Assembly (NCBI RefSeq): GCF_003633895.1
Contig: NZ_RBID01000011.1
Span: 310,001 to 374,000 of the forward strand
DNA length: 64,000 bases
Source of the DNA: Vogesella indigofera
GTDB lineage: Bacteria > Pseudomonadota > Gammaproteobacteria > Burkholderiales > Chromobacteriaceae
Direction of reading: 5' to 3'
In this document: piece by piece, positions 1-64,000 of the stretch
Layout of the letters: each line of letters starts with the position of its first letter
How positions within the stretch are numbered: the first letter of the stretch is position 1
Notes under the pieces: generated by a model
What the model was told of the DNA's origin: nothing
The model's database searches: none
Seen by the model: the letters and a program-made list of their open reading frames with translations, nothing else
Made by a program: the position numbers and the translations under genes

Positions 1-152
1 TCCACCAGCAGCAGCTGGTCGAAGCCGATGCCGAGGTGACGGTCGCCAAGCTGGCGCAGGCGCTCCGGCGTCAGGCCTACTGTCTGGCGGATACCATCCA
101 CCACCACAAAGTCGTTGCCGAGGCCGTGCATTTTGCTGAACTTGAGTTTCAT
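1..152 (-). CDS. dapF: Diaminopimelate epimerase, N-terminal part
   Basis: About 50 N-terminal residues are visible; the gene runs off the left edge. It begins [20 protein letters not shown], and the HGLGNDF block (residues 9-15) is the signature of the first half of DapF. Known role: DapF interconverts LL- and meso-diaminopimelate in lysine and peptidoglycan synthesis in the cytoplasm. The ATG at 152-150 gives the normal DapF N terminus. No strong Shine-Dalgarno is seen before it. The active-site cysteines lie outside the window, so activity cannot be judged. Confidence 0.9.
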
Positions 153-246
153 GGGAGGTACGCGTGTGAGGTACGGCAAAGTAAAAGGCCATCATAACCG
201 AATAATTTGGCGGCAAACAGCATCGAGACATGGCGTGCATTGACAC

Positions 247-262
247 CTTACTGACCAGTAAG
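247..262. promoter_or_regulatory. Palindromic operator upstream of the TetR gene
   Basis: CTTACTG-AC-CAGTAAG is a perfect 7-2-7 inverted repeat ending 12 bases before the ATG of the TetR-family regulator. Position, size and symmetry fit an autoregulatory TetR operator. That the neighbouring regulator binds it is inferred. Confidence 0.6.
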
Positions 263-274
263 TAGAGTCGCGGA

Positions 275-853
275 ATGAAGCCTGAAACCGACGCCCGTAT
301 TACCGATACGCGCAAAAAAATCCTCGACCTGGCGGAAGCACTGATGCTCTCGCGCGGGTTCAATGCCTTCAGCTACCAGCACATCAGTGCCGAGCTGGGG
401 GTGCGCAATGCCGCCATCCACTATCACTTCCCGAAAAAGAGCGATCTGGGCGTGGCGCTGATCGAGCGCTACTGCCGCCGCTTCGAGCGCTTCACCCAGG
501 CACAGGCCGAACTGTCGCCGGGCGAGCAGCTGGAAAAGTATTTCGAGCTGGCCGACCGCTATTTCGGGCAGCAGCAGATCTGCCCGAGCGGCATCCTGTC
601 GGCCGAGCTGCAGACCCTGCCCGACGACATGCGGCTGCAGACGCAGGCCTTTGTCGCGCTGATGCGCGGCTGGGCGGCGGACATCGTGCGCCGTGGCCGC
701 GACGCTGGGGTGATGCACTATCCCGGCACCGCCGAGGGCATGGGCGACGTGGTCTTTGCCGCGATGCAGGGCGCGCTGCAGCTGGCGCGTTTCGACCAGC
801 AGGCGCTGCAAGCGGTCAAGCTGCAGATACGGCTGCTGCTGGGCTGCCAGTAG
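275..853 (+). CDS. TetR/AcrR family transcriptional regulator
   Basis: A 192-residue protein with a TetR-type helix-turn-helix at about residues 33-52 (FSYQHISAELGVRNAAIHYHF), followed by the usual variable helical ligand domain. The length is normal for the family. The start at 275 puts the gene just behind a perfect palindrome (247-262), suggesting autorepression. It is followed 51 bases later by a thioesterase-like gene and a dienoyl-CoA isomerase on the same strand, so it probably controls a small acyl-CoA or fatty-acid operon. The ligand is unknown; an acyl-CoA or fatty acid is a guess from context only. Confidence 0.85.
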   Translation: MKPETDARITDTRKKILDLAEALMLSRGFNAFSYQHISAELGVRNAAIHYHFPKKSDLGVALIERYCRRFERFTQAQAELSPGEQLEKYFELADRYFGQQQICPSGILSAELQTLPDDMRLQTQAFVALMRGWAADIVRRGRDAGVMHYPGTAEGMGDVVFAAMQGALQLARFDQQALQAVKLQIRLLLGCQ

Positions 854-904
854 TCATTCAGATAACAAGCAAATAACAACACGACAACACGAGAAGAGGG
901 TTTG

Positions 905-1402
905 ATGGAACAACAAAAAAACAGCATGTGCCGCATGGTGGACAAGACCGCGGCGCTGCCGGGCGGGCTGCGCTCCTGGGCGATCACCAAGCTATTCGGC
1001 AACTTCGTCCCGTTCCTCGGGACCGCCGGCCTGCGTTTCGACGAGGTCAGCCGCGAGCGCATGGTGGTCAGCATCCGTAACCGCAAGAAGGTGCAGAACC
1101 ACATCAAGGGCCTGCATGCGGCGGCGATGGCGCTGCTGGCGGAAACGGCGACCGGTTTCGTGGTCGGCATGAACGTGCCGGACGACAAGCTGATGCTGCT
1201 GAAATCGATGAAGGTCGAGTATCTGAAGCGGGCACAGGGCGACATGAAGGCAGTCGCGACGCTGGACCGTACCCAGGTTGGCCGCATGGCAACGGAAGAA
1301 AAAGGTGACGTGCTGGTGGACGTGGTGGTGACCGACGAGTCCGGCGAATCCCCGATCCGCTGCGAGATGGTGTGGGCGTGGGTGCCCAAGAAACGCAATT
1401 GA
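905..1402 (+). CDS. DUF4442/hotdog-fold thioesterase-like protein
   Basis: A 165-residue protein from the ATG at 905; the purine-rich AGAAGAGGG just upstream serves as ribosome binding site, and an in-frame TTG at 902 is less likely. The central segment with HIKGLHAAAMALLAETATGF resembles the helix of PaaI/DUF4442 hotdog-fold proteins, which bind or hydrolyse acyl-CoA thioesters. No catalytic residue can be assigned with confidence. The stop lies 10 bases before the dienoyl-CoA isomerase start, so the two genes are very probably co-transcribed and linked to acyl-CoA metabolism. Confidence 0.7.
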   Translation: MEQQKNSMCRMVDKTAALPGGLRSWAITKLFGNFVPFLGTAGLRFDEVSRERMVVSIRNRKKVQNHIKGLHAAAMALLAETATGFVVGMNVPDDKLMLLKSMKVEYLKRAQGDMKAVATLDRTQVGRMATEEKGDVLVDVVVTDESGESPIRCEMVWAWVPKKRN

Positions 1403-1412
1403 GGGCGACACG

Positions 1413-2225
1413 ATGAGCTATGACACGATCACCGTCGAGGTGCGGCAGCAGGTCGCCCACGTGGCGCTGAACCGTCCGGACAAGGCCAACTCGCTCAACG
1501 AGGCGATGTGGCAGGAGTTGCAGCAGGCGATGGAGTGGTGCGATGCACAGTCGGAGGTGCGCGTCGTGGTGCTGTCCGGCAACGGCAAGCATTTCTGCGC
1601 CGGCATTGACCTCGCGATGCTGATGAACATGCAGCGCGCCATCGAGGACAGCTGCGAGGCGCGCAAGCGCGACAAGTTGCGGCGGCTGATCGTCGGCCTG
1701 CAGGCCAATGTCAGCAGCCTGGAGCTGTGCCGCAAGCCGGTGATTGCCGCCATCCACGGCGCCTGTGTCGGTGGCGCACTGGACATCGTGCTGGCCGCCG
1801 ACATCCGCCTTGCCGCCGAGGGCGCCGTATTCAGCGTGCGCGAGGTCGATGTCGGCATGGTCGCCGATGTCGGCAGCCTGCAGCGTCTGGCACGGGTGGT
1901 GGGCGAGGGCAATGCCCGCGAGCTGGCGCTGACCGCGCGTGACGTGCCGGCGGACGAGGCGCGGGCGATGCAGCTGGTCAATCGCGTATTGCCGGATCGC
2001 GAGGCGCTGTTGCAGGCGGCGGAGGCGATGGCGCTGCAGATCGCGGCCAAGTCGCCGCTGGCGGTGCAGGGCACCAAGGAAGTCCTCAACTACAGCCGCG
2101 ACCATAGCGTGGCCGAGGGGTTGAATTACGTGGCGACCTGGAACGCGGCGATGCTGATGTCGGAAGACATCCAGGTGGCGGTGATGGCGGCGGTCAGTGG
2201 TGAGCGGCCGGTGTTCCGCGACTAG
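1413..2225 (+). CDS. Crotonase family, delta(3,5)-delta(2,4)-dienoyl-CoA isomerase type
   Basis: A 270-residue enoyl-CoA hydratase/isomerase fold protein with oxyanion-hole segments around HFCAGIDL (60-67) and HGACVGGALD (115-124). The acidic residues D124, E144 and D152 sit at the same spacing (20 and 8) as Asp176, Glu196 and Asp204 of rat ECH1. The C-terminal stretch with KSPLAVQGTKEVLNYSRDHS is also ECH1-like. This supports dienoyl-CoA isomerase, which moves conjugated double bonds during beta-oxidation of unsaturated fatty acids, rather than a plain hydratase. It is the last gene of the operon and is followed by a hairpin terminator at 2286. Confidence 0.82.
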   Translation: MSYDTITVEVRQQVAHVALNRPDKANSLNEAMWQELQQAMEWCDAQSEVRVVVLSGNGKHFCAGIDLAMLMNMQRAIEDSCEARKRDKLRRLIVGLQANVSSLELCRKPVIAAIHGACVGGALDIVLAADIRLAAEGAVFSVREVDVGMVADVGSLQRLARVVGEGNARELALTARDVPADEARAMQLVNRVLPDREALLQAAEAMALQIAAKSPLAVQGTKEVLNYSRDHSVAEGLNYVATWNAAMLMSEDIQVAVMAAVSGERPVFRD

Positions 2226-2285
2226 TTGGTAGCGCCCTGTCGCCGCGGCAGAAGTCTGCGCGTCGCGACCGGCGCCGTTCACGGC

Positions 2286-2327
2286 TTGCGGCCAACCTTG
2301 TCGCCAAGGTTGGCCGCAATGTTTTTT
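2286..2327 (+). terminator. Rho-independent terminator built from an inverted pair of the DUS-like motif
   Basis: A 15-bp perfect stem (2286-2300 with 2305-2319), loop TCGC, followed by GTTTTTT. Each arm holds one exact copy of the 10-mer GTTGGCCGCA in opposite orientation. It ends the dienoyl-CoA isomerase operon and may also act on convergent transcription from the aldehyde dehydrogenase gene. Confidence 0.85.
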
Positions 2328-2412
2328 GGGATGACTGTCGGCCACTGCCGGCGGCCGGCCAATGAAAAACGGGCCACGAAGGCCCGTTGTTGTTGCCGGC
2401 GTCGCGCCGCTG

Positions 2413-3900
2413 TTACAGCTTGATCAGCGTCGACTTCAGCTCGGTGTACTTCTCCAGCGCGTGTAGCGACTTGTCGCGGCCGTTGCCGGACTGCTTGAAG
2501 CCGCCGAACGGGAAGTTCATGTCGCCGCCTTCGTCGTAGCAGTTGACCCACACCGTGCCGGCGCGCAGGCGGCGCGACACCTTGTGCGCGGTGCTCAGGT
2601 CGCTGGTCCACACCGCGGCGGCGAGGCCGTACTCGCTGTCGTTGGCGATCTGGATCGCCTCGTCCACATCCTTGAAGGTGATGATGGACAGCACCGGCCC
2701 GAAGATCTCCTCGCGGCAGATGGTCATGTCCGGCCCGGTGCAGACAAAGGCGGTCGGCTCGATGAACAGGCCCTTGTCGGTATGCGCGGCCTTGCCACCA
2801 CACACCAGTTCCCCACCCTCGGTCAGGCCCTTGTCGATATAGGACAGCACCTTGTCGTACTGCACGCGGTCGACGATGGCGCCCATGCTGGTGGCCGGAT
2901 CCAGCGGGTCGGCCGGCTGGTAGTGCGCGGCCGCCTTCTTGAACTCGGCGATGAAGGCGTCCTTGATGTCTTGATGAACCAGCAGGCGCGAGCCGGCGGT
3001 ACACATCTCGCCCATGTTGTAGAAGATGGCGCCGGCGGCGGCGCGTGCTGCCTTGGCCAGATCCGGGCAGTCCGGCAACACGATGTTGGGCGACTTGCCA
3101 CCCAGCTCCAGCCAGGCGCGCTTGAGGTTGGATTGCGCGGCATCGGTGGCGATCAGCTTGCCGACGCCGGTGGAGCCGGTAAAGGCGATGCAGTCGATGT
3201 CCATGTGCATCGCCAGTGCCTTGCCGACGTCGCCGGCACCCGGCAGCACCTGGAACACGCCGTCCGGCATGCCGGCCTGTTTGGCCAGTGCTGCGAGGCG
3301 GATGGCGGTCAGCGGCGATTTTTCCGACGGCTTGACGATCACGGCGTTGCCGGCGGCCAGCGCCGGGCCGAATTTCCAGCTTGCCATCAGGATCGGGAAG
3401 TTCCACGGCACCACGGCGGCGACCACACCGATGGCTTCACGGGTGACCAGGCCGACGATTTTCGGGTCCACCGGGGCGACTTCGCCGCCGATCTTGTCGA
3501 TGGCCTCGGCGAACCACTCCACGCAGTAGGCGGCACCGGGCACGTCCACGCTGGTGGTGTCGCCGATCGGCTTGCCGGCGTCCAGCGTTTCCAGCAGTGC
3601 CAGTTCGTCACCATGCTCGCGGATCAGCGCGGCGAAGCGCTTCAGGATGCGGCCGCGGGCCAGCGGCGCCAGCTCCGACCATTTGCCGCTGTCGAAGGCG
3701 CGGCGCGCGGCCTTGACCGCCTGTTCCACTTCCGGCGCGCCGGCCCAGCTGATGCTGGCCAGGTGCTGGCCGTTGGCCGGGTTGATGCAGTCGAAGGTGC
3801 GCCCGTCTGCTGCTGCAACATACTGGCCGTCGATGAAGGCGCGGCCTTCGATGGTGAGCGTGCTGGCAAAAGCTTGCCATTCTGCATGGGTGCGAGCCAT
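2413..3900 (-). CDS. puuC: Aldehyde dehydrogenase, gamma-glutamyl-gamma-aminobutyraldehyde type
   Basis: A 495-residue NAD(P)+-dependent aldehyde dehydrogenase of normal length. Visible elements are PWNFP (165-169), the cofactor lysine K190 in VIVKPSE, the general base E265 in LELGGKSP and the catalytic cysteine C300 in GEMCTAGSR. The gene follows puuR on the same strand (48-base gap) and lies opposite puuD, puuA and a putrescine aminotransferase gene. The context points to oxidation of gamma-glutamyl-aminobutyraldehyde or 4-aminobutyraldehyde in putrescine breakdown. Exact aldehyde preference cannot be read from sequence; kauB/betB-type activity is the alternative. Confidence 0.87.
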   Translation of the reverse strand: MARTHAEWQAFASTLTIEGRAFIDGQYVAAADGRTFDCINPANGQHLASISWAGAPEVEQAVKAARRAFDSGKWSELAPLARGRILKRFAALIREHGDELALLETLDAGKPIGDTTSVDVPGAAYCVEWFAEAIDKIGGEVAPVDPKIVGLVTREAIGVVAAVVPWNFPILMASWKFGPALAAGNAVIVKPSEKSPLTAIRLAALAKQAGMPDGVFQVLPGAGDVGKALAMHMDIDCIAFTGSTGVGKLIATDAAQSNLKRAWLELGGKSPNIVLPDCPDLAKAARAAAGAIFYNMGEMCTAGSRLLVHQDIKDAFIAEFKKAAAHYQPADPLDPATSMGAIVDRVQYDKVLSYIDKGLTEGGELVCGGKAAHTDKGLFIEPTAFVCTGPDMTICREEIFGPVLSIITFKDVDEAIQIANDSEYGLAAAVWTSDLSTAHKVSRRLRAGTVWVNCYDEGGDMNFPFGGFKQSGNGRDKSLHALEKYTELKSTLIKL

Positions 3901-3948
3901 GGTGTTTCTCCTTTGTTGTGTCGGGTCCGCCCCGTAGCAGGAGGCGGT

Positions 3949-4494
3949 TCAGAACGTCGGCGGAGAGCTGGCGCTGACGATCTCGCAGCACTCGTCGCTG
4001 ACGTTGCGGAAGCGGTGCGGCTGGCGACTGTCGAAGTAATAGGCGTCGCCGGGGCCGAGGATGCGGGCTTCGTTATTGACGGTGATCTCGATCTGGCCGC
4101 GAATGATCACGCCGCCCTCCTGGCCGTCATGGGTGAGCATGTCCGGTCCGGTGTCGGCAAACGGCTCGTACACTTCGCGCAGGATGGCGATGTCGCGCCG
4201 CTCGTGCGAGGTGCCGACCAGCAGCAGCTGAATCTGGTCGTTGCCGAGGTTGGGCAGTTCGTCCTTGTTGTAGAACACGCGTGGTGCTTGCGGGTCTGCA
4301 TCGAAGGTGAAAAAGTCGGACAGGGTCATCGGCAGACCCTCCAGCACTTTTCGCAGTGAACTGATCGACGGGCTGACGCGGTTCTGCTCGATCAGCGAGA
4401 TCGTACCGTTGGTGACGCCCGCTCTTTTGGCCAGTTCACGCTGCGAAAGACCCATGCGTTCGCGAACCATCCTTAATCGTGCTCCAACATCCAT
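3949..4494 (-). CDS. puuR: XRE-cupin transcriptional regulator of putrescine use
   Basis: A 181-residue protein with an N-terminal XRE helix-turn-helix (about 6-60, including GLSQRELAKRAGVTNGTISL) and a C-terminal cupin domain (about 110-178) that would bind the effector. This is the PuuR architecture and length; E. coli PuuR represses the puu genes and is relieved by putrescine. It heads a two-gene minus-strand unit with the aldehyde dehydrogenase and diverges from ald-puuD-puuA-spuC. The 211-base divergent region holds a candidate operator pair (4544-4554 and 4613-4623). Confidence 0.87.
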   Translation of the reverse strand: MDVGARLRMVRERMGLSQRELAKRAGVTNGTISLIEQNRVSPSISSLRKVLEGLPMTLSDFFTFDADPQAPRVFYNKDELPNLGNDQIQLLLVGTSHERRDIAILREVYEPFADTGPDMLTHDGQEGGVIIRGQIEITVNNEARILGPGDAYYFDSRQPHRFRNVSDECCEIVSASSPPTF

Positions 4495-4543
4495 GCTTCC
4501 TGTCCAATCTGTATGTTAATAATTTTAGACGTACAACGATGAG

Positions 4544-4623
4544 GATTTTGACCACTTTAAGCCCGTCTGTTGCGCCGCAATAACGAAATTTCTTTGCAAC
4601 CCGTGCATTTTATAGTCAAAATC
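4544..4623. promoter_or_regulatory. Candidate PuuR operator pair in the divergent promoter region
   Basis: GATTTTGACCA (4544-4554) and TAGTCAAAATC (4613-4623) are inverted copies of the same 11-mer with one mismatch, lying in the AT-rich region between divergent puuR and ald. Symmetry and location suggest regulator binding to both promoters. Identity of the binding protein is inferred. Confidence 0.35.
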
Positions 4624-4705
4624 AGTGTGTGATTGCAAGTTTGTTGTATATTTTTTTAAACAACTGTTGCTCAGAGCTTCACGACATCACCCAAAGGAGA
4701 GTGCT

Positions 4706-5830
4706 ATGTTAATCGGCGTTCCGAAGGAGATCAAAAATCATGAGTACCGTGTCGGCCTGACACCGTCCGGTGCGCGTGAACTGGTGGCACACGGCCACAA
4801 GGTGCTGGTGCAAAGTCAGGCCGGACTCGGCATCGGCTTTGCCGACGAGCAGTACCTGCAGGCCGGCGCCACCATCGTGTCGCGGCCGGAAGAAATCTTT
4901 GCCAAGGCCGAGATGATCATCAAGGTCAAGGAGCCGCAGCCGGCCGAGTGCCGCATGTTGCGCCCGGGGCAGTTGCTGTTTACCTATCTGCATCTGGCGC
5001 CGGATCCGGAACAGGCGCAGTTGTTGCTGGAATCCGGCGCCGTGGCCATCGCCTACGAGACGGTGACCGACGAGCGCGGTGGCCTGCCGCTGTTGGCGCC
5101 GATGTCGGAAGTGGCCGGCCGCATGGCAGTACAGGCCGGCGCCCACGCGCTGGAAAAGGCGCAGGGTGGCCGCGGCGTGCTGCTCGGCGGTGTGCCCGGT
5201 GTGGCGCCGGCGCGGGTGGTGGTGCTGGGCGGCGGGGTGGTCGGCCTCAATGCGGCGCGGATGGCGCTGGGACTGGGCGCCGATGTGACCTTGCTTGACA
5301 AGTCGCTGGCGCGGCTGAAAGAGATCGACATGCTGTTCGGCAGCGGCATCAAGACGCTGATGTCCAACAGCAGCAATATCGAGGAAGCGGTGCGCGACGC
5401 GGATCTGATCATCGGCGCGGTGCTGGTACCGGGCGCGGCGGCGCCGAAACTGCTCAACCGCGCGATGCTGAAACAGCTGCGCGCCGGGGCGGTGCTGGTG
5501 GATGTCGCCATCGATCAGGGCGGCTGCTTTGAAACCAGCCGGCCGACCACGCACCAGCACCCGACCTATATTGTTGACGGCATCGTGCACTACTGCGTTG
5601 CCAACATGCCCGGTGGTGTCGCCAGAACCGCCACCATGGCGCTGACCAATGCCACGCTGCCTTATGCACTGGAGCTGGCGGACAAAGGTTGGCCGCAGGC
5701 CCTGCATGACAATGTCCATCTGCGTCACGGCCTGAACATCTGTTGTGGCAAAGTGACTTATGCGGCGGTAGCGCGCGATCTCGGTTACGACTACGTCGAT
5801 CCGCTGACCGCGCTGAAGTCGGCGCTGTAA
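4706..5830 (+). CDS. ald: Alanine dehydrogenase
   Basis: A 374-residue protein matching the usual 370-376 of alanine dehydrogenase. Substrate and catalytic residues R15, K75 (IIKVKEP) and H96 (FTYLHLAPD) are at the family positions, and a GGGVVG dinucleotide-binding motif is present mid-protein. The ATG at 4706 has AAAGGAGA 6 bases upstream; a longer reading frame exists but lacks this site. Known reaction: L-alanine + NAD+ to pyruvate + ammonium. It is the first gene of the putrescine-degradation unit, where it could regenerate the pyruvate used by the SpuC-type aminotransferase downstream. Confidence 0.93.
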   Translation: MLIGVPKEIKNHEYRVGLTPSGARELVAHGHKVLVQSQAGLGIGFADEQYLQAGATIVSRPEEIFAKAEMIIKVKEPQPAECRMLRPGQLLFTYLHLAPDPEQAQLLLESGAVAIAYETVTDERGGLPLLAPMSEVAGRMAVQAGAHALEKAQGGRGVLLGGVPGVAPARVVVLGGGVVGLNAARMALGLGADVTLLDKSLARLKEIDMLFGSGIKTLMSNSSNIEEAVRDADLIIGAVLVPGAAAPKLLNRAMLKQLRAGAVLVDVAIDQGGCFETSRPTTHQHPTYIVDGIVHYCVANMPGGVARTATMALTNATLPYALELADKGWPQALHDNVHLRHGLNICCGKVTYAAVARDLGYDYVDPLTALKSAL

Positions 5831-5847
5831 AACCAACCGAGGTAACC

Positions 5848-6600
5848 ATGCAAGCGATTATCGGCATCCCTTGTGATGTCAAAACCATAGGCCTGTTTCC
5901 CTTCCACGCGGTGGGCGAGAAGTACATCACCGCGGCGGTGGGGGCGGCCGGCGGCGTGGCCGTGCTGATCCCGTCGCTGGGTGACGCGGCGCAGCTGGAC
6001 ACGATTATTAATCTGGTGGACGGCATCCTGCTGCCCGGTTCGCCGTCCAATATCGAGCCGCACCACTATCAGGGTGTGCCCAGCCGCCCCGGCACCCTGC
6101 ACGACAAGGCGCGCGACGCCACCACGCTGCCGCTGGTGCGGCGGGTGATCGACGCCGGCATCCCGCTGTTGGGCATCTGCCGCGGCTTTCAGGAGATCAA
6201 CGTGGTGCTGGGCGGTGAGCTGCACCAGCACGTGCAGGAGCAGCCGGGGCTGAATGACCACCGCGAGCCGCAGACCGAGGACCTGGACCTGATGTACGGC
6301 CCGGCGCACAGCGTGCAGTTCACCGCCGGCAGCTGGCTGCAGTTCTGGCTCGGCCGCGACAGTGCCAAGGTCAACTCCATCCATCAGCAGGGTATCAAGC
6401 GGCTGGCCGACGGCCTGATCGCCGAGGCGGTGGCCGAGGACGGGCTGATCGAGGCCTACCGCGTCGGCAGCGCCAGTAACTTTGCCTATGCCGTGCAGTG
6501 GCATCCAGAATGGAAGTACTGGGACAACGACGTGTCCCAGGCAATTTTCGAGGCTTTCGGCGCAGCTTGCCGGGAGCGCCGTATGCGTCGCAACCAATAG
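5848..6600 (+). CDS. puuD: Gamma-glutamyl-gamma-aminobutyrate hydrolase
   Basis: A 250-residue class I glutamine-amidotransferase-like hydrolase. The nucleophile C111 lies in LLGICRGFQE and the His/Glu pair is H219 and E221 in QWHPEW. Known reaction: release of glutamate and GABA from gamma-glutamyl-GABA, the last step of the Puu pathway. The ATG at 5848 is 17 bases after ald with GAGG upstream, making co-transcription likely; a longer in-frame extension would overlap ald and is not supported. Neighbouring puuA and puuC-like genes agree with the assignment. Confidence 0.92.
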   Translation: MQAIIGIPCDVKTIGLFPFHAVGEKYITAAVGAAGGVAVLIPSLGDAAQLDTIINLVDGILLPGSPSNIEPHHYQGVPSRPGTLHDKARDATTLPLVRRVIDAGIPLLGICRGFQEINVVLGGELHQHVQEQPGLNDHREPQTEDLDLMYGPAHSVQFTAGSWLQFWLGRDSAKVNSIHQQGIKRLADGLIAEAVAEDGLIEAYRVGSASNFAYAVQWHPEWKYWDNDVSQAIFEAFGAACRERRMRRNQ

Positions 6601-6651
6601 ACGTACTCGGCAAAACCGCCGGCAAGACCGGTAAAAAAGAGGAAATGCATC

Positions 6652-7986
6652 ATGAATCACCAATTGTTTGAATGGCTGCGCGACAACCGTATCACCGAGA
6701 TGGAATGTATCGTTCCGGACATGACCGGCGTCGCCCGCGGCAAGATCGTCCCGAAAGACAAGTTTGTTTCCGACCAGGAAATGCGCCTGCCGGAAGCCGT
6801 GCTGATCCAGACAGTCACCGGCGACTATCCCGATGACAGCATGCTGGACCTGACCGACCCGGACATGGTGCTGATGCCGGATCCGAACACCATGCGCTTC
6901 GTGCCGTGGGCCACCGATCCGACCGCGCAGCTGATCTACGATGCGCTGCGTCCGGATGGCTCGATGGTGGAAGTCGCCCCGCGCAACGTGCTCAAGCGCG
7001 TGCTGGCGTTGTATGAGGCCCAAGGTTGGGAGCCGGTGGTGGCACCGGAGATGGAGTTTTACCTGCTGTCGCCCAACCCTGATCCTGATATTCCACTGGC
7101 ACCGCCTATCGGTCGTACCGGCCGTGCCGAATTCGGTCGCCGCTCCTACGCCATCGACGCGGTCAACGAGTTCGATCCGCTGTTCGAGGACATCTACGAC
7201 TACTGCCACGCGCAGAATCTGGAAGTCGACACGCTGATTCACGAAATCGGCACCGCGCAGATGGAAATCAACTTCATGCACGGCAATGCGCTGGATCTGT
7301 CCGACCAGGTGTTCCTGTTCAAGCGCACCGTGCGCGAGGCTGCTTTCCGTCACGGCATGTACGCCACCTTCATGGCCAAGCCGATGGAAGCGGAGCCGGG
7401 CAGCGCGATGCACATTCACCAGAGCGTGCTCAACAAGCACACCGGCAAGAACCTGTTCTCCGGTGAAGACGGCAAGCCGACCGAGCACTTCTTCCACTTC
7501 ATCGGCGGTCTGCAGCACTACCTGCCGGAGTGCATGCCGTTCTTCGCGCCGTACGTGAACTCCTTCCGTCGCCTGTCGCCGTACACCGCGGCACCGACCA
7601 ACGTGGAGTGGGGCTACGACAACCGTACCGTCGGCCTGCGCGTGCCGCACTCGTCGCCGGCCGCGCGCCGCGTGGAAAACCGGGTGCCGGGCGTGGACGT
7701 CAACCCGTACATCGCCATGGCCGCCACCTTGGCCTGCGGCTACCTCGGCATGATGAACAAGATCAAGCCACGCGACCCGCTGGCCAGCGACGCCTACGAG
7801 CTGCCGTTCCAGTTTCCGCACGGCACCGAGGAGGCACTGGTGCGCCTCAAGGCCTGCACCGACGTGGCCGAGGTGATGGGGCCGCGCTTCGTCGAGATGT
7901 ATGTCGGCATGAAGGAAAAGGAATTTGCCGAATACTTCCGCGTCATCAGTCCGTGGGAACGCAAGTTCCTGCTGCTGCACGTGTAA
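6652..7986 (+). CDS. puuA: Glutamate-putrescine ligase (glutamine synthetase family)
   Basis: A 444-residue glutamine-synthetase-like enzyme, shorter at the N terminus than GlnA, as usual for PuuA. Visible GS motifs are EMEFYLLSP (metal-binding Glu), SAMHIHQSV and the active-site arginine region RRVENRVPGVDVNPYIAMA. Known reaction: ATP-dependent gamma-glutamylation of putrescine, the entry step of the Puu route. AAAAGAGG precedes the ATG; another ATG 7 bases upstream is out of frame. It lies between puuD and the aminotransferase gene in the same operon. Confidence 0.92.
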   Translation: MNHQLFEWLRDNRITEMECIVPDMTGVARGKIVPKDKFVSDQEMRLPEAVLIQTVTGDYPDDSMLDLTDPDMVLMPDPNTMRFVPWATDPTAQLIYDALRPDGSMVEVAPRNVLKRVLALYEAQGWEPVVAPEMEFYLLSPNPDPDIPLAPPIGRTGRAEFGRRSYAIDAVNEFDPLFEDIYDYCHAQNLEVDTLIHEIGTAQMEINFMHGNALDLSDQVFLFKRTVREAAFRHGMYATFMAKPMEAEPGSAMHIHQSVLNKHTGKNLFSGEDGKPTEHFFHFIGGLQHYLPECMPFFAPYVNSFRRLSPYTAAPTNVEWGYDNRTVGLRVPHSSPAARRVENRVPGVDVNPYIAMAATLACGYLGMMNKIKPRDPLASDAYELPFQFPHGTEEALVRLKACTDVAEVMGPRFVEMYVGMKEKEFAEYFRVISPWERKFLLLHV

Positions 7987-8041
7987 TTGAGTAGCAAGCG
8001 GGAGGCGCAGACCTCCCGTTATTCAAACCAGGAGAGATTTC

Positions 8042-9421
8042 ATGAAGCATCAGCGCAGCACAGCCCAATGGCGGGAAATGGACGCCGCACATCACCTGCA
8101 CCCGTTTACCGACACCGCCTCCCTGAACGAACAGGGGGTACGCATGATTACCCATGCGGACGGCATCTACCTGTGGGATAGCGAAGGCAACAAGATTCTC
8201 GACGGCATGGCCGGTCTGTGGTGCGTCAACATCGGCTACGGCCGCAAGGACCTGCCGGAAGTCGCCAAGCGCCAGATGGAAGAGCTGGCTTATTACAATA
8301 CCTTCTTCAAGACCTCGCACCCGGCGGTGGTCGAACTGTCGCACCTGCTGGCGGAAGTGGCACCCAAGGGCTTTGACCACGTGTTCTACACCAACTCCGG
8401 CTCGGAGTCGGTGGACACCATGATCCGCATGGTGCGCCGCTACTGGGATGTGAAAGGCAAGCCGGAGAAGAAAACGCTGATCGGGCGCTGGAACGGCTAC
8501 CACGGTTCCACCATCGGCGGCGCCAGCCTGGGCGGCATGAGCTATATGCACGAACAGGGCGACCTGCCGATTCCGGGCATCGTGCACGTGCAGCAGCCGT
8601 GGCACTACAAGTACGGCAAGGGTATGAGCGCCGACGAGTTCGGCAAGCTGGCTGCCAGCTGGATCGAGGACAAGATTCTGGAAGTGGGCGCCGACAAGGT
8701 GGCCGCCTTCGTCGGTGAGCCGATCCAGGGTGCCGGCGGCGTGATCATTCCGCCGGCCAGCTACTGGCCGGAAGTGGAACGCATCTGCCGCAAGTACGAC
8801 ATCCTGCTGGTCGCCGACGAGGTGATCTGCGGCTTCGGTCGTACCGGCCACTGGTTCGGCCAGCAGCAATTCGGCTTCACCCCGGACATCTTCACCACCG
8901 CCAAGGGCCTGTCGTCGGGCTACATGCCGATCGGCGCCGTGTTCGTCAACAACGAGGTGGCGACAACGTTGGCCGCAGGCGGCGATTTCAACCACGGCTT
9001 TACCTACTCCGGTCACCCGGTGGCGGCAGCGGTGGCCCACGCCAACGTCAAGGCGCTGCGTGACGAGGGTATCGTCGCCGCCGTGCACGAGGACACCGGC
9101 CCGTACATGCAGAAACGCTGGCGCGAGGCGTTCTCCCGCTTCGAGCATGTCGACGACGTGCGCGGTGTCGGCCTGATCCAGGCGTTTACCCTGGTCAAGG
9201 ACAAGGCCAGCCAGACGCTGTTCGACAACTGGGGCGAGATCGGCCTGATGTGCCGCGACATCTTCTTCAAGCACGGCCTGATCATGCGTGCCTGCGGCGA
9301 TCACATCGTGTCGGCACCGCCGCTGATCATCAGCAAGGACCAGATCGACGAACTGATCACCACCGCGGTCAAGTGCATGGAAATCTTCGAGCAGCAGCTG
9401 AAGGAACGCGGTCTGGCCTGA
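8042..9421 (+). CDS. spuC: Putrescine-pyruvate aminotransferase (class III)
   Basis: A 459-residue class III PLP aminotransferase. The PLP lysine is K288 in TTAKGLSSGY and the ring-nitrogen aspartate D259 is in LLVADEVICGFGRTG. The sequence is of the omega-amino acid:pyruvate/SpuC type rather than GabT. Known reaction for SpuC: putrescine + pyruvate to 4-aminobutyraldehyde + alanine. It is the last gene of the ald-puuD-puuA-spuC unit and is followed by a clear terminator. Alanine made here would be the substrate for Ald. Use of other diamines is possible. Confidence 0.85.
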   Translation: MKHQRSTAQWREMDAAHHLHPFTDTASLNEQGVRMITHADGIYLWDSEGNKILDGMAGLWCVNIGYGRKDLPEVAKRQMEELAYYNTFFKTSHPAVVELSHLLAEVAPKGFDHVFYTNSGSESVDTMIRMVRRYWDVKGKPEKKTLIGRWNGYHGSTIGGASLGGMSYMHEQGDLPIPGIVHVQQPWHYKYGKGMSADEFGKLAASWIEDKILEVGADKVAAFVGEPIQGAGGVIIPPASYWPEVERICRKYDILLVADEVICGFGRTGHWFGQQQFGFTPDIFTTAKGLSSGYMPIGAVFVNNEVATTLAAGGDFNHGFTYSGHPVAAAVAHANVKALRDEGIVAAVHEDTGPYMQKRWREAFSRFEHVDDVRGVGLIQAFTLVKDKASQTLFDNWGEIGLMCRDIFFKHGLIMRACGDHIVSAPPLIISKDQIDELITTAVKCMEIFEQQLKERGLA

Positions 9422-9457
9422 GCCTGAGGCCGTGACGGCACGGCTTTTACGAGCAGC

Positions 9458-9494
9458 AAAGCGGGTTTGATTATACAATCGACCCGCTTTTTTC
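9458..9494 (+). terminator. Rho-independent terminator after spuC
   Basis: AAAGCGGGT (9458-9466) pairs with ACCCGCTTT (9482-9490), followed by TTTTC. It lies 36 bases after the spuC stop and ends the putrescine operon. Confidence 0.85.
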
Positions 9495-9635
9495 ATTGCC
9501 GGACGGCTAGCGCGCGGCCGGCGGCCATGCCAGTGACGTGAGCGCGCGGCTGGCAAGCACCGGCGGCTTTGGTTATGCTGATACGGCATGCTGCTTTCCT
9601 GATACTCCAGACTCAAAACGAGGCCACGGCTGACA

Positions 9636-10526
9636 ATGGCTGACGAATCGCAACGCCCCATCATCGTAAAACGCATCAAGAAAGGCCACGGCGGCCACCA
9701 CGGCGGTGCCTGGAAGATCGCCTACGCCGACTTCGTGACCGCGATGATGGCTTTTTTCCTGTTGATGTGGCTGCTGGGCTCGACTTCGGCCGGCGCCCTC
9801 AGCGGCATCTCGCAGTACTTCCAGATGCCGCTGAAGCTGGCGCTGCAGGGCGGCGAGGGCGCTGGTGACGCCACCGCGGTGATCCCCGGCGGCGGCACCG
9901 ACCTGACCCGGCAGTCCGGCCAGGTCAAACGCGGCAATCCGGACCCGAGCAGCGGGCAGAAGCGGGCAGAACTGAGCAAGCTGCAGCAGCGCATCCAGCA
10001 AAAGCTGCAGCAGAAGATGGAGCAGAGCGCGGTACTGAAATCGTTCAAGGACCAGGTCAAGCTGGAAATGACGCCGGAAGGGCTGCGCATCCAGCTGATC
10101 GACGAGCAGAACCGGCCGATGTTCCAGTCCGGCGGCGCGCTGCCGATGGAACACACCCGGGTGCTGCTGCAGGAAATCGGCCGTGAGCTGAACGAAGTGA
10201 CCAACAAGATCAGCATCTCCGGCCATACCGACGCCACCCGCTTTGCCGGGGCGGCCACCGGCTATACCAACTGGGAGCTGTCGGCCGACCGTGCCAATGC
10301 CGCGCGCCGCGAGCTGATCGCCGGCGGTATGCTGGATGAGAAAGTATTGCGCGTGGTCGGGCTGGCGTCGGCGGATCCGCTGAACAAGCAGAACGTGTTC
10401 AGCTCGGAAAACCGCCGTATCGCCATCGTGATCCTGAACGAGGAAACCGAGAGCCAGATTCGTGGCCAGGGGCCGGTCGCGGAAGCGGCGCCGGTGGCGG
10501 CTGCAGGAGCACCGGCAGCGCCATGA
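9636..10526 (+). CDS. motB: Flagellar motor stator protein MotB
   Basis: A 296-residue inner-membrane protein. One transmembrane segment follows KIAYADFVTAMMAFFLLMWL, in which D32 is at the same residue number as the proton-carrying Asp32 of E. coli MotB. The C-terminal OmpA-like peptidoglycan-binding domain (about 140-270) includes ISISGHTDAT and LSADRANAARR. An Ala/Pro-rich tail ends the protein. No motA lies upstream, where the neighbour is spuC with a terminator, so this is an orphan stator gene. The stop overlaps the next start (ATGA), coupling it to a methyltransferase gene, an unusual partner. Confidence 0.9.
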   Translation: MADESQRPIIVKRIKKGHGGHHGGAWKIAYADFVTAMMAFFLLMWLLGSTSAGALSGISQYFQMPLKLALQGGEGAGDATAVIPGGGTDLTRQSGQVKRGNPDPSSGQKRAELSKLQQRIQQKLQQKMEQSAVLKSFKDQVKLEMTPEGLRIQLIDEQNRPMFQSGGALPMEHTRVLLQEIGRELNEVTNKISISGHTDATRFAGAATGYTNWELSADRANAARRELIAGGMLDEKVLRVVGLASADPLNKQNVFSSENRRIAIVILNEETESQIRGQGPVAEAAPVAAAGAPAAP

Positions 10527-11272
10527 GGCTGACAGCCTTGCTGCGTCATACTGGCATCCAGCTGCTGGCGGTGCTGCTGGCCTGGGTGTTTTGGGCGCCG
10601 CTGCTCACGCCGCTGCCCTGGCTGGCGGCGCAGTGCCTGCTGGCGCTGCTGCTGGCCAGCGTGCTGCGCTGTTCGCTGCCGCAGCGCCTGCTGCACCTGC
10701 TGTTCATGCCGCTGGTGGTGCTGGCGCTGTGGCAGCAGTGGGCGCCATGGCTGTATCTGTGCGGCTTCGTGCTGCTGTTTGCCCTCAGCCGCAATGCGCT
10801 GACCGAGCGGGTGCCCTTGTACCTGTCGTCGCAGGAAAGCATCGCCACGCTGGCGCACTGGCTGCCGCCGGGCGCGGCGGTGCTGGATCTGGGTAGCGGT
10901 GACGGCCGGGTGGTGCTGCAGCTGGCGCGCCAGCGAGCCGACCTGCAGCTGTGTGGTGTGGAGAACGCGCTGCTGCCGTGGCTGTGGTCGCGCTGGCGCT
11001 ACCTGCGTGCCGGGCGGCCGGCCAATGTCAGCCTGCATTACGGCAATTTCTGGGATCTGGACTGGTCACGTTTCGACGTGATCCATGCCTTCCTGTCGCC
11101 GGCGCCGATGGCGCGGGTGTGGGCGCACTTCCAGCAGCATGCGGCCAACCATGCGCAGCTGGTGAGCAACAGCTTCGGGATCGCGGCGGTGCCGCCGCAG
11201 CAACGGCTGCCACTGAACGGGCCATTACAAAAAGAACTCCTCATCTGGGGACACAATCATGGACATCGCTAA
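10523..11272 (+). CDS. Membrane-anchored class I SAM-dependent methyltransferase
   Basis: A 249-residue protein. The first 90 residues are strongly hydrophobic, with about three to four predicted membrane segments. A Rossmann-type methyltransferase domain follows, with motif I VLDLGSGDGRVVLQLA and an acidic motif II residue in LCGVENAL. The start overlaps motB by 4 bases and the end overlaps the HDOD gene by 14 bases, so all three are translationally linked. The substrate is unknown. Confidence 0.75.
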   Translation: MRLTALLRHTGIQLLAVLLAWVFWAPLLTPLPWLAAQCLLALLLASVLRCSLPQRLLHLLFMPLVVLALWQQWAPWLYLCGFVLLFALSRNALTERVPLYLSSQESIATLAHWLPPGAAVLDLGSGDGRVVLQLARQRADLQLCGVENALLPWLWSRWRYLRAGRPANVSLHYGNFWDLDWSRFDVIHAFLSPAPMARVWAHFQQHAANHAQLVSNSFGIAAVPPQQRLPLNGPLQKELLIWGHNHGHR

Positions 11273-12587
11273 CTGGCTGTCATCGCTGTCGGAAAACCGC
11301 TGGCCGATCCTGCCGGCCACCGCGGTCGAGGTGCGACAGATGCTGTCGCTGCCCGGCGATCGCATCGTGTTTTCCGAGCTGGCCAACCTGACCCTGTCCG
11401 ATCCCTTCCTGCTGCTGGACCTGATGCGGCTGGTCGGCGCCTCGCGCGCACTGCAGCGCAGCGAGGCGCACCCCACCGTCGAGCAGATGCTGATGATGCT
11501 GGGGCTGGAGGTGATCACCGCGCGCTATCGCCAGATTCCGGCGCTCTCCACGGTGCACGGCAAGCTGGATCAGGAGGTGGTCGATGCCGTCGGCGACTGG
11601 CTGGGGCGCTCGCGGGTTGCCGCCTTCATCATCAAGGAATGGCTGGCGATCACCGGTGAATACAAGGTCGAGGACTGCTTCATCGCGGCGCTGGTATACA
11701 ACCTGCCGGCCTGCCTGTACCTGATCTACCGTAACCGCATTCCGGGCGGGCCGTTGCTGCACGAGGTGTCGGATGTGTTCGCGCTGGACTACCCCAAGAT
11801 CGTCGAGCAGTTCATCCAGCGCATGCCGTTGCCGTCCGGCCTGCTGGGTACCCTCGGCGCCGGGCCGGTCAACCGCCGCAAGCAGTTGCTGAAGCTGGCG
11901 ATTGCCACCGCCAACGCGGTGGACCAAGGCTGGTGGCGGCCGCAGTGGAATATCGGTATCGAGGCGGCGGCCAAGCTGATCGGCTGCCGGGTCGACGACG
12001 CGCAGCAGGTGGTGCAGCAGGCGATCCTGCAGGTGGCCCGTCACCCGCGCGCGCTGGGCTACACCTACCCGGCGCGGGCCTATCTGTACATTCCCGGCCC
12101 GTTCCCGGAGCGAAACAAGCAGGACGAGGTCGCCTCCCTCACCGGCGAGCAGCAGCTGGAAAAGGCGCTGCTGGAGTCGCTGCGCCATCTCGCCAACGAC
12201 ATCCAGTTCGAACGCATCATGTTCCTGCGCTACGACCAGCCCAGCCATTCGCTGAAAATGCGCTACCAGATCGGGCTGGAAGACAACCACCCGCTGCGCA
12301 AGCACATCGTGGCGCTGGAGCCGGGCTCGTTCTTCGCGCTGCTCACCAGCCGGCCGCAGAGCTTCCATGCGCCGGCTTCGACGCGCGCGCAGCTGGCACG
12401 CAAATACCAGGACGAATTCTTCACCCATCTCGGCGAAGGCCACTTCGCCTGCATGTCGGTGTTTTCCGGTCACAAGCTGGCCGGAGTCTTCTTTGTTGAC
12501 AACTATCGCAGCAACAAGGCGATCGACGACGACACCTACCACCGCTTCAAGGAAACGGTGTTTCGCGTGTCGCAACTCACTTTCTAG
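11259..12587 (+). CDS. HDOD domain signalling protein
   Basis: A 442-residue protein. Residues about 10-220 match the HDOD fold (LPATAVEVRQMLSLPGD, then SDPFLLLDLMRLVG and a segment around MLMMLGLEVI). The C-terminal part (about 280-440) looks like a GAF-type sensor domain (FERIMFLRYD, GHFACMSVFSGHKLAGVFFVDN). HDOD proteins lack HD phosphohydrolase residues and act as adaptors in motility, biofilm and chemotaxis control. Overlap with the upstream methyltransferase gene, itself overlapping motB, suggests a motility-linked role. No catalytic activity is implied. Confidence 0.8.
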   Translation: MDIANWLSSLSENRWPILPATAVEVRQMLSLPGDRIVFSELANLTLSDPFLLLDLMRLVGASRALQRSEAHPTVEQMLMMLGLEVITARYRQIPALSTVHGKLDQEVVDAVGDWLGRSRVAAFIIKEWLAITGEYKVEDCFIAALVYNLPACLYLIYRNRIPGGPLLHEVSDVFALDYPKIVEQFIQRMPLPSGLLGTLGAGPVNRRKQLLKLAIATANAVDQGWWRPQWNIGIEAAAKLIGCRVDDAQQVVQQAILQVARHPRALGYTYPARAYLYIPGPFPERNKQDEVASLTGEQQLEKALLESLRHLANDIQFERIMFLRYDQPSHSLKMRYQIGLEDNHPLRKHIVALEPGSFFALLTSRPQSFHAPASTRAQLARKYQDEFFTHLGEGHFACMSVFSGHKLAGVFFVDNYRSNKAIDDDTYHRFKETVFRVSQLTF

Positions 12588-12589
12588 GC

Positions 12590-13393
12590 ATGACATTCCA
12601 TAAAATCATTACCTCGGCCGCCAATGACGAGATGAAATCGCTGGCGCGGCTGCTGGACAACGCCCGCGAGCGGCGCAAGCAACAACTGCTGGTACTGGAA
12701 GGGCTGCACCTGCTGCAGGCCGCGCTGGATGCCGGGCTGCCACTGCACGCGGTGTACGTCAACGAGGCGGCGCAGCAGCATCCGGAATGGCTGGCGCTGC
12801 AGGGTCGCATCGACCGTGCCGTGCCGTGCAGCCTGGTCAGCACCGCGGTGCTGGCCAAGGTCACCGCGCTGGCGACGCCGGCGGAAGTGCTGGTGCTGTG
12901 CCCGCGGCCACAGGGCAGCGCCGCGCAGCAGGAAGCGGCGGTACTGCTGGACGACGTGCAGGACCCGGGCAATATGGGCACCATCCTGCGCTGCGCCGCT
13001 GCGGCCAACGTGCGCCAGGTGTACCTGTCCAAGGGCTGTGTCGACGTCTACTCGCCCAAGGTGCTGCGTGCCGGCATGGGTGCCCACTTCGTGCTGCAGA
13101 TCCACGAGCAGGCCGATCTGGCTGCCGAGCTGGCGCGCTGGCCCGGCGCCAGGCTGGCGACGCACCTGGAAGGCAGCGTGTCGCTGTACAGCGAAGATCT
13201 GCGCGGTGCGGTGGCCTTCGTGTTCGGCAACGAAGGCAAGGGCGTGTCGGCGCCGGTGCTGGCCGCCTGCGACCGCCGCGTGCGCATCCCGATGCCCGGC
13301 CACGCTGAATCGCTGAACGTGGCGATGGCGGCCACCGTCTGCCTGTTCGAACGCGTGCGCCAGGGCGAGGCGGCGGCCCCCGGTGCCGCGTAA
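12590..13393 (+). CDS. TrmH/SpoU family RNA 2'-O-methyltransferase
   Basis: A 267-residue SPOUT-class methyltransferase with an N-terminal substrate-binding part (about 1-95) and a C-terminal SpoU domain. Motif 1 LLDDVQDPGNMGTILRCAAA, motif 2 FVFGNEGKGVS and motif 3 IPMPGHAESLNVAMAA form the knotted SAM site. Such enzymes methylate ribose in rRNA (RlmB type) or tRNA; the exact target cannot be told here. It starts 2 bases after the HDOD gene and is probably co-transcribed with it. Confidence 0.87.
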   Translation: MTFHKIITSAANDEMKSLARLLDNARERRKQQLLVLEGLHLLQAALDAGLPLHAVYVNEAAQQHPEWLALQGRIDRAVPCSLVSTAVLAKVTALATPAEVLVLCPRPQGSAAQQEAAVLLDDVQDPGNMGTILRCAAAANVRQVYLSKGCVDVYSPKVLRAGMGAHFVLQIHEQADLAAELARWPGARLATHLEGSVSLYSEDLRGAVAFVFGNEGKGVSAPVLAACDRRVRIPMPGHAESLNVAMAATVCLFERVRQGEAAAPGAA

Positions 13394-13401
13394 TCAGCGC
13401 T

Positions 13402-13429
13402 TTGCCAATCGGGCGGCGCTCACTACAAT
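13402..13429 (+). promoter_or_regulatory. Sigma-70-type promoter for rluF
   Basis: TTGCCA (13402-13407), 16-base spacer, TACAAT (13424-13429), about 60 bases before the rluF start in a short intergenic region. Both boxes match the consensus well. Confidence 0.6.
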
Positions 13430-13490
13430 ACGCGGCCTGTTATTACACGCGCGGTGCCGCCAGCGGCCTGACGCTACTCCGGAGTGAAGA

Positions 13491-14222
13491 ATGGAACCCG
13501 TACGACTTTCAAAACGCATGGCTGAAATGGGGCTTTGTTCTCGCCGCGAGGCCGACAGCTATATCGAGCAGGGCTGGGTCAAGGTCAACGGCAGCGTGGC
13601 GGTGCTGGGGCAGAAGGTGGTGACCGGCGACGACATCCAGCTCGACAAGAAAATGACCCAGGCGCAGGAACGCCGCGTCACCATCCTGATCAACAAGCCG
13701 ATGGGCTACGTCTCCGGCCAGGCCGAGATGGGCTATCTGCCGGCGGCGGCGCTGATCACGCCGGACAACCACTGGGAAGAAGACAAGTCCGGGCTGCGCT
13801 TCTCGCGCGACCACATGAAAGGGCTGGCACCGGCCGGCCGCCTCGACATCGACTCGGTCGGCCTGCTGGTGCTGACCCAGGACGGCCGCGTGGCGAAAGA
13901 GCTGATCGGCGAGACCTCCGATGTGGAAAAGGAATACCTGGTGCGCGTCGAGGGCGAGCTGTCCGACGAAGGCCTGCGCCTGCTCAACCACGGCCTGTCG
14001 CTGGACGGCAAGGCGCTGATCCCGGCCAAGGTGTGGTGGCAGAACGACGACCAGCTGCGCTTCATCCTGAAGGAAGGCAAGAAGCGCCAGATCCGCCGCA
14101 TGTGCGAGGCCGTCGGCCTGCACGTGGTCGGCCTCAAGCGTATCCGCATCGGCAAGGTGATGCTGGGCGACCTGCCGACCGGCAAGTGGCGCTACCTGGC
14201 GGCGGACGAACAGTTCTCCTGA
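13491..14222 (+). CDS. rluF: 23S rRNA pseudouridine synthase, RluF type
   Basis: A 243-residue protein with an N-terminal S4 RNA-binding domain (about 3-50, [20 protein letters not shown]) and an RsuA/RluB/E/F catalytic domain with nucleophile D119 in [14 protein letters not shown]. It lacks the long C-terminal tail of RluB and most resembles RluF, which forms pseudouridine at 23S position 2604 in E. coli. A sigma-70-like promoter lies just upstream. RluE or RsuA specificity cannot be fully excluded. Confidence 0.83.
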
Positions 14223-14303
14223 TTCCTGGCCTTGCGGCCAACCTTGTTGGTCGCCATTTCACGCAGCCGGCAGGGACACAGTCACGATAAAGCGGGCAGG
14301 GTG

Positions 14304-15293
14304 ATGAGCTTCTTTTTGCAGCGGTGGTTGGGCGGCGGCGGCCCCTGGGGGCGGCAGGAGGTGTCGCAGGCGGTGGAGCGGCTGATCGACGAGGTCGATC
14401 CCAAGGTGCGGCTGCTGCCGCGCAGCCAGCAACAGCTGCAGCGCGGCGTGCGCGACACCCTGCGCTACGCCAGCGAGCTGATCGAGCACCTGCCGGCGCC
14501 GCTGGATCTCAGCCCCGCCGGCTACACCACCGACCGCCGCGTCGGTCTGCTGTTCGCGTCGCCGGAAAGCCTGTGCCGCGTGCTGCAGGGCAGCGAGGCG
14601 CTGCAACAGTATTTCTCCCATCCAGCCAATCCCGACACTGCCTACCTGCTGCTGGTCATGCAGCCACAGGCGCGCCAGCGCCTCGGCAGCCAGCTGCTGC
14701 CCGATGGCCAAGTGCAGAACGACGTGCCGCAGCAGGTGATCAGTTTCGAGCAGCACCGTGTGGTGGCAGCCTACGACAGCCTGAAAAATCTGCGGCAACT
14801 GGCCGGCATGGAGGCGTTCAACGCCTTGTGTCGCGACCTGGCGCGGCGGGTGGCGCTGTTCGATGCCCGCCGTCAGCAGCTGGAGGCCGAGCGCCAGCGC
14901 GTGCTGTTGCGACTGGCGGCCGGCGGCCAGACGCTGATCAACGCCGATGCGCTGCGCGGCCGCGATGACGTCAAGGACGCCGAGTTGCCGCAACGCTTGC
15001 AGCAGCTGGATGCGGAACTGACGGTGATGGGCAAACAGCTGTCGCTGCCGGGCAAGCTGGATTACCTGCGTCAGGTGCTGCGCCAGCCGCAGCAATACAT
15101 CAAGGCCGGGCTGGAGTCGACATGGCTGGACCGCATGGGGGTGGTGACACCACCGGACCTGGGTGGCGCACAGCTGGATTTCGGCCTGATGAAGCTGGGC
15201 GAGGCCGACGACAGCGTGCGCGAACGGGTGGTGTTTCCCGGCAGCATCACGCGCCGCGACCTGCAGCAGTGGCGCGAACGTTGGCCGCAGTGA
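14304..15293 (+). CDS. Conserved hypothetical protein
   Basis: A 329-residue soluble-looking protein with no signal peptide or membrane segment. It is rich in Leu, Gln and Arg, with a probable coiled-coil at about 205-255. No family motif is recognised. GTG at 14301 directly precedes the ATG at 14304 in frame; either may be used. The last codons and stop contain a copy of the DUS-like motif (15280-15289). It follows rluF by about 80 bases, with another motif copy in the gap. Function unknown. Confidence 0.7.
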   Translation: MSFFLQRWLGGGGPWGRQEVSQAVERLIDEVDPKVRLLPRSQQQLQRGVRDTLRYASELIEHLPAPLDLSPAGYTTDRRVGLLFASPESLCRVLQGSEALQQYFSHPANPDTAYLLLVMQPQARQRLGSQLLPDGQVQNDVPQQVISFEQHRVVAAYDSLKNLRQLAGMEAFNALCRDLARRVALFDARRQQLEAERQRVLLRLAAGGQTLINADALRGRDDVKDAELPQRLQQLDAELTVMGKQLSLPGKLDYLRQVLRQPQQYIKAGLESTWLDRMGVVTPPDLGGAQLDFGLMKLGEADDSVRERVVFPGSITRRDLQQWRERWPQ

Positions 15294-15326
15294 GGCGGCC
15301 AACGGCGGCAGTCAGACCGGTTCAGG

Positions 15327-15398
15327 GTCGCTGACAAAACCTCGCCGCGCAGCTGAGCCAAGGCGGCGTAATACAGAACCAGGGGTTTTGTTAGCGAC
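15327..15398. repeat. Long inverted repeat between convergent genes
   Basis: GTCGCTGACAAAACC (15327-15341) and GGTTTTGTTAGCGAC (15384-15398) are complementary over 15 bases with one wobble, enclosing 42 bases. It lies between a plus-strand gene end and a minus-strand gene end, so it could be a bidirectional terminator or a member of a dispersed repeat family. No second copy was noticed in the window. Confidence 0.55.
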
Positions 15399-15400
15399 GC

Positions 15401-15865
15401 CTATTCCTGCGGCAGGGTCGCCTTGCCGTAGTGCAGGAACACCTCGTCGCGCACCCAGCCCTTGGTGTGGTACAGCTTTTGCGCGGCCTGGTTGTCGCGG
15501 GCGGTGGACAGTTCCAGTCGCACGAAGCCGTTGTCGCGGGCGTAGCGTTCGATGTGGCCGAGCAGGCCGCTGGCAATGCCGCGCTGGCGGTCTTGCGGCC
15601 GGGTGAACAGGTCGTACAGCACGTAGATCGGCGCCGCCGCCAGCGAGCAGAACGATGGGTACAGCTGGCAGAAGCCGAGCACCTCGCCGTTGCTGTGTTC
15701 CGCCAGGAAAATCACCGATTCGTTCTTGGTCATGCGCGCCTGCAGGAAGCGCCGTGCCAGCTCGCGGTCGCTGCTTTCGCCGTAGAACTGGCGGTACTCG
15801 TCAAACAGCACCGCCAGTGCGGTCAGGTCGTTGTGTCCGGCGCGGCGTATCGTCGGGTCACTCAT
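15401..15865 (-). CDS. GNAT family N-acetyltransferase
   Basis: A 154-residue single-domain GNAT protein. The acetyl-CoA loop is in LFTRPQDRQRGIASGLLGHI and a C-terminal motif B is seen in ARDNQAAQKLYHTKGWV. The ATG at 15865 overlaps the stop of the upstream phosphodiesterase gene in the form ATGAGTGA, implying translational coupling; a GTG lies one codon earlier. GNAT enzymes transfer acetyl groups to amines or protein termini; the substrate here is unknown. Confidence 0.85.
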   Translation of the reverse strand: MSDPTIRRAGHNDLTALAVLFDEYRQFYGESSDRELARRFLQARMTKNESVIFLAEHSNGEVLGFCQLYPSFCSLAAAPIYVLYDLFTRPQDRQRGIASGLLGHIERYARDNGFVRLELSTARDNQAAQKLYHTKGWVRDEVFLHYGKATLPQE

Positions 15866-17072
15866 CACTTGCTACTCCTTCTTTTCCGTCAATCACGATC
15901 AGCGGCACCATCATCTCGGCGGCAGACAGCCCGCCGTGGTTGCCCAGCAGTTTGGGCAGCGGGGCGTCGGCCGGCGAATCCAGCAGTCCCCAGTCCTCTT
16001 TCAGCAGCAGCACATAGTCGCCGACGCGTGCGGCCAACCTCGGGTCGTTTACGTCGGCGCCGGGGCCGAACCAGGCCTCGTCCAGCAGCTGCGTCGCCGG
16101 CAGGCACCACGCGGCATGGCCGAGCAGGCGTGCGGCCAGCTGCGGGAAGTCCGCCAGCCGTTCCGGCTTCACGTGGCAGAACGCCACCCGCGGTTCGCCG
16201 GACAGCGGCTGGCGCAGGCAGGCGGCCAGCTCCGGGAAATCGCGCAGCTGCAGCAGGCGCGGCGGCGGGATGTCCATCTGGCCGTGATCGGCGCTGATGC
16301 ACAGTACGGCGTCGCGGCCGGACAGCGTGGCGGCAAAGGCGGCGCAGTGCGCTTCGATACGCTGCAACAGCTGGCGGCAACGCGGGTGCGTGGTGCCCTT
16401 GTGGTGCATGATCGAATCCAGGTCCGGGATGTAGGCGTAGATGAACTGCGGCGCGCTCGCCTCGCGCCGCAGCGTGTCCAGCTGGCGGAACAGGTCCTCG
16501 TACGACGCCCAGCCCTGGCGCGCTGCGCTGCCGCCGTGGTGCAGGCTGTAGGCGGAGTCGAGGATGTAGTTCGGCTGCAGCACGATCTGGCGCCGCGGCC
16601 CGGTGAGCGCCGAGGGCGTGCGGTACACCGCGCGCGCCAGCTCGGCCGGGTCGTCCGGGGTGTGGTGGCCGCGGTGACGTACCGTCAGCGGCAAGGGCGT
16701 GACCACGGCATCGACCTCCGGCGCCGCCAGGTGCCAGCCGGTGAGGGTGTGCACGCTGGGCGGCAGCCCGGTGAGGTAAGTGGTAATGGCGCTGGTGGTG
16801 GTGCTGGGAAACACCGACGTCAGCGCCAGCGTCTGCTGCTGGCGCAACCAGCCGCCGGGTGACAGCTCGGCCAGCTGCTGGCAGCCCATGCCGTCGATGA
16901 CCAGCAGGATGATGGTTTGCGCCTGCTCCAGTCGTGCCAGCGACGGGTGCTGCAGCGGCGGGCAGGGGCTGTGGCTGCCGTGCAGGCGGGCGGCGAGGTT
17001 GGCGATGCCGTGCTCCGGGTGCGGGAACACCAGGCCGGCGGCGGTCAGCTGTGGTCGGGTCGGTTGCGTCAC
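15858..17072 (-). CDS. Alkaline-phosphatase-superfamily phosphodiesterase/nucleotide pyrophosphatase
   Basis: A 404-residue protein of the type I phosphodiesterase/nucleotide pyrophosphatase family. Metal site and nucleophile elements are LLVIDGMG (first Asp), SVFPSTTTSAITTYLTG (nucleophilic Thr), YIPDLDSIMHHKG (Asp/His), CISADHGQMD (Asp-His) and NHGGLSAAEM (final His). No signal peptide is seen, so it is probably cytoplasmic. It is coupled to the downstream GNAT gene by an 8-base overlap and diverges from a Cys-cluster protein gene. The substrate is unknown. Confidence 0.82.
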   Translation of the reverse strand: MTQPTRPQLTAAGLVFPHPEHGIANLAARLHGSHSPCPPLQHPSLARLEQAQTIILLVIDGMGCQQLAELSPGGWLRQQQTLALTSVFPSTTTSAITTYLTGLPPSVHTLTGWHLAAPEVDAVVTPLPLTVRHRGHHTPDDPAELARAVYRTPSALTGPRRQIVLQPNYILDSAYSLHHGGSAARQGWASYEDLFRQLDTLRREASAPQFIYAYIPDLDSIMHHKGTTHPRCRQLLQRIEAHCAAFAATLSGRDAVLCISADHGQMDIPPPRLLQLRDFPELAACLRQPLSGEPRVAFCHVKPERLADFPQLAARLLGHAAWCLPATQLLDEAWFGPGADVNDPRLAARVGDYVLLLKEDWGLLDSPADAPLPKLLGNHGGLSAAEMMVPLIVIDGKEGVASDE

Positions 17073-17139
17073 TTGCGGCGATGGCCAGGTTGCGGTAATA
17101 CCTGTACTTTTACCATTTTCACCGCATTCCAGATAGCCG

Positions 17140-17487
17140 ATGGCCGCTTATCCTGTTTCCTGTACCAGTTGCGGCGCCTGTTGCGCCGCGTTCCGGGTGT
17201 CGTTTCACCGCGCCGAGCTGGCCGGCCCCGAGCGCCGTGGCGTGCCGCCGGCCATGGCGGTGGTCGAGATCGGCAACACCATGCGCATGTGCGGCACCGA
17301 CGAGCACACCCTGCGCTGTGTCGCGCTGCAGGGCACCGTCGGCGAGTCGGTCAGCTGCAGCATCTACGCCGACCGGCCGTCGCCGTGCCGCGAATTCGGC
17401 GCGCTGGCCGATGTCGGCATCTACGAGCGCGCCTGTAATCGCGCCCGTGCGCGCCACGGCCTGCCGGCGCTGCCGGTGGACGACTAG
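17140..17487 (+). CDS. YkgJ-family cysteine-cluster protein
   Basis: A 115-residue protein with an N-terminal CxxCxxCC cluster (C8, C11, C14, C15) and further cysteines in RMCGTDEHTLRCVAL and VSCSIYADRPSPCREF. This spacing is that of the YkgJ/UPF0153 family, thought to bind zinc or an iron-sulfur cluster; function unproven. The length is normal. It diverges from the phosphodiesterase gene across a 67-base region. Confidence 0.82.
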   Translation: MAAYPVSCTSCGACCAAFRVSFHRAELAGPERRGVPPAMAVVEIGNTMRMCGTDEHTLRCVALQGTVGESVSCSIYADRPSPCREFGALADVGIYERACNRARARHGLPALPVDD

Positions 17488-17527
17488 GGCCGGCGCCACG
17501 GTTAAACCCGTGTTGACCGGCCTCAAA

Positions 17528-18607
17528 TCACAACAGCACCAGATGGTTGTCCCACTTCACCGGGAAGTGCTGGCTGCGCGCGGCGACGATCTGCAGCTGC
17601 TGGCTGTCGATCCACACGATGTCGCCCAGCTCGTTGCTGACGATGAAGTGGCGCTGGTCCGGTGTCGCGGCGATGCCGGCCGGCTTGCTCAGTGCCACCG
17701 CACCCAGAAACTCGCCGGCACCGGACCAGAACACCACCTGGTCACCCTTGGTGGCGGTGCAGGCGATGCGGGTCGGCGTCGCCGCCACGCTGGCGGCGTA
17801 GCCGTTGCAGGTGGCGGCCAGTTCCGGCGGCAGCAGCAGGTTGCGCAGCCCGCTGTTTTCGTGCCACAGGCTGGCCAGAGGCGCGCTGCCTTCGCCCTCG
17901 TACTGCAGGGCTACCGCGTAGTGGCCGTCGGCCACCGCCGCCAGATGGCGCAGCGACAGCTTGTTGTCCGGTAGGCGGAAGCTCGCCACGCTGCGGCCAA
18001 CGTTGAGGTCGATGATGTCCAGGCTGGGCTGCATGCTGTGCACGTTGAGCTTGATGCGGCCGCTCTCCGGCAGCGTCAGGATGCCGCCGTTGGCGACCAG
18101 GATGCGGCCGTCAGGCAGCGGCAGCAGCTGGTGCGGGCCGATGCCGCCGGACGGCAGCTCGCGCAGCGGTGCCAGCGTCAGCGCGTCGCGCAGGGTCAGA
18201 ATGCCGTCGCCGCTGTCGATATTGCTGTCGGTGGTGACCAGCACGCCGCCGGGCAGCACGATGCCGTGGCCGAAGCCGTGGCGGTCGTCGGGATAGTCGT
18301 ACCACGCCAGTGTCTCGCCGCTGTGCCAGTCGAGGCGCGCGATGAAGCTGCCGGGGCGGCGCGCGAACACCAGGCACTCGTGCGGCCGGCCGGGCAGCAG
18401 CGCGATGTGGTGGCCGCGTTGCGGCAGGGTGGCGGCTGTGCTGCGGCCGGCGGCGCCGACGCGGTGCTCGTTGCGGCCAACGTCGTAGGCCGACAGCAGC
18501 TGCAGCGCTGTCTCGCCGGCCAGGCTGCGCAGTGGCCACGCCAGCAGCGTGGCGGCCACGCCCTGCAGCAGGCGGCGGCGTTGCGGATCAGTCGCCATCG
18601 GATTCAT
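17528..18607 (-). CDS. DUF1513 protein of the imelysin locus
   Basis: A 359-residue exported protein whose N terminus has two or three arginines before a hydrophobic stretch (QRRRLLQGVAATLLAWPL), like a Tat signal. The rest looks like a beta-propeller (repeats such as GFGHGIVLPGGVLVTTDSN and GPHQLLPLPDGRILVANGG), matching DUF1513. It overlaps the upstream imelysin gene by 20 bases. DUF1513, imelysin and di-haem proteins commonly occur together in iron-regulated clusters. An ATG at 18598 is an alternative start. The biochemical role is unknown. Confidence 0.8.
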   Translation of the reverse strand: MNPMATDPQRRRLLQGVAATLLAWPLRSLAGETALQLLSAYDVGRNEHRVGAAGRSTAATLPQRGHHIALLPGRPHECLVFARRPGSFIARLDWHSGETLAWYDYPDDRHGFGHGIVLPGGVLVTTDSNIDSGDGILTLRDALTLAPLRELPSGGIGPHQLLPLPDGRILVANGGILTLPESGRIKLNVHSMQPSLDIIDLNVGRSVASFRLPDNKLSLRHLAAVADGHYAVALQYEGEGSAPLASLWHENSGLRNLLLPPELAATCNGYAASVAATPTRIACTATKGDQVVFWSGAGEFLGAVALSKPAGIAATPDQRHFIVSNELGDIVWIDSQQLQIVAARSQHFPVKWDNHLVLL

Positions 18608-19619
18608 TGAAGCTGAGGGTGATGTCCAGGCTGTCGGCGACCGGGCCTTCCAGTAGGGTCAGCAGCGCAGCCAGCGCCTGCACCGCCGCCTTTTCCTTGC
18701 CGCTGCGGCCAACCTGCACCAGGTCGTCCGGCAGCTGCGCCAGTCCCTTGCCCACCGCCGCTACCCGCTGTCGCAGCTGCTGCGCCAGCGCCTGCTGCTG
18801 GGCCTGTTCCAGTAATTGCGCCAGCGCGAAGTCCTTGCCCTTGCCGCCGATCAACAGCTGTTGCAGCAGGTCGAACTGCGCCTGCAGCAGCCGCTTGCCG
18901 CTGTGGCTGCGCTGGCCGCTGACCAGCTCCGGCTTCTGGCTGGAAAGCCGCGACAATTCCTTGTGCAGCTCGTTGTTGCCGGCCAGCGTCAGGTTGATGA
19001 TCTCCTCCAGCGCCTGCTGGCTGGACGGCAGGTCGTCGGCCGTTTCGCCGGCAGCAATACGCGCGGCAAAGCGTTGCCACTGGCGCTGCAGCTCGGCGCT
19101 GTGCCCGCCGAGTTCGTCGGCGTTGCGCTGCAGCCAGGTGCAGACGCCGGGCGTGGCCAGGCTGGCCGTGGGGCGGTACAGCAGGTATTCGATGGCGGTG
19201 TAGCCCTTGGCTGCGGTGCCGGTGGTGTCGAAGACGTCGGCCTCGTGCGCGGCGCTGCGGCTGACCGCGCTGTCGACCAGCGCGGTGCGCGTCGGCCTGA
19301 AGGCGATGGTGCGCTGGCTGCGCAGCTGCGCCGTCGGCCCCCAGTTCAGCGCCGCGACGCGCATCCAGCTGCCGTAGGCCTGTTGCCACTGCTGGCGTAC
19401 CGCCGCGAGGCCGGCATTGTCCGGCCGGGCGCAGCTTTGCTGCAGCTGGCTGGCCAGCGCACGGTTGGCGTCTGCCAGCTGCTGGTAGCGCGGCAGCAGG
19501 GTGTCGTTGAGCACGTACTGCACGTAGCGCGGCGTTGCGTCAGGCGGCGCGGCGGTGTCGGCGTGGGCTGCGCCGGCGAGCAGCAAGGCCGACAGGGTCA
19601 GGATGGGTTTCAGTTGCAT
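18588..19619 (-). CDS. Imelysin family protein (second paralogue of the locus)
   Basis: A 343-residue protein with a clear signal peptide (MQLKPILTLSALLLAGAAHA). It is helical and periplasmic by prediction, with an imelysin-like core including TAAKGYTAIEYLLYRPTA; the family GxHxxE metal motif appears here as GYTAIE, with Thr for His. The start at 19619 was chosen for the signal peptide; the longer reading frame runs into the di-haem gene. It lies 46 bases after the di-haem gene and overlaps the DUF1513 gene. A role in periplasmic iron uptake is inferred from family and neighbours. Confidence 0.82.
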   Translation of the reverse strand: MQLKPILTLSALLLAGAAHADTAAPPDATPRYVQYVLNDTLLPRYQQLADANRALASQLQQSCARPDNAGLAAVRQQWQQAYGSWMRVAALNWGPTAQLRSQRTIAFRPTRTALVDSAVSRSAAHEADVFDTTGTAAKGYTAIEYLLYRPTASLATPGVCTWLQRNADELGGHSAELQRQWQRFAARIAAGETADDLPSSQQALEEIINLTLAGNNELHKELSRLSSQKPELVSGQRSHSGKRLLQAQFDLLQQLLIGGKGKDFALAQLLEQAQQQALAQQLRQRVAAVGKGLAQLPDDLVQVGRSGKEKAAVQALAALLTLLEGPVADSLDITLSFNESDGD

Positions 19620-19665
19620 GATTGCTCCGCCGAAGCCGGTGCCAGGGCAGGCGCCGGCTTCAGGT

Positions 19666-21078
<1,413 letters not shown>

Positions 21079-21096
21079 GGTGTGTTCCGGATAGGC

Positions 21097-21122
21097 AAAA
21101 CCCGCCCGGTAAGCCGGGCGGG
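21097..21122 (-). terminator. Intercistronic hairpin with T-run, imelysin to di-haem gene
   Basis: CCCGCCCGG (21101-21109) pairs with CCGGGCGGG (21114-21122) around TAAG; read on the minus strand it is followed by TTTT. It lies between two same-strand genes of one locus, so it probably acts as a partial terminator favouring expression of the first imelysin gene. Confidence 0.7.
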
Positions 21123-21149
21123 GATATCGGTGGTTGACGGCAAGGGCGC

Positions 21150-22289
21150 TTAGCCGTTGACGTTCAGCTTCCTGATGCCGATGGCCTTGGCGGCTTCCAC
21201 CAGGCTTGCGGCCTGTTTCTTCAGCGCGGCGACGGTGGCCTGCACGCGGCTGCGGCCGTCCTTGTTGACGATTTCCTGGTCGAACGGCGCCTTGATCGCC
21301 TCGGCACGGGTCAGGGTGGCGGCCATGTCCGCGCTCACGCGCTCGGCTGCCTTGGCATTGCTGGCGGCGACCAGGTCGCGCAGGCTGGCGCCCTTGAGCT
21401 GGCTGCCGTCCACGCGGGTGTACTCGCCCAGCCACACGTTCTGGATGCCGCGGGCGTTGGTGACGATGTCGCGGTGGGTGTTGTCGGAGAAGCAGGAGTG
21501 CTCGTCTTCCTGGTTGCGGCTGTCCAGTGCTACTTCGATACGCTCGCCGGCCAGTTCTGCCCGCGACAGCACGCCGATGCCGACCAGCATCTGGCGCAGC
21601 GCGTCCGGTTTTTTCTCGAACTTGGCGCGGAAGTTGTTGCTGTTCGGCTGCCAGGCGGCAACCAGATAGCTCAGGTCGTCGACCAGCAACTCGGTAGCGG
21701 TTTTCAGGTACTCGCGGCGGCGGTCGGCGTTGTTGCCCTGGCCGTCGACAAAGTCGGTGTAGCTGCGCTTGCCGGCGCCGTTGCTGTCGAAGTCCTGGCC
21801 CCACAGCAGGAATTCGATGGCGTGGTAGCCGGTGGAGATGTTTTCTTCACCGCCGCGCTCGTTCAGCGAGCTGAGCAGCTTCTTGCTGATCACCACCTTG
21901 CGGTTGTTGACCACGCCTGCGCTCGGCTTGCCCTTGACGCCATCGATATAGGCTTCGTCCAGCGGCCAGGCGTTGATCTGGCCTTCCGGGCCGCGGGCGT
22001 CGTCGATCGGGCCGCCATAGAAGCGGAAGGCTTCGGTCTGGCCGTATGGCTCGCGTGCGGCCAACCATGCCTGGCGTGCCTGGTTCAGGCCGGCTTCGCT
22101 CGGGGCGGCGACAAAGGCGTTGATCGCGTTCTGCAGTGCCTTGGCGGTGAGCAGCGAATCTTCGTAGCTGGCGAACACGATCTGGCTGTATTGCTGTACC
22201 ACTGCCTCGCGGCTGACCTCGGCGGCCGAGGCGTGGACAGGAGAGAGCAGGGCGCCGAGCAAGGCGGCCGCGAGCAGGGTTTTGCGCAT
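21150..22289 (-). CDS. Imelysin family, IrpA-like iron-regulated protein
   Basis: A 379-residue protein with a signal peptide (MRKTLLAAALLGALLSPVHA) and the full imelysin signature GxHxxE in STGYHAIEFLLWGQD. The pattern NNRKVVISKK and the C-terminal part resemble cyanobacterial IrpA and Psychrobacter imelysin-like proteins. It is the first gene of the minus-strand cluster and has Fur-like sites upstream (22328-22382). The family binds metal in the periplasm or at the outer membrane and is linked to iron uptake; no peptidase activity is established for these homologues. Confidence 0.87.
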   Translation of the reverse strand: MRKTLLAAALLGALLSPVHASAAEVSREAVVQQYSQIVFASYEDSLLTAKALQNAINAFVAAPSEAGLNQARQAWLAAREPYGQTEAFRFYGGPIDDARGPEGQINAWPLDEAYIDGVKGKPSAGVVNNRKVVISKKLLSSLNERGGEENISTGYHAIEFLLWGQDFDSNGAGKRSYTDFVDGQGNNADRRREYLKTATELLVDDLSYLVAAWQPNSNNFRAKFEKKPDALRQMLVGIGVLSRAELAGERIEVALDSRNQEDEHSCFSDNTHRDIVTNARGIQNVWLGEYTRVDGSQLKGASLRDLVAASNAKAAERVSADMAATLTRAEAIKAPFDQEIVNKDGRSRVQATVAALKKQAASLVEAAKAIGIRKLNVNG

Positions 22290-22327
22290 GATGGAATCCG
22301 GCTGAGTAATGAGTGAAAAACGAAGGA

Positions 22328-22382
22328 TTCATGATAATCACTCGCAGTTGGTGTGGTCAATTTAATCGAGAATCGTTCTTGT
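22328..22382 (-). promoter_or_regulatory. Candidate Fur-binding region upstream of the imelysin cluster
   Basis: ATTCATGATAATCACTCG contains TGATAATCA, a good Fur half-site pair, and about 30 bases on, CGAGAAT-C-GTTCTTG has 7-1-7 symmetry at 5 of 7 positions. Both are in the AT-rich gap before the iron-type operon. Fur regulation is inferred. Confidence 0.5.
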
Positions 22383-22501
22383 TTTTGTGCCATTTTGTCA
22401 TATTGCGCGGGCGTTCGCGCCGCGGGCTGGCTTCGTGGTATCCTTGCGCCCCTTTCAAATTACCCCGCCCCGGCATGCGAGACCCCTGCGACCACTACAC
22501 C

Positions 22502-22825
22502 ATGGACCTAATCGGCGGCAGCCGCGCCAAACCCGGGCGCAAGCCGCTGGGCGAGCGCGCGATGACGGCTGCCGAGCGCAAGCGTCGTTCGCGCGAGCTG
22601 CGTCGCAACCGCCTGCAGGAACTGTCGGTGACGGTGGAGCTGTCGCGCGACGCGCAAAAGGCGCTCGACAAGATGATCGAGTGGTGGGGGGTCAGCAAGA
22701 AAGAAGCGATCAACCGGGCGATGCTGATCGCCTGCCAGTCGCAGACCGGGCGCACCGGCATGCTGTTCGACCTTGATCCCGCCTTTTTGCTGACCGAGCG
22801 CGGCAACAAGCGCCGCCAGCGCTGA
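22502..22825 (+). CDS. Small basic protein with ribbon-helix-helix-like region
   Basis: A 107-residue, Arg/Lys-rich protein. The N-terminal part (AKPGRKPLGERAMTAAERKR) resembles linkers seen in phage and plasmid DNA-binding proteins. The segment ELSVTVELSRDAQKALDKMI followed by EWWGVSKKEAINRAML has the beta-helix-helix pattern of RHH regulators. An in-frame ATG at 22475 would add nine residues. It diverges from the imelysin operon. It could be a small transcriptional regulator, but no partner is evident. Confidence 0.6.
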   Translation: MDLIGGSRAKPGRKPLGERAMTAAERKRRSRELRRNRLQELSVTVELSRDAQKALDKMIEWWGVSKKEAINRAMLIACQSQTGRTGMLFDLDPAFLLTERGNKRRQR

Positions 22826-23146
22826 GGCGGCGGCCGGCAGCCGGGGTGGCTGTCGTTCGCCCTGTGTTGCTGACTGGTGACCTGTCGGTCAGTACGTGTT
22901 GTCCGCTGCCGTTTCCCAGGCCTGTTGTTGCCCCCAGCCGCCACGGCAAGGTTGGCCGCACGCCGCTATTCCCGGAAAATCAGACCAGGCGTCACGCTGC
23001 TGACACCTGCCGCCACGTCGGTCATGCCACGTCAATTCATGACGTCGCTATATCGCGACAGCCCTTTCCCGTGATTGACGCAGATCAAGCGAGCCATGCC
23101 ATTTGGAATTAATAATGGCCGATTGTTTCAAGAGGAAGTGGCTGCC
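22826..23146. other. Intergenic region without recognised gene
   Basis: About 320 bases between the RHH-like gene and the HD-GYP gene. It holds one DUS-like motif copy (22951-22960) and a good ribosome binding site (AGAGGAA, 23131-23137) for the next gene. No convincing promoter, hairpin terminator or small gene was seen. Confidence 0.6.
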
Positions 23147-24274
23147 ATGGCACTCAAACAGCTTTCGCCCGCCGATGTGATGCTGGGCAAACCGCTGGAG
23201 CAGGCGGTGTACAACGCGGATGGCCATCTGCTGCTGAACAAGGGCTCGGTGCTGCGCGACCCCGGCGCCAAGCAAAAACTGCTGGCCATGGGCCACAAGG
23301 AAGTGGTGCCCGGTGCCGCGCCGGTGGCGCCGGCTGCCAGCACGCCGCGGGCGGAACAGCTGCGCGAGCCGGTGTTCGCGCTGGTGCAGCACGCGGCGGT
23401 GACGCTGAACGCGATGCTGGTCGACCAGCAGGCCGATGTCCATCGCGACCAGTTCATCACCCGCATCCGCTCGCTGGCCGGCCGCCTGCAGGCCGCCTGC
23501 CTGCAGGACCCGGAAGCCGCCATCGCCGCCATCCACCTGTTTCACGAAGGCGAGTATGCGCTGCGCCACCACCTGTCGGTGGGCGTGGTCAGCGCGCTGC
23601 TGGCCGAAGCCGATGGCCGTCTGGACAAGGCACAGCAGCATTCGCTGATCTGCGCCGCGCTCACCCACGACATTGGCATTTACAGTCTGGCCAACCACAG
23701 TGGCGGGCTGACCGAGGAAAAACGCCGCGAGATCAACCAGCACCCGATCACCAGCTGCGCCATCCTCAAGGACATCGGCGTCGACGACGAGCTGTGGCTG
23801 GAAGCGGTATTGCAGCACCACGAGCGGCAGGACGGCAGCGGCTACCCGCTGTGCCTGTCCGGCGGCGCCATCTCGCTGCATGGCAGCCTGCTGGCGGTGG
23901 CCGATGTCTACTGCGCGATGACCCGGCCGCGGCCGTACCGGCCCAAGGCCTACTTCCCGATGGCGGCGATGCGTGACCTGTATGTCGGACAGAGCCAGCA
24001 GCTGGACAATGCGCTGATCCAGAAGCTGATCAAGGCGCTGGGGCTGATCCCGCCCGGCACCATCGTCAAGCTGAAAAACGGCGAAATCGCGGTGGTGAAA
24101 AAGCGCAGCACCAATAACGCGCCGCAGGCCTACTGCCTGTACAACCGCCAGGGCATGCCGATGGCGTCGCCGGAGGCGCGCAATACCTCACTGCCGGACT
24201 ACAGCATCCAGGGGCGGGTCGACTACGACGACTGCCGCAATGTCGAGGCCGCGATGCGCCGCATCTGGGCCTGA
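23147..24274 (+). CDS. HD-GYP domain protein (cyclic-di-GMP phosphodiesterase type)
   Basis: A 375-residue cytoplasmic protein with an N-terminal DUF3391-like region (about 1-95) and an HD-GYP domain (about 135-300). HD is H174-D175 in ALTHDIGIYSL; HHE is 224-226 and GYP 232-234 in HHERQDGSGYP. The lysine normally following HDIG is isoleucine here. Known family role: hydrolysis of c-di-GMP to pGpG or GMP. The start at 23147 was chosen for its strong Shine-Dalgarno; an earlier in-frame start exists. It is followed by a palindromic motif pair at 24289. Confidence 0.85.
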   Translation: MALKQLSPADVMLGKPLEQAVYNADGHLLLNKGSVLRDPGAKQKLLAMGHKEVVPGAAPVAPAASTPRAEQLREPVFALVQHAAVTLNAMLVDQQADVHRDQFITRIRSLAGRLQAACLQDPEAAIAAIHLFHEGEYALRHHLSVGVVSALLAEADGRLDKAQQHSLICAALTHDIGIYSLANHSGGLTEEKRREINQHPITSCAILKDIGVDDELWLEAVLQHHERQDGSGYPLCLSGGAISLHGSLLAVADVYCAMTRPRPYRPKAYFPMAAMRDLYVGQSQQLDNALIQKLIKALGLIPPGTIVKLKNGEIAVVKKRSTNNAPQAYCLYNRQGMPMASPEARNTSLPDYSIQGRVDYDDCRNVEAAMRRIWA

Positions 24275-24288
24275 ACAAAGCCCGTCGT

Positions 24289-24308
24289 TGCGGCCAACGT
24301 TGGCCGCA
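24289..24308. repeat. Head-to-head pair of the DUS-like motif, 20-base perfect palindrome
   Basis: TGCGGCCAAC immediately followed by GTTGGCCGCA, located 15 bases after the stop of the HD-GYP gene. It can form a hairpin but has no T-run, so if it terminates it does so weakly. It parallels the pairs at 2286 and 30503. Confidence 0.75.
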
Positions 24309-24554
24309 GTCGCGACCGCTGCTTGCGCCGGAGGGCGAGACGGTACACAGACAAACAAGCCCGGTGCAGTTGTGCCGGGCCTGTGTGTTTTCGGGGTGTG
24401 CTCGGAACCGGTTCAAAGTCTCGCGAGCCAGGGCGAGACAAGGCAAAAACGACTGAGGAAGCGGCGTTTAACTGGATATAAACCAGCATGCGAAGGCGTT
24501 TTTAACGCCGGATCGTCCCATTGAGCTCCGTTGCGGCAGACATTGAGCAGGTGT

Positions 24555-25136
24555 TCAGTCCGCGCCGAACCAGCCCTGTTGCTGCGCGTGGGCCAGCCGC
24601 TCGACCAGGTAATCCCACAGTGCCGGGCAACCTTCGCGGATCGGCGGGCCGATGCGCCGTACCACGCGTGCGTGGCTGATGCCGTTTTCGCGCCAGCTCT
24701 GGCCGTTGTTGGCCAGGTTCAGCAGCACCGGCATCGCGCGGTCGGCGGCGTGGGCAAAGCGCGCCTCGGCGGTCTCGCCGTCCTCGAACTCCAGCCATAG
24801 CGACATGAAACGCTGCGCCTGCGTGTCCGGCAGCAGCCCGAAAATCCGCGTCACCGCCGCCAGCTCCGCCGCCTTGCGCTCTTCCCAGCCGTCTTCGGCG
24901 TAGACGATGGTGTCGCCGGTGTCGATCTCGCCGATGTCGTGCACCAGCAGCATCGCCACCACATGGCTGATGTCGACCGGCTCCGCCGCGTACGGTGCCA
25001 GCGACGCCGCCAGCATCGCGATCTGCCAGCTGTGCTCGGCGGAGTTTTCCTGCCGTTCCAGCCCCAGCGGCCGCGTCTTGCGGGTGACGCCCTTCAGTTT
25101 GTCCAGTTCCAGGATGAAATCGATGATCTGCTGCAT
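24555..25136 (-). CDS. HD-domain phosphohydrolase, YfbR/HDDC2-like
   Basis: A 193-residue protein with metal-binding residues H35 (ENSAEHSWQ), H66-D67 (LLVHDIGEIDTGD) and a later Asp in FAHAADRAMP. This is the arrangement of small HD hydrolases related to 5'-deoxynucleotidase YfbR and human HDDC2. Likely activity is dephosphorylation of deoxynucleoside 5'-monophosphates, though this is not proven for the subgroup. The start at 25136 gives the family N terminus MQQIIDFILELDKLK; the longer frame upstream has low-complexity sequence. It stands alone between a convergent and a same-strand gene. Confidence 0.82.
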   Translation of the reverse strand: MQQIIDFILELDKLKGVTRKTRPLGLERQENSAEHSWQIAMLAASLAPYAAEPVDISHVVAMLLVHDIGEIDTGDTIVYAEDGWEERKAAELAAVTRIFGLLPDTQAQRFMSLWLEFEDGETAEARFAHAADRAMPVLLNLANNGQSWRENGISHARVVRRIGPPIREGCPALWDYLVERLAHAQQQGWFGAD

Positions 25137-25285
25137 GGTGTTTTCCTTGTGAACAGCCTGCGATTCTAGCGCCGAGCGGCGCCGCGGTCGAACCGCAGGC
25201 GTACTGCTGCGGCGAGAAGAGTGGCGGGCGGCTGGCGCTGCCGGGGTGATGGTCGAGGCCGATTGCGTTGCCGGGCGGCGGCCAG

Positions 25286-26008
25286 CTAGCGGTATTTTGC
25301 CAAGATGCGCGGTACGGTGTTGTCGTGCAGCAGTCGGGCGATGGCGCGATTGAGTTGCGGCAGGCTGATCCGGCTGTGGCGGGATAGCGCACAGCCGGCG
25401 CGGTAGCTGTTGAGCACCAACGGCGGGTGCAGTGCGACCGGTAACTGTCCCAGTTTTTGCTGGTAGCGCAGGTAGAGCTGGTTGACGGCGGCGTGGCGGG
25501 TGCGGCCGGCTTCCAGCTTTTTCAGGTTGCTGCTGGCGTTGGGGGCGTCGTCGCGGACTAGGTTGCTGCCGAGGTGGGCTTCCAGTTCCGGGTAGTGGAA
25601 GCCGTGAATGGTGCCGATGCTTTGTCCGGCCAGCGCGGCGATGCTGCCGGGGCGTGGCTGGTCGCGACGGGTAACCAGCAGGTCGGCATTGGGCAGGAAC
25701 GGCCGGGACCAGCGGAATGGGCCGGGCAGCCACTCGGGCAGGTACAGGCACACCAGGTCGGCATCGCCGTTTTGCAGGCTGCTGCTGATCCGCTTGCGCG
25801 GCAATACCCGGAAACTGGCCTGCTTGCCCAGTTCGCTGGCCAGCGCCTGGCCCAGGTCAAGATGAATGCCGGCCAGCAGTGTGGCGCCTTGCAGGCTGGC
25901 CAGTGGCATCTCGGTGCTGTCATCGAGCAGGATCACCAGTTTGCCGGGGCTGGCGAGGGCCAGTGGTGCGGCCAGCAGCCAGCCGGCCATCCGTAGATGT
26001 TTTTTCAT
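25286..26008 (-). CDS. Periplasmic substrate-binding protein (SBP_bac_3-like)
   Basis: A 240-residue protein with a signal peptide (MKKHLRMAGWLLAAPLALAS). The mature part has the two-lobe pattern of amino-acid-type solute-binding proteins (GIHLDLGQALASELGKQ, then SLQNGDADLVCLYLP, then LAGQSIGTIHGFHYPELE). No permease or ATPase gene is adjacent, so it is an orphan binding protein and might serve as a sensor or pair with a distant transporter. Ligand unknown. Confidence 0.75.
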   Translation of the reverse strand: MKKHLRMAGWLLAAPLALASPGKLVILLDDSTEMPLASLQGATLLAGIHLDLGQALASELGKQASFRVLPRKRISSSLQNGDADLVCLYLPEWLPGPFRWSRPFLPNADLLVTRRDQPRPGSIAALAGQSIGTIHGFHYPELEAHLGSNLVRDDAPNASSNLKKLEAGRTRHAAVNQLYLRYQQKLGQLPVALHPPLVLNSYRAGCALSRHSRISLPQLNRAIARLLHDNTVPRILAKYR

Positions 26009-26117
26009 GGGTAATCGCTGCGGTTGTGCGCTGAGGTGCCGAATCTAACACGCCTGAATGGGCGCGAGAATGCTGCTGGCGTGCTATCCGCCAGTGGTCG
26101 TCGTGAACAAGACAGAG

Positions 26118-26143
26118 GCCGGCTCACTTGTGGGTGAGCCGGC
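26118..26143 (-). terminator. Probable terminator after prpF
   Basis: GCCGGCTCAC (26118-26127) pairs perfectly with GTGAGCCGGC (26134-26143). On the minus strand it is followed by the T-rich CTCTGTCTTGTT. It lies about 75 bases past the end of the prp operon. Confidence 0.6.
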
Positions 26144-26215
26144 CTGTTTCGGTCGTGCACTATCGGCAAGGTTGGCCGCAACGGTGTGGCCCGGGGCGTG
26201 ACGGCTTGCCGCTGC

Positions 26216-27403
26216 TTACAGGATGTCGCCGGGCACGCGTACCCAGCCTTCCATCAGGATGCGGGCGCTGCGGCTCATGATGGCCTTGGTCACTTTCCAT
26301 TGCCCGTTTTCCTGCACCGCTTCTGCGCCCACGCGCAGGGTGCCGGACGGATGGCCAAAGCGCACCGCGCTGCGTTCGCCGCCACCGGCCGCCAGGTTCA
26401 CCAGCGTGCCGGGAATGGCGGCGGCGGTGCCGATGGCCACCGCGCAGGTACCCATCATCGCGTGGTGCAGCTTGCCCATGGACAGCGCGCGCACCAGCAG
26501 GTCGATGTCGGCGGCCTGAATCTGTTTGCCGCTGGAGGCGGTGTAGTCGGCCGGCGGTGCCACGAAGGCAATTTTTGGCGTGTGCTGGCGGGTGGCGGCT
26601 TCTTCCGCGGTCTTGATCAGGCCCATGCGCAGCGCGCCGGCCACGCGGATGGCCTCGAAGCGGGCCAGCGCCGCTGGGTCGCTGTTGATGGCCTCGCGCA
26701 GCTCGGTGCCGGTATAGCCGATATCGGCCGCGTTGACGAACACGGTGGGAATGCCGGCGCTGATCATGGTGGCCTTGAAGATACCGACGCCGGGGACTTC
26801 CAGCTCGTCCACCAGTTTGCCGGTGGGGAACATGGCGCTGCCGTCGTCGCCGTCATCCGACGGATCCATGAACTCCAGCACGATCTCGGCGGCCGGGAAG
26901 GTGACACCGTCCAGTTCGAAATCACCGGTTTCCTGTACCTGGCCATTGGTCACTGGCACGTGGGCGATGATGGTTTTCCGGATATTGGCCTGCCAGATGC
27001 GTACCACACACACGCCGTTGTCCGGAATGCGTGCCGGGTCCACCAGGCCTGCGTGGATGGCGAAGGCGCCGGCAGCGGTGGACAGGTTGCCGCAGTTGCC
27101 GCTCCAGTCGACGAAGGCCTTGTCGATGGCGACCTGGCCGTACAGGTAGTCGACGTCGTGATCGGGCTGGGTGCTTTTGGACAGGATCACGCACTTGCTG
27201 GTGCTGGAGGTGGCGCCGCCCATGCCGTCGATGTGGGCGGAGTAGGGGTCGGGGCTGCCGATCACGCGCATGAACAGCGCATCGCGCGCCGGGCCAGGCT
27301 GCTGGCAGCTGGCGGGCAGGTCCTGCAGGCGGAAGAACACGCCCTTGCTGGTGCCACCGCGGATGTAGGTAGCGGCAATGCGGGCTTGAGCTTGATGAGT
27401 CAT
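26216..27403 (-). CDS. prpF: 2-methylaconitate cis-trans isomerase
   Basis: A 395-residue member of the PrpF family. It begins MTHQAQARIAATYIRGGTSK, contains the SPDPYSAHIDGMGGATSSTSK block and ends with RVPGDIL. Known role: PrpF isomerises the 2-methylaconitate made by AcnD so that aconitase can finish 2-methylisocitrate formation. The ATG at 27403 has GAGG 8 bases upstream, overlapping the stop of the GFA-like gene; a TTG four codons earlier is less likely. It is the last gene of the methylcitrate operon. Confidence 0.93.
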   Translation of the reverse strand: MTHQAQARIAATYIRGGTSKGVFFRLQDLPASCQQPGPARDALFMRVIGSPDPYSAHIDGMGGATSSTSKCVILSKSTQPDHDVDYLYGQVAIDKAFVDWSGNCGNLSTAAGAFAIHAGLVDPARIPDNGVCVVRIWQANIRKTIIAHVPVTNGQVQETGDFELDGVTFPAAEIVLEFMDPSDDGDDGSAMFPTGKLVDELEVPGVGIFKATMISAGIPTVFVNAADIGYTGTELREAINSDPAALARFEAIRVAGALRMGLIKTAEEAATRQHTPKIAFVAPPADYTASSGKQIQAADIDLLVRALSMGKLHHAMMGTCAVAIGTAAAIPGTLVNLAAGGGERSAVRFGHPSGTLRVGAEAVQENGQWKVTKAIMSRSARILMEGWVRVPGDIL

Positions 27404-27411
27404 GACTATCC

Positions 27412-27813
27412 TCAAAGGTGGGCAAACACCGCCGGCGGCCGATCCCAGTGCTCGTCACGACCATCCACATAGGTGATGGGGGCTTGTGCCAGTTCTGTGT
27501 CGCTGACATCGTCGAGGCAACCCAGATTGACGCCATACATGAGGCCGGTCGGGGTCTCGGTGCCGATGCCGAAGCAACGCACGCCACAGTGTTTGCAGAA
27601 GTAATGCTGATTTTTCCGGGTATTGAACAGGTACTGGGTCAGCTCGGCTTGCCCGGTCAGCAGGCGGAACTGCCCGGCCCGGGCGATGGCGGGCCAGAAG
27701 CGGGTGCGTCGGCAGATTGAACAGTTGCAACGGTAGGTGGGTTGGCTCAGGTCGAGGTCTGCTTCAAAGGTGACCGCCCCACAATGGCAACTGCCATGAT
27801 AGGTCTTTTCCAT
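27412..27813 (-). CDS. GFA/CENP-V family zinc-binding protein
   Basis: A 133-residue single-domain protein with zinc ligands in the GFA pattern: C9 and C11 (SCHCGAV), C29, C31 and C34 (CNCSIC), C73, C76 and C80 (FCKHCGVRC). The family includes a glutathione-dependent formaldehyde-activating enzyme, though most members have no proven activity. It lies inside the methylcitrate operon, 57 bases after acnD and 8 bases before prpF, which is an unusual place and may mean a role in handling a reactive aldehyde or thiol adduct. Confidence 0.85.
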   Translation of the reverse strand: MEKTYHGSCHCGAVTFEADLDLSQPTYRCNCSICRRTRFWPAIARAGQFRLLTGQAELTQYLFNTRKNQHYFCKHCGVRCFGIGTETPTGLMYGVNLGCLDDVSDTELAQAPITYVDGRDEHWDRPPAVFAHL

Positions 27814-27870
27814 ATTGCCTGTTCCCGGTTACGTGGCAGGCACCACTGGACGGTGCCTGCCGCTTGATGC

Positions 27871-30471
27871 TCAAGCCGGCTGGCCGGCCAGGAAATCCTG
27901 GGCGAAGCGCTGCAGTACGCCGCCGGCCTGGTAGACGCGCACTTCGGCGGCGGTGTCCAGACGGCAGGTCATCGGCACCGCCACGCGCTCGCCGTTTTGG
28001 CGGTGGATCACCAGCGTCAGGTCGCCGCGCGGCGCGATGTCGCCTTGCACGTCGTAGGTTTCGCTGCCGTCGAGATTCAGCGTCTTGCGGTTGATGCCGG
28101 GTTTGAACTCCAGCGGCAGCACGCCCATGCCCACTAGATTGGTGCGGTGGATGCGCTCGAAACCCTCGGCGGCAATCGCCTCCACCCCGGCCAGACGCAC
28201 GCCCTTGGCGGCCCAGTCACGCGAGCTGCCCTGGCCGTAGTCGGCACCGGCGACGATGATCAGCGGCTGCTTGCGCTGCATATAGGTCTCGATCGCTTCC
28301 CACATCCGCATCACCTGGCCGTCCGGTTCGACGCGGGCCAGCGAACCTTTTTTCACTTCGCCGTTCACCACGGCCATCTCGTTGACCAGCTGCGGGTTGG
28401 CGAAGGTGGCGCGCTGCGCGGTGAGGTGATCGCCACGGTGGGTGGCGTAGGAGTTGAAGTCCTCTTCCGGCAGGCCCATTTTTGCCAGGTATTCGCCGGC
28501 GGCGCTGTTGGCCAGGATGGCGTTGGACGGGGACAGGTGGTCGGTGGTGATGTTGTCCGGCAGCAGTGCCAGCGGGCGCATGCCGCGCAAGGTGCGCTCA
28601 CCGGCCAGCGCGCCTTCCCAGTACGGCGGGCGGCGGATGTAGGTGGACTGCGGGCGCCAGTCGTACAGCGGGCTCTTGGCCTGCTCGGCGGTGCCCAGAT
28701 CGAACATCGGGATGTAGATCTGCTGGAACTGTTCCGGCTTCACGCTGGCGGCGACGATGGCGTCGATCTCCTCGTCGCTCGGCCACAGGTCCTTCAGACG
28801 GATTTCGCGGCCGTCGACCACGCCCAGCACGTCACGCTCGATGTCGAAGCGCATGGTGCCGGCGATGGCATAGGCCACCACCAGCGGTGGCGAGGCAAGG
28901 AAGGCCTGCTTGGCGTAGGGGTGGATGCGGCCGTCGAAGTTGCGGTTGCCGGACAGCACGGCGGTGGCGTACAGGTCGCGGTCGATGATTTCCTGCTGGA
29001 TCGCCGGATCCAGCGCGCCGGACATGCCGTTACAGGTGGTGCAGGCGTAGGCGACGATGCCGAAGCCGAGCTGCTCCAGCTCGCCGAGCAGGCCGGCGTC
29101 TTCCAGATACAGCTTGGCCACCTTGGAGCCGGGGGCGAACGAGGTCTTCACCCACGGCTTGCGCGTCAGTCCCAGCTGGTTGGCCTTCTTGGCCAGCAGC
29201 GCGGCGGCGACCACGTTGCGCGGGTTGCTGGTGTTGGTGCAGCTGGTGATGGCGGCGATGATCACCGCGCCGTCCGGCAGCAGCCCTTGCGCTTCCTGTT
29301 CGCGCGCTGCGGCAAGGTTGGCCGCAATGCCGCGCTCGGCCAGCGCCGAGGTCGGCAGGCGCTTGTGCGGATTGGATGGGCCGGCCATGTTGCGCTCCAC
29401 GCTCGACAGGTCGAATTCCAGCACCCGTTGGTACTGCGCGGTAGCCAGATCGTCGGCCCACAGGCCGGTAAGTCTGGCGTAGTCTTCCACCAGTGCCACC
29501 TGTTCCGGTTCGCGGCCGGTGAGCTTCAGGTAGTCGATGGTCTGGCCGTCGATGTAGAACATGGCGGCGGTGGCGCCGTACTCCGGGCACATATTGGAGA
29601 TGGTGGCGCGGTCGCCGATCGACAGGCTGTCGGCGCCTTCGCCGAAGAACTCCACCCATGCGCCGACCACGCGCTCCTTGCGCAGGAACTCGGTCAGTGC
29701 CAGCACGATGTCGGTGGCGGTGATGCCGCTCTGACGCTGGCCGCTGAGCTTGACGCCGACGATGTCCGGCAGGCGCATCATCGACGGATGGCCCAGCATC
29801 ACGGTTTCGGCTTCCAGGCCGCCGACGCCGATGGCGATTACGCCCAGCGCGTCCACGTGCGGGGTGTGGCTGTCGGTGCCGACGCAGGTGTCGGGGAAGG
29901 CGACGCCGTCGCGCGCCTGGATCACCGGAGACATCTTCTCCAGGTTGATCTGGTGCATGATGCCGTTGCCGGCCGGGATCACGTCCACGTTCTTGAACGC
30001 GGTGCGCGTCCAGTTGATGAAGTGGAAACGGTCCTCGTTGCGACGGTCTTCGATGGCGCGGTTCTTGGCGAAGGCATCGGGGTCGAAGCCGCCGCACTCC
30101 ACCGCCAGCGAGTGGTCGACGATCAGCTGCGTCGGCACCACCGGGTTGACCTGCGATGGGTCGCCGCCCTTGTCGGCGATGGCGTCGCGCAGGCCGGCCA
30201 GATCCACCAGCGCGGTCTGGCCGAGGATGTCGTGGCACACCACCCGTGCCGGATACCACGGAAAATCCAGGTCCTGGCGGCGTTCGATCAGTTGCGTCAG
30301 CGCGTCGGTGAGCAGCGCCGGCTCGCAGCGGCGAACCAGCTGTTCGGCCAGCACGCGGGAAACGTAGGGCAGGGTGGCGTAGGCACCGGGCTTGATGGCA
30401 TCCACCGCGGCGCGGGTGTCAAAGTAGTCAAGGCGGGTGCCGGGCAGCGGCTTGCGGTATTGGCTATTCAT
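27871..30471 (-). CDS. acnD: Fe/S-dependent 2-methylisocitrate dehydratase
   Basis: An 866-residue aconitase-superfamily enzyme. Fe-S cluster cysteines are in AAITSCTNTSNP and in ACTTCNGMSG; the C-terminal swivel domain has the arginine/serine motif YGQGSSRDWAAKGV. AcnD converts 2-methylcitrate to 2-methylaconitate and needs PrpF, encoded two genes downstream. The length and association with prpB and prpC distinguish it from housekeeping AcnA. One copy of the DUS-like motif lies within the gene (29317-29326). Confidence 0.92.
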   Translation of the reverse strand: MNSQYRKPLPGTRLDYFDTRAAVDAIKPGAYATLPYVSRVLAEQLVRRCEPALLTDALTQLIERRQDLDFPWYPARVVCHDILGQTALVDLAGLRDAIADKGGDPSQVNPVVPTQLIVDHSLAVECGGFDPDAFAKNRAIEDRRNEDRFHFINWTRTAFKNVDVIPAGNGIMHQINLEKMSPVIQARDGVAFPDTCVGTDSHTPHVDALGVIAIGVGGLEAETVMLGHPSMMRLPDIVGVKLSGQRQSGITATDIVLALTEFLRKERVVGAWVEFFGEGADSLSIGDRATISNMCPEYGATAAMFYIDGQTIDYLKLTGREPEQVALVEDYARLTGLWADDLATAQYQRVLEFDLSSVERNMAGPSNPHKRLPTSALAERGIAANLAAAREQEAQGLLPDGAVIIAAITSCTNTSNPRNVVAAALLAKKANQLGLTRKPWVKTSFAPGSKVAKLYLEDAGLLGELEQLGFGIVAYACTTCNGMSGALDPAIQQEIIDRDLYATAVLSGNRNFDGRIHPYAKQAFLASPPLVVAYAIAGTMRFDIERDVLGVVDGREIRLKDLWPSDEEIDAIVAASVKPEQFQQIYIPMFDLGTAEQAKSPLYDWRPQSTYIRRPPYWEGALAGERTLRGMRPLALLPDNITTDHLSPSNAILANSAAGEYLAKMGLPEEDFNSYATHRGDHLTAQRATFANPQLVNEMAVVNGEVKKGSLARVEPDGQVMRMWEAIETYMQRKQPLIIVAGADYGQGSSRDWAAKGVRLAGVEAIAAEGFERIHRTNLVGMGVLPLEFKPGINRKTLNLDGSETYDVQGDIAPRGDLTLVIHRQNGERVAVPMTCRLDTAAEVRVYQAGGVLQRFAQDFLAGQPA

Positions 30472-30502
30472 GGCGTGGGCACGAGGGTGAGGTTGGAGAT
30501 CA

Positions 30503-30528
30503 CCCTGCGGCCAACGTTGGCCGCAGGG
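30503..30528. repeat. Inverted pair of the DUS-like motif, 26-base perfect palindrome
   Basis: Two abutting opposite copies of the 10-mer, extended by CCC and GGG, in the 113-base gap between prpC and acnD. No T-run follows on the minus strand. As an intercistronic hairpin it could attenuate or protect mRNA within the prp operon. Confidence 0.75.
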
Positions 30529-30584
30529 CGCCGTTCCTGTTTTATGGTAATCACCAGCCGGTCGCTGCCGGCAGGAGTGACGCG

Positions 30585-31736
30585 TCAGCGCTGTGCCAGT
30601 GGCACGAATTCCTGGTCTTCAGGGCCGATGTAGTTGGCGCTCGGGCGGATGATCTTGCCGTCGATGCGCTGTTCGATCACGTGCGCGCTCCAGCCGCTGG
30701 TACGGGCGATCACGAACAGCGGGGTGAACATCGCGGTCGGCACGCCCATCATGTGATAGCTCACTGCGCTGAACCAGTCCAGGTTCGGGAACATCTTCTT
30801 GATGTCCCACATCACGCTTTCCAGACGCTCGGCGATGTCGAACATCTTGCTGTCGCCGGCGCTGTTGGACAGCTCGCGCGCCACTTCCTTGATCACCTTG
30901 TTGCGCGGGTCGCTGATGGTGTACACCGGGTGGCCGAAGCCGATCACCACTTCCTTGCGCTCGACGCGGGCCTTGATGTCGGCCTCGGCTTCGTCCGGGT
31001 TTTCGTAGCGCTTCTGCACTTCGAACGCCACCTCGTTGGCGCCGCCGTGTTTCGGGCCGCGCAGCGCGCCGATGGCGCCGGTGATGGCGCTGTACATGTC
31101 GGAGCCGGTGCCGGCGATAACGCGGGCGGTGAAGGTGGAGGCGTTGAACTCGTGCTCGGCGTACAGGTTGAGCGAGGTGTGCATCGCGCGCACCCACTGT
31201 GCGGACGGTTTCTGGCCGTGCAGCAGGTGCAGGAAGTGACCGCCGATGGAGTCGTCGTCGGTTTCCACCTCGATGCGCTTGCCGTTGTGGCTGAAGTGGT
31301 ACCAGTACAGCAGCATCGAACCCAGCGATGCCATCAGGCGGTCGGCGATGTCGCGCGCGCCTGGCACGTTGTGGTCGTCCTTTTCCGGCAGCGTGCAGCC
31401 TAGTGCCGACACGCCGCTGCGCATCACGTCCATCGGGTGCGAGGCGGCCGGCAGCGCTTCCAGCACCGCTTTCACCGACGCCGGCAGACCGCGCAGCGAT
31501 TTCAGCTTCTTCTTGTAGCCGGTGAGTTCGGCCTGGTTCGGCAGCTTGCCGTGTACCAGCAGGTAGGCCACTTCCTCGAATTCGGTGTCGGCGGCCAGAT
31601 CCAGAATGTCGTAGCCGCGGTAGTGCAGGTCGTTGCCGCTGCGGCCAACGGTGCACAGCTCGGTATTGCCGGCGGCGACGCCGGAGAGTGCGACGGATTT
31701 CTTGGCTTTGGGAAGCACTTGGAGTGATTCGGTCAT
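30585..31736 (-). CDS. prpC: 2-methylcitrate synthase
   Basis: A 383-residue citrate-synthase-family protein, shorter than GltA as usual for PrpC. The catalytic segments are visible as [13 protein letters not shown] (His), [16 protein letters not shown] (His) and a C-terminal Asp in the [19 protein letters not shown] region. Known reaction: propionyl-CoA + oxaloacetate to 2-methylcitrate. AGGAGAAGAG precedes the ATG at 31736. It follows the cupin gene by about 50 bases and precedes acnD. Confidence 0.93.
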
Positions 31737-31785
31737 TTCTTCTCTTCTCCTGCTGCTGGTATTGACTGGGTTGTGCGTTATCGAA

Positions 31786-32112
31786 TTATTTTTCGCTGAA
31801 AAAAACGGCTAGCCAGACGCTGTCCTGTGCCGGTGTGGTCCAGGCCACGCGGTGACGGCAATGGGCCGGAATCAGCACTGCATCACCGGGCGCCAGCTGC
31901 TGGCGGCGGGGCGGGTCGGCGTATGCCAGTTCCGCGGCGCCGGCCAGCAACAGCACCCACTCGTGTTCGTCCTGGTCGTACCAGAAGTCCTCGGGTGAGG
32001 CGTGTCCGCGCGACACGATGCGTTCCACGCGAAAACCGGCGCTGCCGGAAAACAGCGTCTGGAACAGCTCTTGCGGCAGGTCGGCCGGAATGTCCGCGAA
32101 CAGATTGGGCAT
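31786..32112 (-). CDS. Cupin domain protein
   Basis: A 108-residue single cupin. Motif 1 ([21 protein letters not shown]) has the Glu-rich metal-type pattern, and motif 2 is [18 protein letters not shown]. The ATG at 32112 gives MPNLFADIP; a GTG five codons earlier is possible. It lies between prpB and prpC in the methylcitrate operon. Its role in propionate metabolism is unknown; small cupins of this kind are often annotated only by fold. Confidence 0.8.
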
Positions 32113-32144
32113 GGTGTACACCGTCACGCCACTTATTTGGCCGC

Positions 32145-33017
32145 TTACTTGCCTTGGCTGAACAGGGCGTCCAGCTTCTGCTCGTAGGCGTGGTAATCAA
32201 GGTGTTCGTACAGGTCCATCCGCGTCTGCATGGTGTCGACCACGTTCTGCTGCGTGCCGTCGCGGCGGATGGCGCCGTAGACGTTGAGTGCCGCCTGGCT
32301 CATGGCGCGGAACGCCGACAGCGGGTACAGCACCAGCCCGACACCGTTGGCGCCCAGCTGTTCGGTGGTGTACAGCGGGGTGGCACCGAATTCGGTGATG
32401 TTGGCCAGCACCGGTACCTTCACCGCTTCGGCAAACTGCTTGTACATCGCCAGATCGGTGATCGCCTCCGGGAAGATCATGTCGGCGCCGGCTTCGACGC
32501 AGGCCACCGCGCGCTCGATCGCCGCTTCCAGTCCTTCGACCGCCAGCGCGTCGGTGCGCGCCATGATCACCATGCCGTGCTTGCGGGCGTCTACCGCTGC
32601 CTTCACGCGGTCGACCATTTCTTCCTGGCTGACGATGGCCTTGTTCGGGCGGTGGCCGCAGCGTTTCTGCTGCACCTGGTCTTCGATGTGCACTGCGGCG
32701 GCACCGGCTTTTTCCAGGTTGCGCACGGCGCGGGCGATGTTGAAGGCGCCACCCCAGCCGGTGTCGATGTCCACCAGCAGTGGCAGCTCGGTGACGTCGG
32801 TGATGCGGCGCACGTCGATCAGCACGTCTTCCAGCGTGGTGATGCCAAGGTCGGGGATGCCGCAGGAGCAGGCAGCGACACCGCCACCGGACAGGTACAG
32901 TGCCTTGAAGCCGCTGTGTTCGGCCAGACGGGCAGCGTAGGCATTGACCGCGCCGACGACTTGCAAGGGTTTTTCGTTGGCAACTGCATCGCGGAAACGT
33001 TGGCCGGGTGTCGTCAT
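32145..33017 (-). CDS. prpB: 2-methylisocitrate lyase
   Basis: A 290-residue isocitrate-lyase-superfamily enzyme. The metal-binding D84 and D86 are in [11 protein letters not shown] and the catalytic cysteine C120 in the KRCGH motif. Known reaction: 2-methylisocitrate to pyruvate + succinate, the final step of the methylcitrate cycle. AGGAG lies 8-12 bases before the ATG at 33017; a longer upstream reading frame is not supported. It is the first gene of the operon and diverges from rpoE. No PrpR-type regulator is encoded in the window. Confidence 0.94.
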
Positions 33018-33181
33018 CGGGTTTCTCCTGTCTTCGGGTTCGGGTGTTAGGTTCTGATGTTTTGTGTTCTGGAGTGGTTGTTCATATTCTAGCAAGTGCT
33101 TGGTAAATTGGTAAACGAATTTCTGCGCGCTTTTTTGCTAGATGCGGACAGCTTTGTTATAAGTGCAACGGCTTGTACGGT

Positions 33182-33209
33182 GAACTTATCCTGAACAAGG
33201 CAGGTCACA
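33182..33209 (+). promoter_or_regulatory. Putative sigma-E-type autoregulatory promoter
   Basis: GAACTT (33182-33187), 17-base spacer, TCACA (33205-33209), about 75 bases before the rpoE start. The -35 box is identical to the RpoE/AlgU consensus; the -10 box is weaker. Confidence 0.45.
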
Positions 33210-33283
33210 GTTTCTGTCCTGTGTTGGCCCAGCGTTGGCCACAACAAAAACAAGCAGGACGAATCAGGGAGATAACGGCAACG

Positions 33284-33883
33284 ATGAGTGATCGTGATAT
33301 CGATCAGCAATTGGTCGAGCGCGCGCAGCGTGGTGAAAAACGCGCGTTCGATCTGTTGGTGGCAAAGTACCAGCGACGGCTTTCCCGCCTGTTGTCACGC
33401 TTTATCCGCGATTCGGCGGATATCGAGGATGTGACGCAAGAAGCGTTTGTAAAGGCCTATCGTGCACTGCCTTCGTTTCGCGGTGAAAGTGCGTTTTATA
33501 CCTGGCTATATCGTATTGGCATCAATACGGCCAAGAACTTTTTGACTTCCGCCGGCCGCCGGCCGGTAATCAGCGCCGAGTTCGAGGACGAGGACGGCGA
33601 AAGCCTGGACATGGCCTCGCAGGTGCCGGATTACCACACGCCGGAAGCCGAGATGATGAACCAGCAGATCCTCGCCGCGGTCAATGCCGCGGTAGAGCGG
33701 CTGCCGGAAGAGTTGCGCACGGCCATTTCGTTGCGCGAGATGGAAGGTCTCAGCTACGACGAAATTGCCAGTGCCATGAACTGTCCAATCGGTACCGTGC
33801 GGTCGCGGATTTTCCGTGCCCGCGAAGCGATCGCGGCAGAGTTGCGTCCCTTGCTGGATACGGCAAAAAACAAAAGATGGTGA
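33284..33883 (+). CDS. rpoE: RNA polymerase sigma factor RpoE/AlgU
   Basis: A 199-residue ECF sigma factor of group RpoE. Region 2 includes FIRDSADIEDVTQEAFVKAY and region 4 contains LPEELRTAISLREMEGLSYD with the HTH (EIASAMNCPIGTVRSRIFRA). Known role: directs transcription of envelope-stress genes when released from its anti-sigma factor. The ATG at 33284 was chosen by comparison with the normal N terminus; the open frame extends upstream. It heads the operon rpoE-mucA-mucB-rseC-mucD-glutaredoxin and has a likely self-dependent promoter. Confidence 0.95.
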   Translation: MSDRDIDQQLVERAQRGEKRAFDLLVAKYQRRLSRLLSRFIRDSADIEDVTQEAFVKAYRALPSFRGESAFYTWLYRIGINTAKNFLTSAGRRPVISAEFEDEDGESLDMASQVPDYHTPEAEMMNQQILAAVNAAVERLPEELRTAISLREMEGLSYDEIASAMNCPIGTVRSRIFRAREAIAAELRPLLDTAKNKRW

Positions 33884-33890
33884 ACCGATT

Positions 33891-34388
33891 ATGAAACAAA
33901 ACCTTTCTTCCTTGATGGATGGGGAGCTGGACGATGCGGCTTCCACTCAGTGTATTCGTGCGCTGGATGCTGATCCGGAGTTGAAGGCGGCATGGAATGA
34001 ATACCATCTGATTGGTGATGCAATTCGCGGCTCTGCGCTGTTGTCGGTCGATGTGCGCGCCGAAGTCGGACAGGCGTTGCAGCAGGAGCCGACGGTGCTG
34101 GCGCCCAAGCCCAAGCGCGGTTCGGCATCGGGCCTGATGCGCTACGCCATGGCGGCATCCTTCGCGCTGGCTGGGGTGGTCGGCTGGGCGGTGTGGCAGA
34201 GCCAGCCGGAACCGGTGCCGGGCCTGATGGCGCAGGCGGTGTCGACGCCGCAGGGTGGCGCGGTGCAGGTATCGGCCGAGCAGGCGTCCACCCGCAACTC
34301 CTATTTGCAGGCTCATCGCGACATGATGGCCGCCGAAGGGCTGGAACGTGTCAATCTGGCGGAACCGGTGTCGGGGGTGGCGCGCTGA
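33891..34388 (+). CDS. mucA: Anti-sigma-E factor
   Basis: A 165-residue single-pass inner-membrane protein. The N-terminal RseA-like domain (MKQNLSSLMDGELDDA...) would hold sigma-E, the transmembrane segment is about residues 86-103, and the rest is periplasmic. It begins 7 bases after rpoE and its stop overlaps the mucB start by one base. By analogy with RseA/MucA it is cut by regulated proteolysis under envelope stress. Sequence conservation is low outside the N-terminal part, as is usual. Confidence 0.88.
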   Translation: MKQNLSSLMDGELDDAASTQCIRALDADPELKAAWNEYHLIGDAIRGSALLSVDVRAEVGQALQQEPTVLAPKPKRGSASGLMRYAMAASFALAGVVGWAVWQSQPEPVPGLMAQAVSTPQGGAVQVSAEQASTRNSYLQAHRDMMAAEGLERVNLAEPVSGVAR

Positions 34389-35335
34389 TGGTCAAGTTTG
34401 CCGGTTATCTGTTGCTGGGCATTCCATTGTTGGCGGCCGCGGAGTCGGATTGGGATCTGTTGCAAAAAGCCGCGCAGGCGGGCCGTCACCAGGCGCTGAG
34501 CGGTAGCTATACCCATCACGTCGATGACGAGCTGGAAACCTTTCGCCTGTACCGCGCGCAGGAAGGCGGCATGGTGCGAGAGCGGCGCGAGTCGATGGAC
34601 GGCATGCCGCGCGAGCTGGTGCGCGACGACAACGAGCTGACCTGCTACGCGCCGGACACCAAGGCGCTGAGTGCGGCCAAGGTCAATGCCATCAAGCTGT
34701 TTCCGGCGATCCTGCCGGAACGCTCGCAAGACCTGAAGTCGGCCTACGTGCTGAGCCGCGGCAAGCTGGACCGTGTCGCGCGCCGCGATTGCCAGTGGCT
34801 GTTGCTGACGCCGAAAGAGGCCAGCCTGCGCTACGGCCTGAAGGTATGCGTGGACCCGGCCAGCGCCTTGCCGCTGAAAACGGTGACCCACGACGCCAAG
34901 GGTGCGGTGATTGAGCAGTTTGCCTTCAGCGACCTGACGCTGGGCAACCCGAAAGAGCGCGCCCTGCTGCGGCCACGCTTCAAGTACAGCCTGGCACTGG
35001 GTGCCGCGGTCAGCGCGCCGCAGGAAGTGGTGCCGGCCGATTTCGAGATCCGCGGCATGCCGACCGGCTTCCGCCTGTTGCGCTACGCGACCCGCCAGTT
35101 GCCGGGACATGATTCCCCGGTGTCACATTTTGTCTATACCGATGGTCTGGCCAAGCTGTCGCTGTTTGTCGAAGCCGGCAAGGGCGAGGCCGATTCGCAT
35201 CCGGCGGTGATCGGCCCAGGTGGGCTGGGGCTGGCGTCGCGCCGGCTTGGCAACCAGGTGCTGACCGTGGTCGGTGACCTGCCGGAGCAGGGCCTGGAAA
35301 ATGTGATCAACACCGTGCGCGTAATCAAGAAATAA
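34388..35335 (+). CDS. mucB: Sigma-E regulatory protein RseB/MucB
   Basis: A 315-residue periplasmic protein with a signal peptide (MVKFAGYLLLGIPLLAAAES) and the two-domain MucB/RseB fold (lipid-sensing N-terminal domain; smaller C-terminal domain from about 210). Known role: binds and protects the anti-sigma factor from DegS-type cleavage until mislocalised lipids or LPS appear. The start overlaps the mucA stop (TGATG), giving coupled translation. Confidence 0.9.
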   Translation: MVKFAGYLLLGIPLLAAAESDWDLLQKAAQAGRHQALSGSYTHHVDDELETFRLYRAQEGGMVRERRESMDGMPRELVRDDNELTCYAPDTKALSAAKVNAIKLFPAILPERSQDLKSAYVLSRGKLDRVARRDCQWLLLTPKEASLRYGLKVCVDPASALPLKTVTHDAKGAVIEQFAFSDLTLGNPKERALLRPRFKYSLALGAAVSAPQEVVPADFEIRGMPTGFRLLRYATRQLPGHDSPVSHFVYTDGLAKLSLFVEAGKGEADSHPAVIGPGGLGLASRRLGNQVLTVVGDLPEQGLENVINTVRVIKK

Positions 35336-35337
35336 GC

Positions 35338-35811
35338 ATGCTGGAAACCGAAGCCCAGGTGGTGTCCCTCCATGGCGGCGAAGCCATGGTGCGGCCAACC
35401 CCGCATTCCCCGTGCGGGCAGTGCGATCCGGTGCACGGCTGCCGTTCGCTGTCGCTGGCGCGGATGTTTGTGCTGCGCGAGCCGCTGTTCCGCGTGCGCA
35501 ATCCGTCCGCGGCCGGTGTCGGCGACAAGGTGATCGTCGCCGTGCACGAGCGCGCGCTGCTGGTGTCGACCGCGCTGTTGTACTGCCTGCCCTTGCTGGC
35601 GCTGCTGGCGGGGGCGGTGCTGGGGCGGGCGCTGGGTGAGTTGTCGTCGGTGCTCTTGGCTTTTTCCCTGTTTGCCCTGACCTTGTGGTGGGTCAAACGC
35701 TATGCCGCAGTCGTGACCACCCGGCAGTTCTTCATGCCCAGCATCGTGCGCCGGGTCGATCCGTCACTGATCATTCAGGAGAAAACAGAAACATGCCGTT
35801 CAAGAAACTGA
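35338..35811 (+). CDS. rseC: RseC/MucC family protein
   Basis: A 157-residue inner-membrane protein with an N-terminal cysteine cluster (C26, C29, C35 in HSPCGQCDPVHGC) and two transmembrane segments (about 74-95 and 103-119). This is the RseC pattern, linked to positive modulation of sigma-E and to reduction of SoxR in other bacteria. It starts 2 bases after mucB; its 3' end overlaps mucD by 19 bases. A DUS-like motif copy is at 35390-35399. Confidence 0.88.
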   Translation: MLETEAQVVSLHGGEAMVRPTPHSPCGQCDPVHGCRSLSLARMFVLREPLFRVRNPSAAGVGDKVIVAVHERALLVSTALLYCLPLLALLAGAVLGRALGELSSVLLAFSLFALTLWWVKRYAAVVTTRQFFMPSIVRRVDPSLIIQEKTETCRSRN

Positions 35812-37208
35812 TCCTGTGTTCTGCCATGTTGGCCGCATTGGGTGCCACGGCGCCCGCGCTGGCTGCGCCGCAGGTGCTGCCTGACTTTACCCAGCTGGTC
35901 GAGCAGCACGGGCGCGCGGTGGTGAATATCCGTACCGTGCAGACAGTGCGTGAGATGGTGCGCCAGATCCCGGAGGGGATGCAGAACGATCCGTTTGCCG
36001 AGTTCTTCCGCCGTTTTGCGCCGCCGCAGCTGCGTGAATACCGCACCGGTGGCCTCGGCTCCGGTTTCATCCTGTCGGCCGATGGCTACATCCTGACCAA
36101 TGCCCACGTGGTGGCCGAGGCGGACGAGATGATCGTCACCCTCAGTGACAAGCGTGAGCTGAAGGCGCGCCTGATCGGCTCCGATGCGCGTACCGATGTC
36201 GCGCTGCTGAAGGTCGATGCGGCCAACCTGCCGACGGTAAAACTCGGCAGGTCGGAAAAATTGAAGGTCGGTGAATGGGTGCTGGCAATCGGCTCGCCAT
36301 TCGGCTTCGAGAGCACGGTGACTTCCGGCATCGTCTCGGCCAAGGGGCGCCAGCTGCCGGACGAGAGCTATGTGCCGTTCATCCAGACCGATGCCGCGAT
36401 CAATCCCGGTAACTCCGGTGGCCCGCTGTTCAATCTGGACGGCGAGGTGGTCGGTATCAATTCGCAGATCTACAGCCGTTCCGGCGGCTTCATGGGTATT
36501 TCCTTCGCCATTCCGATCGATGTCGCGCTGAATGTCGCCGAACAGCTGAAAAAGGACGGCAAGGTTAACCGCAGTCGCCTTGGGGTCAGTATCCAGGAGC
36601 TGACGCGCGAACTGGCCGCCTCGTTCGGCCTGAAGGAGGCGCAGGGCGCGCTGATCAATTCGGTGGAGAAGGGCGGTCCGGCGGAGCTGGCCGGCCTGCG
36701 TGCCGGCGACGTGGTGCTGAGCGTCAACCGCGACAGTGTGCAGGCCTCGGCCGATCTGCCGCGTCTGATCGGCGCGATCAAGCCGGGCTCGCGCGTGGAG
36801 CTGGGCGTGTGGCGTAACCGTGCGCTGTCACGGGTGACGGTGTTGACCGTCGCGCTGCAGGAAGAGGATCCGCGTACCGTCGACCGGGCCTATCACGGCC
36901 ACCAGCAGCAGGACGGTGACGCGATGAACCGCACCGGCCTGTCGGTGCAGTTGCTGGCGCCGCAGCTGGCGCAGCAGCTGGGCGTCAAGTTCGGCCTGCA
37001 GGTGCGCCAGGTCGAGGGGCCGGCGCAACGGGCCGGCATCGTGGTCGGTGACGTGATCATCGGTGTTGCCGGTGCCGAGCTTGCCAGCGTCAAGCAGCTG
37101 CAGGATGCCATCGCGGCGACGCCGGCGGGGCAGGCGCTGCCGATGCGGCTGTTGCGACAGGGTAATCCGCTGTTCGTGGCGCTGGTGCCGGAGAAAAAAA
37201 CGCAATGA
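35793..37208 (+). CDS. mucD: Periplasmic serine endoprotease DegQ/MucD
   Basis: A 471-residue Do-family (HtrA) protease with a signal peptide ending near ALAA (residue 25). The catalytic triad is H105 (TNAHVV), D135 (RTDVALL) and S208 (NPGNSGGP). Two PDZ domains follow (about 265-355 and 385-465). Known role: degrades and refolds damaged periplasmic proteins. The ATG at 35793 lies inside the rseC 3' end and gives a proper signal peptide; the longer frame would lose it. Its stop overlaps the glutaredoxin-like gene. Confidence 0.94.
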   Translation: MPFKKLILCSAMLAALGATAPALAAPQVLPDFTQLVEQHGRAVVNIRTVQTVREMVRQIPEGMQNDPFAEFFRRFAPPQLREYRTGGLGSGFILSADGYILTNAHVVAEADEMIVTLSDKRELKARLIGSDARTDVALLKVDAANLPTVKLGRSEKLKVGEWVLAIGSPFGFESTVTSGIVSAKGRQLPDESYVPFIQTDAAINPGNSGGPLFNLDGEVVGINSQIYSRSGGFMGISFAIPIDVALNVAEQLKKDGKVNRSRLGVSIQELTRELAASFGLKEAQGALINSVEKGGPAELAGLRAGDVVLSVNRDSVQASADLPRLIGAIKPGSRVELGVWRNRALSRVTVLTVALQEEDPRTVDRAYHGHQQQDGDAMNRTGLSVQLLAPQLAQQLGVKFGLQVRQVEGPAQRAGIVVGDVIIGVAGAELASVKQLQDAIAATPAGQALPMRLLRQGNPLFVALVPEKKTQ

Positions 37209-37459
37209 GGCAGCTGACACTCTATTTTCGCGAATACTGCAGCCTGTGCCACGACATGCTGGCACAGCTGCAGCCGCTGCAGCAGCAATACGGCTTTGCG
37301 CTGGACGTCGTCGATGTCGATGCCGACCCGCTGCTGGAGGAAAAGTACAACGAGCTGGTGCCGGTATTGATGGAAGGGGCGACCGAAATCTGCCACTGGC
37401 ATCTCGACCTGCCGCGACTGCTTGCACGATTGGCTGCACAGCCAGGCGAAATCGGCTAA
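37205..37459 (+). CDS. Glutaredoxin-like family protein
   Basis: An 84-residue thioredoxin-fold protein (DUF836 type) with the N-terminal redox motif CSLC in LTLYFREYCSLCHDML and the cis-proline region ELVPVLMEG. It overlaps mucD by the sequence ATGA, so it is part of the sigma-E operon, and ends before a clear terminator. A small cytoplasmic thiol-redox role is probable; the partner is unknown. Confidence 0.85.
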   Translation: MRQLTLYFREYCSLCHDMLAQLQPLQQQYGFALDVVDVDADPLLEEKYNELVPVLMEGATEICHWHLDLPRLLARLAAQPGEIG

Positions 37460-37482
37460 AATCCGCGCCAGTGTGAGTTATC

Positions 37483-37511
37483 AAGGGCACAAACCAGTGC
37501 CCTTAATTTTT
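37483..37511 (+). terminator. Terminator of the sigma-E operon, just before lepA
   Basis: AAGGGCAC (37483-37490) pairs with GTGCCCTT (37497-37504), followed by AATTTTTG. It lies only 12 bases before the lepA start, so it must either end the sigma-E operon or attenuate read-through into lepA. Confidence 0.8.
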
Positions 37512-37522
37512 GCTGGATTCTG

Positions 37523-39316
37523 ATGAAAAATATCCGAAATTTCTCGATCATTGCCCATATTGACCATGGCAAATCGACCTTGGCCGACCGCTTTATCCAG
37601 TATTGCGGTGGCTTGGACATGCGTGAAATGAGTGCGCAGGTGCTCGATTCGATGGACATCGAAAAAGAGCGCGGCATTACCATCAAGGCGCAAACCGCCG
37701 CGCTGACCTACAAGGCGCGTGATGGCCAGGTCTACAACCTGAACCTGATCGACACCCCGGGACACGTCGACTTCAGCTACGAAGTCAGCCGTTCGCTGTC
37801 GGCGTGCGAAGGCGCGCTGCTGGTGGTGGACGCCTCGCAAGGTGTCGAGGCCCAGACCGTGGCCAACTGCTACACCGCCATCGAACTGGGCGTGGAAGTG
37901 GTGCCGGTACTGAACAAGATCGACCTGCCGGCGGCCGATCCCGACCGCATTGCGCAGGAAATCGAGGACATCATCGGCATCGAGGCGGTGGACGCGGTGC
38001 GTGCCTCGGCCAAATCCGGCATCGGCATCGAGGACATCCTCGAAACCGTGGTCAGCAAGATTCCGCCACCGGAAGGCAATCCGGACGGCCCGCTGAAGGC
38101 GCTGATCATCGACTCGTGGTTCGACAACTACGTCGGTGTGGTGATGCTGGTGCGCGTGATTGACGGCCAGCTGAAGCCGAAAGACAAGATCAAGTTCATG
38201 GCCACCCAGGCCGAACACCTGTGCGAACAGGTCGGCGTGTTCACGCCGAAGTCGGTGCAGCGCCCGAGCCTGAACGCCGGTGAAGTGGGCTTTGTCATCG
38301 CCGGTATCAAGGAACTGAAATCGGCCAAGGTCGGCGACACCATCACCCTGGTGAACAAGCCGGCGGATGCGCCGTTGCCAGGCTTCAAGGAGGTACAGTC
38401 GCAGGTGTTTGCCGGCCTGTACCCGGTGGAAAGCCACGACTACGAGTCGCTGCGCGATGCGCTGGAAAAACTGCAGCTGAACGATGCCTCGCTCAAGTAC
38501 GAGCCGGAAGTGTCGCAGGCGCTGGGCTTCGGCTTCCGTTGCGGCTTCCTCGGCCTGTTGCACCTGGAAATCGTGCAGGAACGTCTCGAACGCGAGTTCG
38601 ACATGGACCTGATCACCACCGCGCCGACGGTGATCTACGAAGTGGTGATGAAGGACGGCACCATCAGCGAGGTGTCCAACCCGTCGAAGATGCCGGAAGC
38701 GGGCAAGTACGAAGAACTGCGCGAGCCGATCATCACTGCCACCATTCTGGTGCCACAGGATTATGTCGGCTCGGTGATGACGCTGTGCAACCAGAAGCGC
38801 GGCGTGCAGCGCAATATGCAGTACATGGGCCGTCAGGTGATGCTGACCTATGATCTGCCGATGAACGAAGTGGTGATGGACTTCTTCGACAAGCTGAAGT
38901 CCACCAGTCGCGGCTATGCCTCGCTGGACTACGAGTTCAAGGAATTCCAGGCCTCCGATCTGGTGAAGCTGGATGTACTGGTCAACAGCGAAAAAGTCGA
39001 TGCACTGAGCCTGATCGTGCATCGCGCCACCAGCGTGTACCGCGGTCGCGAGCTGGTGTCGAAGATGCGTGAGCTGATTCCGCGCCAGATGTTCGACATC
39101 GCGGTGCAGGCGGCCATCGGCGGCCACATCATCTCCCGTGAAACGGTGAAGGCGCTGCGCAAAAACGTGCTGGCCAAGTGCTACGGTGGCGACATTACCC
39201 GTAAGAAAAAGCTGCTGGAAAAGCAGAAGGCCGGTAAGAAGCGGATGAAGCAGGTCGGCAACGTGGAGATTCCACAGGAAGCCTTCCTCGCGATCTTGCA
39301 AGTTGGGGACAAATAA
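37523..39316 (+). CDS. lepA: Elongation factor 4 (back-translocase)
   Basis: A 597-residue translational GTPase of normal LepA length. Motifs seen: G1 [10 protein letters not shown], switch [10 protein letters not shown] and G4 NKIDLP, followed by EF-G-like domains and the LepA-specific C-terminal domain with [19 protein letters not shown]. It works on stalled ribosomes. Its stop is immediately followed by the lepB ATG, the conserved lepA-lepB pairing. The start at 37523 lies just after a hairpin terminator. Confidence 0.97.
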
Positions 39317-40279
39317 ATGGGGGCAAACCTGTTCTGGGTATGGATGGTGCTGCTGGCGGTTGGCGTGATGCTGATCGCGTTTGGCGGCAAGCGTGATGAC
39401 GGTACCCACGCTTCATCCATCGAGTGGGGATATCTGGCGATTCTGGGCGGGGCTTTCGGCCTGCTCTCCGACCACATGAGCTTCACCGCGGTGATGTTGC
39501 TGGTGGTGGTGGTGACCGGTGGCGTGTGGCTGTTCGACAAGCTGGTGCTGGCCAAGCGCCGGCAGCCGGGCGTGGTGGTGCCGCACTACATCGACTTCCC
39601 GCGCGGCTTCTTCCCGGTGATCGCGGTGGTGTTCCTGCTGCGTGCCTTCGTGGTGGAGCCGTTCCAGATCCCTTCCAGCTCGATGCGCCCGGGACTGGTG
39701 GTCGGTGACTTCATCCTGGTCAACAAGTTCGGCTACGGCCTGCGCGTGCCGGTGCTGAACAAGGTGTTTGTGCCGGTCGGCACGGTCGAGCATGGCGACG
39801 TGGTGGTGTTTACCTATCCTGAAAACGAGAAGGTCAGCTTCATCAAGCGCGCCATCGGTTTGCCGGGTGACACGGTGGAATATCGCAACAAGCAGCTGTC
39901 GGTGAACGGCAAGCCGCTGCCGCGCCTGAGCGTCGGCGAGCACAGCTACCTGGAACAGGGCTTGATGTTGGTGCAGAACCAGCGCTATACCGAAACCCTG
40001 GGCAAGGTCAGCTACGATACGCTGGTCATTCCGGAGGCGCCGGTTTATAACCCGGCCGGTGTGCGTTCCTTCGCGCTGCGCGAAAATTGCGAATACCGTG
40101 ATGACGGCTTCAGCTGCAAGGTGCCGCAGGGACACTATTTCATGATGGGTGACAACCGCGACAACAGCGAAGACAGCCGCTACTGGGGCTTTGTCGAGGA
40201 CCGCTTGCTGGTGGGCAAGGCGTTCCTGATCTGGCTGAACCTTGGTGATTTCTCGCGTATTGGCAAATCCATCCATTAA
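39317..40279 (+). CDS. lepB: Signal peptidase I
   Basis: A 320-residue inner-membrane protease with two to three N-terminal transmembrane segments. The catalytic serine S122 is in QIPSSSMRPGL and the general base K177 in FIKRAIGLPGD; later boxes include GDNRDNSEDSRYWGFV. Known role: cleaves signal peptides from exported proteins. It starts directly after the lepA stop with its ribosome site inside lepA, and is followed by a DUF4845 gene as in other betaproteobacteria. Confidence 0.96.
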   Translation: MGANLFWVWMVLLAVGVMLIAFGGKRDDGTHASSIEWGYLAILGGAFGLLSDHMSFTAVMLLVVVVTGGVWLFDKLVLAKRRQPGVVVPHYIDFPRGFFPVIAVVFLLRAFVVEPFQIPSSSMRPGLVVGDFILVNKFGYGLRVPVLNKVFVPVGTVEHGDVVVFTYPENEKVSFIKRAIGLPGDTVEYRNKQLSVNGKPLPRLSVGEHSYLEQGLMLVQNQRYTETLGKVSYDTLVIPEAPVYNPAGVRSFALRENCEYRDDGFSCKVPQGHYFMMGDNRDNSEDSRYWGFVEDRLLVGKAFLIWLNLGDFSRIGKSIH

Positions 40280-40299
40280 TCCGGGTGCAGGAGCATGAT

Positions 40300-40668
40300 A
40301 TGAAGCAGCAACGTGGTTTTTCCCTGTTGGTGGTGCTGGCGCTGGCCATCGTGTTGTCGGTGGTGTTGCTGGCCTTCTTCAAGCTGCTGCCGGTGTATAC
40401 CGAATATTTTGCGATCAAGAAGACGATCGACGAAATGGTGGTGACCCCGGGTAAAACCGAAGGTGAATTGCGCCGCGAATTCAGGGATCGCACCACGGTG
40501 CACGGCATTGTCTCGATCAAGCCGGAAGACCTGCTGATCCTGACGACACCGACCGCGGTCGGCATCGGCGTGCGTTATCGCCGCGAAGTGCCCCTGGTCG
40601 ACCATCTCGGCCTGATCCTTTCTTTTGAACATGAGGCAGGTACCCCTGTCCTGGAATCGAATCCCTAA
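40300..40668 (+). CDS. DUF4845 membrane protein
   Basis: A 122-residue protein with one N-terminal transmembrane segment after RGFSLL (residues 5-25 region), which looks like a prepilin N terminus but lacks the conserved Glu5. It matches DUF4845, regularly found between lepB and rnc in betaproteobacteria and gammaproteobacteria. GCAGGAG precedes the ATG at 40300. Function unknown; a role in secretion or membrane protein handling is only suggested by its neighbours. Confidence 0.87.
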   Translation: MKQQRGFSLLVVLALAIVLSVVLLAFFKLLPVYTEYFAIKKTIDEMVVTPGKTEGELRREFRDRTTVHGIVSIKPEDLLILTTPTAVGIGVRYRREVPLVDHLGLILSFEHEAGTPVLESNP

Positions 40669-40673
40669 ACATA

Positions 40674-41378
40674 GTGAATCAGTCTGATCAACGTTTCCGG
40701 CGCCTGTGTACGGCGCTGGATTATTCTTTTAGCCGCTTCGAATTGCTGCGTCAGGCGGTAACCCATCGCAGCTTTGGCGCGCCGAACAACGAACGTTTCG
40801 AGTTCGTTGGCGACAGCATTCTCAACTACACCGTCGCCAAGATGCTGTTCGATCACTTTCCGAAACTGTCGGAGGGCGAGCTGTCGCGCTTGCGGGCCAA
40901 CCTGGTGAACCAGAGCACGCTGGCCGAGATCGCGCAGCAGCTGAAGCTGGGCGACTACCTGTACCTGGGCGAGGGCGAGCTGAAGAGCGGCGGTTTCAAC
41001 CGGCCGTCGATCCTGGCCGATGCGGTGGAGGCTATCTTTGCCGCGATCAGCTTCGATACCGACTTCATGGCGGCGGAGCGTGTAGTGCGCCGCCTGTACC
41101 AGGAGCGCGTGGTCGCCATCGACCCCAGCAAGCATGCCAAGGATGCCAAGACACGGCTGCAGGAGGCGCTGCAGGCGCGCCGCTTGTCGCTGCCGCGCTA
41201 CAGCATCCTGTCGCAGAGCGGCGAAGCGCACGAGCAGAGCTTCCGCGTGCAGTGCGATCTGGCCGAGCTGAGCATCATTACCACCGGTGACGGCATCAGC
41301 CGTCGCGGGGCAGAGCAGCAGGCGGCCGACGCTGCGCTGCTGCTGCTTGAACAACACTTTGCCGCAGGCAAGAAATAA
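40674..41378 (+). CDS. rnc: Ribonuclease III
   Basis: A 234-residue protein with the RNase III signature NERFEFVGDSILNYTVA (residues 39-55; the usual form has Leu in place of the first Phe and of the Val) and a second acidic site in ADAVEAIFAAI. A C-terminal double-stranded-RNA-binding domain (about 155-228) includes AKTRLQEALQ and AEQQAADAALLLLE. The start is GTG at 40674, 5 bases after the DUF4845 stop. Known role: rRNA and mRNA processing. It sits directly before era, the classical pair. Confidence 0.96.
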   Translation: MNQSDQRFRRLCTALDYSFSRFELLRQAVTHRSFGAPNNERFEFVGDSILNYTVAKMLFDHFPKLSEGELSRLRANLVNQSTLAEIAQQLKLGDYLYLGEGELKSGGFNRPSILADAVEAIFAAISFDTDFMAAERVVRRLYQERVVAIDPSKHAKDAKTRLQEALQARRLSLPRYSILSQSGEAHEQSFRVQCDLAELSIITTGDGISRRGAEQQAADAALLLLEQHFAAGKK

Positions 41379-41381
41379 GCC

Positions 41382-42272
41382 ATGACCGATACCGATTTCC
41401 GCTGTGGCTTTGTCGCCATCGTTGGCCGCCCCAATGTGGGCAAATCCACGCTGATGAACCATCTCATCGGCCAGAAGATCAGCATTACCTCGAAAAAGGC
41501 GCAGACCACGCGCCACCGCGTCAACGGCATCCATACCGAGCCGAATGCGCAGTTCGTGTTCGTCGATACCCCCGGCTTCCAGACCTTTCACAAGGGCGCG
41601 CTCAATGCCACGCTGAACCAGTCGGTGAAGGACACCCTGGGCAGCGTCGATTGCGTGCTGTTCGTGCTGGAGGCGATGCGGCTGTCCAATGCCGACCGCG
41701 AGGTGATGGCGTTGCTGCCGAAGAACACGCCGGTGATCTTGGTGCTGAACAAGGTCGACAAGGCCAAGGACAGCCTGATGCTGAACGCCTTCATCCAGCA
41801 GGTGCGCGAGGAGTTCGAGTTTGCCGATGCCGAAGTGGTCAGTGCCAAGCACGGCCAGCGCCTGGCCGAGCTGCTGGACAAGGTGCGCCCGCACCTGCCG
41901 GCCTCGGTGCCGCTGTACCCGGAAGACATGATCACCGACAAGAGCCAGCGCTTCCTCGCCGCCGAGATCGTGCGCGAGAAGCTGTTCCGCTACCTGGGTG
42001 AAGAGCTGCCGTACGAGATGAACGTGGAAGTCGAGGCGTTCGAGGTCGACGGTCACATGTTCCGCATCCACGTCGCCATTCTGGTGGACAAGGAAGGGCA
42101 GAAGCCGATCGTGATCGGCCGTGGTGGCGAGAAACTGAAGAAGATTTCCACCGAGGCCCGTCTCGACATGGAGCAGCTGTTTGACTGCAAGGTGTTCCTC
42201 GAGGTGTGGGTGAAGGTGAAATCCGGCTGGGCCGACGACGTGCGCTTCCTGCGCGATTTCGGCCTGAACTGA
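41382..42272 (+). CDS. era: GTPase Era
   Basis: A 296-residue protein with an N-terminal GTPase domain (GRPNVGKST, DTPGFQTFH, NKVDKAKD) and a C-terminal KH RNA-binding domain containing PIVIGRGGEKLKKISTEAR. Known role: binds 16S rRNA and assists 30S assembly. It starts 3 bases after rnc and forms part of the rnc-era-recO-pdxJ-acpS operon. Confidence 0.97.
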   Translation: MTDTDFRCGFVAIVGRPNVGKSTLMNHLIGQKISITSKKAQTTRHRVNGIHTEPNAQFVFVDTPGFQTFHKGALNATLNQSVKDTLGSVDCVLFVLEAMRLSNADREVMALLPKNTPVILVLNKVDKAKDSLMLNAFIQQVREEFEFADAEVVSAKHGQRLAELLDKVRPHLPASVPLYPEDMITDKSQRFLAAEIVREKLFRYLGEELPYEMNVEVEAFEVDGHMFRIHVAILVDKEGQKPIVIGRGGEKLKKISTEARLDMEQLFDCKVFLEVWVKVKSGWADDVRFLRDFGLN

Positions 42273-42293
42273 GACTGAGCAAAGGTTGGCCGC

Positions 42294-42650
42294 ATGTTTG
42301 CCCGTACCCCGACACCGCCCTACTGGGCGGTGATTTTTAGCAGCCAGCGCAGCGCTGTCGAACAGGGCTACGCCGACATGGGCGAGCGCATGGTCGAGCT
42401 GGCGGCCGAGCAGCCCGGCTTTCTCGGCGTGGAAAGCGTGCGCGATGCCGACGGTTTCGGCATCACCGTGTCGTACTGGGACAGCGAGGCGGCCATCGCG
42501 GCGTGGAAGGCCAATAGCGAGCACCAGCTGGCGCAGCGGCAGGGTTTTGTGCAGTGGTACGCCGGCTTCGAGCTGCGCGTGGCGCAGGTTGGCCGCGTGC
42601 ACAGCTGGCGCAAGCCGCAGGCAGGGACGGATGCAGCAGAGCAGGGTTGA
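42294..42650 (+). CDS. Antibiotic biosynthesis monooxygenase-domain protein
   Basis: A 118-residue ferredoxin-like ABM domain protein (PPYWAVIFSSQRS; ITVSYWDSEAAIAAWK; YAGFELRVAQV). Such proteins often act as haem or quinol-type monooxygenases, but function here is unknown. Its ATG is embedded in a copy of the DUS-like motif (42285-42294) and its 3' end overlaps recO by 20 bases, so it is inserted into the era-recO operon. The C-terminal tail is low in complexity. Confidence 0.82.
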   Translation: MFARTPTPPYWAVIFSSQRSAVEQGYADMGERMVELAAEQPGFLGVESVRDADGFGITVSYWDSEAAIAAWKANSEHQLAQRQGFVQWYAGFELRVAQVGRVHSWRKPQAGTDAAEQG

Positions 42651-43359
42651 TCGCCAGCCGGCCTACGTGCTGCATACTCAGCCCTACCGCGAGACCAGTC
42701 TGCTGGTGGAAGTGCTGACCCGCGATTACGGCCGTTTCACGCTGGTGGCGCGCGGTGCGCGGCGGCCGCGTTCCGACTTGCGCGGGCTGTTGCTGCCGTT
42801 CCAGCCTTTACAGCTGGCTTGGTTCGGCAAGGGTGAATTGCGCACCCTGCACACCGCCGACTGGCGCGGTGGCGTACCGCAGTTTGCCGGTGCGCGGCTG
42901 GTGACCGGTTTCTATCTCAACGAGCTGGTGCTGCGCCTGGCGGCGCGCGACGACCCGTCGCCGGCGCTGTTCAAGCTGTACGATCGCGCGGTGCGCAGCC
43001 TGGTCGATCATGCGCTGACCGCCACCGTGCTGCGCCGCTTCGAGCTGGCGCTGCTGGAAGAGCTGGGCTACGCGCCGGCGCTGACGCAGGATCATCTGGC
43101 GCAGGCCATCGCACCGCAGGCGCGCTACCTGTGCCGCTTCGGCGCCGCGCCGGAGCTGACCGACGGCGAACAGGCGCCACGCGGTGCGGCCAACGTCAGC
43201 GGTGCCACCTTGGTGGCGCTGGCCGCCGCCGATTTCGAGCAGCCGCAAACCCGGCGTGAAGCGCGCCTGCTGTTGCGGCTGTTGCTGGATGAATTGCTGG
43301 GCCCGGAGCCGTTGGCTTCGCGCGAATTGCTGACGACCCTCTACGCGCTGTCCGACTGA
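42631..43359 (+). CDS. recO: DNA repair protein RecO
   Basis: A 242-residue protein with the N-terminal OB fold typical of RecO ([35 protein letters not shown]) and a helical C-terminal domain. It lacks the zinc-finger cysteines seen in some RecO proteins, as is common in proteobacteria. Known role: with RecR, loads RecA onto SSB-covered DNA. The ATG at 42631 lies within the upstream ABM gene; the N terminus matches RecO from there. Confidence 0.93.
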
Positions 43360-43384
43360 CGGCGCGCCTTGCCGGAGATACAGA

Positions 43385-44119
43385 ATGATTTTGCTAGGTG
43401 TGAACATCGATCATGTGGCGACGCTGCGCCAGGCGCGCGGTACCCGTTTCCCCAGCCCGATCGAAGCGGCGCTGGTGGCCGAATCCAGCGGTGCCGACCT
43501 GATCACGCTGCATCTGCGTGAAGACCGTCGCCATATCCAGGACCATGATGTCGACACCATGCGCCGCGTGATCAAGACACGCATGAACCTGGAAATGGCG
43601 CTGACCGACGAGATGCTGGCCAACGCGCTGCGCGTGCAGCCGGAAGACGTGTGCCTGGTGCCGGAAAAGCGCGAGGAAGTGACCACCGAGGGCGGCCTCG
43701 ACGTGATCCGCTACTTTGACCAGGTGCGCGACTTCACCCGCCAGCTGACGGCTGCCGGCAGCCGGGTGTCGATCTTCATCGATCCTGACCGCGAGCAGAT
43801 CCAGGCCGCGTTCGATGCCGGTGCCCGTGTCATCGAGCTGCACACCGGCGCCTACGCCCACGCCGATTTCAAGCATGACGAGCAGCAGGCCGAGCTGGCA
43901 CGCATCCGCGAGGCGGCGGTATTCGGCAGCCATCTCGGCATGGTGGTCAACGCCGGTCACGGCCTCAACTACCACAACGTGAAACCGATCGCTGCGATTG
44001 CGGAGATCGCCGAGCTGAACATCGGTCACGCGCTGGTCAGCCACGCGCTGTTTGTCGGCTTTGCTGAGGCGGTGCGCCAGATGAAGGCCTTGATGATCGA
44101 AGGTCGTCAGGGTCTGTAA
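43385..44119 (+). CDS. pdxJ: Pyridoxine 5'-phosphate synthase
   Basis: A 244-residue TIM-barrel enzyme of normal length, starting [20 protein letters not shown], with [11 protein letters not shown] and [10 protein letters not shown] also typical of PdxJ. Known reaction: condensation of 1-deoxyxylulose 5-phosphate with aminoacetone phosphate to give pyridoxine 5'-phosphate. The last base is shared with the acpS start (TAATG). Confidence 0.96.
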
Positions 44120-44514
44120 TGATTTACGGCATCGGCACCGACATGGCGCGCATCGAGCGCTTCGATGCGCTGCTGGCACGGCATGGTCTGCGTTGCGGCC
44201 AACGTTTGCTGGCCGAGTCCGAGCGGGCCGAACTGGCGCAGGCGAAACAGCCGGCGCGCTTTCTCGCCAAGCGCTTCGCCGCCAAGGAAGCGCTGGGCAA
44301 GGCGCTGGGTACCGGCGTGCGCGCGCCGGTGCTGCTGACCGCGATTGCCGTGGTGCACGATGCGCTGGGCAAGCCGATGTTTGCCTTTTCCGATCCGCTG
44401 CAGGCTTTCCTGCACCAGCGTGGCATCTGCGCGGTGCACCTGTCGATCAGCGATGAACAACAACACGCGTTCGCTTTCGTGGTCTGCGAAAGCGCGCTTG
44501 CGGCCAACCCTTGA
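44119..44514 (+). CDS. acpS: Holo-[acyl-carrier-protein] synthase
   Basis: A 131-residue phosphopantetheinyl transferase with metal-binding residues in [12 protein letters not shown] and in [18 protein letters not shown]. Known reaction: transfer of 4'-phosphopantetheine from CoA to ACP. It is coupled to pdxJ by a one-base overlap, as in many proteobacteria. Two copies of the DUS-like motif fall inside the gene (44194 and 44499), the second near the stop. Confidence 0.95.
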
Positions 44515-44527
44515 TGGCGTCTACTTC

Positions 44528-45616
44528 ATGAACAAGCTTCCCCTGCAATTGCCTCGCGGCCCGGTGATGATCGACGTCGCGGCCTTTACCCTGACCGCTG
44601 CCGAGCGCGAGCGGCTGTGCCACCCGCTGGTCGGCGGCGTGATCCTGTTCCGTCGCAATTTCCAGAACATCGAGCAGCTCAAGGCGCTGACCGCCGAGAT
44701 CCGCGCGCTGCGCGAACCGCAGCTGCTGATCGCCGTCGATCACGAAGGCGGCCGCGTGCAGCGCTTCATCGACGGTTTCACCCGCCTGCCGCCGATGCGG
44801 GGGCTGGGCGAGGCGTGGGATGTCAACGCCGACAAGGCGGCGGAGTTGACGCGCCAGGTCGGCTACGTGCTGGCCGCCGAGCTGCGTGCCTGCGGCATCG
44901 ACCTCAGCTTCACCCCGGTGCTGGATCTGGACTGGGGGCAGTGCGCGGTGATCGGCAACCGCAGCTTCCACCGTGACCCGCAAGTGGTGGCCGCGCTGGC
45001 GCTGGCGTTGCAGCAGGGCCTGGCCGGCGGTGGCATGGCCACCTGCGGCAAGCATTTCCCCGGTCACGGTTTCGTCGAGGGCGACAGTCATCACGTGATC
45101 CCGGTTGATGAGCGCTCGCTGGCGCAACTGCAGGCCGACGATCTGCAACCGTTTGCGCAGCTGGCGGCGGCAGGCATGGCCTCGGTGATGCCGGCGCACG
45201 TGGTCTATCCGGCGGTGGATGCGCAGCCGGCTGGTTTTTCCAAAGTCTGGTTGCAGGACATCCTGCGCGGCGAGCTGGGCTTCGATGGCGTGATCTTCTC
45301 CGACGACCTGACCATGGAAGGCGCCGCCGGGGTCGGCAATATCGTCGAGCGTGCCCGTGCCGCCTTCGACGCCGGCTGCGACATGGCGCTGGTGTGCAAC
45401 CGTCCCGATCTGGCCGACCAGCTGCTGGCCGAGCTGGCCGATCCGCAGCTGCCAGGGTTGGCCGCACGGTTGCAGAAAATGGCCGGGCGGGGCGCGCAGG
45501 CGGACTGGCAGGCGCTGCTGGCTACCGACAGCTTCGCGCAGGCGCGCGCGGCGGTGATGCAGCTGAGCATGCCCAAGGATGCGCTGGCCGGGCCGGCGGT
45601 GGGCGAGGCCTGCTGA
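44528..45616 (+). CDS. nagZ: Beta-N-acetylhexosaminidase
   Basis: A 362-residue glycoside hydrolase family 3 enzyme. The NagZ signature KHFPGHGFVEGDSHH contains the catalytic His, and the nucleophile Asp is in IFSDDLTMEGA. Known role: removes GlcNAc from anhydromuropeptides during cytoplasmic peptidoglycan recycling. The ATG at 44528 gives the standard N terminus (PRGPVMIDVAAFTLT). It ends the lepA to nagZ block and is followed by a strong terminator. Confidence 0.95.
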   Translation: MNKLPLQLPRGPVMIDVAAFTLTAAERERLCHPLVGGVILFRRNFQNIEQLKALTAEIRALREPQLLIAVDHEGGRVQRFIDGFTRLPPMRGLGEAWDVNADKAAELTRQVGYVLAAELRACGIDLSFTPVLDLDWGQCAVIGNRSFHRDPQVVAALALALQQGLAGGGMATCGKHFPGHGFVEGDSHHVIPVDERSLAQLQADDLQPFAQLAAAGMASVMPAHVVYPAVDAQPAGFSKVWLQDILRGELGFDGVIFSDDLTMEGAAGVGNIVERARAAFDAGCDMALVCNRPDLADQLLAELADPQLPGLAARLQKMAGRGAQADWQALLATDSFAQARAAVMQLSMPKDALAGPAVGEAC

Positions 45617-45651
45617 GTCGGGACGGGGTTAACCCGTTCGCGGTATGCGAC

Positions 45652-45678
45652 AAGGGCAGCCGGCTGGCTGCCCTTTTT
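45652..45678 (+). terminator. Rho-independent terminator after nagZ
   Basis: AAGGGCAGC (45652-45660) pairs with GCTGCCCTT (45667-45675), followed by TTT. It ends the rnc-era-recO-pdxJ-acpS-nagZ transcription unit. Confidence 0.85.
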
Positions 45679-45736
45679 CGCGTCCGCGCCGCAAGGCGCT
45701 CGGCATACGGTGAGTCATTAAGCCATCGCGGTAGGC

Positions 45737-47404
45737 TCAGGCCCACACCACGCCGGCGGTGAGCACTTCTTCCGCGTGCTGCAGCGCGGTGGTCAGATCG
45801 GGCTGGATGTTGCGGTTGCCCATCTCGCGGGCGAGACGCGCCTGTTTCAGCATCTGCATCACCTCGGTGCCGGCGCCGCACAGGATCAGGGTGCGCCCCT
45901 GCGCCTTCAGGTGCCGGTTCAGCGCCGACAGCGCCAGCAGGCCGGTGGTGTCCAGCATCACCAGCCGGTGCAGTTGCAGGATGATCACCCGCGCCTCGGG
46001 ATGGGCGTTGGCGATGGCCTCGATGCGGTCGGTGGCGCCGAAGAATAACGCGCCCTCGATGCGGTAGGCGATGCAGCCGTCGGGGATGTGCTTGCCGGCG
46101 ATGGAGTGGCGTTCGTACAGCTGCTGATGTTCGGCTTTCAGCTCCTGCACGCTGGTGCTGCCGGCCATGCGCTGGATGAAGAACACCGCCGCCATCATCA
46201 GCCCGATCTGCACCGCGATGGTGAGGTCGAAGATGACCGTCAGCGCGAAGGTCACCACCAGCACCAGCGTGTCGCGCTTCGGAAACTGTGCCGCCTTGCG
46301 GATGTCCCAGTCGCCCATCTTGATGGCGACCGCGATCAGGATGGCGGCCAGCACCGCCAGCGGGATGTAGGCCGCCAGCGGCGCCGCGATCAGGATCACC
46401 AGCAGCAGGAACAGCGCATGCACGATGCCGGACACCGGCGTCTTGCCGCCGTTGTTGATGTTGGTGGCGGTGCGGGCGATGGCGCCGGTGGCGGGAATGC
46501 CGCCGAAGAACGGCACCACCATGTTGGCGATGCCCTGCGCGATCAGCTCCTGGTTGGCGTCGTGCTTGTCACCGGTCAGGTTGTCGGCGACCACGGCACA
46601 CAGCAGCGACTCAATGGCGCCGAGCAGCGCGATGGTGAAGGCCGGGGCCAGCAGGTCGGACAGGTGTTCCGGGTCGAAGGCCAGGCCGTGCAGCTCGGGT
46701 AGCCCTTGCGGAATGCCGCCGAACTTGCTGCCGATGGTGGCCAGCGGCAGCGAGAACAGGCTGACGGTCAGTGTGGCCAGCACCAGCGCCACGAACGGCC
46801 CCGGCAGCGTCCGGTTCAGTGATTTCGGCCACAGCAGGATCAGCAGCAGTGAGGCGGCGGAGACGGCCAGCGTCAGCGGGTCGAACTGATTGATGGTGTG
46901 GCGCAGGAGGTCGACGACGGCGAAAAAGCCGCTGGGCATGCTGCCGATCGGCAGACCGAAGAAATCCTTCAGCTGGGTGAGCAGGATCAGCACCGCGATG
47001 CCGTTGGTGAAGCCGGTAATCAGCGGCATCGGGAAGAACTTGATCACCTGCCCCAGCCGCAGCAGCCCCATCAGCACCAGCATCGCCCCGGCCATGAAGG
47101 TGCAGATGATCAGGTTAGCGATGCCGTATTTGACCACGATGCCGTAGATGATGACGATGAAGGCACCGGTCGGGCCGCTGACCGAGGTCTTGCTGCCACC
47201 CAGTAGCGAGGTCAGGAAGCCGGCGATGACGGCGGTAAAGATGCCGGCCTGTGGTGGCACGCCGCTGGCAATGGCAAACGCCATCGCCAGCGGCAGCGCG
47301 ACGATGCCGACGGTAATGCCGGCCATCAGGTCCTGGCGCAAGGTGGCCTTGTCGTAGCGGCGCAGGGTATGCAGCAGGGCGGGGTGGAAGCGGAGGGTGG
47401 CCAT
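45737..47404 (-). CDS. SulP family anion transporter with STAS domain
   Basis: A 555-residue inner-membrane transporter with 10 or more hydrophobic segments over about residues 25-420 and a C-terminal STAS domain (about 430-540: GCIAYRIEGALFFGATDRIE, LVMLDTTGLLALSALNRHL). SLC26/SulP motifs include ITVGIVALPLAMAFAIASG and GPTGAFIVIIYGIV. Members carry sulfate, bicarbonate or dicarboxylates; the substrate here is unknown. It stands alone, convergent with nagZ. Confidence 0.9.
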   Translation of the reverse strand: MATLRFHPALLHTLRRYDKATLRQDLMAGITVGIVALPLAMAFAIASGVPPQAGIFTAVIAGFLTSLLGGSKTSVSGPTGAFIVIIYGIVVKYGIANLIICTFMAGAMLVLMGLLRLGQVIKFFPMPLITGFTNGIAVLILLTQLKDFFGLPIGSMPSGFFAVVDLLRHTINQFDPLTLAVSAASLLLILLWPKSLNRTLPGPFVALVLATLTVSLFSLPLATIGSKFGGIPQGLPELHGLAFDPEHLSDLLAPAFTIALLGAIESLLCAVVADNLTGDKHDANQELIAQGIANMVVPFFGGIPATGAIARTATNINNGGKTPVSGIVHALFLLLVILIAAPLAAYIPLAVLAAILIAVAIKMGDWDIRKAAQFPKRDTLVLVVTFALTVIFDLTIAVQIGLMMAAVFFIQRMAGSTSVQELKAEHQQLYERHSIAGKHIPDGCIAYRIEGALFFGATDRIEAIANAHPEARVIILQLHRLVMLDTTGLLALSALNRHLKAQGRTLILCGAGTEVMQMLKQARLAREMGNRNIQPDLTTALQHAEEVLTAGVVWA

Positions 47405-47518
47405 GGGGCGCTCTGGGCGACAGTTGGAGAGCTACAGACTAGTAAAATCCCCATTGCTGCTCAAGGGTTTTATGCAAACGCTGCGCCGAAAGCGGCAAGG
47501 CCTTGCCGCCGGAATGGC

Positions 47519-48970
47519 TCAGTGACGTTCGGCGCGGACGTTGATCAGCTGGTAGTAGGCGGTCTGCAGCAGTAGGCGGGTGGCCTTGACCGGCAGCACG
47601 CCCTGCGGCTGGTGGATCTCGAACTGGCGCAGCGCCTGGTACGGCTTGCCGTACATCACCAGCACGTCCTGCGGGTTGAGGCGGGCATTGGCAGCCAGCC
47701 GGATCGCGTTTTGCACCTGTTCGGTGGCGTAGGTGACCACCGGCTTCACCTGGATCGCTTCCGGGTTCTTGCCGACGATCTCGATGCCGCATTCGGTGTC
47801 GCCGCACGGGCTGTGGCGGTTGATCCAGCGCACCACGCCGAGGAAAGGGTCACGGCCGGGACGGCGGATCAGCACCAGTTCGCCACTGCGCAGTGGCATG
47901 GTCGGCAGTTGGCCGCGCAGCAGGTAGCCGCTGGCGCTCATATTGCACACCTGCATCTGCGCCACTGGCGGTGGTGTATCGTCGCTGTCGGCTTGCAGTG
48001 CCTGCCAGCAGTGGTCGAGGGTGGCGTGCAGCTGCACGAACTCTTCGCTCTTGCTGTGCAGGCGCAGGTAGCGCCGCTGCGGCGGATAGACCAGTTCCTG
48101 GCGCAGTTTCAGGATCAGCTGCTGCTCCAGCTGTGCCGCGGCATCCAGTTGCGGGGTGGCCTGGCTTTTTTCTTCCCAGCTCTGCAGCACGCGGTGCACG
48201 CCGAGCAGCAGCTGGGCATGCTCCTGCCCCGGTTTGCCGCGGATGCTGCTGTGACGCGGCGCGGCATCGCGCTCCAGGTCGACGATGAAGCCGTTGCCGT
48301 CCACTGCCGATGCCAGCGGCAGCAGCTGGGCATGCTTGCCGCCTTCGCGGGCCAGCCGCACCAGGCACTCGATGCGCGCCGGATCCAGCCGGTTGCTGGC
48401 GGTGACGCCGAACAGCAGCAGCTGGCGGTACAGTGCGCCGAGGGTATCGTTCTTGCCGGCGGCAGTTTTGCTTTCCCAGCCGCCATCCAGCAGGTAGCGG
48501 TACAGGCGGTGGCAATCCTGCCAGAAACCGGGTGGCAGGCTGCTGTAGCCGAGCGCATGGGTGCGCAGCACCTCGATGGCACAGGCGAGGCAATCGGCGC
48601 AGGCGTCGATCTTACTTTTGTTGCTGCTGAAAAAGCCGCTGCGGCCCGCTTCCTGCTGCAGTCCCCGTTTTGCCTGGTGCAGCAGGCTGGTGGCAAGCGC
48701 CTGGGCCAGCACCATGGCGAACAATGCCTGCTGCGGCTGCGAAGCATCCAGACGGCGGGCCAGTTCCAGCAGGGCCGGCAGCAGGCTGTCGGCCTGGGCC
48801 CGCTGTGCCGGCAGCAGGGACGTGCTGTTGCCGGTTAGTGTGGCATGCAGCTCGCGCAGCAGGGTCTCGGCGGCGGCAAGGGTCTGCCGCGCGCCGTGCT
48901 CGCGGGCATGCTCGCCGCTGGCGCGCATCAGGTCGGCAAATTCGACTGCTTCGGCCAGATCGATGGCCAT
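47519..48970 (-). CDS. PilZ-like domain protein of unknown function
   Basis: A 483-residue soluble protein. The N-terminal two thirds is helical and contains a short CADCLAC cysteine motif; the C-terminal part (about 335-440) with CNMSASGYLLRGQLP and DPFLGVVRWINRHS looks like a diverged PilZ domain, though the RxxxR c-di-GMP-binding motif is not clear. The ATG at 48970 (MAIDLAEAVEF) is preferred to upstream GTG or TTG codons. It has no operon partner. A c-di-GMP-linked role is possible but unproven. Confidence 0.65.
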   Translation of the reverse strand: MAIDLAEAVEFADLMRASGEHAREHGARQTLAAAETLLRELHATLTGNSTSLLPAQRAQADSLLPALLELARRLDASQPQQALFAMVLAQALATSLLHQAKRGLQQEAGRSGFFSSNKSKIDACADCLACAIEVLRTHALGYSSLPPGFWQDCHRLYRYLLDGGWESKTAAGKNDTLGALYRQLLLFGVTASNRLDPARIECLVRLAREGGKHAQLLPLASAVDGNGFIVDLERDAAPRHSSIRGKPGQEHAQLLLGVHRVLQSWEEKSQATPQLDAAAQLEQQLILKLRQELVYPPQRRYLRLHSKSEEFVQLHATLDHCWQALQADSDDTPPPVAQMQVCNMSASGYLLRGQLPTMPLRSGELVLIRRPGRDPFLGVVRWINRHSPCGDTECGIEIVGKNPEAIQVKPVVTYATEQVQNAIRLAANARLNPQDVLVMYGKPYQALRQFEIHQPQGVLPVKATRLLLQTAYYQLINVRAERH

Positions 48971-49116
48971 GACGAGGGTCAGCACATTCAACGCACTAGC
49001 TTGGGAGGTGGGGAGGGGGCGTGCTCTGGGCGCGCCGGCTGCAGGGCATTGTGCCTGCTTAGTGGCGGAAGAAAAGGGGGACTGGCCGCTTTTTGGCGGG
49101 AATGTGCATATTCACG

Positions 49117-49143
49117 CAAAAGGCCGGACATTCAGTCCGGCCT
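49117..49143 (-). terminator. Rho-independent terminator after map
   Basis: AGGCCGGAC (49121-49129) pairs with GTCCGGCCT (49135-49143). Read on the minus strand it is followed by TTTT and lies 19 bases after the map stop. Confidence 0.8.
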
Positions 49144-49161
49144 CGTTAACGCTGCTGCAGT

Positions 49162-49959
49162 TTATTTCCACACCGGTTTCGGCGGGGTGCCGTCGGAGGT
49201 GGTCATGATTTCGTAGCCGGTTTCGGTGACCAGCACGGTGTGTTCCCACTGCGCCGACAGGCTGCGGTCCTTGGTGACCACGGTCCAGCCATCGGCCAGC
49301 AGGCGCAGGTGGCGCTTGCCCTGGTTGATCATCGGCTCGATGGTGAAGATCATGCCGGCCTTCAGTTCCATGCCGGTACCCGGCTGGCCGTAGTGCAGCA
49401 CTTGTGGCTCTTCGTGGAACTTGGTGCCGATGCCATGACCACAGAATTCCTGTACCACGCTGTAGCCGGCGCCTTCGGCATGGCGCTGGATGGCGTTGCC
49501 GATGTCACCGAGACGAGCGCCCGGCTTGACCTTCTCGATACCCTTCCACATGCACTCGTAGGTGACCTTGCACAGGCGGCGCGCAAAGTCGCTGACCTGG
49601 CCGACGTAGTACATGCGGCTGTTGTCGCCGTGGTAGCCGTCCTTGATCACGGTGATGTCCATGTTGAGGATGTCGCCGCTTTTCAGTGGTTTGTCGTCGG
49701 GGATGCCGTGGCAGATCACGTGGTTGATCGAGGTGCAGATCGATTTCGGATACGGAATGCCGCCATCCGGTGCGTAGTTCAGCGGCGCCGGGATGGTGCC
49801 CTGCACATTGACCATGTAGTCGTGGCAGAGCTGGTTCAGTTCGTTGGTGGTGACGCCGGGTTTGACGAAGGGCGTAATGTAGTCGAGCACTTCCGCGGCG
49901 AGCCGTCCGGCAACGCGCATTTTTTCGATATCTTGCTGGCTTTTGATCAGTGTGGACAT
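49162..49959 (-). CDS. map: Methionine aminopeptidase, type I
   Basis: A 265-residue type I enzyme. Metal ligands are visible: Asp in DILNMDITVIKDGYHGDNSR (two Asp), His in CGHGIGTKFHEEP, Glu in IFTIEPMI and Glu in QWEHTVLVTETGYEI. Known role: removes N-terminal methionine co-translationally. The ATG at 49959 (MSTLIKSQQDIEKMR) matches the family start; a TTG eight codons upstream is in frame. It is followed by a terminator. Confidence 0.95.
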   Translation of the reverse strand: MSTLIKSQQDIEKMRVAGRLAAEVLDYITPFVKPGVTTNELNQLCHDYMVNVQGTIPAPLNYAPDGGIPYPKSICTSINHVICHGIPDDKPLKSGDILNMDITVIKDGYHGDNSRMYYVGQVSDFARRLCKVTYECMWKGIEKVKPGARLGDIGNAIQRHAEGAGYSVVQEFCGHGIGTKFHEEPQVLHYGQPGTGMELKAGMIFTIEPMINQGKRHLRLLADGWTVVTKDRSLSAQWEHTVLVTETGYEIMTTSDGTPPKPVWK

Positions 49960-50050
49960 GCGTTCATCGCTTGATGGGTTCAAGCCGTCATGATAGCAAA
50001 CATCACGTTAGCGGACGACCCGCGCCGTCTGCCTGCGTGCTGCCAGCATG

Positions 50051-50365
50051 TCAGGCCAGAAACTGGTTCGGGTAGATTTCGTCGATCAGGGTGCGGCAAT
50101 CCACGATGCGCAGATCGTTGTCCTTGGCAAAATCCATCAGGAAGCGGAATACCTGCGGCTGGTTTTTTTCCAGCTTCTTGTCCACTGCGACGCAGCGGAC
50201 GTTGTCCAGCATCATCGGGCGTACAAACTGGTGATAGGCCAGCTTCTGGTCGTCGCCAAACGACGAGAGGATGCCGGCGAGACGTTCGGCCCAGTCGCTG
50301 GGACGGAACGTGCGGCCTTCGGATGTCAGGCCTTGGATAACGATTTCGTATGGATTACAGATCAT
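50051..50365 (-). CDS. DUF3579 protein
   Basis: A 104-residue small acidic-to-neutral protein beginning MICNPYEIVIQGLTSEGRTF and containing RPSDWAERLAGILSSFG, matching DUF3579, a family largely restricted to betaproteobacteria and near relatives. Function unknown. It sits upstream of map on the same strand with a gap of about 90 bases. Confidence 0.82.
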   Translation of the reverse strand: MICNPYEIVIQGLTSEGRTFRPSDWAERLAGILSSFGDDQKLAYHQFVRPMMLDNVRCVAVDKKLEKNQPQVFRFLMDFAKDNDLRIVDCRTLIDEIYPNQFLA

Positions 50366-50545
50366 GGCTTAACCGGGCGCGTTCTTTTGAGTGGGTGTGG
50401 TCTCTTGCCCTGTGCTGAATTGTTATGTGGCAGAGCAAACTGTTCTGCGATGTCAGTCACGGTTCGGGTTTACCCTCCATTCTACCGTAAAACCGGGTGG
50501 GCATCATCCTGCGCGGTGGCGGCAGGATGGCGGCTTTCCCCAATA

Positions 50546-52678
50546 TCAAATCCGGCGGAATGGTGGCAGGGCGGCCAGCAGGCGTTTGCCATAGTTCTGG
50601 CGCACGATGCGGGTGTCAAGAATGGTGACGCGGCCATAGTCCTGTTCGGTACGGATCAGGCGGCCGACGGCCTGGATCAGCTTGATCGACGCCTCCGGCA
50701 CCGTCAGCTCCACGAACGGGTTGCCGCCGCGTTTTTCGATCCAGCGCGACAGGGTGCGGCCGACCGGATCATCCGGCATCGCGAACGGCAGTTTGGCGAT
50801 GATGACGTGCACGCAGGCTTCGCCCGGCAGATCCAGCCCCTCGGAGAACGAGTCCAGCCCGAACAGCACGCTGGCGCGGCCGGCCTGCAGTGCGTCGCGG
50901 TGGTTCTGCAGCAGCACTGCCTTGGGCAGCTCGCCCTGCATCTGCACCCGTTCGCGCAGGTTGGCCGCAAGCCCTTCCGCCACTTCCTGCATTTGCTTGC
51001 GCGAGGTGAATAGCACCAGCGTGCCGACCGCCTCGTTGGGGTCGACCAGCTTGGGTAGCCAGTCGATGATTTCGCGGGTGTGACCGGCTGGGTCTTTCGG
51101 GGTGCTGAGCAGTGGCGGCACGTATAGCTCGCCCTGTTCGCTGAAGTTGAACGGCGAATCCAGCGCCACGGTCTGAACCTGCTCCAGCCACTTGAGGCCG
51201 GTCTGCGACAGCAGCAGATCGAAGCTGCCCAGCGAGCGCAGCGTGGCCGAGGTCAGCACCGCACCGGCGGCACGGCGCCACAGTGTGGCGGCGAGGCTGC
51301 CGGCTGCGCTTACCGGCGAGGCGGAGAACAGGTAGTCGCCCTTGCCGTCGGCGCGGCGGGTCACCCACTTGGCGATCGGCGGCGCGTTTTCTTCCGGCTC
51401 CTTCTCGAACAGGTCCCACAGAGCCATCAGCTGTTCGCACTTGCCGACCATGAAGCCGACGTCGGAGCTGGTCTTGTCGATCAGCAGCGTCTCCTGCTGC
51501 TTGTCCTTGCGCAGCTGGGCCAGACCGTCACTCATGCCGGTCAGGTTCTTGTACAGCATGCGCGCCGACAGCGCCATGTTGGCCGCAGGAATCTTCATCG
51601 ACTCCGGCAGCACGCCGTCCTCGACCAGCCACGACGGCTCCAGATTGTCGCTGCTGGCTTCCAGCGACGGCTCGGTCTGCAGCAGCCACAGCCATTCGGT
51701 GAGGCTTTCCATGCAGGCCGCTGCCGCCTCGCAGGCGTTGCTGGCCAGCTCCGGCTTGTCGATCAGGCTTTCGACGCGGGTCGCCAGCGGTGTGATCTTG
51801 TCCAGCCACGCCATCGCCTGCGCCAGGCTGTGTTCGGCGGCGAACTGGTTGACGGCCTTCTTGGCGAGGTGGTGCGCCTCGTCGATGCAGTAGAAGCTGT
51901 TTTCCGGCGCCGGCAGGATCACGCCGCCGCCCATCGCCACGTCGGCTAGCATCAGGTCGTGGTTGGCGACCACGATGTCGACGGTTTCCAGCGTTTCGCG
52001 CGCCAGATAAAACGGGCACTCCGGACGGTTGGGGCAGCCGGCTTTCAGGCAGCCGTGGCGGTCGTTGGTGACACGGCGCCACAGCTCGTCATTGATCATT
52101 TCCGGCCAGCTGTCGCGGTCGCCGTTCCACTTGCGGTAGTAGAAGGCGTCGGCCAGCTGACGCAGCGCCTCGATCTCGCCCTGTTCGGGCTTGCGCTCCC
52201 ACAGCGCCAGCGCCGGGTCCTGCGCGATCAGCTCGCCCTGCGCGTTGTCGGCGGTGAGCTGGTACAGGCGGTACGGGCACAGGTAACGGCCGCGGCCCTT
52301 GGCCAGTGCAAAGGTGGCCGGCAGGCCGCTTTTTTCGATGGCGAACGGCAGGTCGCGGTTGACCAGCTGTTCCTGCAGCGCGATGGTGGCGCTGGTGACC
52401 ACCAGCTTCTTGCCGCGCGACTTGGCCATCACGCCGCCGGCCAGCAGGTAGGCCAGGCTCTTGCCGACGCCGGTCGGGCCTTCGATCACGGCGATGCTCT
52501 CGCCGTTGCGCTCCGGCGCGTCGTCGCTGTCCTCGGCCTTGCTCAGGGTGCTGCCAAAGGCGTTGGCGACGGTGGCCAGCATTTGTCGCTGGGCGGCGCG
52601 CGGGCGGAAGCCCGGCAGGTTGTCGGCAATGGCGCGATAGTACTCGCGCAGGGAATCTTTTTCGGCGTCGGTCAGCAT
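50546..52678 (-). CDS. dinG: ATP-dependent DNA helicase DinG
   Basis: A 710-residue XPD-like superfamily 2 helicase. Walker A is GPTGVGKSLAYLL (about 66-78), the DEAH box is in FYCIDEAHHLAKKA, and the Fe-S cluster cysteines are in YLCPYRLYQL and CLKAGCPNRPECPFY. Motif VI is seen as QAVGRLIRTEQDYGRV. Known role: 5'-3' helicase that unwinds R-loops and D-loops. The gene is alone, with a 142-base region separating it from the divergent decarboxylase gene. Two copies of the DUS-like motif lie within. Confidence 0.93.
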   Translation of the reverse strand: MLTDAEKDSLREYYRAIADNLPGFRPRAAQRQMLATVANAFGSTLSKAEDSDDAPERNGESIAVIEGPTGVGKSLAYLLAGGVMAKSRGKKLVVTSATIALQEQLVNRDLPFAIEKSGLPATFALAKGRGRYLCPYRLYQLTADNAQGELIAQDPALALWERKPEQGEIEALRQLADAFYYRKWNGDRDSWPEMINDELWRRVTNDRHGCLKAGCPNRPECPFYLARETLETVDIVVANHDLMLADVAMGGGVILPAPENSFYCIDEAHHLAKKAVNQFAAEHSLAQAMAWLDKITPLATRVESLIDKPELASNACEAAAACMESLTEWLWLLQTEPSLEASSDNLEPSWLVEDGVLPESMKIPAANMALSARMLYKNLTGMSDGLAQLRKDKQQETLLIDKTSSDVGFMVGKCEQLMALWDLFEKEPEENAPPIAKWVTRRADGKGDYLFSASPVSAAGSLAATLWRRAAGAVLTSATLRSLGSFDLLLSQTGLKWLEQVQTVALDSPFNFSEQGELYVPPLLSTPKDPAGHTREIIDWLPKLVDPNEAVGTLVLFTSRKQMQEVAEGLAANLRERVQMQGELPKAVLLQNHRDALQAGRASVLFGLDSFSEGLDLPGEACVHVIIAKLPFAMPDDPVGRTLSRWIEKRGGNPFVELTVPEASIKLIQAVGRLIRTEQDYGRVTILDTRIVRQNYGKRLLAALPPFRRI

Positions 52679-52820
52679 CCGCGCATTGTAGCGGATTGGC
52701 CGCCCGCCTGCTTTGCCGCGTCGCCGGCGTGGTCGTCTGGCATCACTGCTGCACGCCGCTTAGCAGCTTGTCATCGGGGCAGCTAGACTGGGAACACGGC
52801 CTGCGCCGCAGGAGGAAACC

Positions 52821-54788
52821 ATGACACCAGTAAGCCGGGTTCTGATCGTCAGCAACGACGCCCGCTGGCAGGCCAGCGTGCTGGCGGGGCTGAACGCCGC
52901 CGCCGCCAAACTGCACAATTCGCTGGGCCTGTGTTTCGCCAGCGTTGCCCGCAGCAGCGATGCGCTGGCGCAGGTGGCGCACGACGGCGAATTGCAGTTC
53001 GTGCTGCTGGACAAGGGTATGAAGGAGCAGGGGCTGACGCAGCCGGCGGTGGAGCTGGCCAACCAGATTTCCGCGCTACGGCCGGAGTTGTCGCTGTACA
53101 TCCTGCTGCAGGACGACGACGAGAAGGTGCTGATGGAGACGCTGGCCAGCCACGCGGTGGATGGTTACTTCTACCGCGACGAGCAGGATTTTCACGGCTG
53201 GTTCCGCATTCTTGCCGCCGAGCTGGCGGAGAAGTCGGCGACGCCGTTCTACGACCGCCTCAAGCTGTACGTCAGCATGGCCAAGGACTCGTGGCATACC
53301 CCAGGCCACTCCGGCGGCGACTCGTTCAAGAACAGCCCGTGGGTCGGCGATTTCTACGATTTCGTCGGCGAGGAAATGCTGCGCGCCGACCTGTCGGTGT
53401 CGGTGCCGATGCTGGATTCGCTGCTGCACCCGACCGGGGTGATCGCCGACGCGCAAACGTTGGCCGCAAAGGCGTTTGGCGCGCGCAAGACCTATTTCGC
53501 CACCAACGGCACCTCCACCTCCAACAAGGTGATTTTCCAGACGCTATTGGCGCCGGGCGACAAGCTGCTGCTGGACCGCAACTGTCACAAATCGGTGCAC
53601 CACGGCGTGATCCTGTCCGGCGCGCTGCCGCTGTATCTCGACTCCTCGGTCAACCGCCACTACGGCATTTTCGGGCCGGTGCCCAAAACGGTAATTTTCG
53701 ACGCCATTGCGACCAACCCTGACGCGCGGGTGCTAATCCTGACCTCCTGCACCTACGACGGCCTGCGCTACGACCTGCCGCCCATCATCGCCGCCGCTCA
53801 CGCCGCCGGCATCAAGGTGGTGGTCGACGAGGCCTGGTACGGTCACGCCCGGTTTCACCACGCGCTGCGGCCAACGGCGCTGGAATCCGGCGCCGACTAT
53901 GTCACGCAAAGCACGCACAAGGTGCTGTCGGCGTTCTCGCAGGCGAGCATGATCCACGTCAACGACCCGGCTTTCGACGAGCACCTGTTCCGCGAAAACT
54001 TCAATATGCACGCCTCGACCAGCCCGCAGTACAACCTGATCGCCAGTCTCGACGTAGCGCGCAAGCAGGCGGTGACAGAGGGCTTCCGCCTGCTCGATCG
54101 CGCGCTGAAGCTGGCGCAGGAGTTGCGGCAGAAGATCAACTCCACCGGCGCCTTCCGCGTGCTGGAGCTGGAAGACCTGCTGCCGCAGAGCGTGTGCGGT
54201 GACGGCATCCGGCTGGACCCGACCAAGCTGACGGTGGACATCTCGCAAGCCGGCTACAGTGCCGACGAGTTGCAGCGCGCGCTGTTCGAGCGCTTCAACA
54301 TCCAGTTCGAGAAATCCACCTTCAATACCATCACCCTGTTGCTGACGGTGGGCACCACGCGCAGCAAGGTGTCGCGACTGTTCGATGCGCTGCTGCGACT
54401 GGCCAAGGAGCAGCGCCCGCCGCGACTACTGGGGCGGATGCCGGAGATCCCCGGCTTTACCCACCTGGCCTGCCTGCCACGCGATGCCTTCTATGAAACG
54501 GGCGAACGCCTGCCGCTGTTCGACGACGAGGGGCGGGCCAATCCGCAGCTGACCGGTCGCGTCTGTTGCGACCAGATCGTGCCCTATCCGCCGGGCATTC
54601 CGGTGCTGGTGCCGGGGCAGGTGATCGACGATGGCATCATCGCCTATCTGGCGCGGCTGTTGAAAACGCAGAAGCGCATCGAGATGCATGGTCTGGACGA
54701 GGAGGGCGGCGAGTACCGGGTGCGGGTGCTGACGGCGGCGGAACTGGCGGCGTTGCCGGGACAGGCTAGTGCAGTGGCGCGGGAATGA
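52821..54788 (+). CDS. Arginine/lysine/ornithine decarboxylase family protein (PLP-dependent)
   Basis: A 655-residue fold-type I decarboxylase with an N-terminal response-regulator-like wing domain (about 1-130), a PLP domain with the lysine K367 in TQSTHKVLSAFSQASM, and the pyridoxal-stacking region SWHTPGHSGGDSF. It is shorter than the E. coli inducible AdiA, CadA or SpeF (about 710-755). Which basic amino acid it uses cannot be decided. A biosynthetic or acid-stress polyamine role fits the presence of a putrescine catabolic operon elsewhere in the window. Confidence 0.85.
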   Translation: MTPVSRVLIVSNDARWQASVLAGLNAAAAKLHNSLGLCFASVARSSDALAQVAHDGELQFVLLDKGMKEQGLTQPAVELANQISALRPELSLYILLQDDDEKVLMETLASHAVDGYFYRDEQDFHGWFRILAAELAEKSATPFYDRLKLYVSMAKDSWHTPGHSGGDSFKNSPWVGDFYDFVGEEMLRADLSVSVPMLDSLLHPTGVIADAQTLAAKAFGARKTYFATNGTSTSNKVIFQTLLAPGDKLLLDRNCHKSVHHGVILSGALPLYLDSSVNRHYGIFGPVPKTVIFDAIATNPDARVLILTSCTYDGLRYDLPPIIAAAHAAGIKVVVDEAWYGHARFHHALRPTALESGADYVTQSTHKVLSAFSQASMIHVNDPAFDEHLFRENFNMHASTSPQYNLIASLDVARKQAVTEGFRLLDRALKLAQELRQKINSTGAFRVLELEDLLPQSVCGDGIRLDPTKLTVDISQAGYSADELQRALFERFNIQFEKSTFNTITLLLTVGTTRSKVSRLFDALLRLAKEQRPPRLLGRMPEIPGFTHLACLPRDAFYETGERLPLFDDEGRANPQLTGRVCCDQIVPYPPGIPVLVPGQVIDDGIIAYLARLLKTQKRIEMHGLDEEGGEYRVRVLTAAELAALPGQASAVARE

Positions 54789-54799
54789 GCGCCCGCGCC
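54776..54799 (+). other. Hairpin at the end of the decarboxylase gene
   Basis: GGCGCGGG (54776-54783) pairs with CCCGCGCC (54792-54799) across the stop codon. There is no T-run, so it is not a classical terminator. Confidence 0.4.
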
Positions 54800-55091
54800 G
54801 TCGTGTTGATTATGCTAAACACCGGAAAATGCCTAGCACGATGATTCATATCGGTTTTTTTGAAAAATTGCGTGCGGACGCTGGCGCGTAAATGCCACAC
54901 AGACTTGTCACCAGATTGGATTTCGGATACATATAACCATGTCGCAATTCTGTAAAACATGAAATGTACATGGGCAGATATTGCGACAATCCGAGCCAGG
55001 CAACGCCAGTTTGCGTGTAGTAATGTGCCACTGCGCATGAAAACGCCACGTTTTCACGCTGCCGTGGCATTCATTTTTTCCGGAATTCAAC
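54789..55091. other. AT-rich leader region upstream of argF
   Basis: About 300 bases without a credible gene. A candidate promoter is TTGTCA (54905-54910), 17-base spacer, TACATA (54928-54933), about 155 bases before argF, leaving a long untranslated leader. No clear ArgR box was found; ATTCATTTTTTCCGGAAT at 55070-55087 is only weakly symmetric. Short minus-strand reading frames here are not convincing. Confidence 0.4.
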
Positions 55092-56015
<924 letters not shown>

Positions 56016-56052
56016 TCCGGCGGCAACCCAAGCGTATCTGAAAGAGAAAACG

Positions 56053-57273
56053 ATGTCTGATATCAACAAAGTCGTACTTGCCTATTCCGGCGGCCTCGAT
56101 ACTTCGGTGATCCTGAAGTGGCTGCAAGACACCTACCAGTGCGAAGTGGTGACCTTCACCGCCGACCTGGGCCAGGGCGAAGAACTGGAACCGGCACGCC
56201 AGAAGGCGCTGCAGTTCGGCATCAAGCCGGAAAACATCTTCATCGACGACCTGCGCGAAGAATTCGTGCGCGACTTCGTGTTCCCGATGTTCCGTGCCAA
56301 CACCGTGTACGAAGGCGAGTACCTGCTGGGTACCTCCATCGCCCGTCCGCTGATCGCCAAGCGCCAGATCGAGATCGCCAACCTGACCGGTGCCGACGCG
56401 GTATCGCACGGCGCGACCGGCAAAGGTAACGACCAGGTGCGTTTCGAGCTGGGCTACTACGGCCTGAAGCCGGACGTGAAAGTGATCGCGCCGTGGCGCG
56501 AGTGGGACCTGCTGTCCCGCGAAAAACTGCTGGCCTACGCCGAGAAGAACGGCATTCCGGTCGACATGAAGCACAAGAACGGTGGCGCGCCTTACTCGAT
56601 GGACGCCAACCTGCTGCACATCTCTTTCGAAGGCCGTCACCTGGAAAACCCGTCGGCCGAGGCCGAGGAATCGATGTGGCGCTGGAGCGTGTCGCCGGAA
56701 GCGGCACCGGATGCACCGGAATACCTGGACGTCGAATTCGAGCGCGGCGATATCGTGGCGCTGAACGGCGTGCGCCTGAAGGCGCACGAAGTGCTGGCCA
56801 AGCTGAACGAGCTGGGCGGCAAGCACGGCATCGGCCGTCTTGATCTGGTGGAAAACCGCTACGTCGGCATGAAGTCGCGCGGCTGCTACGAAACCCCGGG
56901 CGGCACCATCATCCTCAAGGCGCACCGCGCCATCGAGTCGATCACCCTGGACCGCGAAGTGGCGCACCTGAAGGACGACCTGATGCCACGCTACGCCAGT
57001 ATGATCTACAACGGCTACTGGTGGGCGCCGGAGCGCAAGGCGCTGCAGACCCTGATCGACTACACCCAGCAGAGCGTCAACGGCTGGGTGCGTCTGAAGC
57101 TGTACAAGGGCAACGTGATCGTGGTCAGCCGCGATTCGAAGACCAACTCGCTGTTCGACATGAACATCGCAACCTTCGACGACGACGGCGGTGCCTACAA
57201 CCAGGCCGACGCCGGCGGCTTCATCAAGCTGAACGCACTGCGCATGCGCATTGCCGGCCGCATGAACAAGTAA
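56053..57273 (+). CDS. argG: Argininosuccinate synthase
   Basis: A 406-residue type I enzyme. The ATP pyrophosphatase motif is [13 protein letters not shown] near the N terminus; [13 protein letters not shown] and [13 protein letters not shown] are also typical. Known reaction: citrulline + aspartate + ATP to argininosuccinate. AAAGAGAAA precedes the ATG at 56053. It is followed by a strong terminator and is the last clearly native gene of the window. Confidence 0.97.
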
Positions 57274-57607
57274 GCCGGACTGATTTGGCTCATGAAACCG
57301 CACCTCTTCGGGTGCGGTTTTTTATTGCCGCTTTTATAATCTGCGGCCAACCTTACCGATCCGTATGCAGGGGGACAGCATGATCTGTGTACCAGCTTTT
57401 TTTACTCAAAGAAATTACATTTCAGCTTAAGACATATGGCTTTATTGGAGCGGGAGGGGGTAGGCTGTTTGTGTTTAACAAATAAGCAGGGGCAGTGCGT
57501 AGTGCTACCTTTCCAAGCCTCAAACACGTCAGGTGCCCATGCCTGCAACCGACCGCTTCGGTCGACGATTGGCCCCCTCCCCATGGTGGACATGGCTGCA
57601 GATCGGC
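57274..57607. other. Junction between native chromosome and the foreign end region
   Basis: About 330 bases with the argG terminator, the last DUS-like motif copy (57342-57351), then AT-richer DNA up to the IS1182 left end. Small reading frames on both strands (for example 57436-57711) cross the IS boundary or lack ribosome sites and were not accepted. No tRNA or attachment site was recognised. Confidence 0.55.
57296..57323 (+). terminator. Rho-independent terminator after argG
   Basis: AACCGCACC (57296-57304) pairs with GGTGCGGTT (57311-57319), loop TCTTCG, followed by a T-run. It lies 22 bases after the argG stop. Confidence 0.92.
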
Positions 57608-59221
57608 GAGGCTGTGTGGAAACGCAGCACCGGTTAATGCCAAAGTGGTTCGCACCACCTCTTGCCGGGTTATCCAGTTCGGTCTCAGTGCGAACAAGGC
57701 TATTTAGATGAGTAAAAGGCTCCCTTCAGGCCTTTACTGCCGCCATTAACCCTGCAAATCCTATGATCTTCATGACTCGCTTCAAGTTGTAGGCAAGTAC
57801 GTGCAAGCTCATCTCGGTGCTGACATGTTCCGGGGTACGTGTCAGGAAGTGCGTCGCCCCCATCCAGTCTTTCAATGTCCCGAAGGGATGCTCCACAGTC
57901 TGCCGCCGTAGTTTCATCGCACCAGGCTGGATATCCAGTCGCCTTTGCATGGCTTCCAATGTGGCTTCGTGCTCCCATCGATTGACACGTCGATAATCAC
58001 TTGGCGTACACTTTTCTTTGATCGGGCAACGCGGGCAGTCTGAGCCCCAGTAACGATTGATCTGCAGGCCAGACTTAATCCGGGCAAATCGCCATTTCAA
58101 GCGACTGCCTGCCGGGCAGACGTATTCGCCAGCGACCGGATCAAACACGAAGTCCTCTTTGTCGAAGCGCCCTTCGGCCTTCGCGCCAGAGGTCATCGGT
58201 TTTGATACCAGCGCAGTAATGCCGGCCTCTTCACACTTTTGAATTTCTTCGCCTTTAAAGTAGCCACGATCTGCAATGGCTTGCATGCCCAAGACATCCA
58301 GTGCCGACTGCGCTTGTATGGCCATTTTGGCCAGTTGGCTGCGATCACTGCCGCTATTGGTAACTTCATGGGTAACGATGAGATGGTGCCGGGTATCGAC
58401 AGCGGTCTGCACGTTATATCCCACCAGTCCACGGTTGGTACTGGTTGCCATGGCGCGGGAGTCTGGGTCGGTCAAAGAAATCTGCGCAGAGGGCTCTTGC
58501 TCTAACTGCGCCTGGATCTGCTGCAGTCTTTCCATGCTCTTTTTCAGAGTGGCCATCTTTTGCTGAATTCGCGTGGTTCGCGCTTCCGCTATCTCTGAAG
58601 GCTGGCGATCTGCGGTTTCCAGTGCACTGAGATAACGCGCAATGCAGTGATCAATTTCCTGCATCCGCTTCTCCAGTTTGCCACGCGTGAAGTTGCGGTC
58701 GTGAGCATTTACCGCCTTGAACTTGCTGCCATCAATGGCGACGACAGCGTGCGTGAATAGCTTCAGCTCCCAGCACAGCACAACGAACTGCTTGCAGACA
58801 TTGCAGATACCGGTGCCATTGTCTCGTCGAAAGTCGGCAAGCGTTTTAAAGTCGGGTGCAAGCCGTCCCAGTAGCCACATCAGCTCAATGCTGTGCAGAG
58901 CCTCCCGTTCGAGGCGGCGACTGGATGGAGTCCGGTTGAGGTAACCGTAGATGTACAGCTTGAGCAAGATGGCTGGATGGTAAGACGGCCGCCCCGTGGC
59001 TTTGGGATCGACGCCGGCAAAGCCAAGCCCGCGCAGATCGAGTTGCTCGACAAAGGCATCCACGATGCGCACCGGGTTGTCTTCACCGACATAGTCATCA
59101 AGCAGCACTGGCAAAAGTGCGGCCTGCGACCTATTCTTTCCTTGAACGAACCGTGTCATTGCGCAACCCTCGGCATGCCATTAGGAACATCATAGACACG
59201 AAGACGTTTTCACACGGCCTC
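57608..59221 (-). mobile_element. IS1182-family insertion sequence, complete
   Basis: A 1614-bp element. The left end GAGGCTGTGTGGAAACG (57608-57624) and the right end read inward, GAGGCCGTGTGAAAACG (59221-59205), match at 15 of 17 positions. It is flanked by the 4-base direct repeat CGGC (57604-57607 and 59222-59225), which fits a target-site duplication. It holds one intact transposase gene, so insertion was probably recent. Confidence 0.85.
57726..59159 (-). CDS. IS1182-family transposase
   Basis: A 477-residue DDE transposase, intact. It starts MTRFVQGKNRSQAALLPVLL, has the N-terminal DUF772-type region (ATGRPSYHPAILLKLYIYGY), an acidic site around AVVAIDGSKFKAVN, a second at QAIADRGYFKGEEI and the C-terminal segment RQTVEHPFGTLKDWMGA with the likely catalytic Glu. 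A cysteine cluster (CPAG, CPRCPIKEKC) is typical of this family. It fills most of the element between the inverted repeats. Confidence 0.93.
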   Translation of the reverse strand: MTRFVQGKNRSQAALLPVLLDDYVGEDNPVRIVDAFVEQLDLRGLGFAGVDPKATGRPSYHPAILLKLYIYGYLNRTPSSRRLEREALHSIELMWLLGRLAPDFKTLADFRRDNGTGICNVCKQFVVLCWELKLFTHAVVAIDGSKFKAVNAHDRNFTRGKLEKRMQEIDHCIARYLSALETADRQPSEIAEARTTRIQQKMATLKKSMERLQQIQAQLEQEPSAQISLTDPDSRAMATSTNRGLVGYNVQTAVDTRHHLIVTHEVTNSGSDRSQLAKMAIQAQSALDVLGMQAIADRGYFKGEEIQKCEEAGITALVSKPMTSGAKAEGRFDKEDFVFDPVAGEYVCPAGSRLKWRFARIKSGLQINRYWGSDCPRCPIKEKCTPSDYRRVNRWEHEATLEAMQRRLDIQPGAMKLRRQTVEHPFGTLKDWMGATHFLTRTPEHVSTEMSLHVLAYNLKRVMKIIGFAGLMAAVKA

Positions 59222-59450
59222 CGGCCAAAACAGCCATTCAGACACCAAGTGAACAATGACTGGTTGTTGCTACCAAGTGGTCATTCAATGCCCTGTGACT
59301 ACGAGCCTATGGAGTGGTGTTAACTCCAACTCCAGCTATCCCGCTATTGGGGGAAAAATTTGACCTACCCTTGTCGATTACCAATTCCCATACTGTCTTT
59401 ATGACCTGCGTATCGGTCACCCACGTCAAGAATTCGATCAGGATGGTGTT

Positions 59451-59723
59451 ATGAGAGACTCATGGTGCAAACCGGTTCGGGTTCGAACCGGCAATATCGT
59501 TAGCGGTGGGGCTGCCCGCAATGTGCGGATTGCCGCGTTGGGGGGCATGGGTGAGATTATTGAAGAAGTTGCCAGATCGGCCGTCGAGCAGGGGTTGGCT
59601 CGTGCCGATACAGCGGTTCGCAAGCGACTTCTTCGCGTGGTCAGCGGTGCGAGAAGTATGCCTGCAGATGCCGATTCCCCCATAGCCCCGGTTAGCCGGG
59701 GTTTATATTTGGTTCTTATATGA
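59451..59723 (+). CDS. Small hypothetical protein between two IS elements
   Basis: A 90-residue reading frame with a reasonable ribosome site (AGGATGG, 7 bases before the ATG). The middle part (ALGGMGEIIEEVARSAVEQG) is predicted to be helical. No family is recognised. The last codons run through a hairpin terminator (59686-59701), which is odd for a complete gene and suggests either that the true 3' end has been lost or that the frame is not a gene. Confidence 0.35.
   Translation: MRDSWCKPVRVRTGNIVSGGAARNVRIAALGGMGEIIEEVARSAVEQGLARADTAVRKRLLRVVSGARSMPADADSPIAPVSRGLYLVLI
59686..59711 (+). terminator. Hairpin terminator inside the end of the small reading frame
   Basis: CCCCGG (59686-59691), loop TTAG, CCGGGG (59696-59701), then TTTATATTT. 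It has good terminator form on the plus strand. Confidence 0.6.
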
Positions 59724-59738
59724 ACGCGCCCCGTCTTG

Positions 59739-60314
59739 CTAGGTAAGATGGGCCTTCAGGAAGTCCTGCCAGTCGTAACTACTGGACTGACTCCCTTGGT
59801 CGGAATGCACCAGCACCTCCTGCTTGGGCTGACGTCGCCATACCGCCATCAACAAGGCATTCAGCACCAGTTCCCTATCGATGCGTGATTGCATCGACCA
59901 GCCAATCACCTGTCGCGAGAACAGGTCGAGCACCACGGCCAGATATAGCCATCCTTCATGCGTGCGGATGTACGTGATGTCAGTCACCCAGGCTTTATTC
60001 GGTGTATCCACGGTGAACTGGCGCTGCAGGTGGTTCGGCGCCACCACCGCGGGCCTGCCACGGTAATGCCCAGGACGGCGGTGATAGCCGGTTTGTGAGC
60101 GCAGGCCCTCCCGTTTCATCAAACGTGCCACATGATGTTTACCACAGCGTTCGCCCAATGCCTGCAGGTCGTCATGCACCTTGCGGTAGCCATAGATACA
60201 ACCACTCTCCAGCCAGGCCTGTTTGATTTGCCCCAACAAGCGCTGGTCTTCGCTGGCGCGAAGTGAATGCGGGGAAGCTTTCCAGGCGTAGTAGCCACTG
60301 GGGTGCACAGACAT
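59739..60314 (-). pseudogene. IS3-family transposase OrfB, C-terminally truncated
   Basis: Encodes 191 residues from the first ATG, and the frame stays open upstream to the frameshift site near 60410. An HTH_21-type segment (CIYGYRKVHDDLQALG) and an rve integrase core are seen with the first two catalytic aspartates (KAWVTDITYI; VLVHSDQGSQ). The protein stops after DFLKAHLT, so the third catalytic residue (Glu, normally about 35 residues after the second Asp) and the C-terminal region are absent. It cannot be an active transposase on its own. Confidence 0.85.
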
Positions 60315-60373
60315 GACGCGACATAGACGTCGAACAGGAAACTGCTGCTCATGAGTCCGGATGAAGGCATGCC

Positions 60374-60652
60374 TTACCCGGACTCCTTGGCAAAGTATGC
60401 GGCGGCCTTTTTTAGGATGTCGCGCTCCTCGGTCATCCGTTTCAGCTCTGCCTTGAGACGGCGGATTTCAGCTTGCTTGTCAGCAGATTCGGCCGGTTTC
60501 GCGCGCTTGGGGTCGTAGCGTTTCAGTCATTGATACAGGCTTTGGGCAGATACGCCGAGACGGCTGGCGACTTCGGCGACGGGATAGCCACGTTCGGTAA
60601 CCTGTTTAACGGCTTCAATCTTGAACTCTTCGGGGAAACGCTGCCTGCTCAT
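60374..60652 (-). pseudogene. IS3-family OrfA with internal stop codon
   Basis: Starts MSRQRFPEEFKIEAVKQVTE at 60652 with AAGGAGGTG upstream. The HTH_Tnp_1 region continues to ASRLGVSAQSLYQ and then reads TGA (60527-60529 on the plus strand) where the family has TGG (Trp of SLYQWLK). After the stop the frame goes on normally through LKAELKRMTEERDILKKAAA to TAA at 60374. The single-base nonsense change has inactivated it. Confidence 0.85.
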
Positions 60653-60855
60653 GACACCTCCTTGTAGGGCCTAGTGTGAGGCTCACGAGGTATCTAGGAA
60701 AGGATGGGCGATTCAATGATACCTATTGGAATGTAATTTATTGAATGCATCTGTTGGTTCACATGAAAGACTTGCTTAAATATCCGCGAAAAAATGCGAT
60801 TTATAGGGCTTTGTTGTTATTTCGCAACGTCGTCATGAAAAATTAGTCATCAATG

Positions 60856-60896
60856 CCATGTCGTTGGTTGGGGTCACGCAATCGGCATGGTTTTTT
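60856..60896 (+). terminator. Terminator-like hairpin with six Ts
   Basis: CCATGTCG (60856-60863) pairs with CGGCATGG (60883-60890) with one wobble, loop 19 bases, followed by TTTTTT. No gene precedes it on the plus strand, so it may end a non-coding transcript. Confidence 0.45.
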
Positions 60897-60937
60897 CTTT
60901 GAAATCAATGAGGTGGCTATCTGTTGCAAGCAGATAA

Positions 60938-60970
60938 AAAACAGGGCCGCTCAGTGATCTGCCCTGTTTT
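60938..60970. terminator. Bidirectional hairpin terminator
   Basis: AAAACAGGGC (60938-60947) pairs perfectly with GCCCTGTTTT (60961-60970). On the minus strand it continues into more Ts (TTTTTTATC), making that direction the stronger one. Confidence 0.7.
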
Positions 60971-60993
60971 GGTGCAGTTTTCAGTTTTATGTG

Positions 60994-61079
60994 CTGAACT
61001 TTCAGTAACTATGAGTCCCTACAGTTGTAGGGAGGCAAAGTTAGTGAAAACCTCCTGCCTTGCCAGGTAAGGCTTTTTT
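60994..61079 (+). ncRNA. Candidate structured RNA ending in a terminator
   Basis: Tandem stem-loops: CTGAA/TTCAG (60994-61005), CCCTACA/TGTAGGG (61017-61032), GGAGG/CCTCC (61031-61055) and GCCTTG/TAAGGC (61057-61073) followed by TTTTTT. No promoter was identified. It is about 590 bases upstream of a gene with an RT-like motif; known RT-based systems often carry a structured RNA nearby, but the link here is speculative. Confidence 0.3.
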
Positions 61080-61667
61080 CATTTTTGTGTGCTTGTAACG
61101 TAGCTGAAGAGGCGCAGAGTTCCTGAAAAAATCTGACTTTTCTGCGAAGTTGTTGAACAGAATCTGAGGAATTAGCTCCACTTGGTGGATGCGACCGTTT
61201 CCCTTGGCTGTGGCAGGCACGTTGTCACTTTTCTTCTGCAGTTCCTGCATGTACCTCATACAGTAGACCTCTTGGGGCAAAGCCGTGCCTGCCGTCCGGC
61301 AAAATTTTCTGGAGTTCGGCCGAAGAGGTCTTCCACTCCATCTGCCTTGAATGTCCGTTCAGGGCTACATTCCGGTCATTTCCCCTGCGCCATAGCCGAA
61401 AGGCGGAGTTCTGATTTGGGAGCGCGCACTCTCGACCCGATGCAGCCCTTCGTCACTGCAACGGAGCAACGACAGCAATCTGAAAGGAACAGTCACCCAT
61501 TGCAGCAGCTTATGCTCTGTTACAGTCGTTCAAAATGCTCTAGCAATGGTGTATTTTCTGATGAAAGTACTATGGCATGATGGGGTCAAGGTTGTATTGA
61601 ATCTGGGACAATCCAGACGGCTTGTTAAGATATGCCCACAAGGTCGAAGAAATTGGGAGGAAGAAAC

Positions 61668-64000
61668 GTGGATCGGTTTGACATTGGTGAGGTACTTGCG
61701 AAGTCGCCTTTAGATGAAGTAGTACGGCGCCTCGGCATCGAGACCGAGAGGCGGGGAAACCAACTCAGTGCAATCTGCCCATTTCACCAAGACACTCGAC
61801 CGTCGCTGCGTTTTTTTCCAGCGGACAGCAGATCTCCCGAGCATTTTCATTGTTTTGCGTGTGGCGCACACGGCCATGCGATCGACTTAGTTAAGCAAGT
61901 CCAAAGTGTAGATTTCTTGCCGGCGGTGCAATGGCTTTCGCAGAGCTTTGGCATCAAAGACATCCGGCGACAGCCAAAGAATCAGCCAGATCGCAAAGGC
62001 GCCATCGAAGGCGCACAGGCATTCGCGCTTCGGATATTTGATGAGCACCACGATACACAACGATTCCGGACTTGGTGCGAAGAGCGAGCCTTCGAGGCTG
62101 ATTTCCTGTACCGCCAGGGGGTGCGCTGTGTGCCTCACTCGGTTCTCGTGCAAGAGTTGGCGTCGAGAAGCACAGGCGAGCGTGTTGAGCTGATCGATGG
62201 CCTGCTTGCTCTCGGCCTGATTAAGCGCTTGCAACAAGCATCCCATTCGGATCAGTACAAGCTTAGCTTTCCAGATCAATTCCAATTGCAGTTCCAAGAC
62301 TACTTCCACGACGGGCGTGTTTTGATCCCGATCTATGGTGGTGCCGCAAAGCGACCGGAACTGGTTGGCTTCGCGGGACGGGCACTGCTGGCTGTGCCGC
62401 CAGAAGGAGTCCCCAAATACTTGTTAAGCCCAGGGTTTCAAAAAGCCAAATACCTGTTCAATGCGCCGAGTGCCTTTTCGTCAGCAACGGGGGAACTGAG
62501 GGACGGCGACACTGCAACGTTATATCTCGTGGAGGGCTTCCTAGATGCCCTACGCCTGCAGGCGTTAGGCTTGAACGCAGTGGCGCTTATGGGCACCTCA
62601 CTCAGCAATGGGCAGTTAGAGCTGCTGAAGCACTTCGTTGATGGCCTGCCACAGGGCAAGGCTGAGTTTGTACTTAGCATCTTCCTCGACAACGATAAAG
62701 CTGGGTTTGCAGGGACGGATCGGTTGGTGCGACGCCTGCTGGGTTTGTCCGGAGTTGATCTGCGCTGGATTGGCCTTGATGGCTATACCAACCGTCCGCT
62801 TGGCAAGGATCCGGACACTTGTCTAAAAGTGCTTTCGAGCCGAGTGGAGGCAACGGACTGGTTGCAGGACTTCAATCGGCCGGCCGAGGCAGCCTTGCTG
62901 GTATCCGAATTGGGAGACATTGATGCCTCCGAACTGCCGAACGAACGCTGGGCTGAACTGAATTCCAGTGCTCGGGAGCGGGCGGTGTACAAGACTGCGA
63001 CGACTATTCGACAGGTTCGTGGCTCGCGGCCTTTACAGGGCGTGATTCAGCGACTGAAGGCTACAGAAGAGAGTTGGGCTACCGAACTTTGTGAATTGCT
63101 GGGTACCGTTGAAGGAACACAGCGGAATCGGAGTTCCGTGTTGTTTCTCCAGGGCTTGGAAGAGCGCCTCTCTCATGCCCGAAATTTGGCGTATCACGGA
63201 TCGCGCCGTGGCGAGCTCCCATGCGATGAAGAATCTTGGCTGACTTTGGATTTGAGTGCGCGCCTGTTTGATCGCATTGCCCAACAACGATTGGCAGAGC
63301 GTGGCTGGATCCAAGCCGCCCCATATGATGCAGTCCACCTGCCGCGCAAGCTTACGGCTAATACTACGGTACTGGATGACCCGCGTCGCAAGGTTATGCC
63401 ACACCCGGCCGATTTGCACTTGCAACAGTTGCTGCTGAATGAACTGCTGACGCAGCGGCACGACTTGCTGAGTGTCGAAGGCAAGACCTTCTCGGAATGG
63501 ATTCCTGCTGTTCGCTGGTTTTCTGCCACCCGCAAAGTCGAAGTGACTGGGCCGTTTGACGACCTCCCCGCTGCAGAAGGGGAGGAGACCACATTGAGTT
63601 TTGGCTACCAAGTAGATATGGATGTGCTGGAGGGCAGCAAGACCCCGTCAGACCAAGGCATGTTCAGGCCCTACGGGCAGTGTTGGCGCGACTTCATGAG
63701 CAGTTTGAGCAGGCAGTGCCACGCTATCGGCGGTCGAGTGCATGTGCTTCGACTGGACGCCCAGCGCTACTACGACTCCATTCAGCGTTATGTGGTACGC
63801 GATGCACTACTGGACTCGATCAAAGGGGCTTTGACGGGAACCGGGGCGGGCATCTTCGGCCCACTACTTGGCCGGAGCGAAACAGCTAGCACGCAGGAGG
63901 TCGCAGAGGCTCTGGTCGACAAGGTTTGTAACTTCCTCTTTGGCCACCAATACCGGCCCCCAAATACAAGAGCTGTCGGCTCTAGTCTGGATGCGATTGG
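61668..64000 (+). CDS. DnaG-like primase (CHC2 zinc finger + TOPRIM) with C-terminal reverse-transcriptase-like region, partial
   Basis: About 777 residues are visible and the frame is open to the window end. The GTG start at 61668 has GGAGG 7 bases upstream. Domain 1 is a CHC2 zinc finger: C37 and H40 in CPFHQDTRPSL, C62 and C65 in FHCFACGAHGHAID. Domain 2 is TOPRIM: E289 in LYLVEGFLDALRL and D341/D343 in LDNDKAG. About 350 further residues match nothing I know, then VHVLRLDAQRYYDSIQRYVV (D697 to V712 region) resembles RT motif A, following FGYQVDMDVLEGS and GMFRPYGQCWRDF. The YxDD motif would lie beyond the window. GC content and codon use differ from the native genes. Confidence 0.75.
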   Translation, partial: MDRFDIGEVLAKSPLDEVVRRLGIETERRGNQLSAICPFHQDTRPSLRFFPADSRSPEHFHCFACGAHGHAIDLVKQVQSVDFLPAVQWLSQSFGIKDIRRQPKNQPDRKGAIEGAQAFALRIFDEHHDTQRFRTWCEERAFEADFLYRQGVRCVPHSVLVQELASRSTGERVELIDGLLALGLIKRLQQASHSDQYKLSFPDQFQLQFQDYFHDGRVLIPIYGGAAKRPELVGFAGRALLAVPPEGVPKYLLSPGFQKAKYLFNAPSAFSSATGELRDGDTATLYLVEGFLDALRLQALGLNAVALMGTSLSNGQLELLKHFVDGLPQGKAEFVLSIFLDNDKAGFAGTDRLVRRLLGLSGVDLRWIGLDGYTNRPLGKDPDTCLKVLSSRVEATDWLQDFNRPAEAALLVSELGDIDASELPNERWAELNSSARERAVYKTATTIRQVRGSRPLQGVIQRLKATEESWATELCELLGTVEGTQRNRSSVLFLQGLEERLSHARNLAYHGSRRGELPCDEESWLTLDLSARLFDRIAQQRLAERGWIQAAPYDAVHLPRKLTANTTVLDDPRRKVMPHPADLHLQQLLLNELLTQRHDLLSVEGKTFSEWIPAVRWFSATRKVEVTGPFDDLPAAEGEETTLSFGYQVDMDVLEGSKTPSDQGMFRPYGQCWRDFMSSLSRQCHAIGGRVHVLRLDAQRYYDSIQRYVVRDALLDSIKGALTGTGAGIFGPLLGRSETASTQEVAEALVDKVCNFLFGHQYRPPNTRAVGSSLDAI

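Follow-up and report, generated by a model that had tools for sequence, protein, structure and literature searches.

How can a bacterial genome carry a full kilobase without a recognisable gene directly before a large foreign one? The question is raised by positions 60653 to 61667 of a 64,000-nucleotide stretch of a Vogesella indigofera contig (NZ_RBID01000011.1, positions 310,001 to 374,000; hereafter the window), which the initial annotation had described as gene-poor and unused. We consider it very probable that this interval is the junction of two stacked Tn7-like transposons that share one attachment gene, msrB; transposition and the targeting of msrB are what we infer from the arrangement. 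The stretch is poor in genes because it is made of transposon ends carrying putative transposase sites, a dispersed repeat and the 5' region of the first cargo gene. The features to which we refer are given below (genomes of the family are labelled G, our own being G000, with contigs as C and loci as L; C1 is the contig of the window; E3 and E2 are the younger and the older transposon).

60653 to 60715, minus strand: right end of an IS3-family insertion sequence, whose orfA starts at 60652 (minus strand) and whose terminus, ...GGGCGATTCA, lies at 60715.
60850 to 61023, minus strand: msrB-side end of E2, an older, truncated Tn7-like element, with the terminus TGTAGGGACTC at 61023, read leftwards.
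61021 to 61025, no strand assigned: 5-bp target duplication ACAGT of E3, with the same ACAGT at its other end, C1:393119.
61026 to 61162, plus strand: distal end of E3, with the terminus TGTAGGGAGG, site-like repeats at 61035-61053 and 61114-61132, and a third, seen by eye only, at 61144-61162.
61313 to 61458, no strand assigned: repeat B, a dispersed intergenic repeat within E3, located between the transposon end and the reverse transcriptase gene, starting near TCGGCCGAAG and ending near TCGACCC.
61668 to 63998 (continuing to C1:379323), plus strand: start of the cargo gene RT_UG29, with a CHC2 zinc ribbon, Toprim and reverse transcriptase.

As the initial annotation had stated, the kilobase holds no recognisable gene: the two ORFs tested, of 79 aa (minus strand) and 132 aa (plus strand), had no match at E ≤ 0.001 in either Pfam or PADLOC, and the clear protein-coding match that the annotation had named as speaking against it was sought and did not appear in the searches made. 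ARAGORN found no tRNA in the window, and Rfam gave zero matches over the window at gathering score; CRISPR-DR22, the sole Rfam hit at E ≤ 1, was rejected as a chance match (E 0.64, with 18.5 bits where the gathering score is 50). Reading of the sequence likewise gave no support for the origin that the annotation had listed among its possibilities. The annotation had also counted three terminator-like hairpins facing both ways. The scan did return three such sites, a number not above chance (shuffle mean 2.1, sd 1.5), and all of them lie on the plus strand. What fits the description is a two-way hairpin read by eye, AAAACAGGGC...GCCCTGTTTT at 60938-60970, within the E2 end; its loop exceeds what the terminator scan allows, and the stretch matches the copy in G050 in both orientations.

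The word "unused" applies less well at the left edge, since positions 60653-60715 belong to the end of an insertion sequence of the IS3 family, in which TGAATCGCCC on the minus strand reads inward from 60715. In the BLASTN comparison that had been recommended, 952 bases of the interval compared with 61 genomes of the family gave matches in 27, our own included; outside the family, the matches listed were confined to the IS3 end. More specifically, plasmid matches terminate at 60715-60718 among the 20 of 134 listed, the majority of which carry an IS3-family transposase annotation, and matches in E. coli (all 9 records) and phages (all 5 records) terminate earlier, at 60660. We set the plasmid, E. 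coli and phage similarity aside, as it comes solely from the IS3 end (for plasmids, among the 20 of 134 matches listed).

The interval might be read as the decayed coding sequence of former genes, one of the explanations offered initially. E2 is clearly truncated, its other genes are gone from here, the ORFs of 79 and 132 aa remain, and the stretches 60716-60849, 61163-61312 and 61459-61640 could hold coding remains. Against this, the two ORFs match no family, and the sequence that can be recognised in the interval is that of transposon ends, which other genomes carry in the same form. We found no evidence of decayed genes and regard this reading as very unlikely.

The "large foreign gene" is real: an ORF of 2563 aa from the ATG at 61632 runs past the window end. 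Its likely start is the GTG at 61668, which is preceded by GGGAGG (61655-61660) with seven bases between; the GTG and similar next codons are common to four UG29 relatives. The product aligns with positions 1-2279 of the 2280 of the PADLOC profile RT_UG29 (2727.8 bits) and is thus full-length. Pfam assigns it PF01807 (CHC2) and Toprim, with the reverse transcriptase domain just under its cut-off (28.9 versus 29.6 bits). Its C-terminus looks nitrilase-like, a reading by eye only, for which Pfam gave no nitrilase hit and the PDB no hit. A whole-profile search of the order was uninformative below the top hit because the primase part matches widely, as expected of DnaG (292 of 300 genomes and 11 of 14 controls), and the reverse transcriptase part was therefore used alone. 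Of 369 genomes sampled from the class, our own alone matched this part; among 72,556 plasmid records there were two matches, one covering 96% of the query. A peptide-pattern scan of the genome contigs yielded three relatives. Our literature search on the UG29 reverse transcriptase returned nothing relevant.

Defence reverse transcriptases that depend on a noncoding RNA (ncRNA) form known classes, as described in the available parts of PMC13213688 and PMC13174585, and the former places the ncRNA next to the gene in some of them. The interval could by analogy encode a structured ncRNA serving as template or cofactor for the UG29 enzyme, as in DRT2, DRT3 and DRT9. One UG29 relative, L048, lends this some weight, being ~74-75% identical to L046 and L047 in a region that includes 134 and 170 bases upstream of the start; the window lacks this sequence, and its own UG29 upstream region resembles those relatives and L141 only at the start region and in isolated matches of 13-17 bases. 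Upstream sequence is hence not conserved with the four relatives, and there is no fold signal in the pieces tested: among six folds (three pieces, both strands), the best z was -1.50, with 15 of 200 shuffles equally good, and Rfam gave no match at gathering score. Moreover, many genomes of the family contain repeats A and B, whereas UG29 was matched in only 1 of 369 sampled class genomes. Repeat B was found in 14 places; the 11 compared (three 26-base hits, in G038, G055 and G057, were omitted) lie between unrelated genes, as judged by eye, in several family genomes, and the repeat folds no better than shuffles. Candidate readings of repeat B include an attC-like element and coding sequence. 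An RNA gene, which the initial annotation had also suggested, is consequently without support from folding or from Rfam, where even at E ≤ 1 matches stayed at chance level, and we judge the ncRNA reading to be slightly less probable again than gene decay.

We therefore return to the stacked transposons. E3 is a Tn7-like transposon of 22,094 bp (C1:371026-393119), whose first base is window position 61026. Twelve of 19 aligned copies of its distal end start at 61024-61026, at TGTAGGGA; the remaining seven extend further left, several into a facing end. Each E3 end carries two site-like repeats with scores of 19.1-27.7, those of the distal end scoring 27.7 and 21.6. The underlying profile was built from 30 sites of other genomes, excluding our own, and over 30.5 kb of the contig it gave five hits of 19.1-27.7, all at E3 or E2 ends, together with two weaker hits inside E3 (10.3 and 10.5); 20 shuffles gave a mean of 0.5 hits, the best scoring 17.0. 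These repeats are putative TnsB-binding sites. To judge the pairing of ends, we chose eight elements whose ends were seen on one contig, six at msrB (our own, G003, G016, G019, G025 and G027) and two elsewhere (G028 C23 and G048 C20). Equal 5-bp flanks were present in all eight, E3 included; the partner-end check covered these eight elements, and G027 has one more end (C1:145929), whose flank differs. That the repeat at 61026 is a free-standing, MITE-like dispersed repeat and not the end of E3 is the least probable of the rival readings, for although some part of the interval recurs in 27 of 61 genomes (our own included) and short derivatives exist with facing ends ~360 (G028) and ~250 (G017) bases apart after msrB, the copy at 61026 is paired with a second end across a stretch of tns genes and has the same 5 bp on either side, as is true of the seven other elements checked.

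The suggestion of noncoding functional elements was thus well founded, in that mobile-element ends make up most of the interval and one of them has a partner end, a target duplication and repeats resembling transposase sites. On these features, E3 is predicted to be mobile. Another copy of the distal end occurs in our own genome at C14:130-289, beside hflX near the start of C14, and its outer flank reads by eye like the sequence that follows msrB in G052.

The genes between the two ends fit a transposon of this kind. From the msrB side inward, their order is TnsA-like, TnsB, TnsC and TniQ, followed by Avs1a, Avs1b and the UG29 gene. TnsB carries Mu-transpos_C above cut-off (3e-8) and rve just under it (31.7 bits versus 32.6), TnsC carries TniB (1.7e-34), and TniQ, of 635 aa, has a TniQ domain above cut-off (5.7e-13). 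The TnsA-like protein stays below the cut-offs for PF08722 (1e-4; 23.2 versus 26.5) and TnsA_like_Actin (6.3e-18; 65 versus 110), and its gene is in the right position. In the scheme that we propose, the TniQ/TnsD protein of E3 would recognise the 3' end of msrB, TnsC would relay target recognition, TnsB would bind the repeated sites at both ends, and TnsA together with TnsB would cut and join the ends.

The far end of E3 falls inside the final codons of msrB (SelR domain), so that the initial idea of an att site came close: the element-side terminus is present in the interval, and the attachment gene itself sits 22 kb away, past the other end. The MsrB protein ends in ...NEQAELL, its stop codon TAG being bases 3-5 of the E3 terminus TGTAG; the msrB of G052 ends in ...NEQAEL with its own TAG. 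All 61 family genomes have msrB, and we examined the sequence after it in 60, leaving out G007, in which the gene is in two pieces; G041 and G047 offer just 3 and 38 bases past the stop. We counted a genome when a terminus lay 1-15 bases past the msrB stop (in our own genome, within the last codons) with a site score of at least 12 in leave-one-genome-out profiles. This yielded 19 of 60 genomes, or 22 with the addition by eye of G010, G022 and G025, G010 scoring about 7.2-7.3. Two candidates were rejected, G040 with a score of about 12.0-12.3 but AT-rich and lacking a terminus, and G049, which has no terminus, is followed by hflX and has a score of about 7.3-7.9, similar to that of G010. hflX likewise lies ~0.1-0.35 kb past msrB in G046, G049, G052 and G053, relatives without a transposon end there; in our own genome, it lies near the start of contig C14. 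In G028 (L106) and G017 (L107), the facing end at the short distance given above leaves a unit without room for genes, and on their sequence these units look like deletion derivatives.

Does TniQ choose msrB? Relatives of the E3 TniQ with at least 50% identity occur in nine genomes, our own included. In seven of them (G000, G003, G014, G016, G019, G025 and G027), TniQ lies on the msrB contig, ~4.3 kb from the gene, with TnsB between; in G012, pieces of TniQ occur on small contigs that do not include msrB. The ninth genome, G028, carries its 51% identical TniQ in an intact 19,264-bp element, which is flanked by CAGGC on both sides and lies between other genes, away from msrB. In G048, TnsB is 73% identical and TniQ only 40%, and the element starts 14 bases past a gene read by eye as fabI; it measures 15 kb (C20:277507-292487; L163, L166) and is flanked by GGTGC duplications. 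Among the 22 genomes that have an end past msrB, 14 lack a nearby TniQ of at least 50% identity; these 14 ends may be remnants, may be cut off from their TniQ by a contig break, or may belong to elements that use a different TniQ. The pattern fits a selection of msrB by TniQ and the element in G028 does not, so the correlation suggests, at most, that TniQ makes the choice.

Consistent with stacking, a second element abuts E3. Positions 60850-61023 are 87% identical to a G050 sequence that begins 9 bases past the msrB stop, and they contain a site-like repeat at 60996-61014 (minus strand) with a score of 19.1 in the profile made without our own genome; E2 is known here from this one end alone. 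The ACAGT duplication overlaps the E2 terminus by three bases, indicating that the two insertions are offset by 3 bp and do not share an identical position. As E2-like sequence directly follows msrB in G050, E3 appears to have been inserted between msrB and the older element. Back-to-back ends five bases apart also occur in G003, G019, G020 and G025, and in G003 and G025 those five bases are identical to the flank at the msrB end. The order of events that we propose is that E2 once lay directly after msrB and that the younger E3 (22,094 bp) would then have inserted between msrB and E2, leaving ACAGT on both sides. From the sequence arrangement, insertion of E2 would thus precede that of E3.

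Where the rest of E2 went may be explained by events further left. Colinearity with G052 downstream of argG breaks off at 57383, past which come an insertion sequence with a DDE transposase (57726-59159) and then the truncated IS3-family element (window 57383-60715). In G052, argG and msrB are on the same strand, 329 kb apart (C3:408542 and C3:737695); in our own genome 26 kb separates the two genes, which face each other, and the sequence that follows argG in G052 is found at C1:777801-779067 on the opposite strand. Judged by gene order (C1:366050-393528 and C1:777801-779067), ~386 kb of the chromosome may be inverted compared with G052, and one of the breakpoints would fall among the insertion sequences and transposons clustered in the window. 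The IS3-family insertion and this putative inversion would have parted the E2 end from the remainder of E2. Beyond that post-argG sequence, the 20 kb at C1:779072-799755, reaching to the contig end (L161, L162), hold genes that by eye resemble copper resistance (P-type ATPases and a sensor-regulator pair). They are possibly the cargo of E2.

Besides UG29, E3 carries an AVAST type 1 pair. Avs1a scores 517.4 against an NCBIfam cut-off of 420, and the main ORF of Avs1b scores 2114.3 against 1500; the N-terminal part of Avs1b is in a different frame from the remainder (C1:379893-385444; L003, L005), reflecting either a broken gene or an assembly error.

Taken together, a seemingly empty kilobase marks the border of a mobile defence island to the base and can help to locate further islands, msrB becomes a well-sampled candidate attachment gene in one family, and a rare UG29 reverse transcriptase is placed in a mobile element. 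The departures, after a fabI-like gene in G048 and intergenic in G028, could reveal which part of TniQ picks the target. Whether a Tn7-like lineage exists whose TniQ homes to the msrB 3' end across the family, and which stacks there repeatedly, can supply the stop codon and imports rare defence systems, UG29 among them, is in our view an evenly balanced proposition.

Tn7 has TGT-type ends and makes a 5-bp duplication on insertion. For Tn7 and Tn7-like elements in general, the available parts of PMC8649781, PMC11406308 and PMC10293859 describe a tnsA-tnsB-tnsC-tniQ/tnsD core, repeated end sites, insertion at the 3' end of a conserved gene and defence cargo. E3 resembles the Tn7-like transposons that use glmS, comM, tRNA genes, parE and others as attachment genes in its TnsB, TnsC and TniQ genes, with a TnsA-like gene in the expected place, in the repeated sites at its ends and in its defence cargo, and it lies at the 3' end of a conserved gene. 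By eye, we saw no Cas genes among its ORFs. We found no mention of msrB as a Tn7-like attachment gene in the literature searched, including the main texts of PMC10293859, PMC8649781 and PMC11406308, the supplements of which may list the site; one source describes a CRISPR transposon that was aimed at E. coli msrB for artificial tagging and inserted within the stop codon. The AVAST type 1 genes match Avs1a and Avs1b, and the E3 Avs1b differs in having its N-terminal part in another frame. UG29 is like the UG/Abi defence reverse transcriptases in matching PADLOC RT_UG29 over nearly the whole profile, with a predicted role in defence, and differs from them by a DnaG-like CHC2/Toprim front fused to the reverse transcriptase; its studied neighbours are DRT7/UG10 (reverse transcriptase-primase) and DRT1 (reverse transcriptase-nitrilase), a related single-gene enzyme for which the available part of PMC13275509 describes template-free DNA synthesis. 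The stacked ends are accordingly a known kind of element, here precisely placed, and E3 differs from Tn7 and its relatives in having msrB as its probable attachment gene and in supplying the stop codon from the transposon end, features that, with the rare UG29 cargo, make the locus mildly surprising.

Follow-up and report, generated by a model that had tools for sequence, protein, structure and literature searches.

What kind of protein is encoded at the right-hand end of a stretch of the Vogesella indigofera genome where a zinc finger, a TOPRIM domain and the beginning of a reverse transcriptase (RT) share one open frame, and what might such a combination do for the element that carries it? 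The stretch analysed, here called the window, comprises 64,000 nucleotides (G000:C1:310001-374000, where G000 is the V. indigofera genome). An initial annotation, made from the letters of the window alone, proposed a primase-RT fusion in an island-like region, possibly serving defence or the replication of a mobile element. By following the frame beyond the window and comparing it with its relatives, we have found that it appears to encode a giant protein of the UG29 class in which a DnaG-type primase core, an RT and a probable nitrilase are joined in a single chain.

Results

The frame was free of stop codons from the ATG at 61632, past the end of the window, to G000:C1:379323, giving a protein of 2,563 amino acids from that codon or about 2,551 from the GTG at 61668. 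The GTG is the better start because GTGGATCG at this position was conserved in all five sequences of an upstream alignment that did not include the distant Sphingomonas sequence; the relatives also align from this GTG onward. The 5' part of the gene therefore occupies 61668..64000 on the forward strand and the gene continues for 5,323 bases past the window, so that both the single long frame and the start proposed in the initial annotation were borne out. Residues are numbered from the ATG, residue n starting at window position 61632+3(n-1).

The PADLOC model RT_UG29 matched the protein with 2,726.6 bits over residues 14-2550, covering positions 2-2279 of the 2280 in the model, and all three relatives scanned matched it over nearly its whole length (1,899, 2,734 and 2,751 bits). 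These matches make it almost certain that the protein belongs to the UG29 class of the UG/Abi defence RTs, and nothing tested separates it from that class, which it matches at full length. RT_UG29 is listed under DRT in PADLOC, and the UG classes were reportedly named by Mestre et al. in 2022. Since the class is already catalogued, the protein is less new than was first supposed. Whole-word matches to UG29 in searchable full texts came only from papers unrelated by title, none of them a text on the class; no title or abstract among the matches listed described a DnaG or CHC2 primase paired with a defence RT, and the literature searched yielded no experimental study of a UG29.

For comparison within the class, the protein was aligned with sequences from an Azonexus metagenome-assembled genome (MAG), Paraburkholderia sp. 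C35, the Polaromonas naphthalenivorans plasmid pPNAP05 (protein WP_011798575.1) and a Sphingomonas aerolata plasmid, the last being cut at the end of its record and having 29% identity. The domain order was the same in all five of these full or near-full sequences, down to the 29% identity of the most distant.

The N-terminal part resembles the core of bacterial DnaG, with which it shares a CHC2 finger, a polymerase core and a TOPRIM domain bearing the same conserved acids. On the forward strand, the CHC2 zinc finger was located at residues 19-109 (61686..61958; Pfam PF01807, E 1.1e-15; ligands C49, H52, C74 and C77), followed by the polymerase-core region from R229 to F269 (62316..62438, with PKYLLSPGF from 62412), which aligns with DnaG of other genomes. 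The TOPRIM domain lay at residues 298-370 (62523..62741; PF13155, Toprim_2, E 8.9e-8; E301, D305, D353 and D355), where Toprim_4 also matched (residues 296-375, E 5.7e-7), and the DPD motif of the core was placed at residues 393-395 (62808..62816) by alignment with DnaG. In an alignment with DnaG proteins from six other genomes, one of which (L012) had been truncated at an internal start and had no finger, the UG29 N-terminus retained the finger, the KYL.S region, the TOPRIM acids and DPD. The four zinc ligands and the six TOPRIM-site acids (E301, D305, D353, D355, D393 and D395) were invariant in 5/5 aligned sequences, and the first reading of these ligands and acids as parts of one frame was thus confirmed. 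The NCBIfam dnaG core matched residues 20-399 with 136.5 bits, below its equivalog cut-off of 283.6. Unlike bacterial DnaG, the protein carries no helicase-binding domain among Pfam matches at E<=1 and continues into an RT instead, as the initial annotation had said; an AEP-type primase was likewise absent from Pfam matches at E<=1, the DnaG core being found in its place. A stand-alone RT-associated DnaG-like model in PADLOC scored 194, 135, 248 and 245 bits on four UG29 proteins, while two DnaG from further genomes reached 159 and 151 bits, and on these scores that model and UG29 may be related.

It might be proposed that the TOPRIM is a nuclease effector, with the nitrilase as a regulatory part or a second effector. 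An RT and a TOPRIM are also joined in one defence protein in retron Eco2, where the TOPRIM is reported to be the effector (PMC12405507; PMC13275509). The UG29 TOPRIM, however, lies within a DnaG core placed N-terminal to the RT, the motif order of CHC2, polymerase core, TOPRIM and DPD is that of DnaG, both NCBIfam and PADLOC recognise DnaG there, and no Rfam match of any kind was found over L002, all of which makes a TOPRIM nuclease improbable.

The RT begins inside the window at 63660..64000 on the forward strand (Pfam RVT_1 at residues 677-868), with its motif A, LRLD709AQRYYD715, starting at 63747 and D709 at 63756. The RVT_1 match was below the cut-off of 29.6 bits in the Pfam protein scan (25.8 bits, E 1e-5) and above cut-off in the genome scan, where it reached 33.5 bits together with neighbouring pieces (PF00078 at G000:C1:373969-374235). 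Motif B, GIPQGP (residues 790-795), starts two bases before the window ends and motif C, Y838-V-D840-D841, is located past its end. The initial annotation had recognised a motif A-like sequence and had named beforehand the absence of motifs B and C downstream as grounds for giving up the RT; GIPQGP and YVDD are present, and D709 and D715 of motif A are invariant in all five aligned sequences, as are G790, I791, Q793, G794, P795, Y838, D840 and D841. P792 is replaced by Ala in the Polaromonas sequence (GIAQGP).

Among PDB chains the best match of the UG29 RT profile was DRT1 (9yfd, E 0.0042), only narrowly ahead of a group II maturase (0.013) and Drt3a (0.018), and a profile of the whole part from the RT to the end matched no PDB chain at E<=0.01. 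The PADLOC models that came after UG29 and the DnaG-like model were weak (UG19 40.4 bits, Drt1a 30.4 bits). Given the narrow lead of DRT1 and these weak scores, membership in UG29 is near certain, whereas a kinship of UG29 to the class 3 RT-nitrilases (DRT1/UG1 and UG5) is suggested and not proven.

After the RT come roughly 1,000 residues of middle region, a variable linker and a C-terminal region of about 580 residues. This last region bears the motifs VLPE2091, RGK2165KY and LIC2235SE, in which Glu2091, Lys2165 and Cys2235 were invariant in the five aligned sequences. In an L-INS-i alignment the Glu, Lys and Cys of UG29 fell in the triad columns of 30/30 canonical nitrilases and 3/3 DRT1 proteins, and E-INS-i aligned only the Glu with the nitrilase triad. 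When a C-terminal profile was compared with the DRT1 nitrilases of three other genomes, the Glu and Lys motifs paired at E 0.0018, with an hhalign probability of only 15%; an unrelated profile gave 0.46. Against the 30 canonical and three DRT1 nitrilases together the C-terminal region scored 34.9, which none of 100 column shuffles reached (maximum 25.4; reversed 19.0), and against the canonical nitrilases alone it scored 29.2, again reached by 0/100 shuffles (maximum 21.9). A control stretch elsewhere in UG29, covered by three overlapping windows in alignment columns 250-1395, did as well as the C-terminus against the canonical set alone (29.7-31.3) but reached no more than 22-23 once DRT1 was included, where the C-terminal region had 34.9. 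No nitrilase family was found in Pfam at E<=10 for six pieces, which gave two chance-level matches (SAM-like 0.089, HEAT 0.043), and the search of PDB sequences for a nitrilase returned only chance matches with phmmer (best E 0.48) and none with a profile. AlphaFold models built from four and three sequences had pLDDT values of 36.9 and 32.5, too low for reading a fold. Taken on its triad and on its likeness to DRT1, the C-terminal region is likely a nitrilase effector, the fold being expected at residues 1985-2545 or thereabouts. The domain picture first drawn from the window was therefore sound for the primase and the RT and incomplete as a whole, a third, probable nitrilase domain lying past the window end.

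The two closest relatives (L003 and L005) gave dN/dS values of 0.14 for the primase, 0.11 for the RT, 0.20 for the middle and 0.13 for the nitrilase region, and 0.55 for the linker (residues 1830-1985). The primase, RT and nitrilase regions are thus under purifying selection, as measured in the one pair close enough for it; synonymous sites were largely saturated in three further pairs. With its full-length profile match and the low dN/dS of each module in this closest pair, the protein stands far above chance.

When 84,980 species genomes were scanned with a pattern, a method that detects close relatives only, three loci were returned. A profile built from residue 481 on matched in 2/398 genomes of the phylum, 1/369 of the class and 1/385 of the class of G425 (these sets overlap), and the matches were always the G000 gene or a remnant in G425, a C-terminal remnant that adjoins a transposase. 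The whole RT_UG29 model matched in 382/399 genomes of the order, where, besides the G000 gene, the best match listed lay in a frame of the size of DnaG and scored 205 bits at model positions 5-390. Among the best 30 of 135 plasmid records in a tblastn search, one had a coverage of 80% or more (Polaromonas) and the Sphingomonas one 61%, the other 28 matching in the primase part only. Among the best eight of 86 phage records, DQ115810 was UG29 and seven were primase-part matches, while scans of viral contigs for more relatives yielded no UG29 but six distantly related RT fragments. A UG29 fragment with 49% identity was present in a 2,438-base record deposited under the name of cyanophage AS-1.

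The UG29 gene of V. indigofera is carried in a 22,094-bp Tn7-like transposon. Inverted ends with a 5-bp duplication were sought between window positions 57,000-61,660 and the region to the right of tnsA. At a looser threshold three candidates were found, against 3, 0, 1, 3 and 5 in five shuffles; this threshold is uninformative alone, so the claim for the transposon ends rests on the best candidate. That pair agreed at 18 of 24 bases, whereas 300 single-base shuffles of the right side gave at most 17/24 (in 4/300) and none gave 18. The left terminal inverted repeat (61026..61049, forward strand) begins TGTAGGG and is paired with the right end at G000:C1:393096-393119, and the length of the element follows from its outermost bases, window position 61026 and G000:C1:393119. 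It is flanked by the target duplication ACAGT at 61021..61025 and, in its second copy, at G000:C1:393120-393124, so that the ends are TGT..ACA with a 5-bp duplication, as in Tn7-like elements. The left end sequence is repeated further in at 61105..61128 (forward strand, 18/24 bases), like a second TnsB site; an inner repeat at the right end was weak (14/24).

UG29 is the first long gene from the left end of the element, and is convergent with Avs1b and Avs1a, which are followed by tniQ, tnsC, tnsB and tnsA (TnsA scored 23.2 in Pfam, below its cut-off of 26.5). The G+C content of the element was 0.55-0.57 against 0.65 further out, and the stretch with transposases to its left (57,000 to 61,000) was also low, at 0.47-0.59. 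Two transposases at 57729-60314 lie outside the element. What had been called an island-like region can therefore be named, UG29 lying inside a Tn7-like transposon.

Neighbours were scanned at four loci (G000, Sphingomonas, Polaromonas and Paraburkholderia L005), L003 and the Zoogloea MAG sequence L004 being left out for their little flank. Defence genes adjoined UG29 in three of the four: Avs1 in V. indigofera, the Lamassu genes LmuA, LmuB and LmuC in Sphingomonas, and a NACHT/STAND protein in Polaromonas, where a DNA/RNA non-specific endonuclease is a further neighbour. At the Paraburkholderia locus both of the neighbour proteins scanned matched no defence model. The carriers vary, being a transposon, two plasmids and a contig bearing an ORF that on visual inspection resembles a tyrosine integrase. 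No partner gene recurred beside UG29 in the four loci. Upstream DNA beyond the last 60 or so bases was alike only among L003, L004 and L005, and the upstream regions compared yielded no common RNA structure. That neither a recurring neighbour nor an RNA family or common upstream structure was seen makes a one-gene system likely.

Discussion

Since a Tn7-like transposon and two plasmids are among the carriers of UG29, it might be thought that the protein is a primase and polymerase for the replication or transposition of mobile elements and not a defence protein. The carriers differ, however, their UG29 neighbours are defence genes in three of the four loci, the class is listed under DRT, the transposon has its own tnsA, tnsB, tnsC and tniQ apart from UG29 (tnsA under cut-off), and it is hard to see what a nitrilase would do in replication; we consider such a role very improbable. 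Anti-phage defence is very probably the function of UG29, and of the two roles offered by the initial annotation it is defence that holds as the probable one, replication having found little support in the neighbourhood.

A possible mode of action is suggested by DRT1 (UG1, PDB 9YFD), which shares with UG29 the order of RT, long middle region and C-terminal region, the last with a nitrilase triad in DRT1 and a probable one in UG29. The DRT1 study reports that the enzyme uses its own serine as the primer for template-free DNA, that defence requires both the RT and the nitrilase Cys, and that the assembly of the nitrilase and its activity are under the control of the DNA adducts (PMC13275509). 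DRT1 differs in having 1,229 residues and no primase core, and no UG29 residue clearly corresponds to its priming serine. S898 was conserved in all seven UG29 sequences compared, among them a sixth, partial sequence (Zoogloea MAG, L004) and a fragment (L046), and is a candidate protein primer; it fell opposite a DRT1 Arg, and not the region of the priming serine, in 3/3 MAFFT modes.

By analogy with DRT1, the best explanation in our judgement, to which we would give an even chance, is that UG29 is a single-gene, stand-alone anti-phage protein of mobile elements acting by DRT1-like abortive infection. DNA made by the RT would set the assembly state of the protein and would thereby gate the nitrilase, a step that could equally well prove right or wrong; upon infection the nitrilase would destroy an essential small molecule or make a toxic one, leading to abortive infection. 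By analogy with DRT7, the DnaG core might act on the same DNA, either by laying down short RNA primers that the RT extends or by starting a second strand on the RT's own product. That the primase in this way feeds the RT is a possibility we hold at somewhat below even.

The DnaG core could instead be a sensor that binds phage ssDNA, replication intermediates or nucleotides and so triggers a protein-primed RT-nitrilase of the DRT1 kind. DRT1 itself is reported to be protein-primed and to depend for its activity on a T4 ssDNA helicase (PMC13275509). The zinc fingers of DnaG contact template ssDNA, a point in favour of sensing, as is the conservation of S898 in the seven sequences. Yet even the relative at 29% identity retains all six TOPRIM acids and the polymerase-core motif, and dN/dS was low in the one pair measured; this seemingly exceeds what binding alone needs, and we regard the sensor as a real rival but a doubtful one.

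The closest precedent for an RT and a primase in one defence protein is DRT7 (UG10), where the RT is joined to a primase-polymerase (PMC13213688, PMC13174585) and, per a preprint cited there, makes duplex-like DNA by protein-primed, protein-templated synthesis (PMC13213688). The primase of DRT7 is archaeo-eukaryotic (AE_Prim_S-like, PMC8934634), whereas that of UG29 is of the DnaG/TOPRIM type, is N-terminal and comes with a probable nitrilase. In the part of this RT classification that could be consulted, dnaG appears solely as one of the genes sometimes located close to RTs, and class 10 is described as having a fused primase (PMC8934634). The initial annotation was thus right that the primase fold differs from that of the known RT-primase fusion.

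These considerations bear on a more specific proposal, that UG29 is a self-priming RT in which the RNA primer of the DnaG core is extended by the RT of the same chain and the RNA-primed DNA switches the nitrilase. We put this forward tentatively, as a rather unlikely reading. In the literature surveyed, defence RTs either begin DNA synthesis on their own amino acids or work with a small RNA. If UG29 were indeed self-priming, the start of its immune DNA would be unlike the protein-primed and RNA-templated routes described for defence RTs, and DnaG would be used outside the replication of a chromosome or an element. The division of work between primase and RT is directly testable in one gene, and UG29, with its probable nitrilase, would offer a second route to the substrate of the RT-nitrilases.

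The linker that precedes the nitrilase region of the UG29 protein varies in length between relatives, and by eye it was found to carry imperfect repeats of the pattern GEIVEQVLA..SVPDVAE.APDLAQS (residues 1835-1945 of P0001, G000:C1:377134-377466). In the neighboring Avs1b gene (L002:9890-15683, G000:C1:379890-385683, minus strand) model parts 1-96, 79-222 and 249-1922 were matched in three different reading frames, indicating that the N-terminal part of Avs1b is interrupted, either because the gene is broken or through assembly errors.

Immediately beyond the left end of the Tn7-like transposon lies a DDE transposase gene (DUF772, DDE_Tnp_1; window 57729-59159, minus strand). By eye, its product resembles the IS1182-family transposase of the Polaromonas naphthalenivorans plasmid pPNAP05 (L036:17788-19281), which is located directly 3' of UG29 on that plasmid. 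A transposase-like ORF also adjoins a UG29 remnant in genome G425 (L047:2318-2911, contig C1, minus strand), which is of the Sphingomonas type and retains the C-terminal part only. An RT fragment of UG29 type, with 49% identity, was located in DQ115810.1 (L046:33-1331), an unannotated record deposited under 'Cyanobacteria phage AS-1 contig_3', and represents either a defence gene borne by a phage or mislabelled bacterial DNA.

The PADLOC model PDLC03800 (RTasDnaG-like) describes a stand-alone DnaG-like protein catalogued as the partner of an RT. Since three of four UG29 proteins scored higher with this model than did two DnaG proteins from other genomes, this hints that two-gene versions of the UG29 primase-RT fusion may exist.
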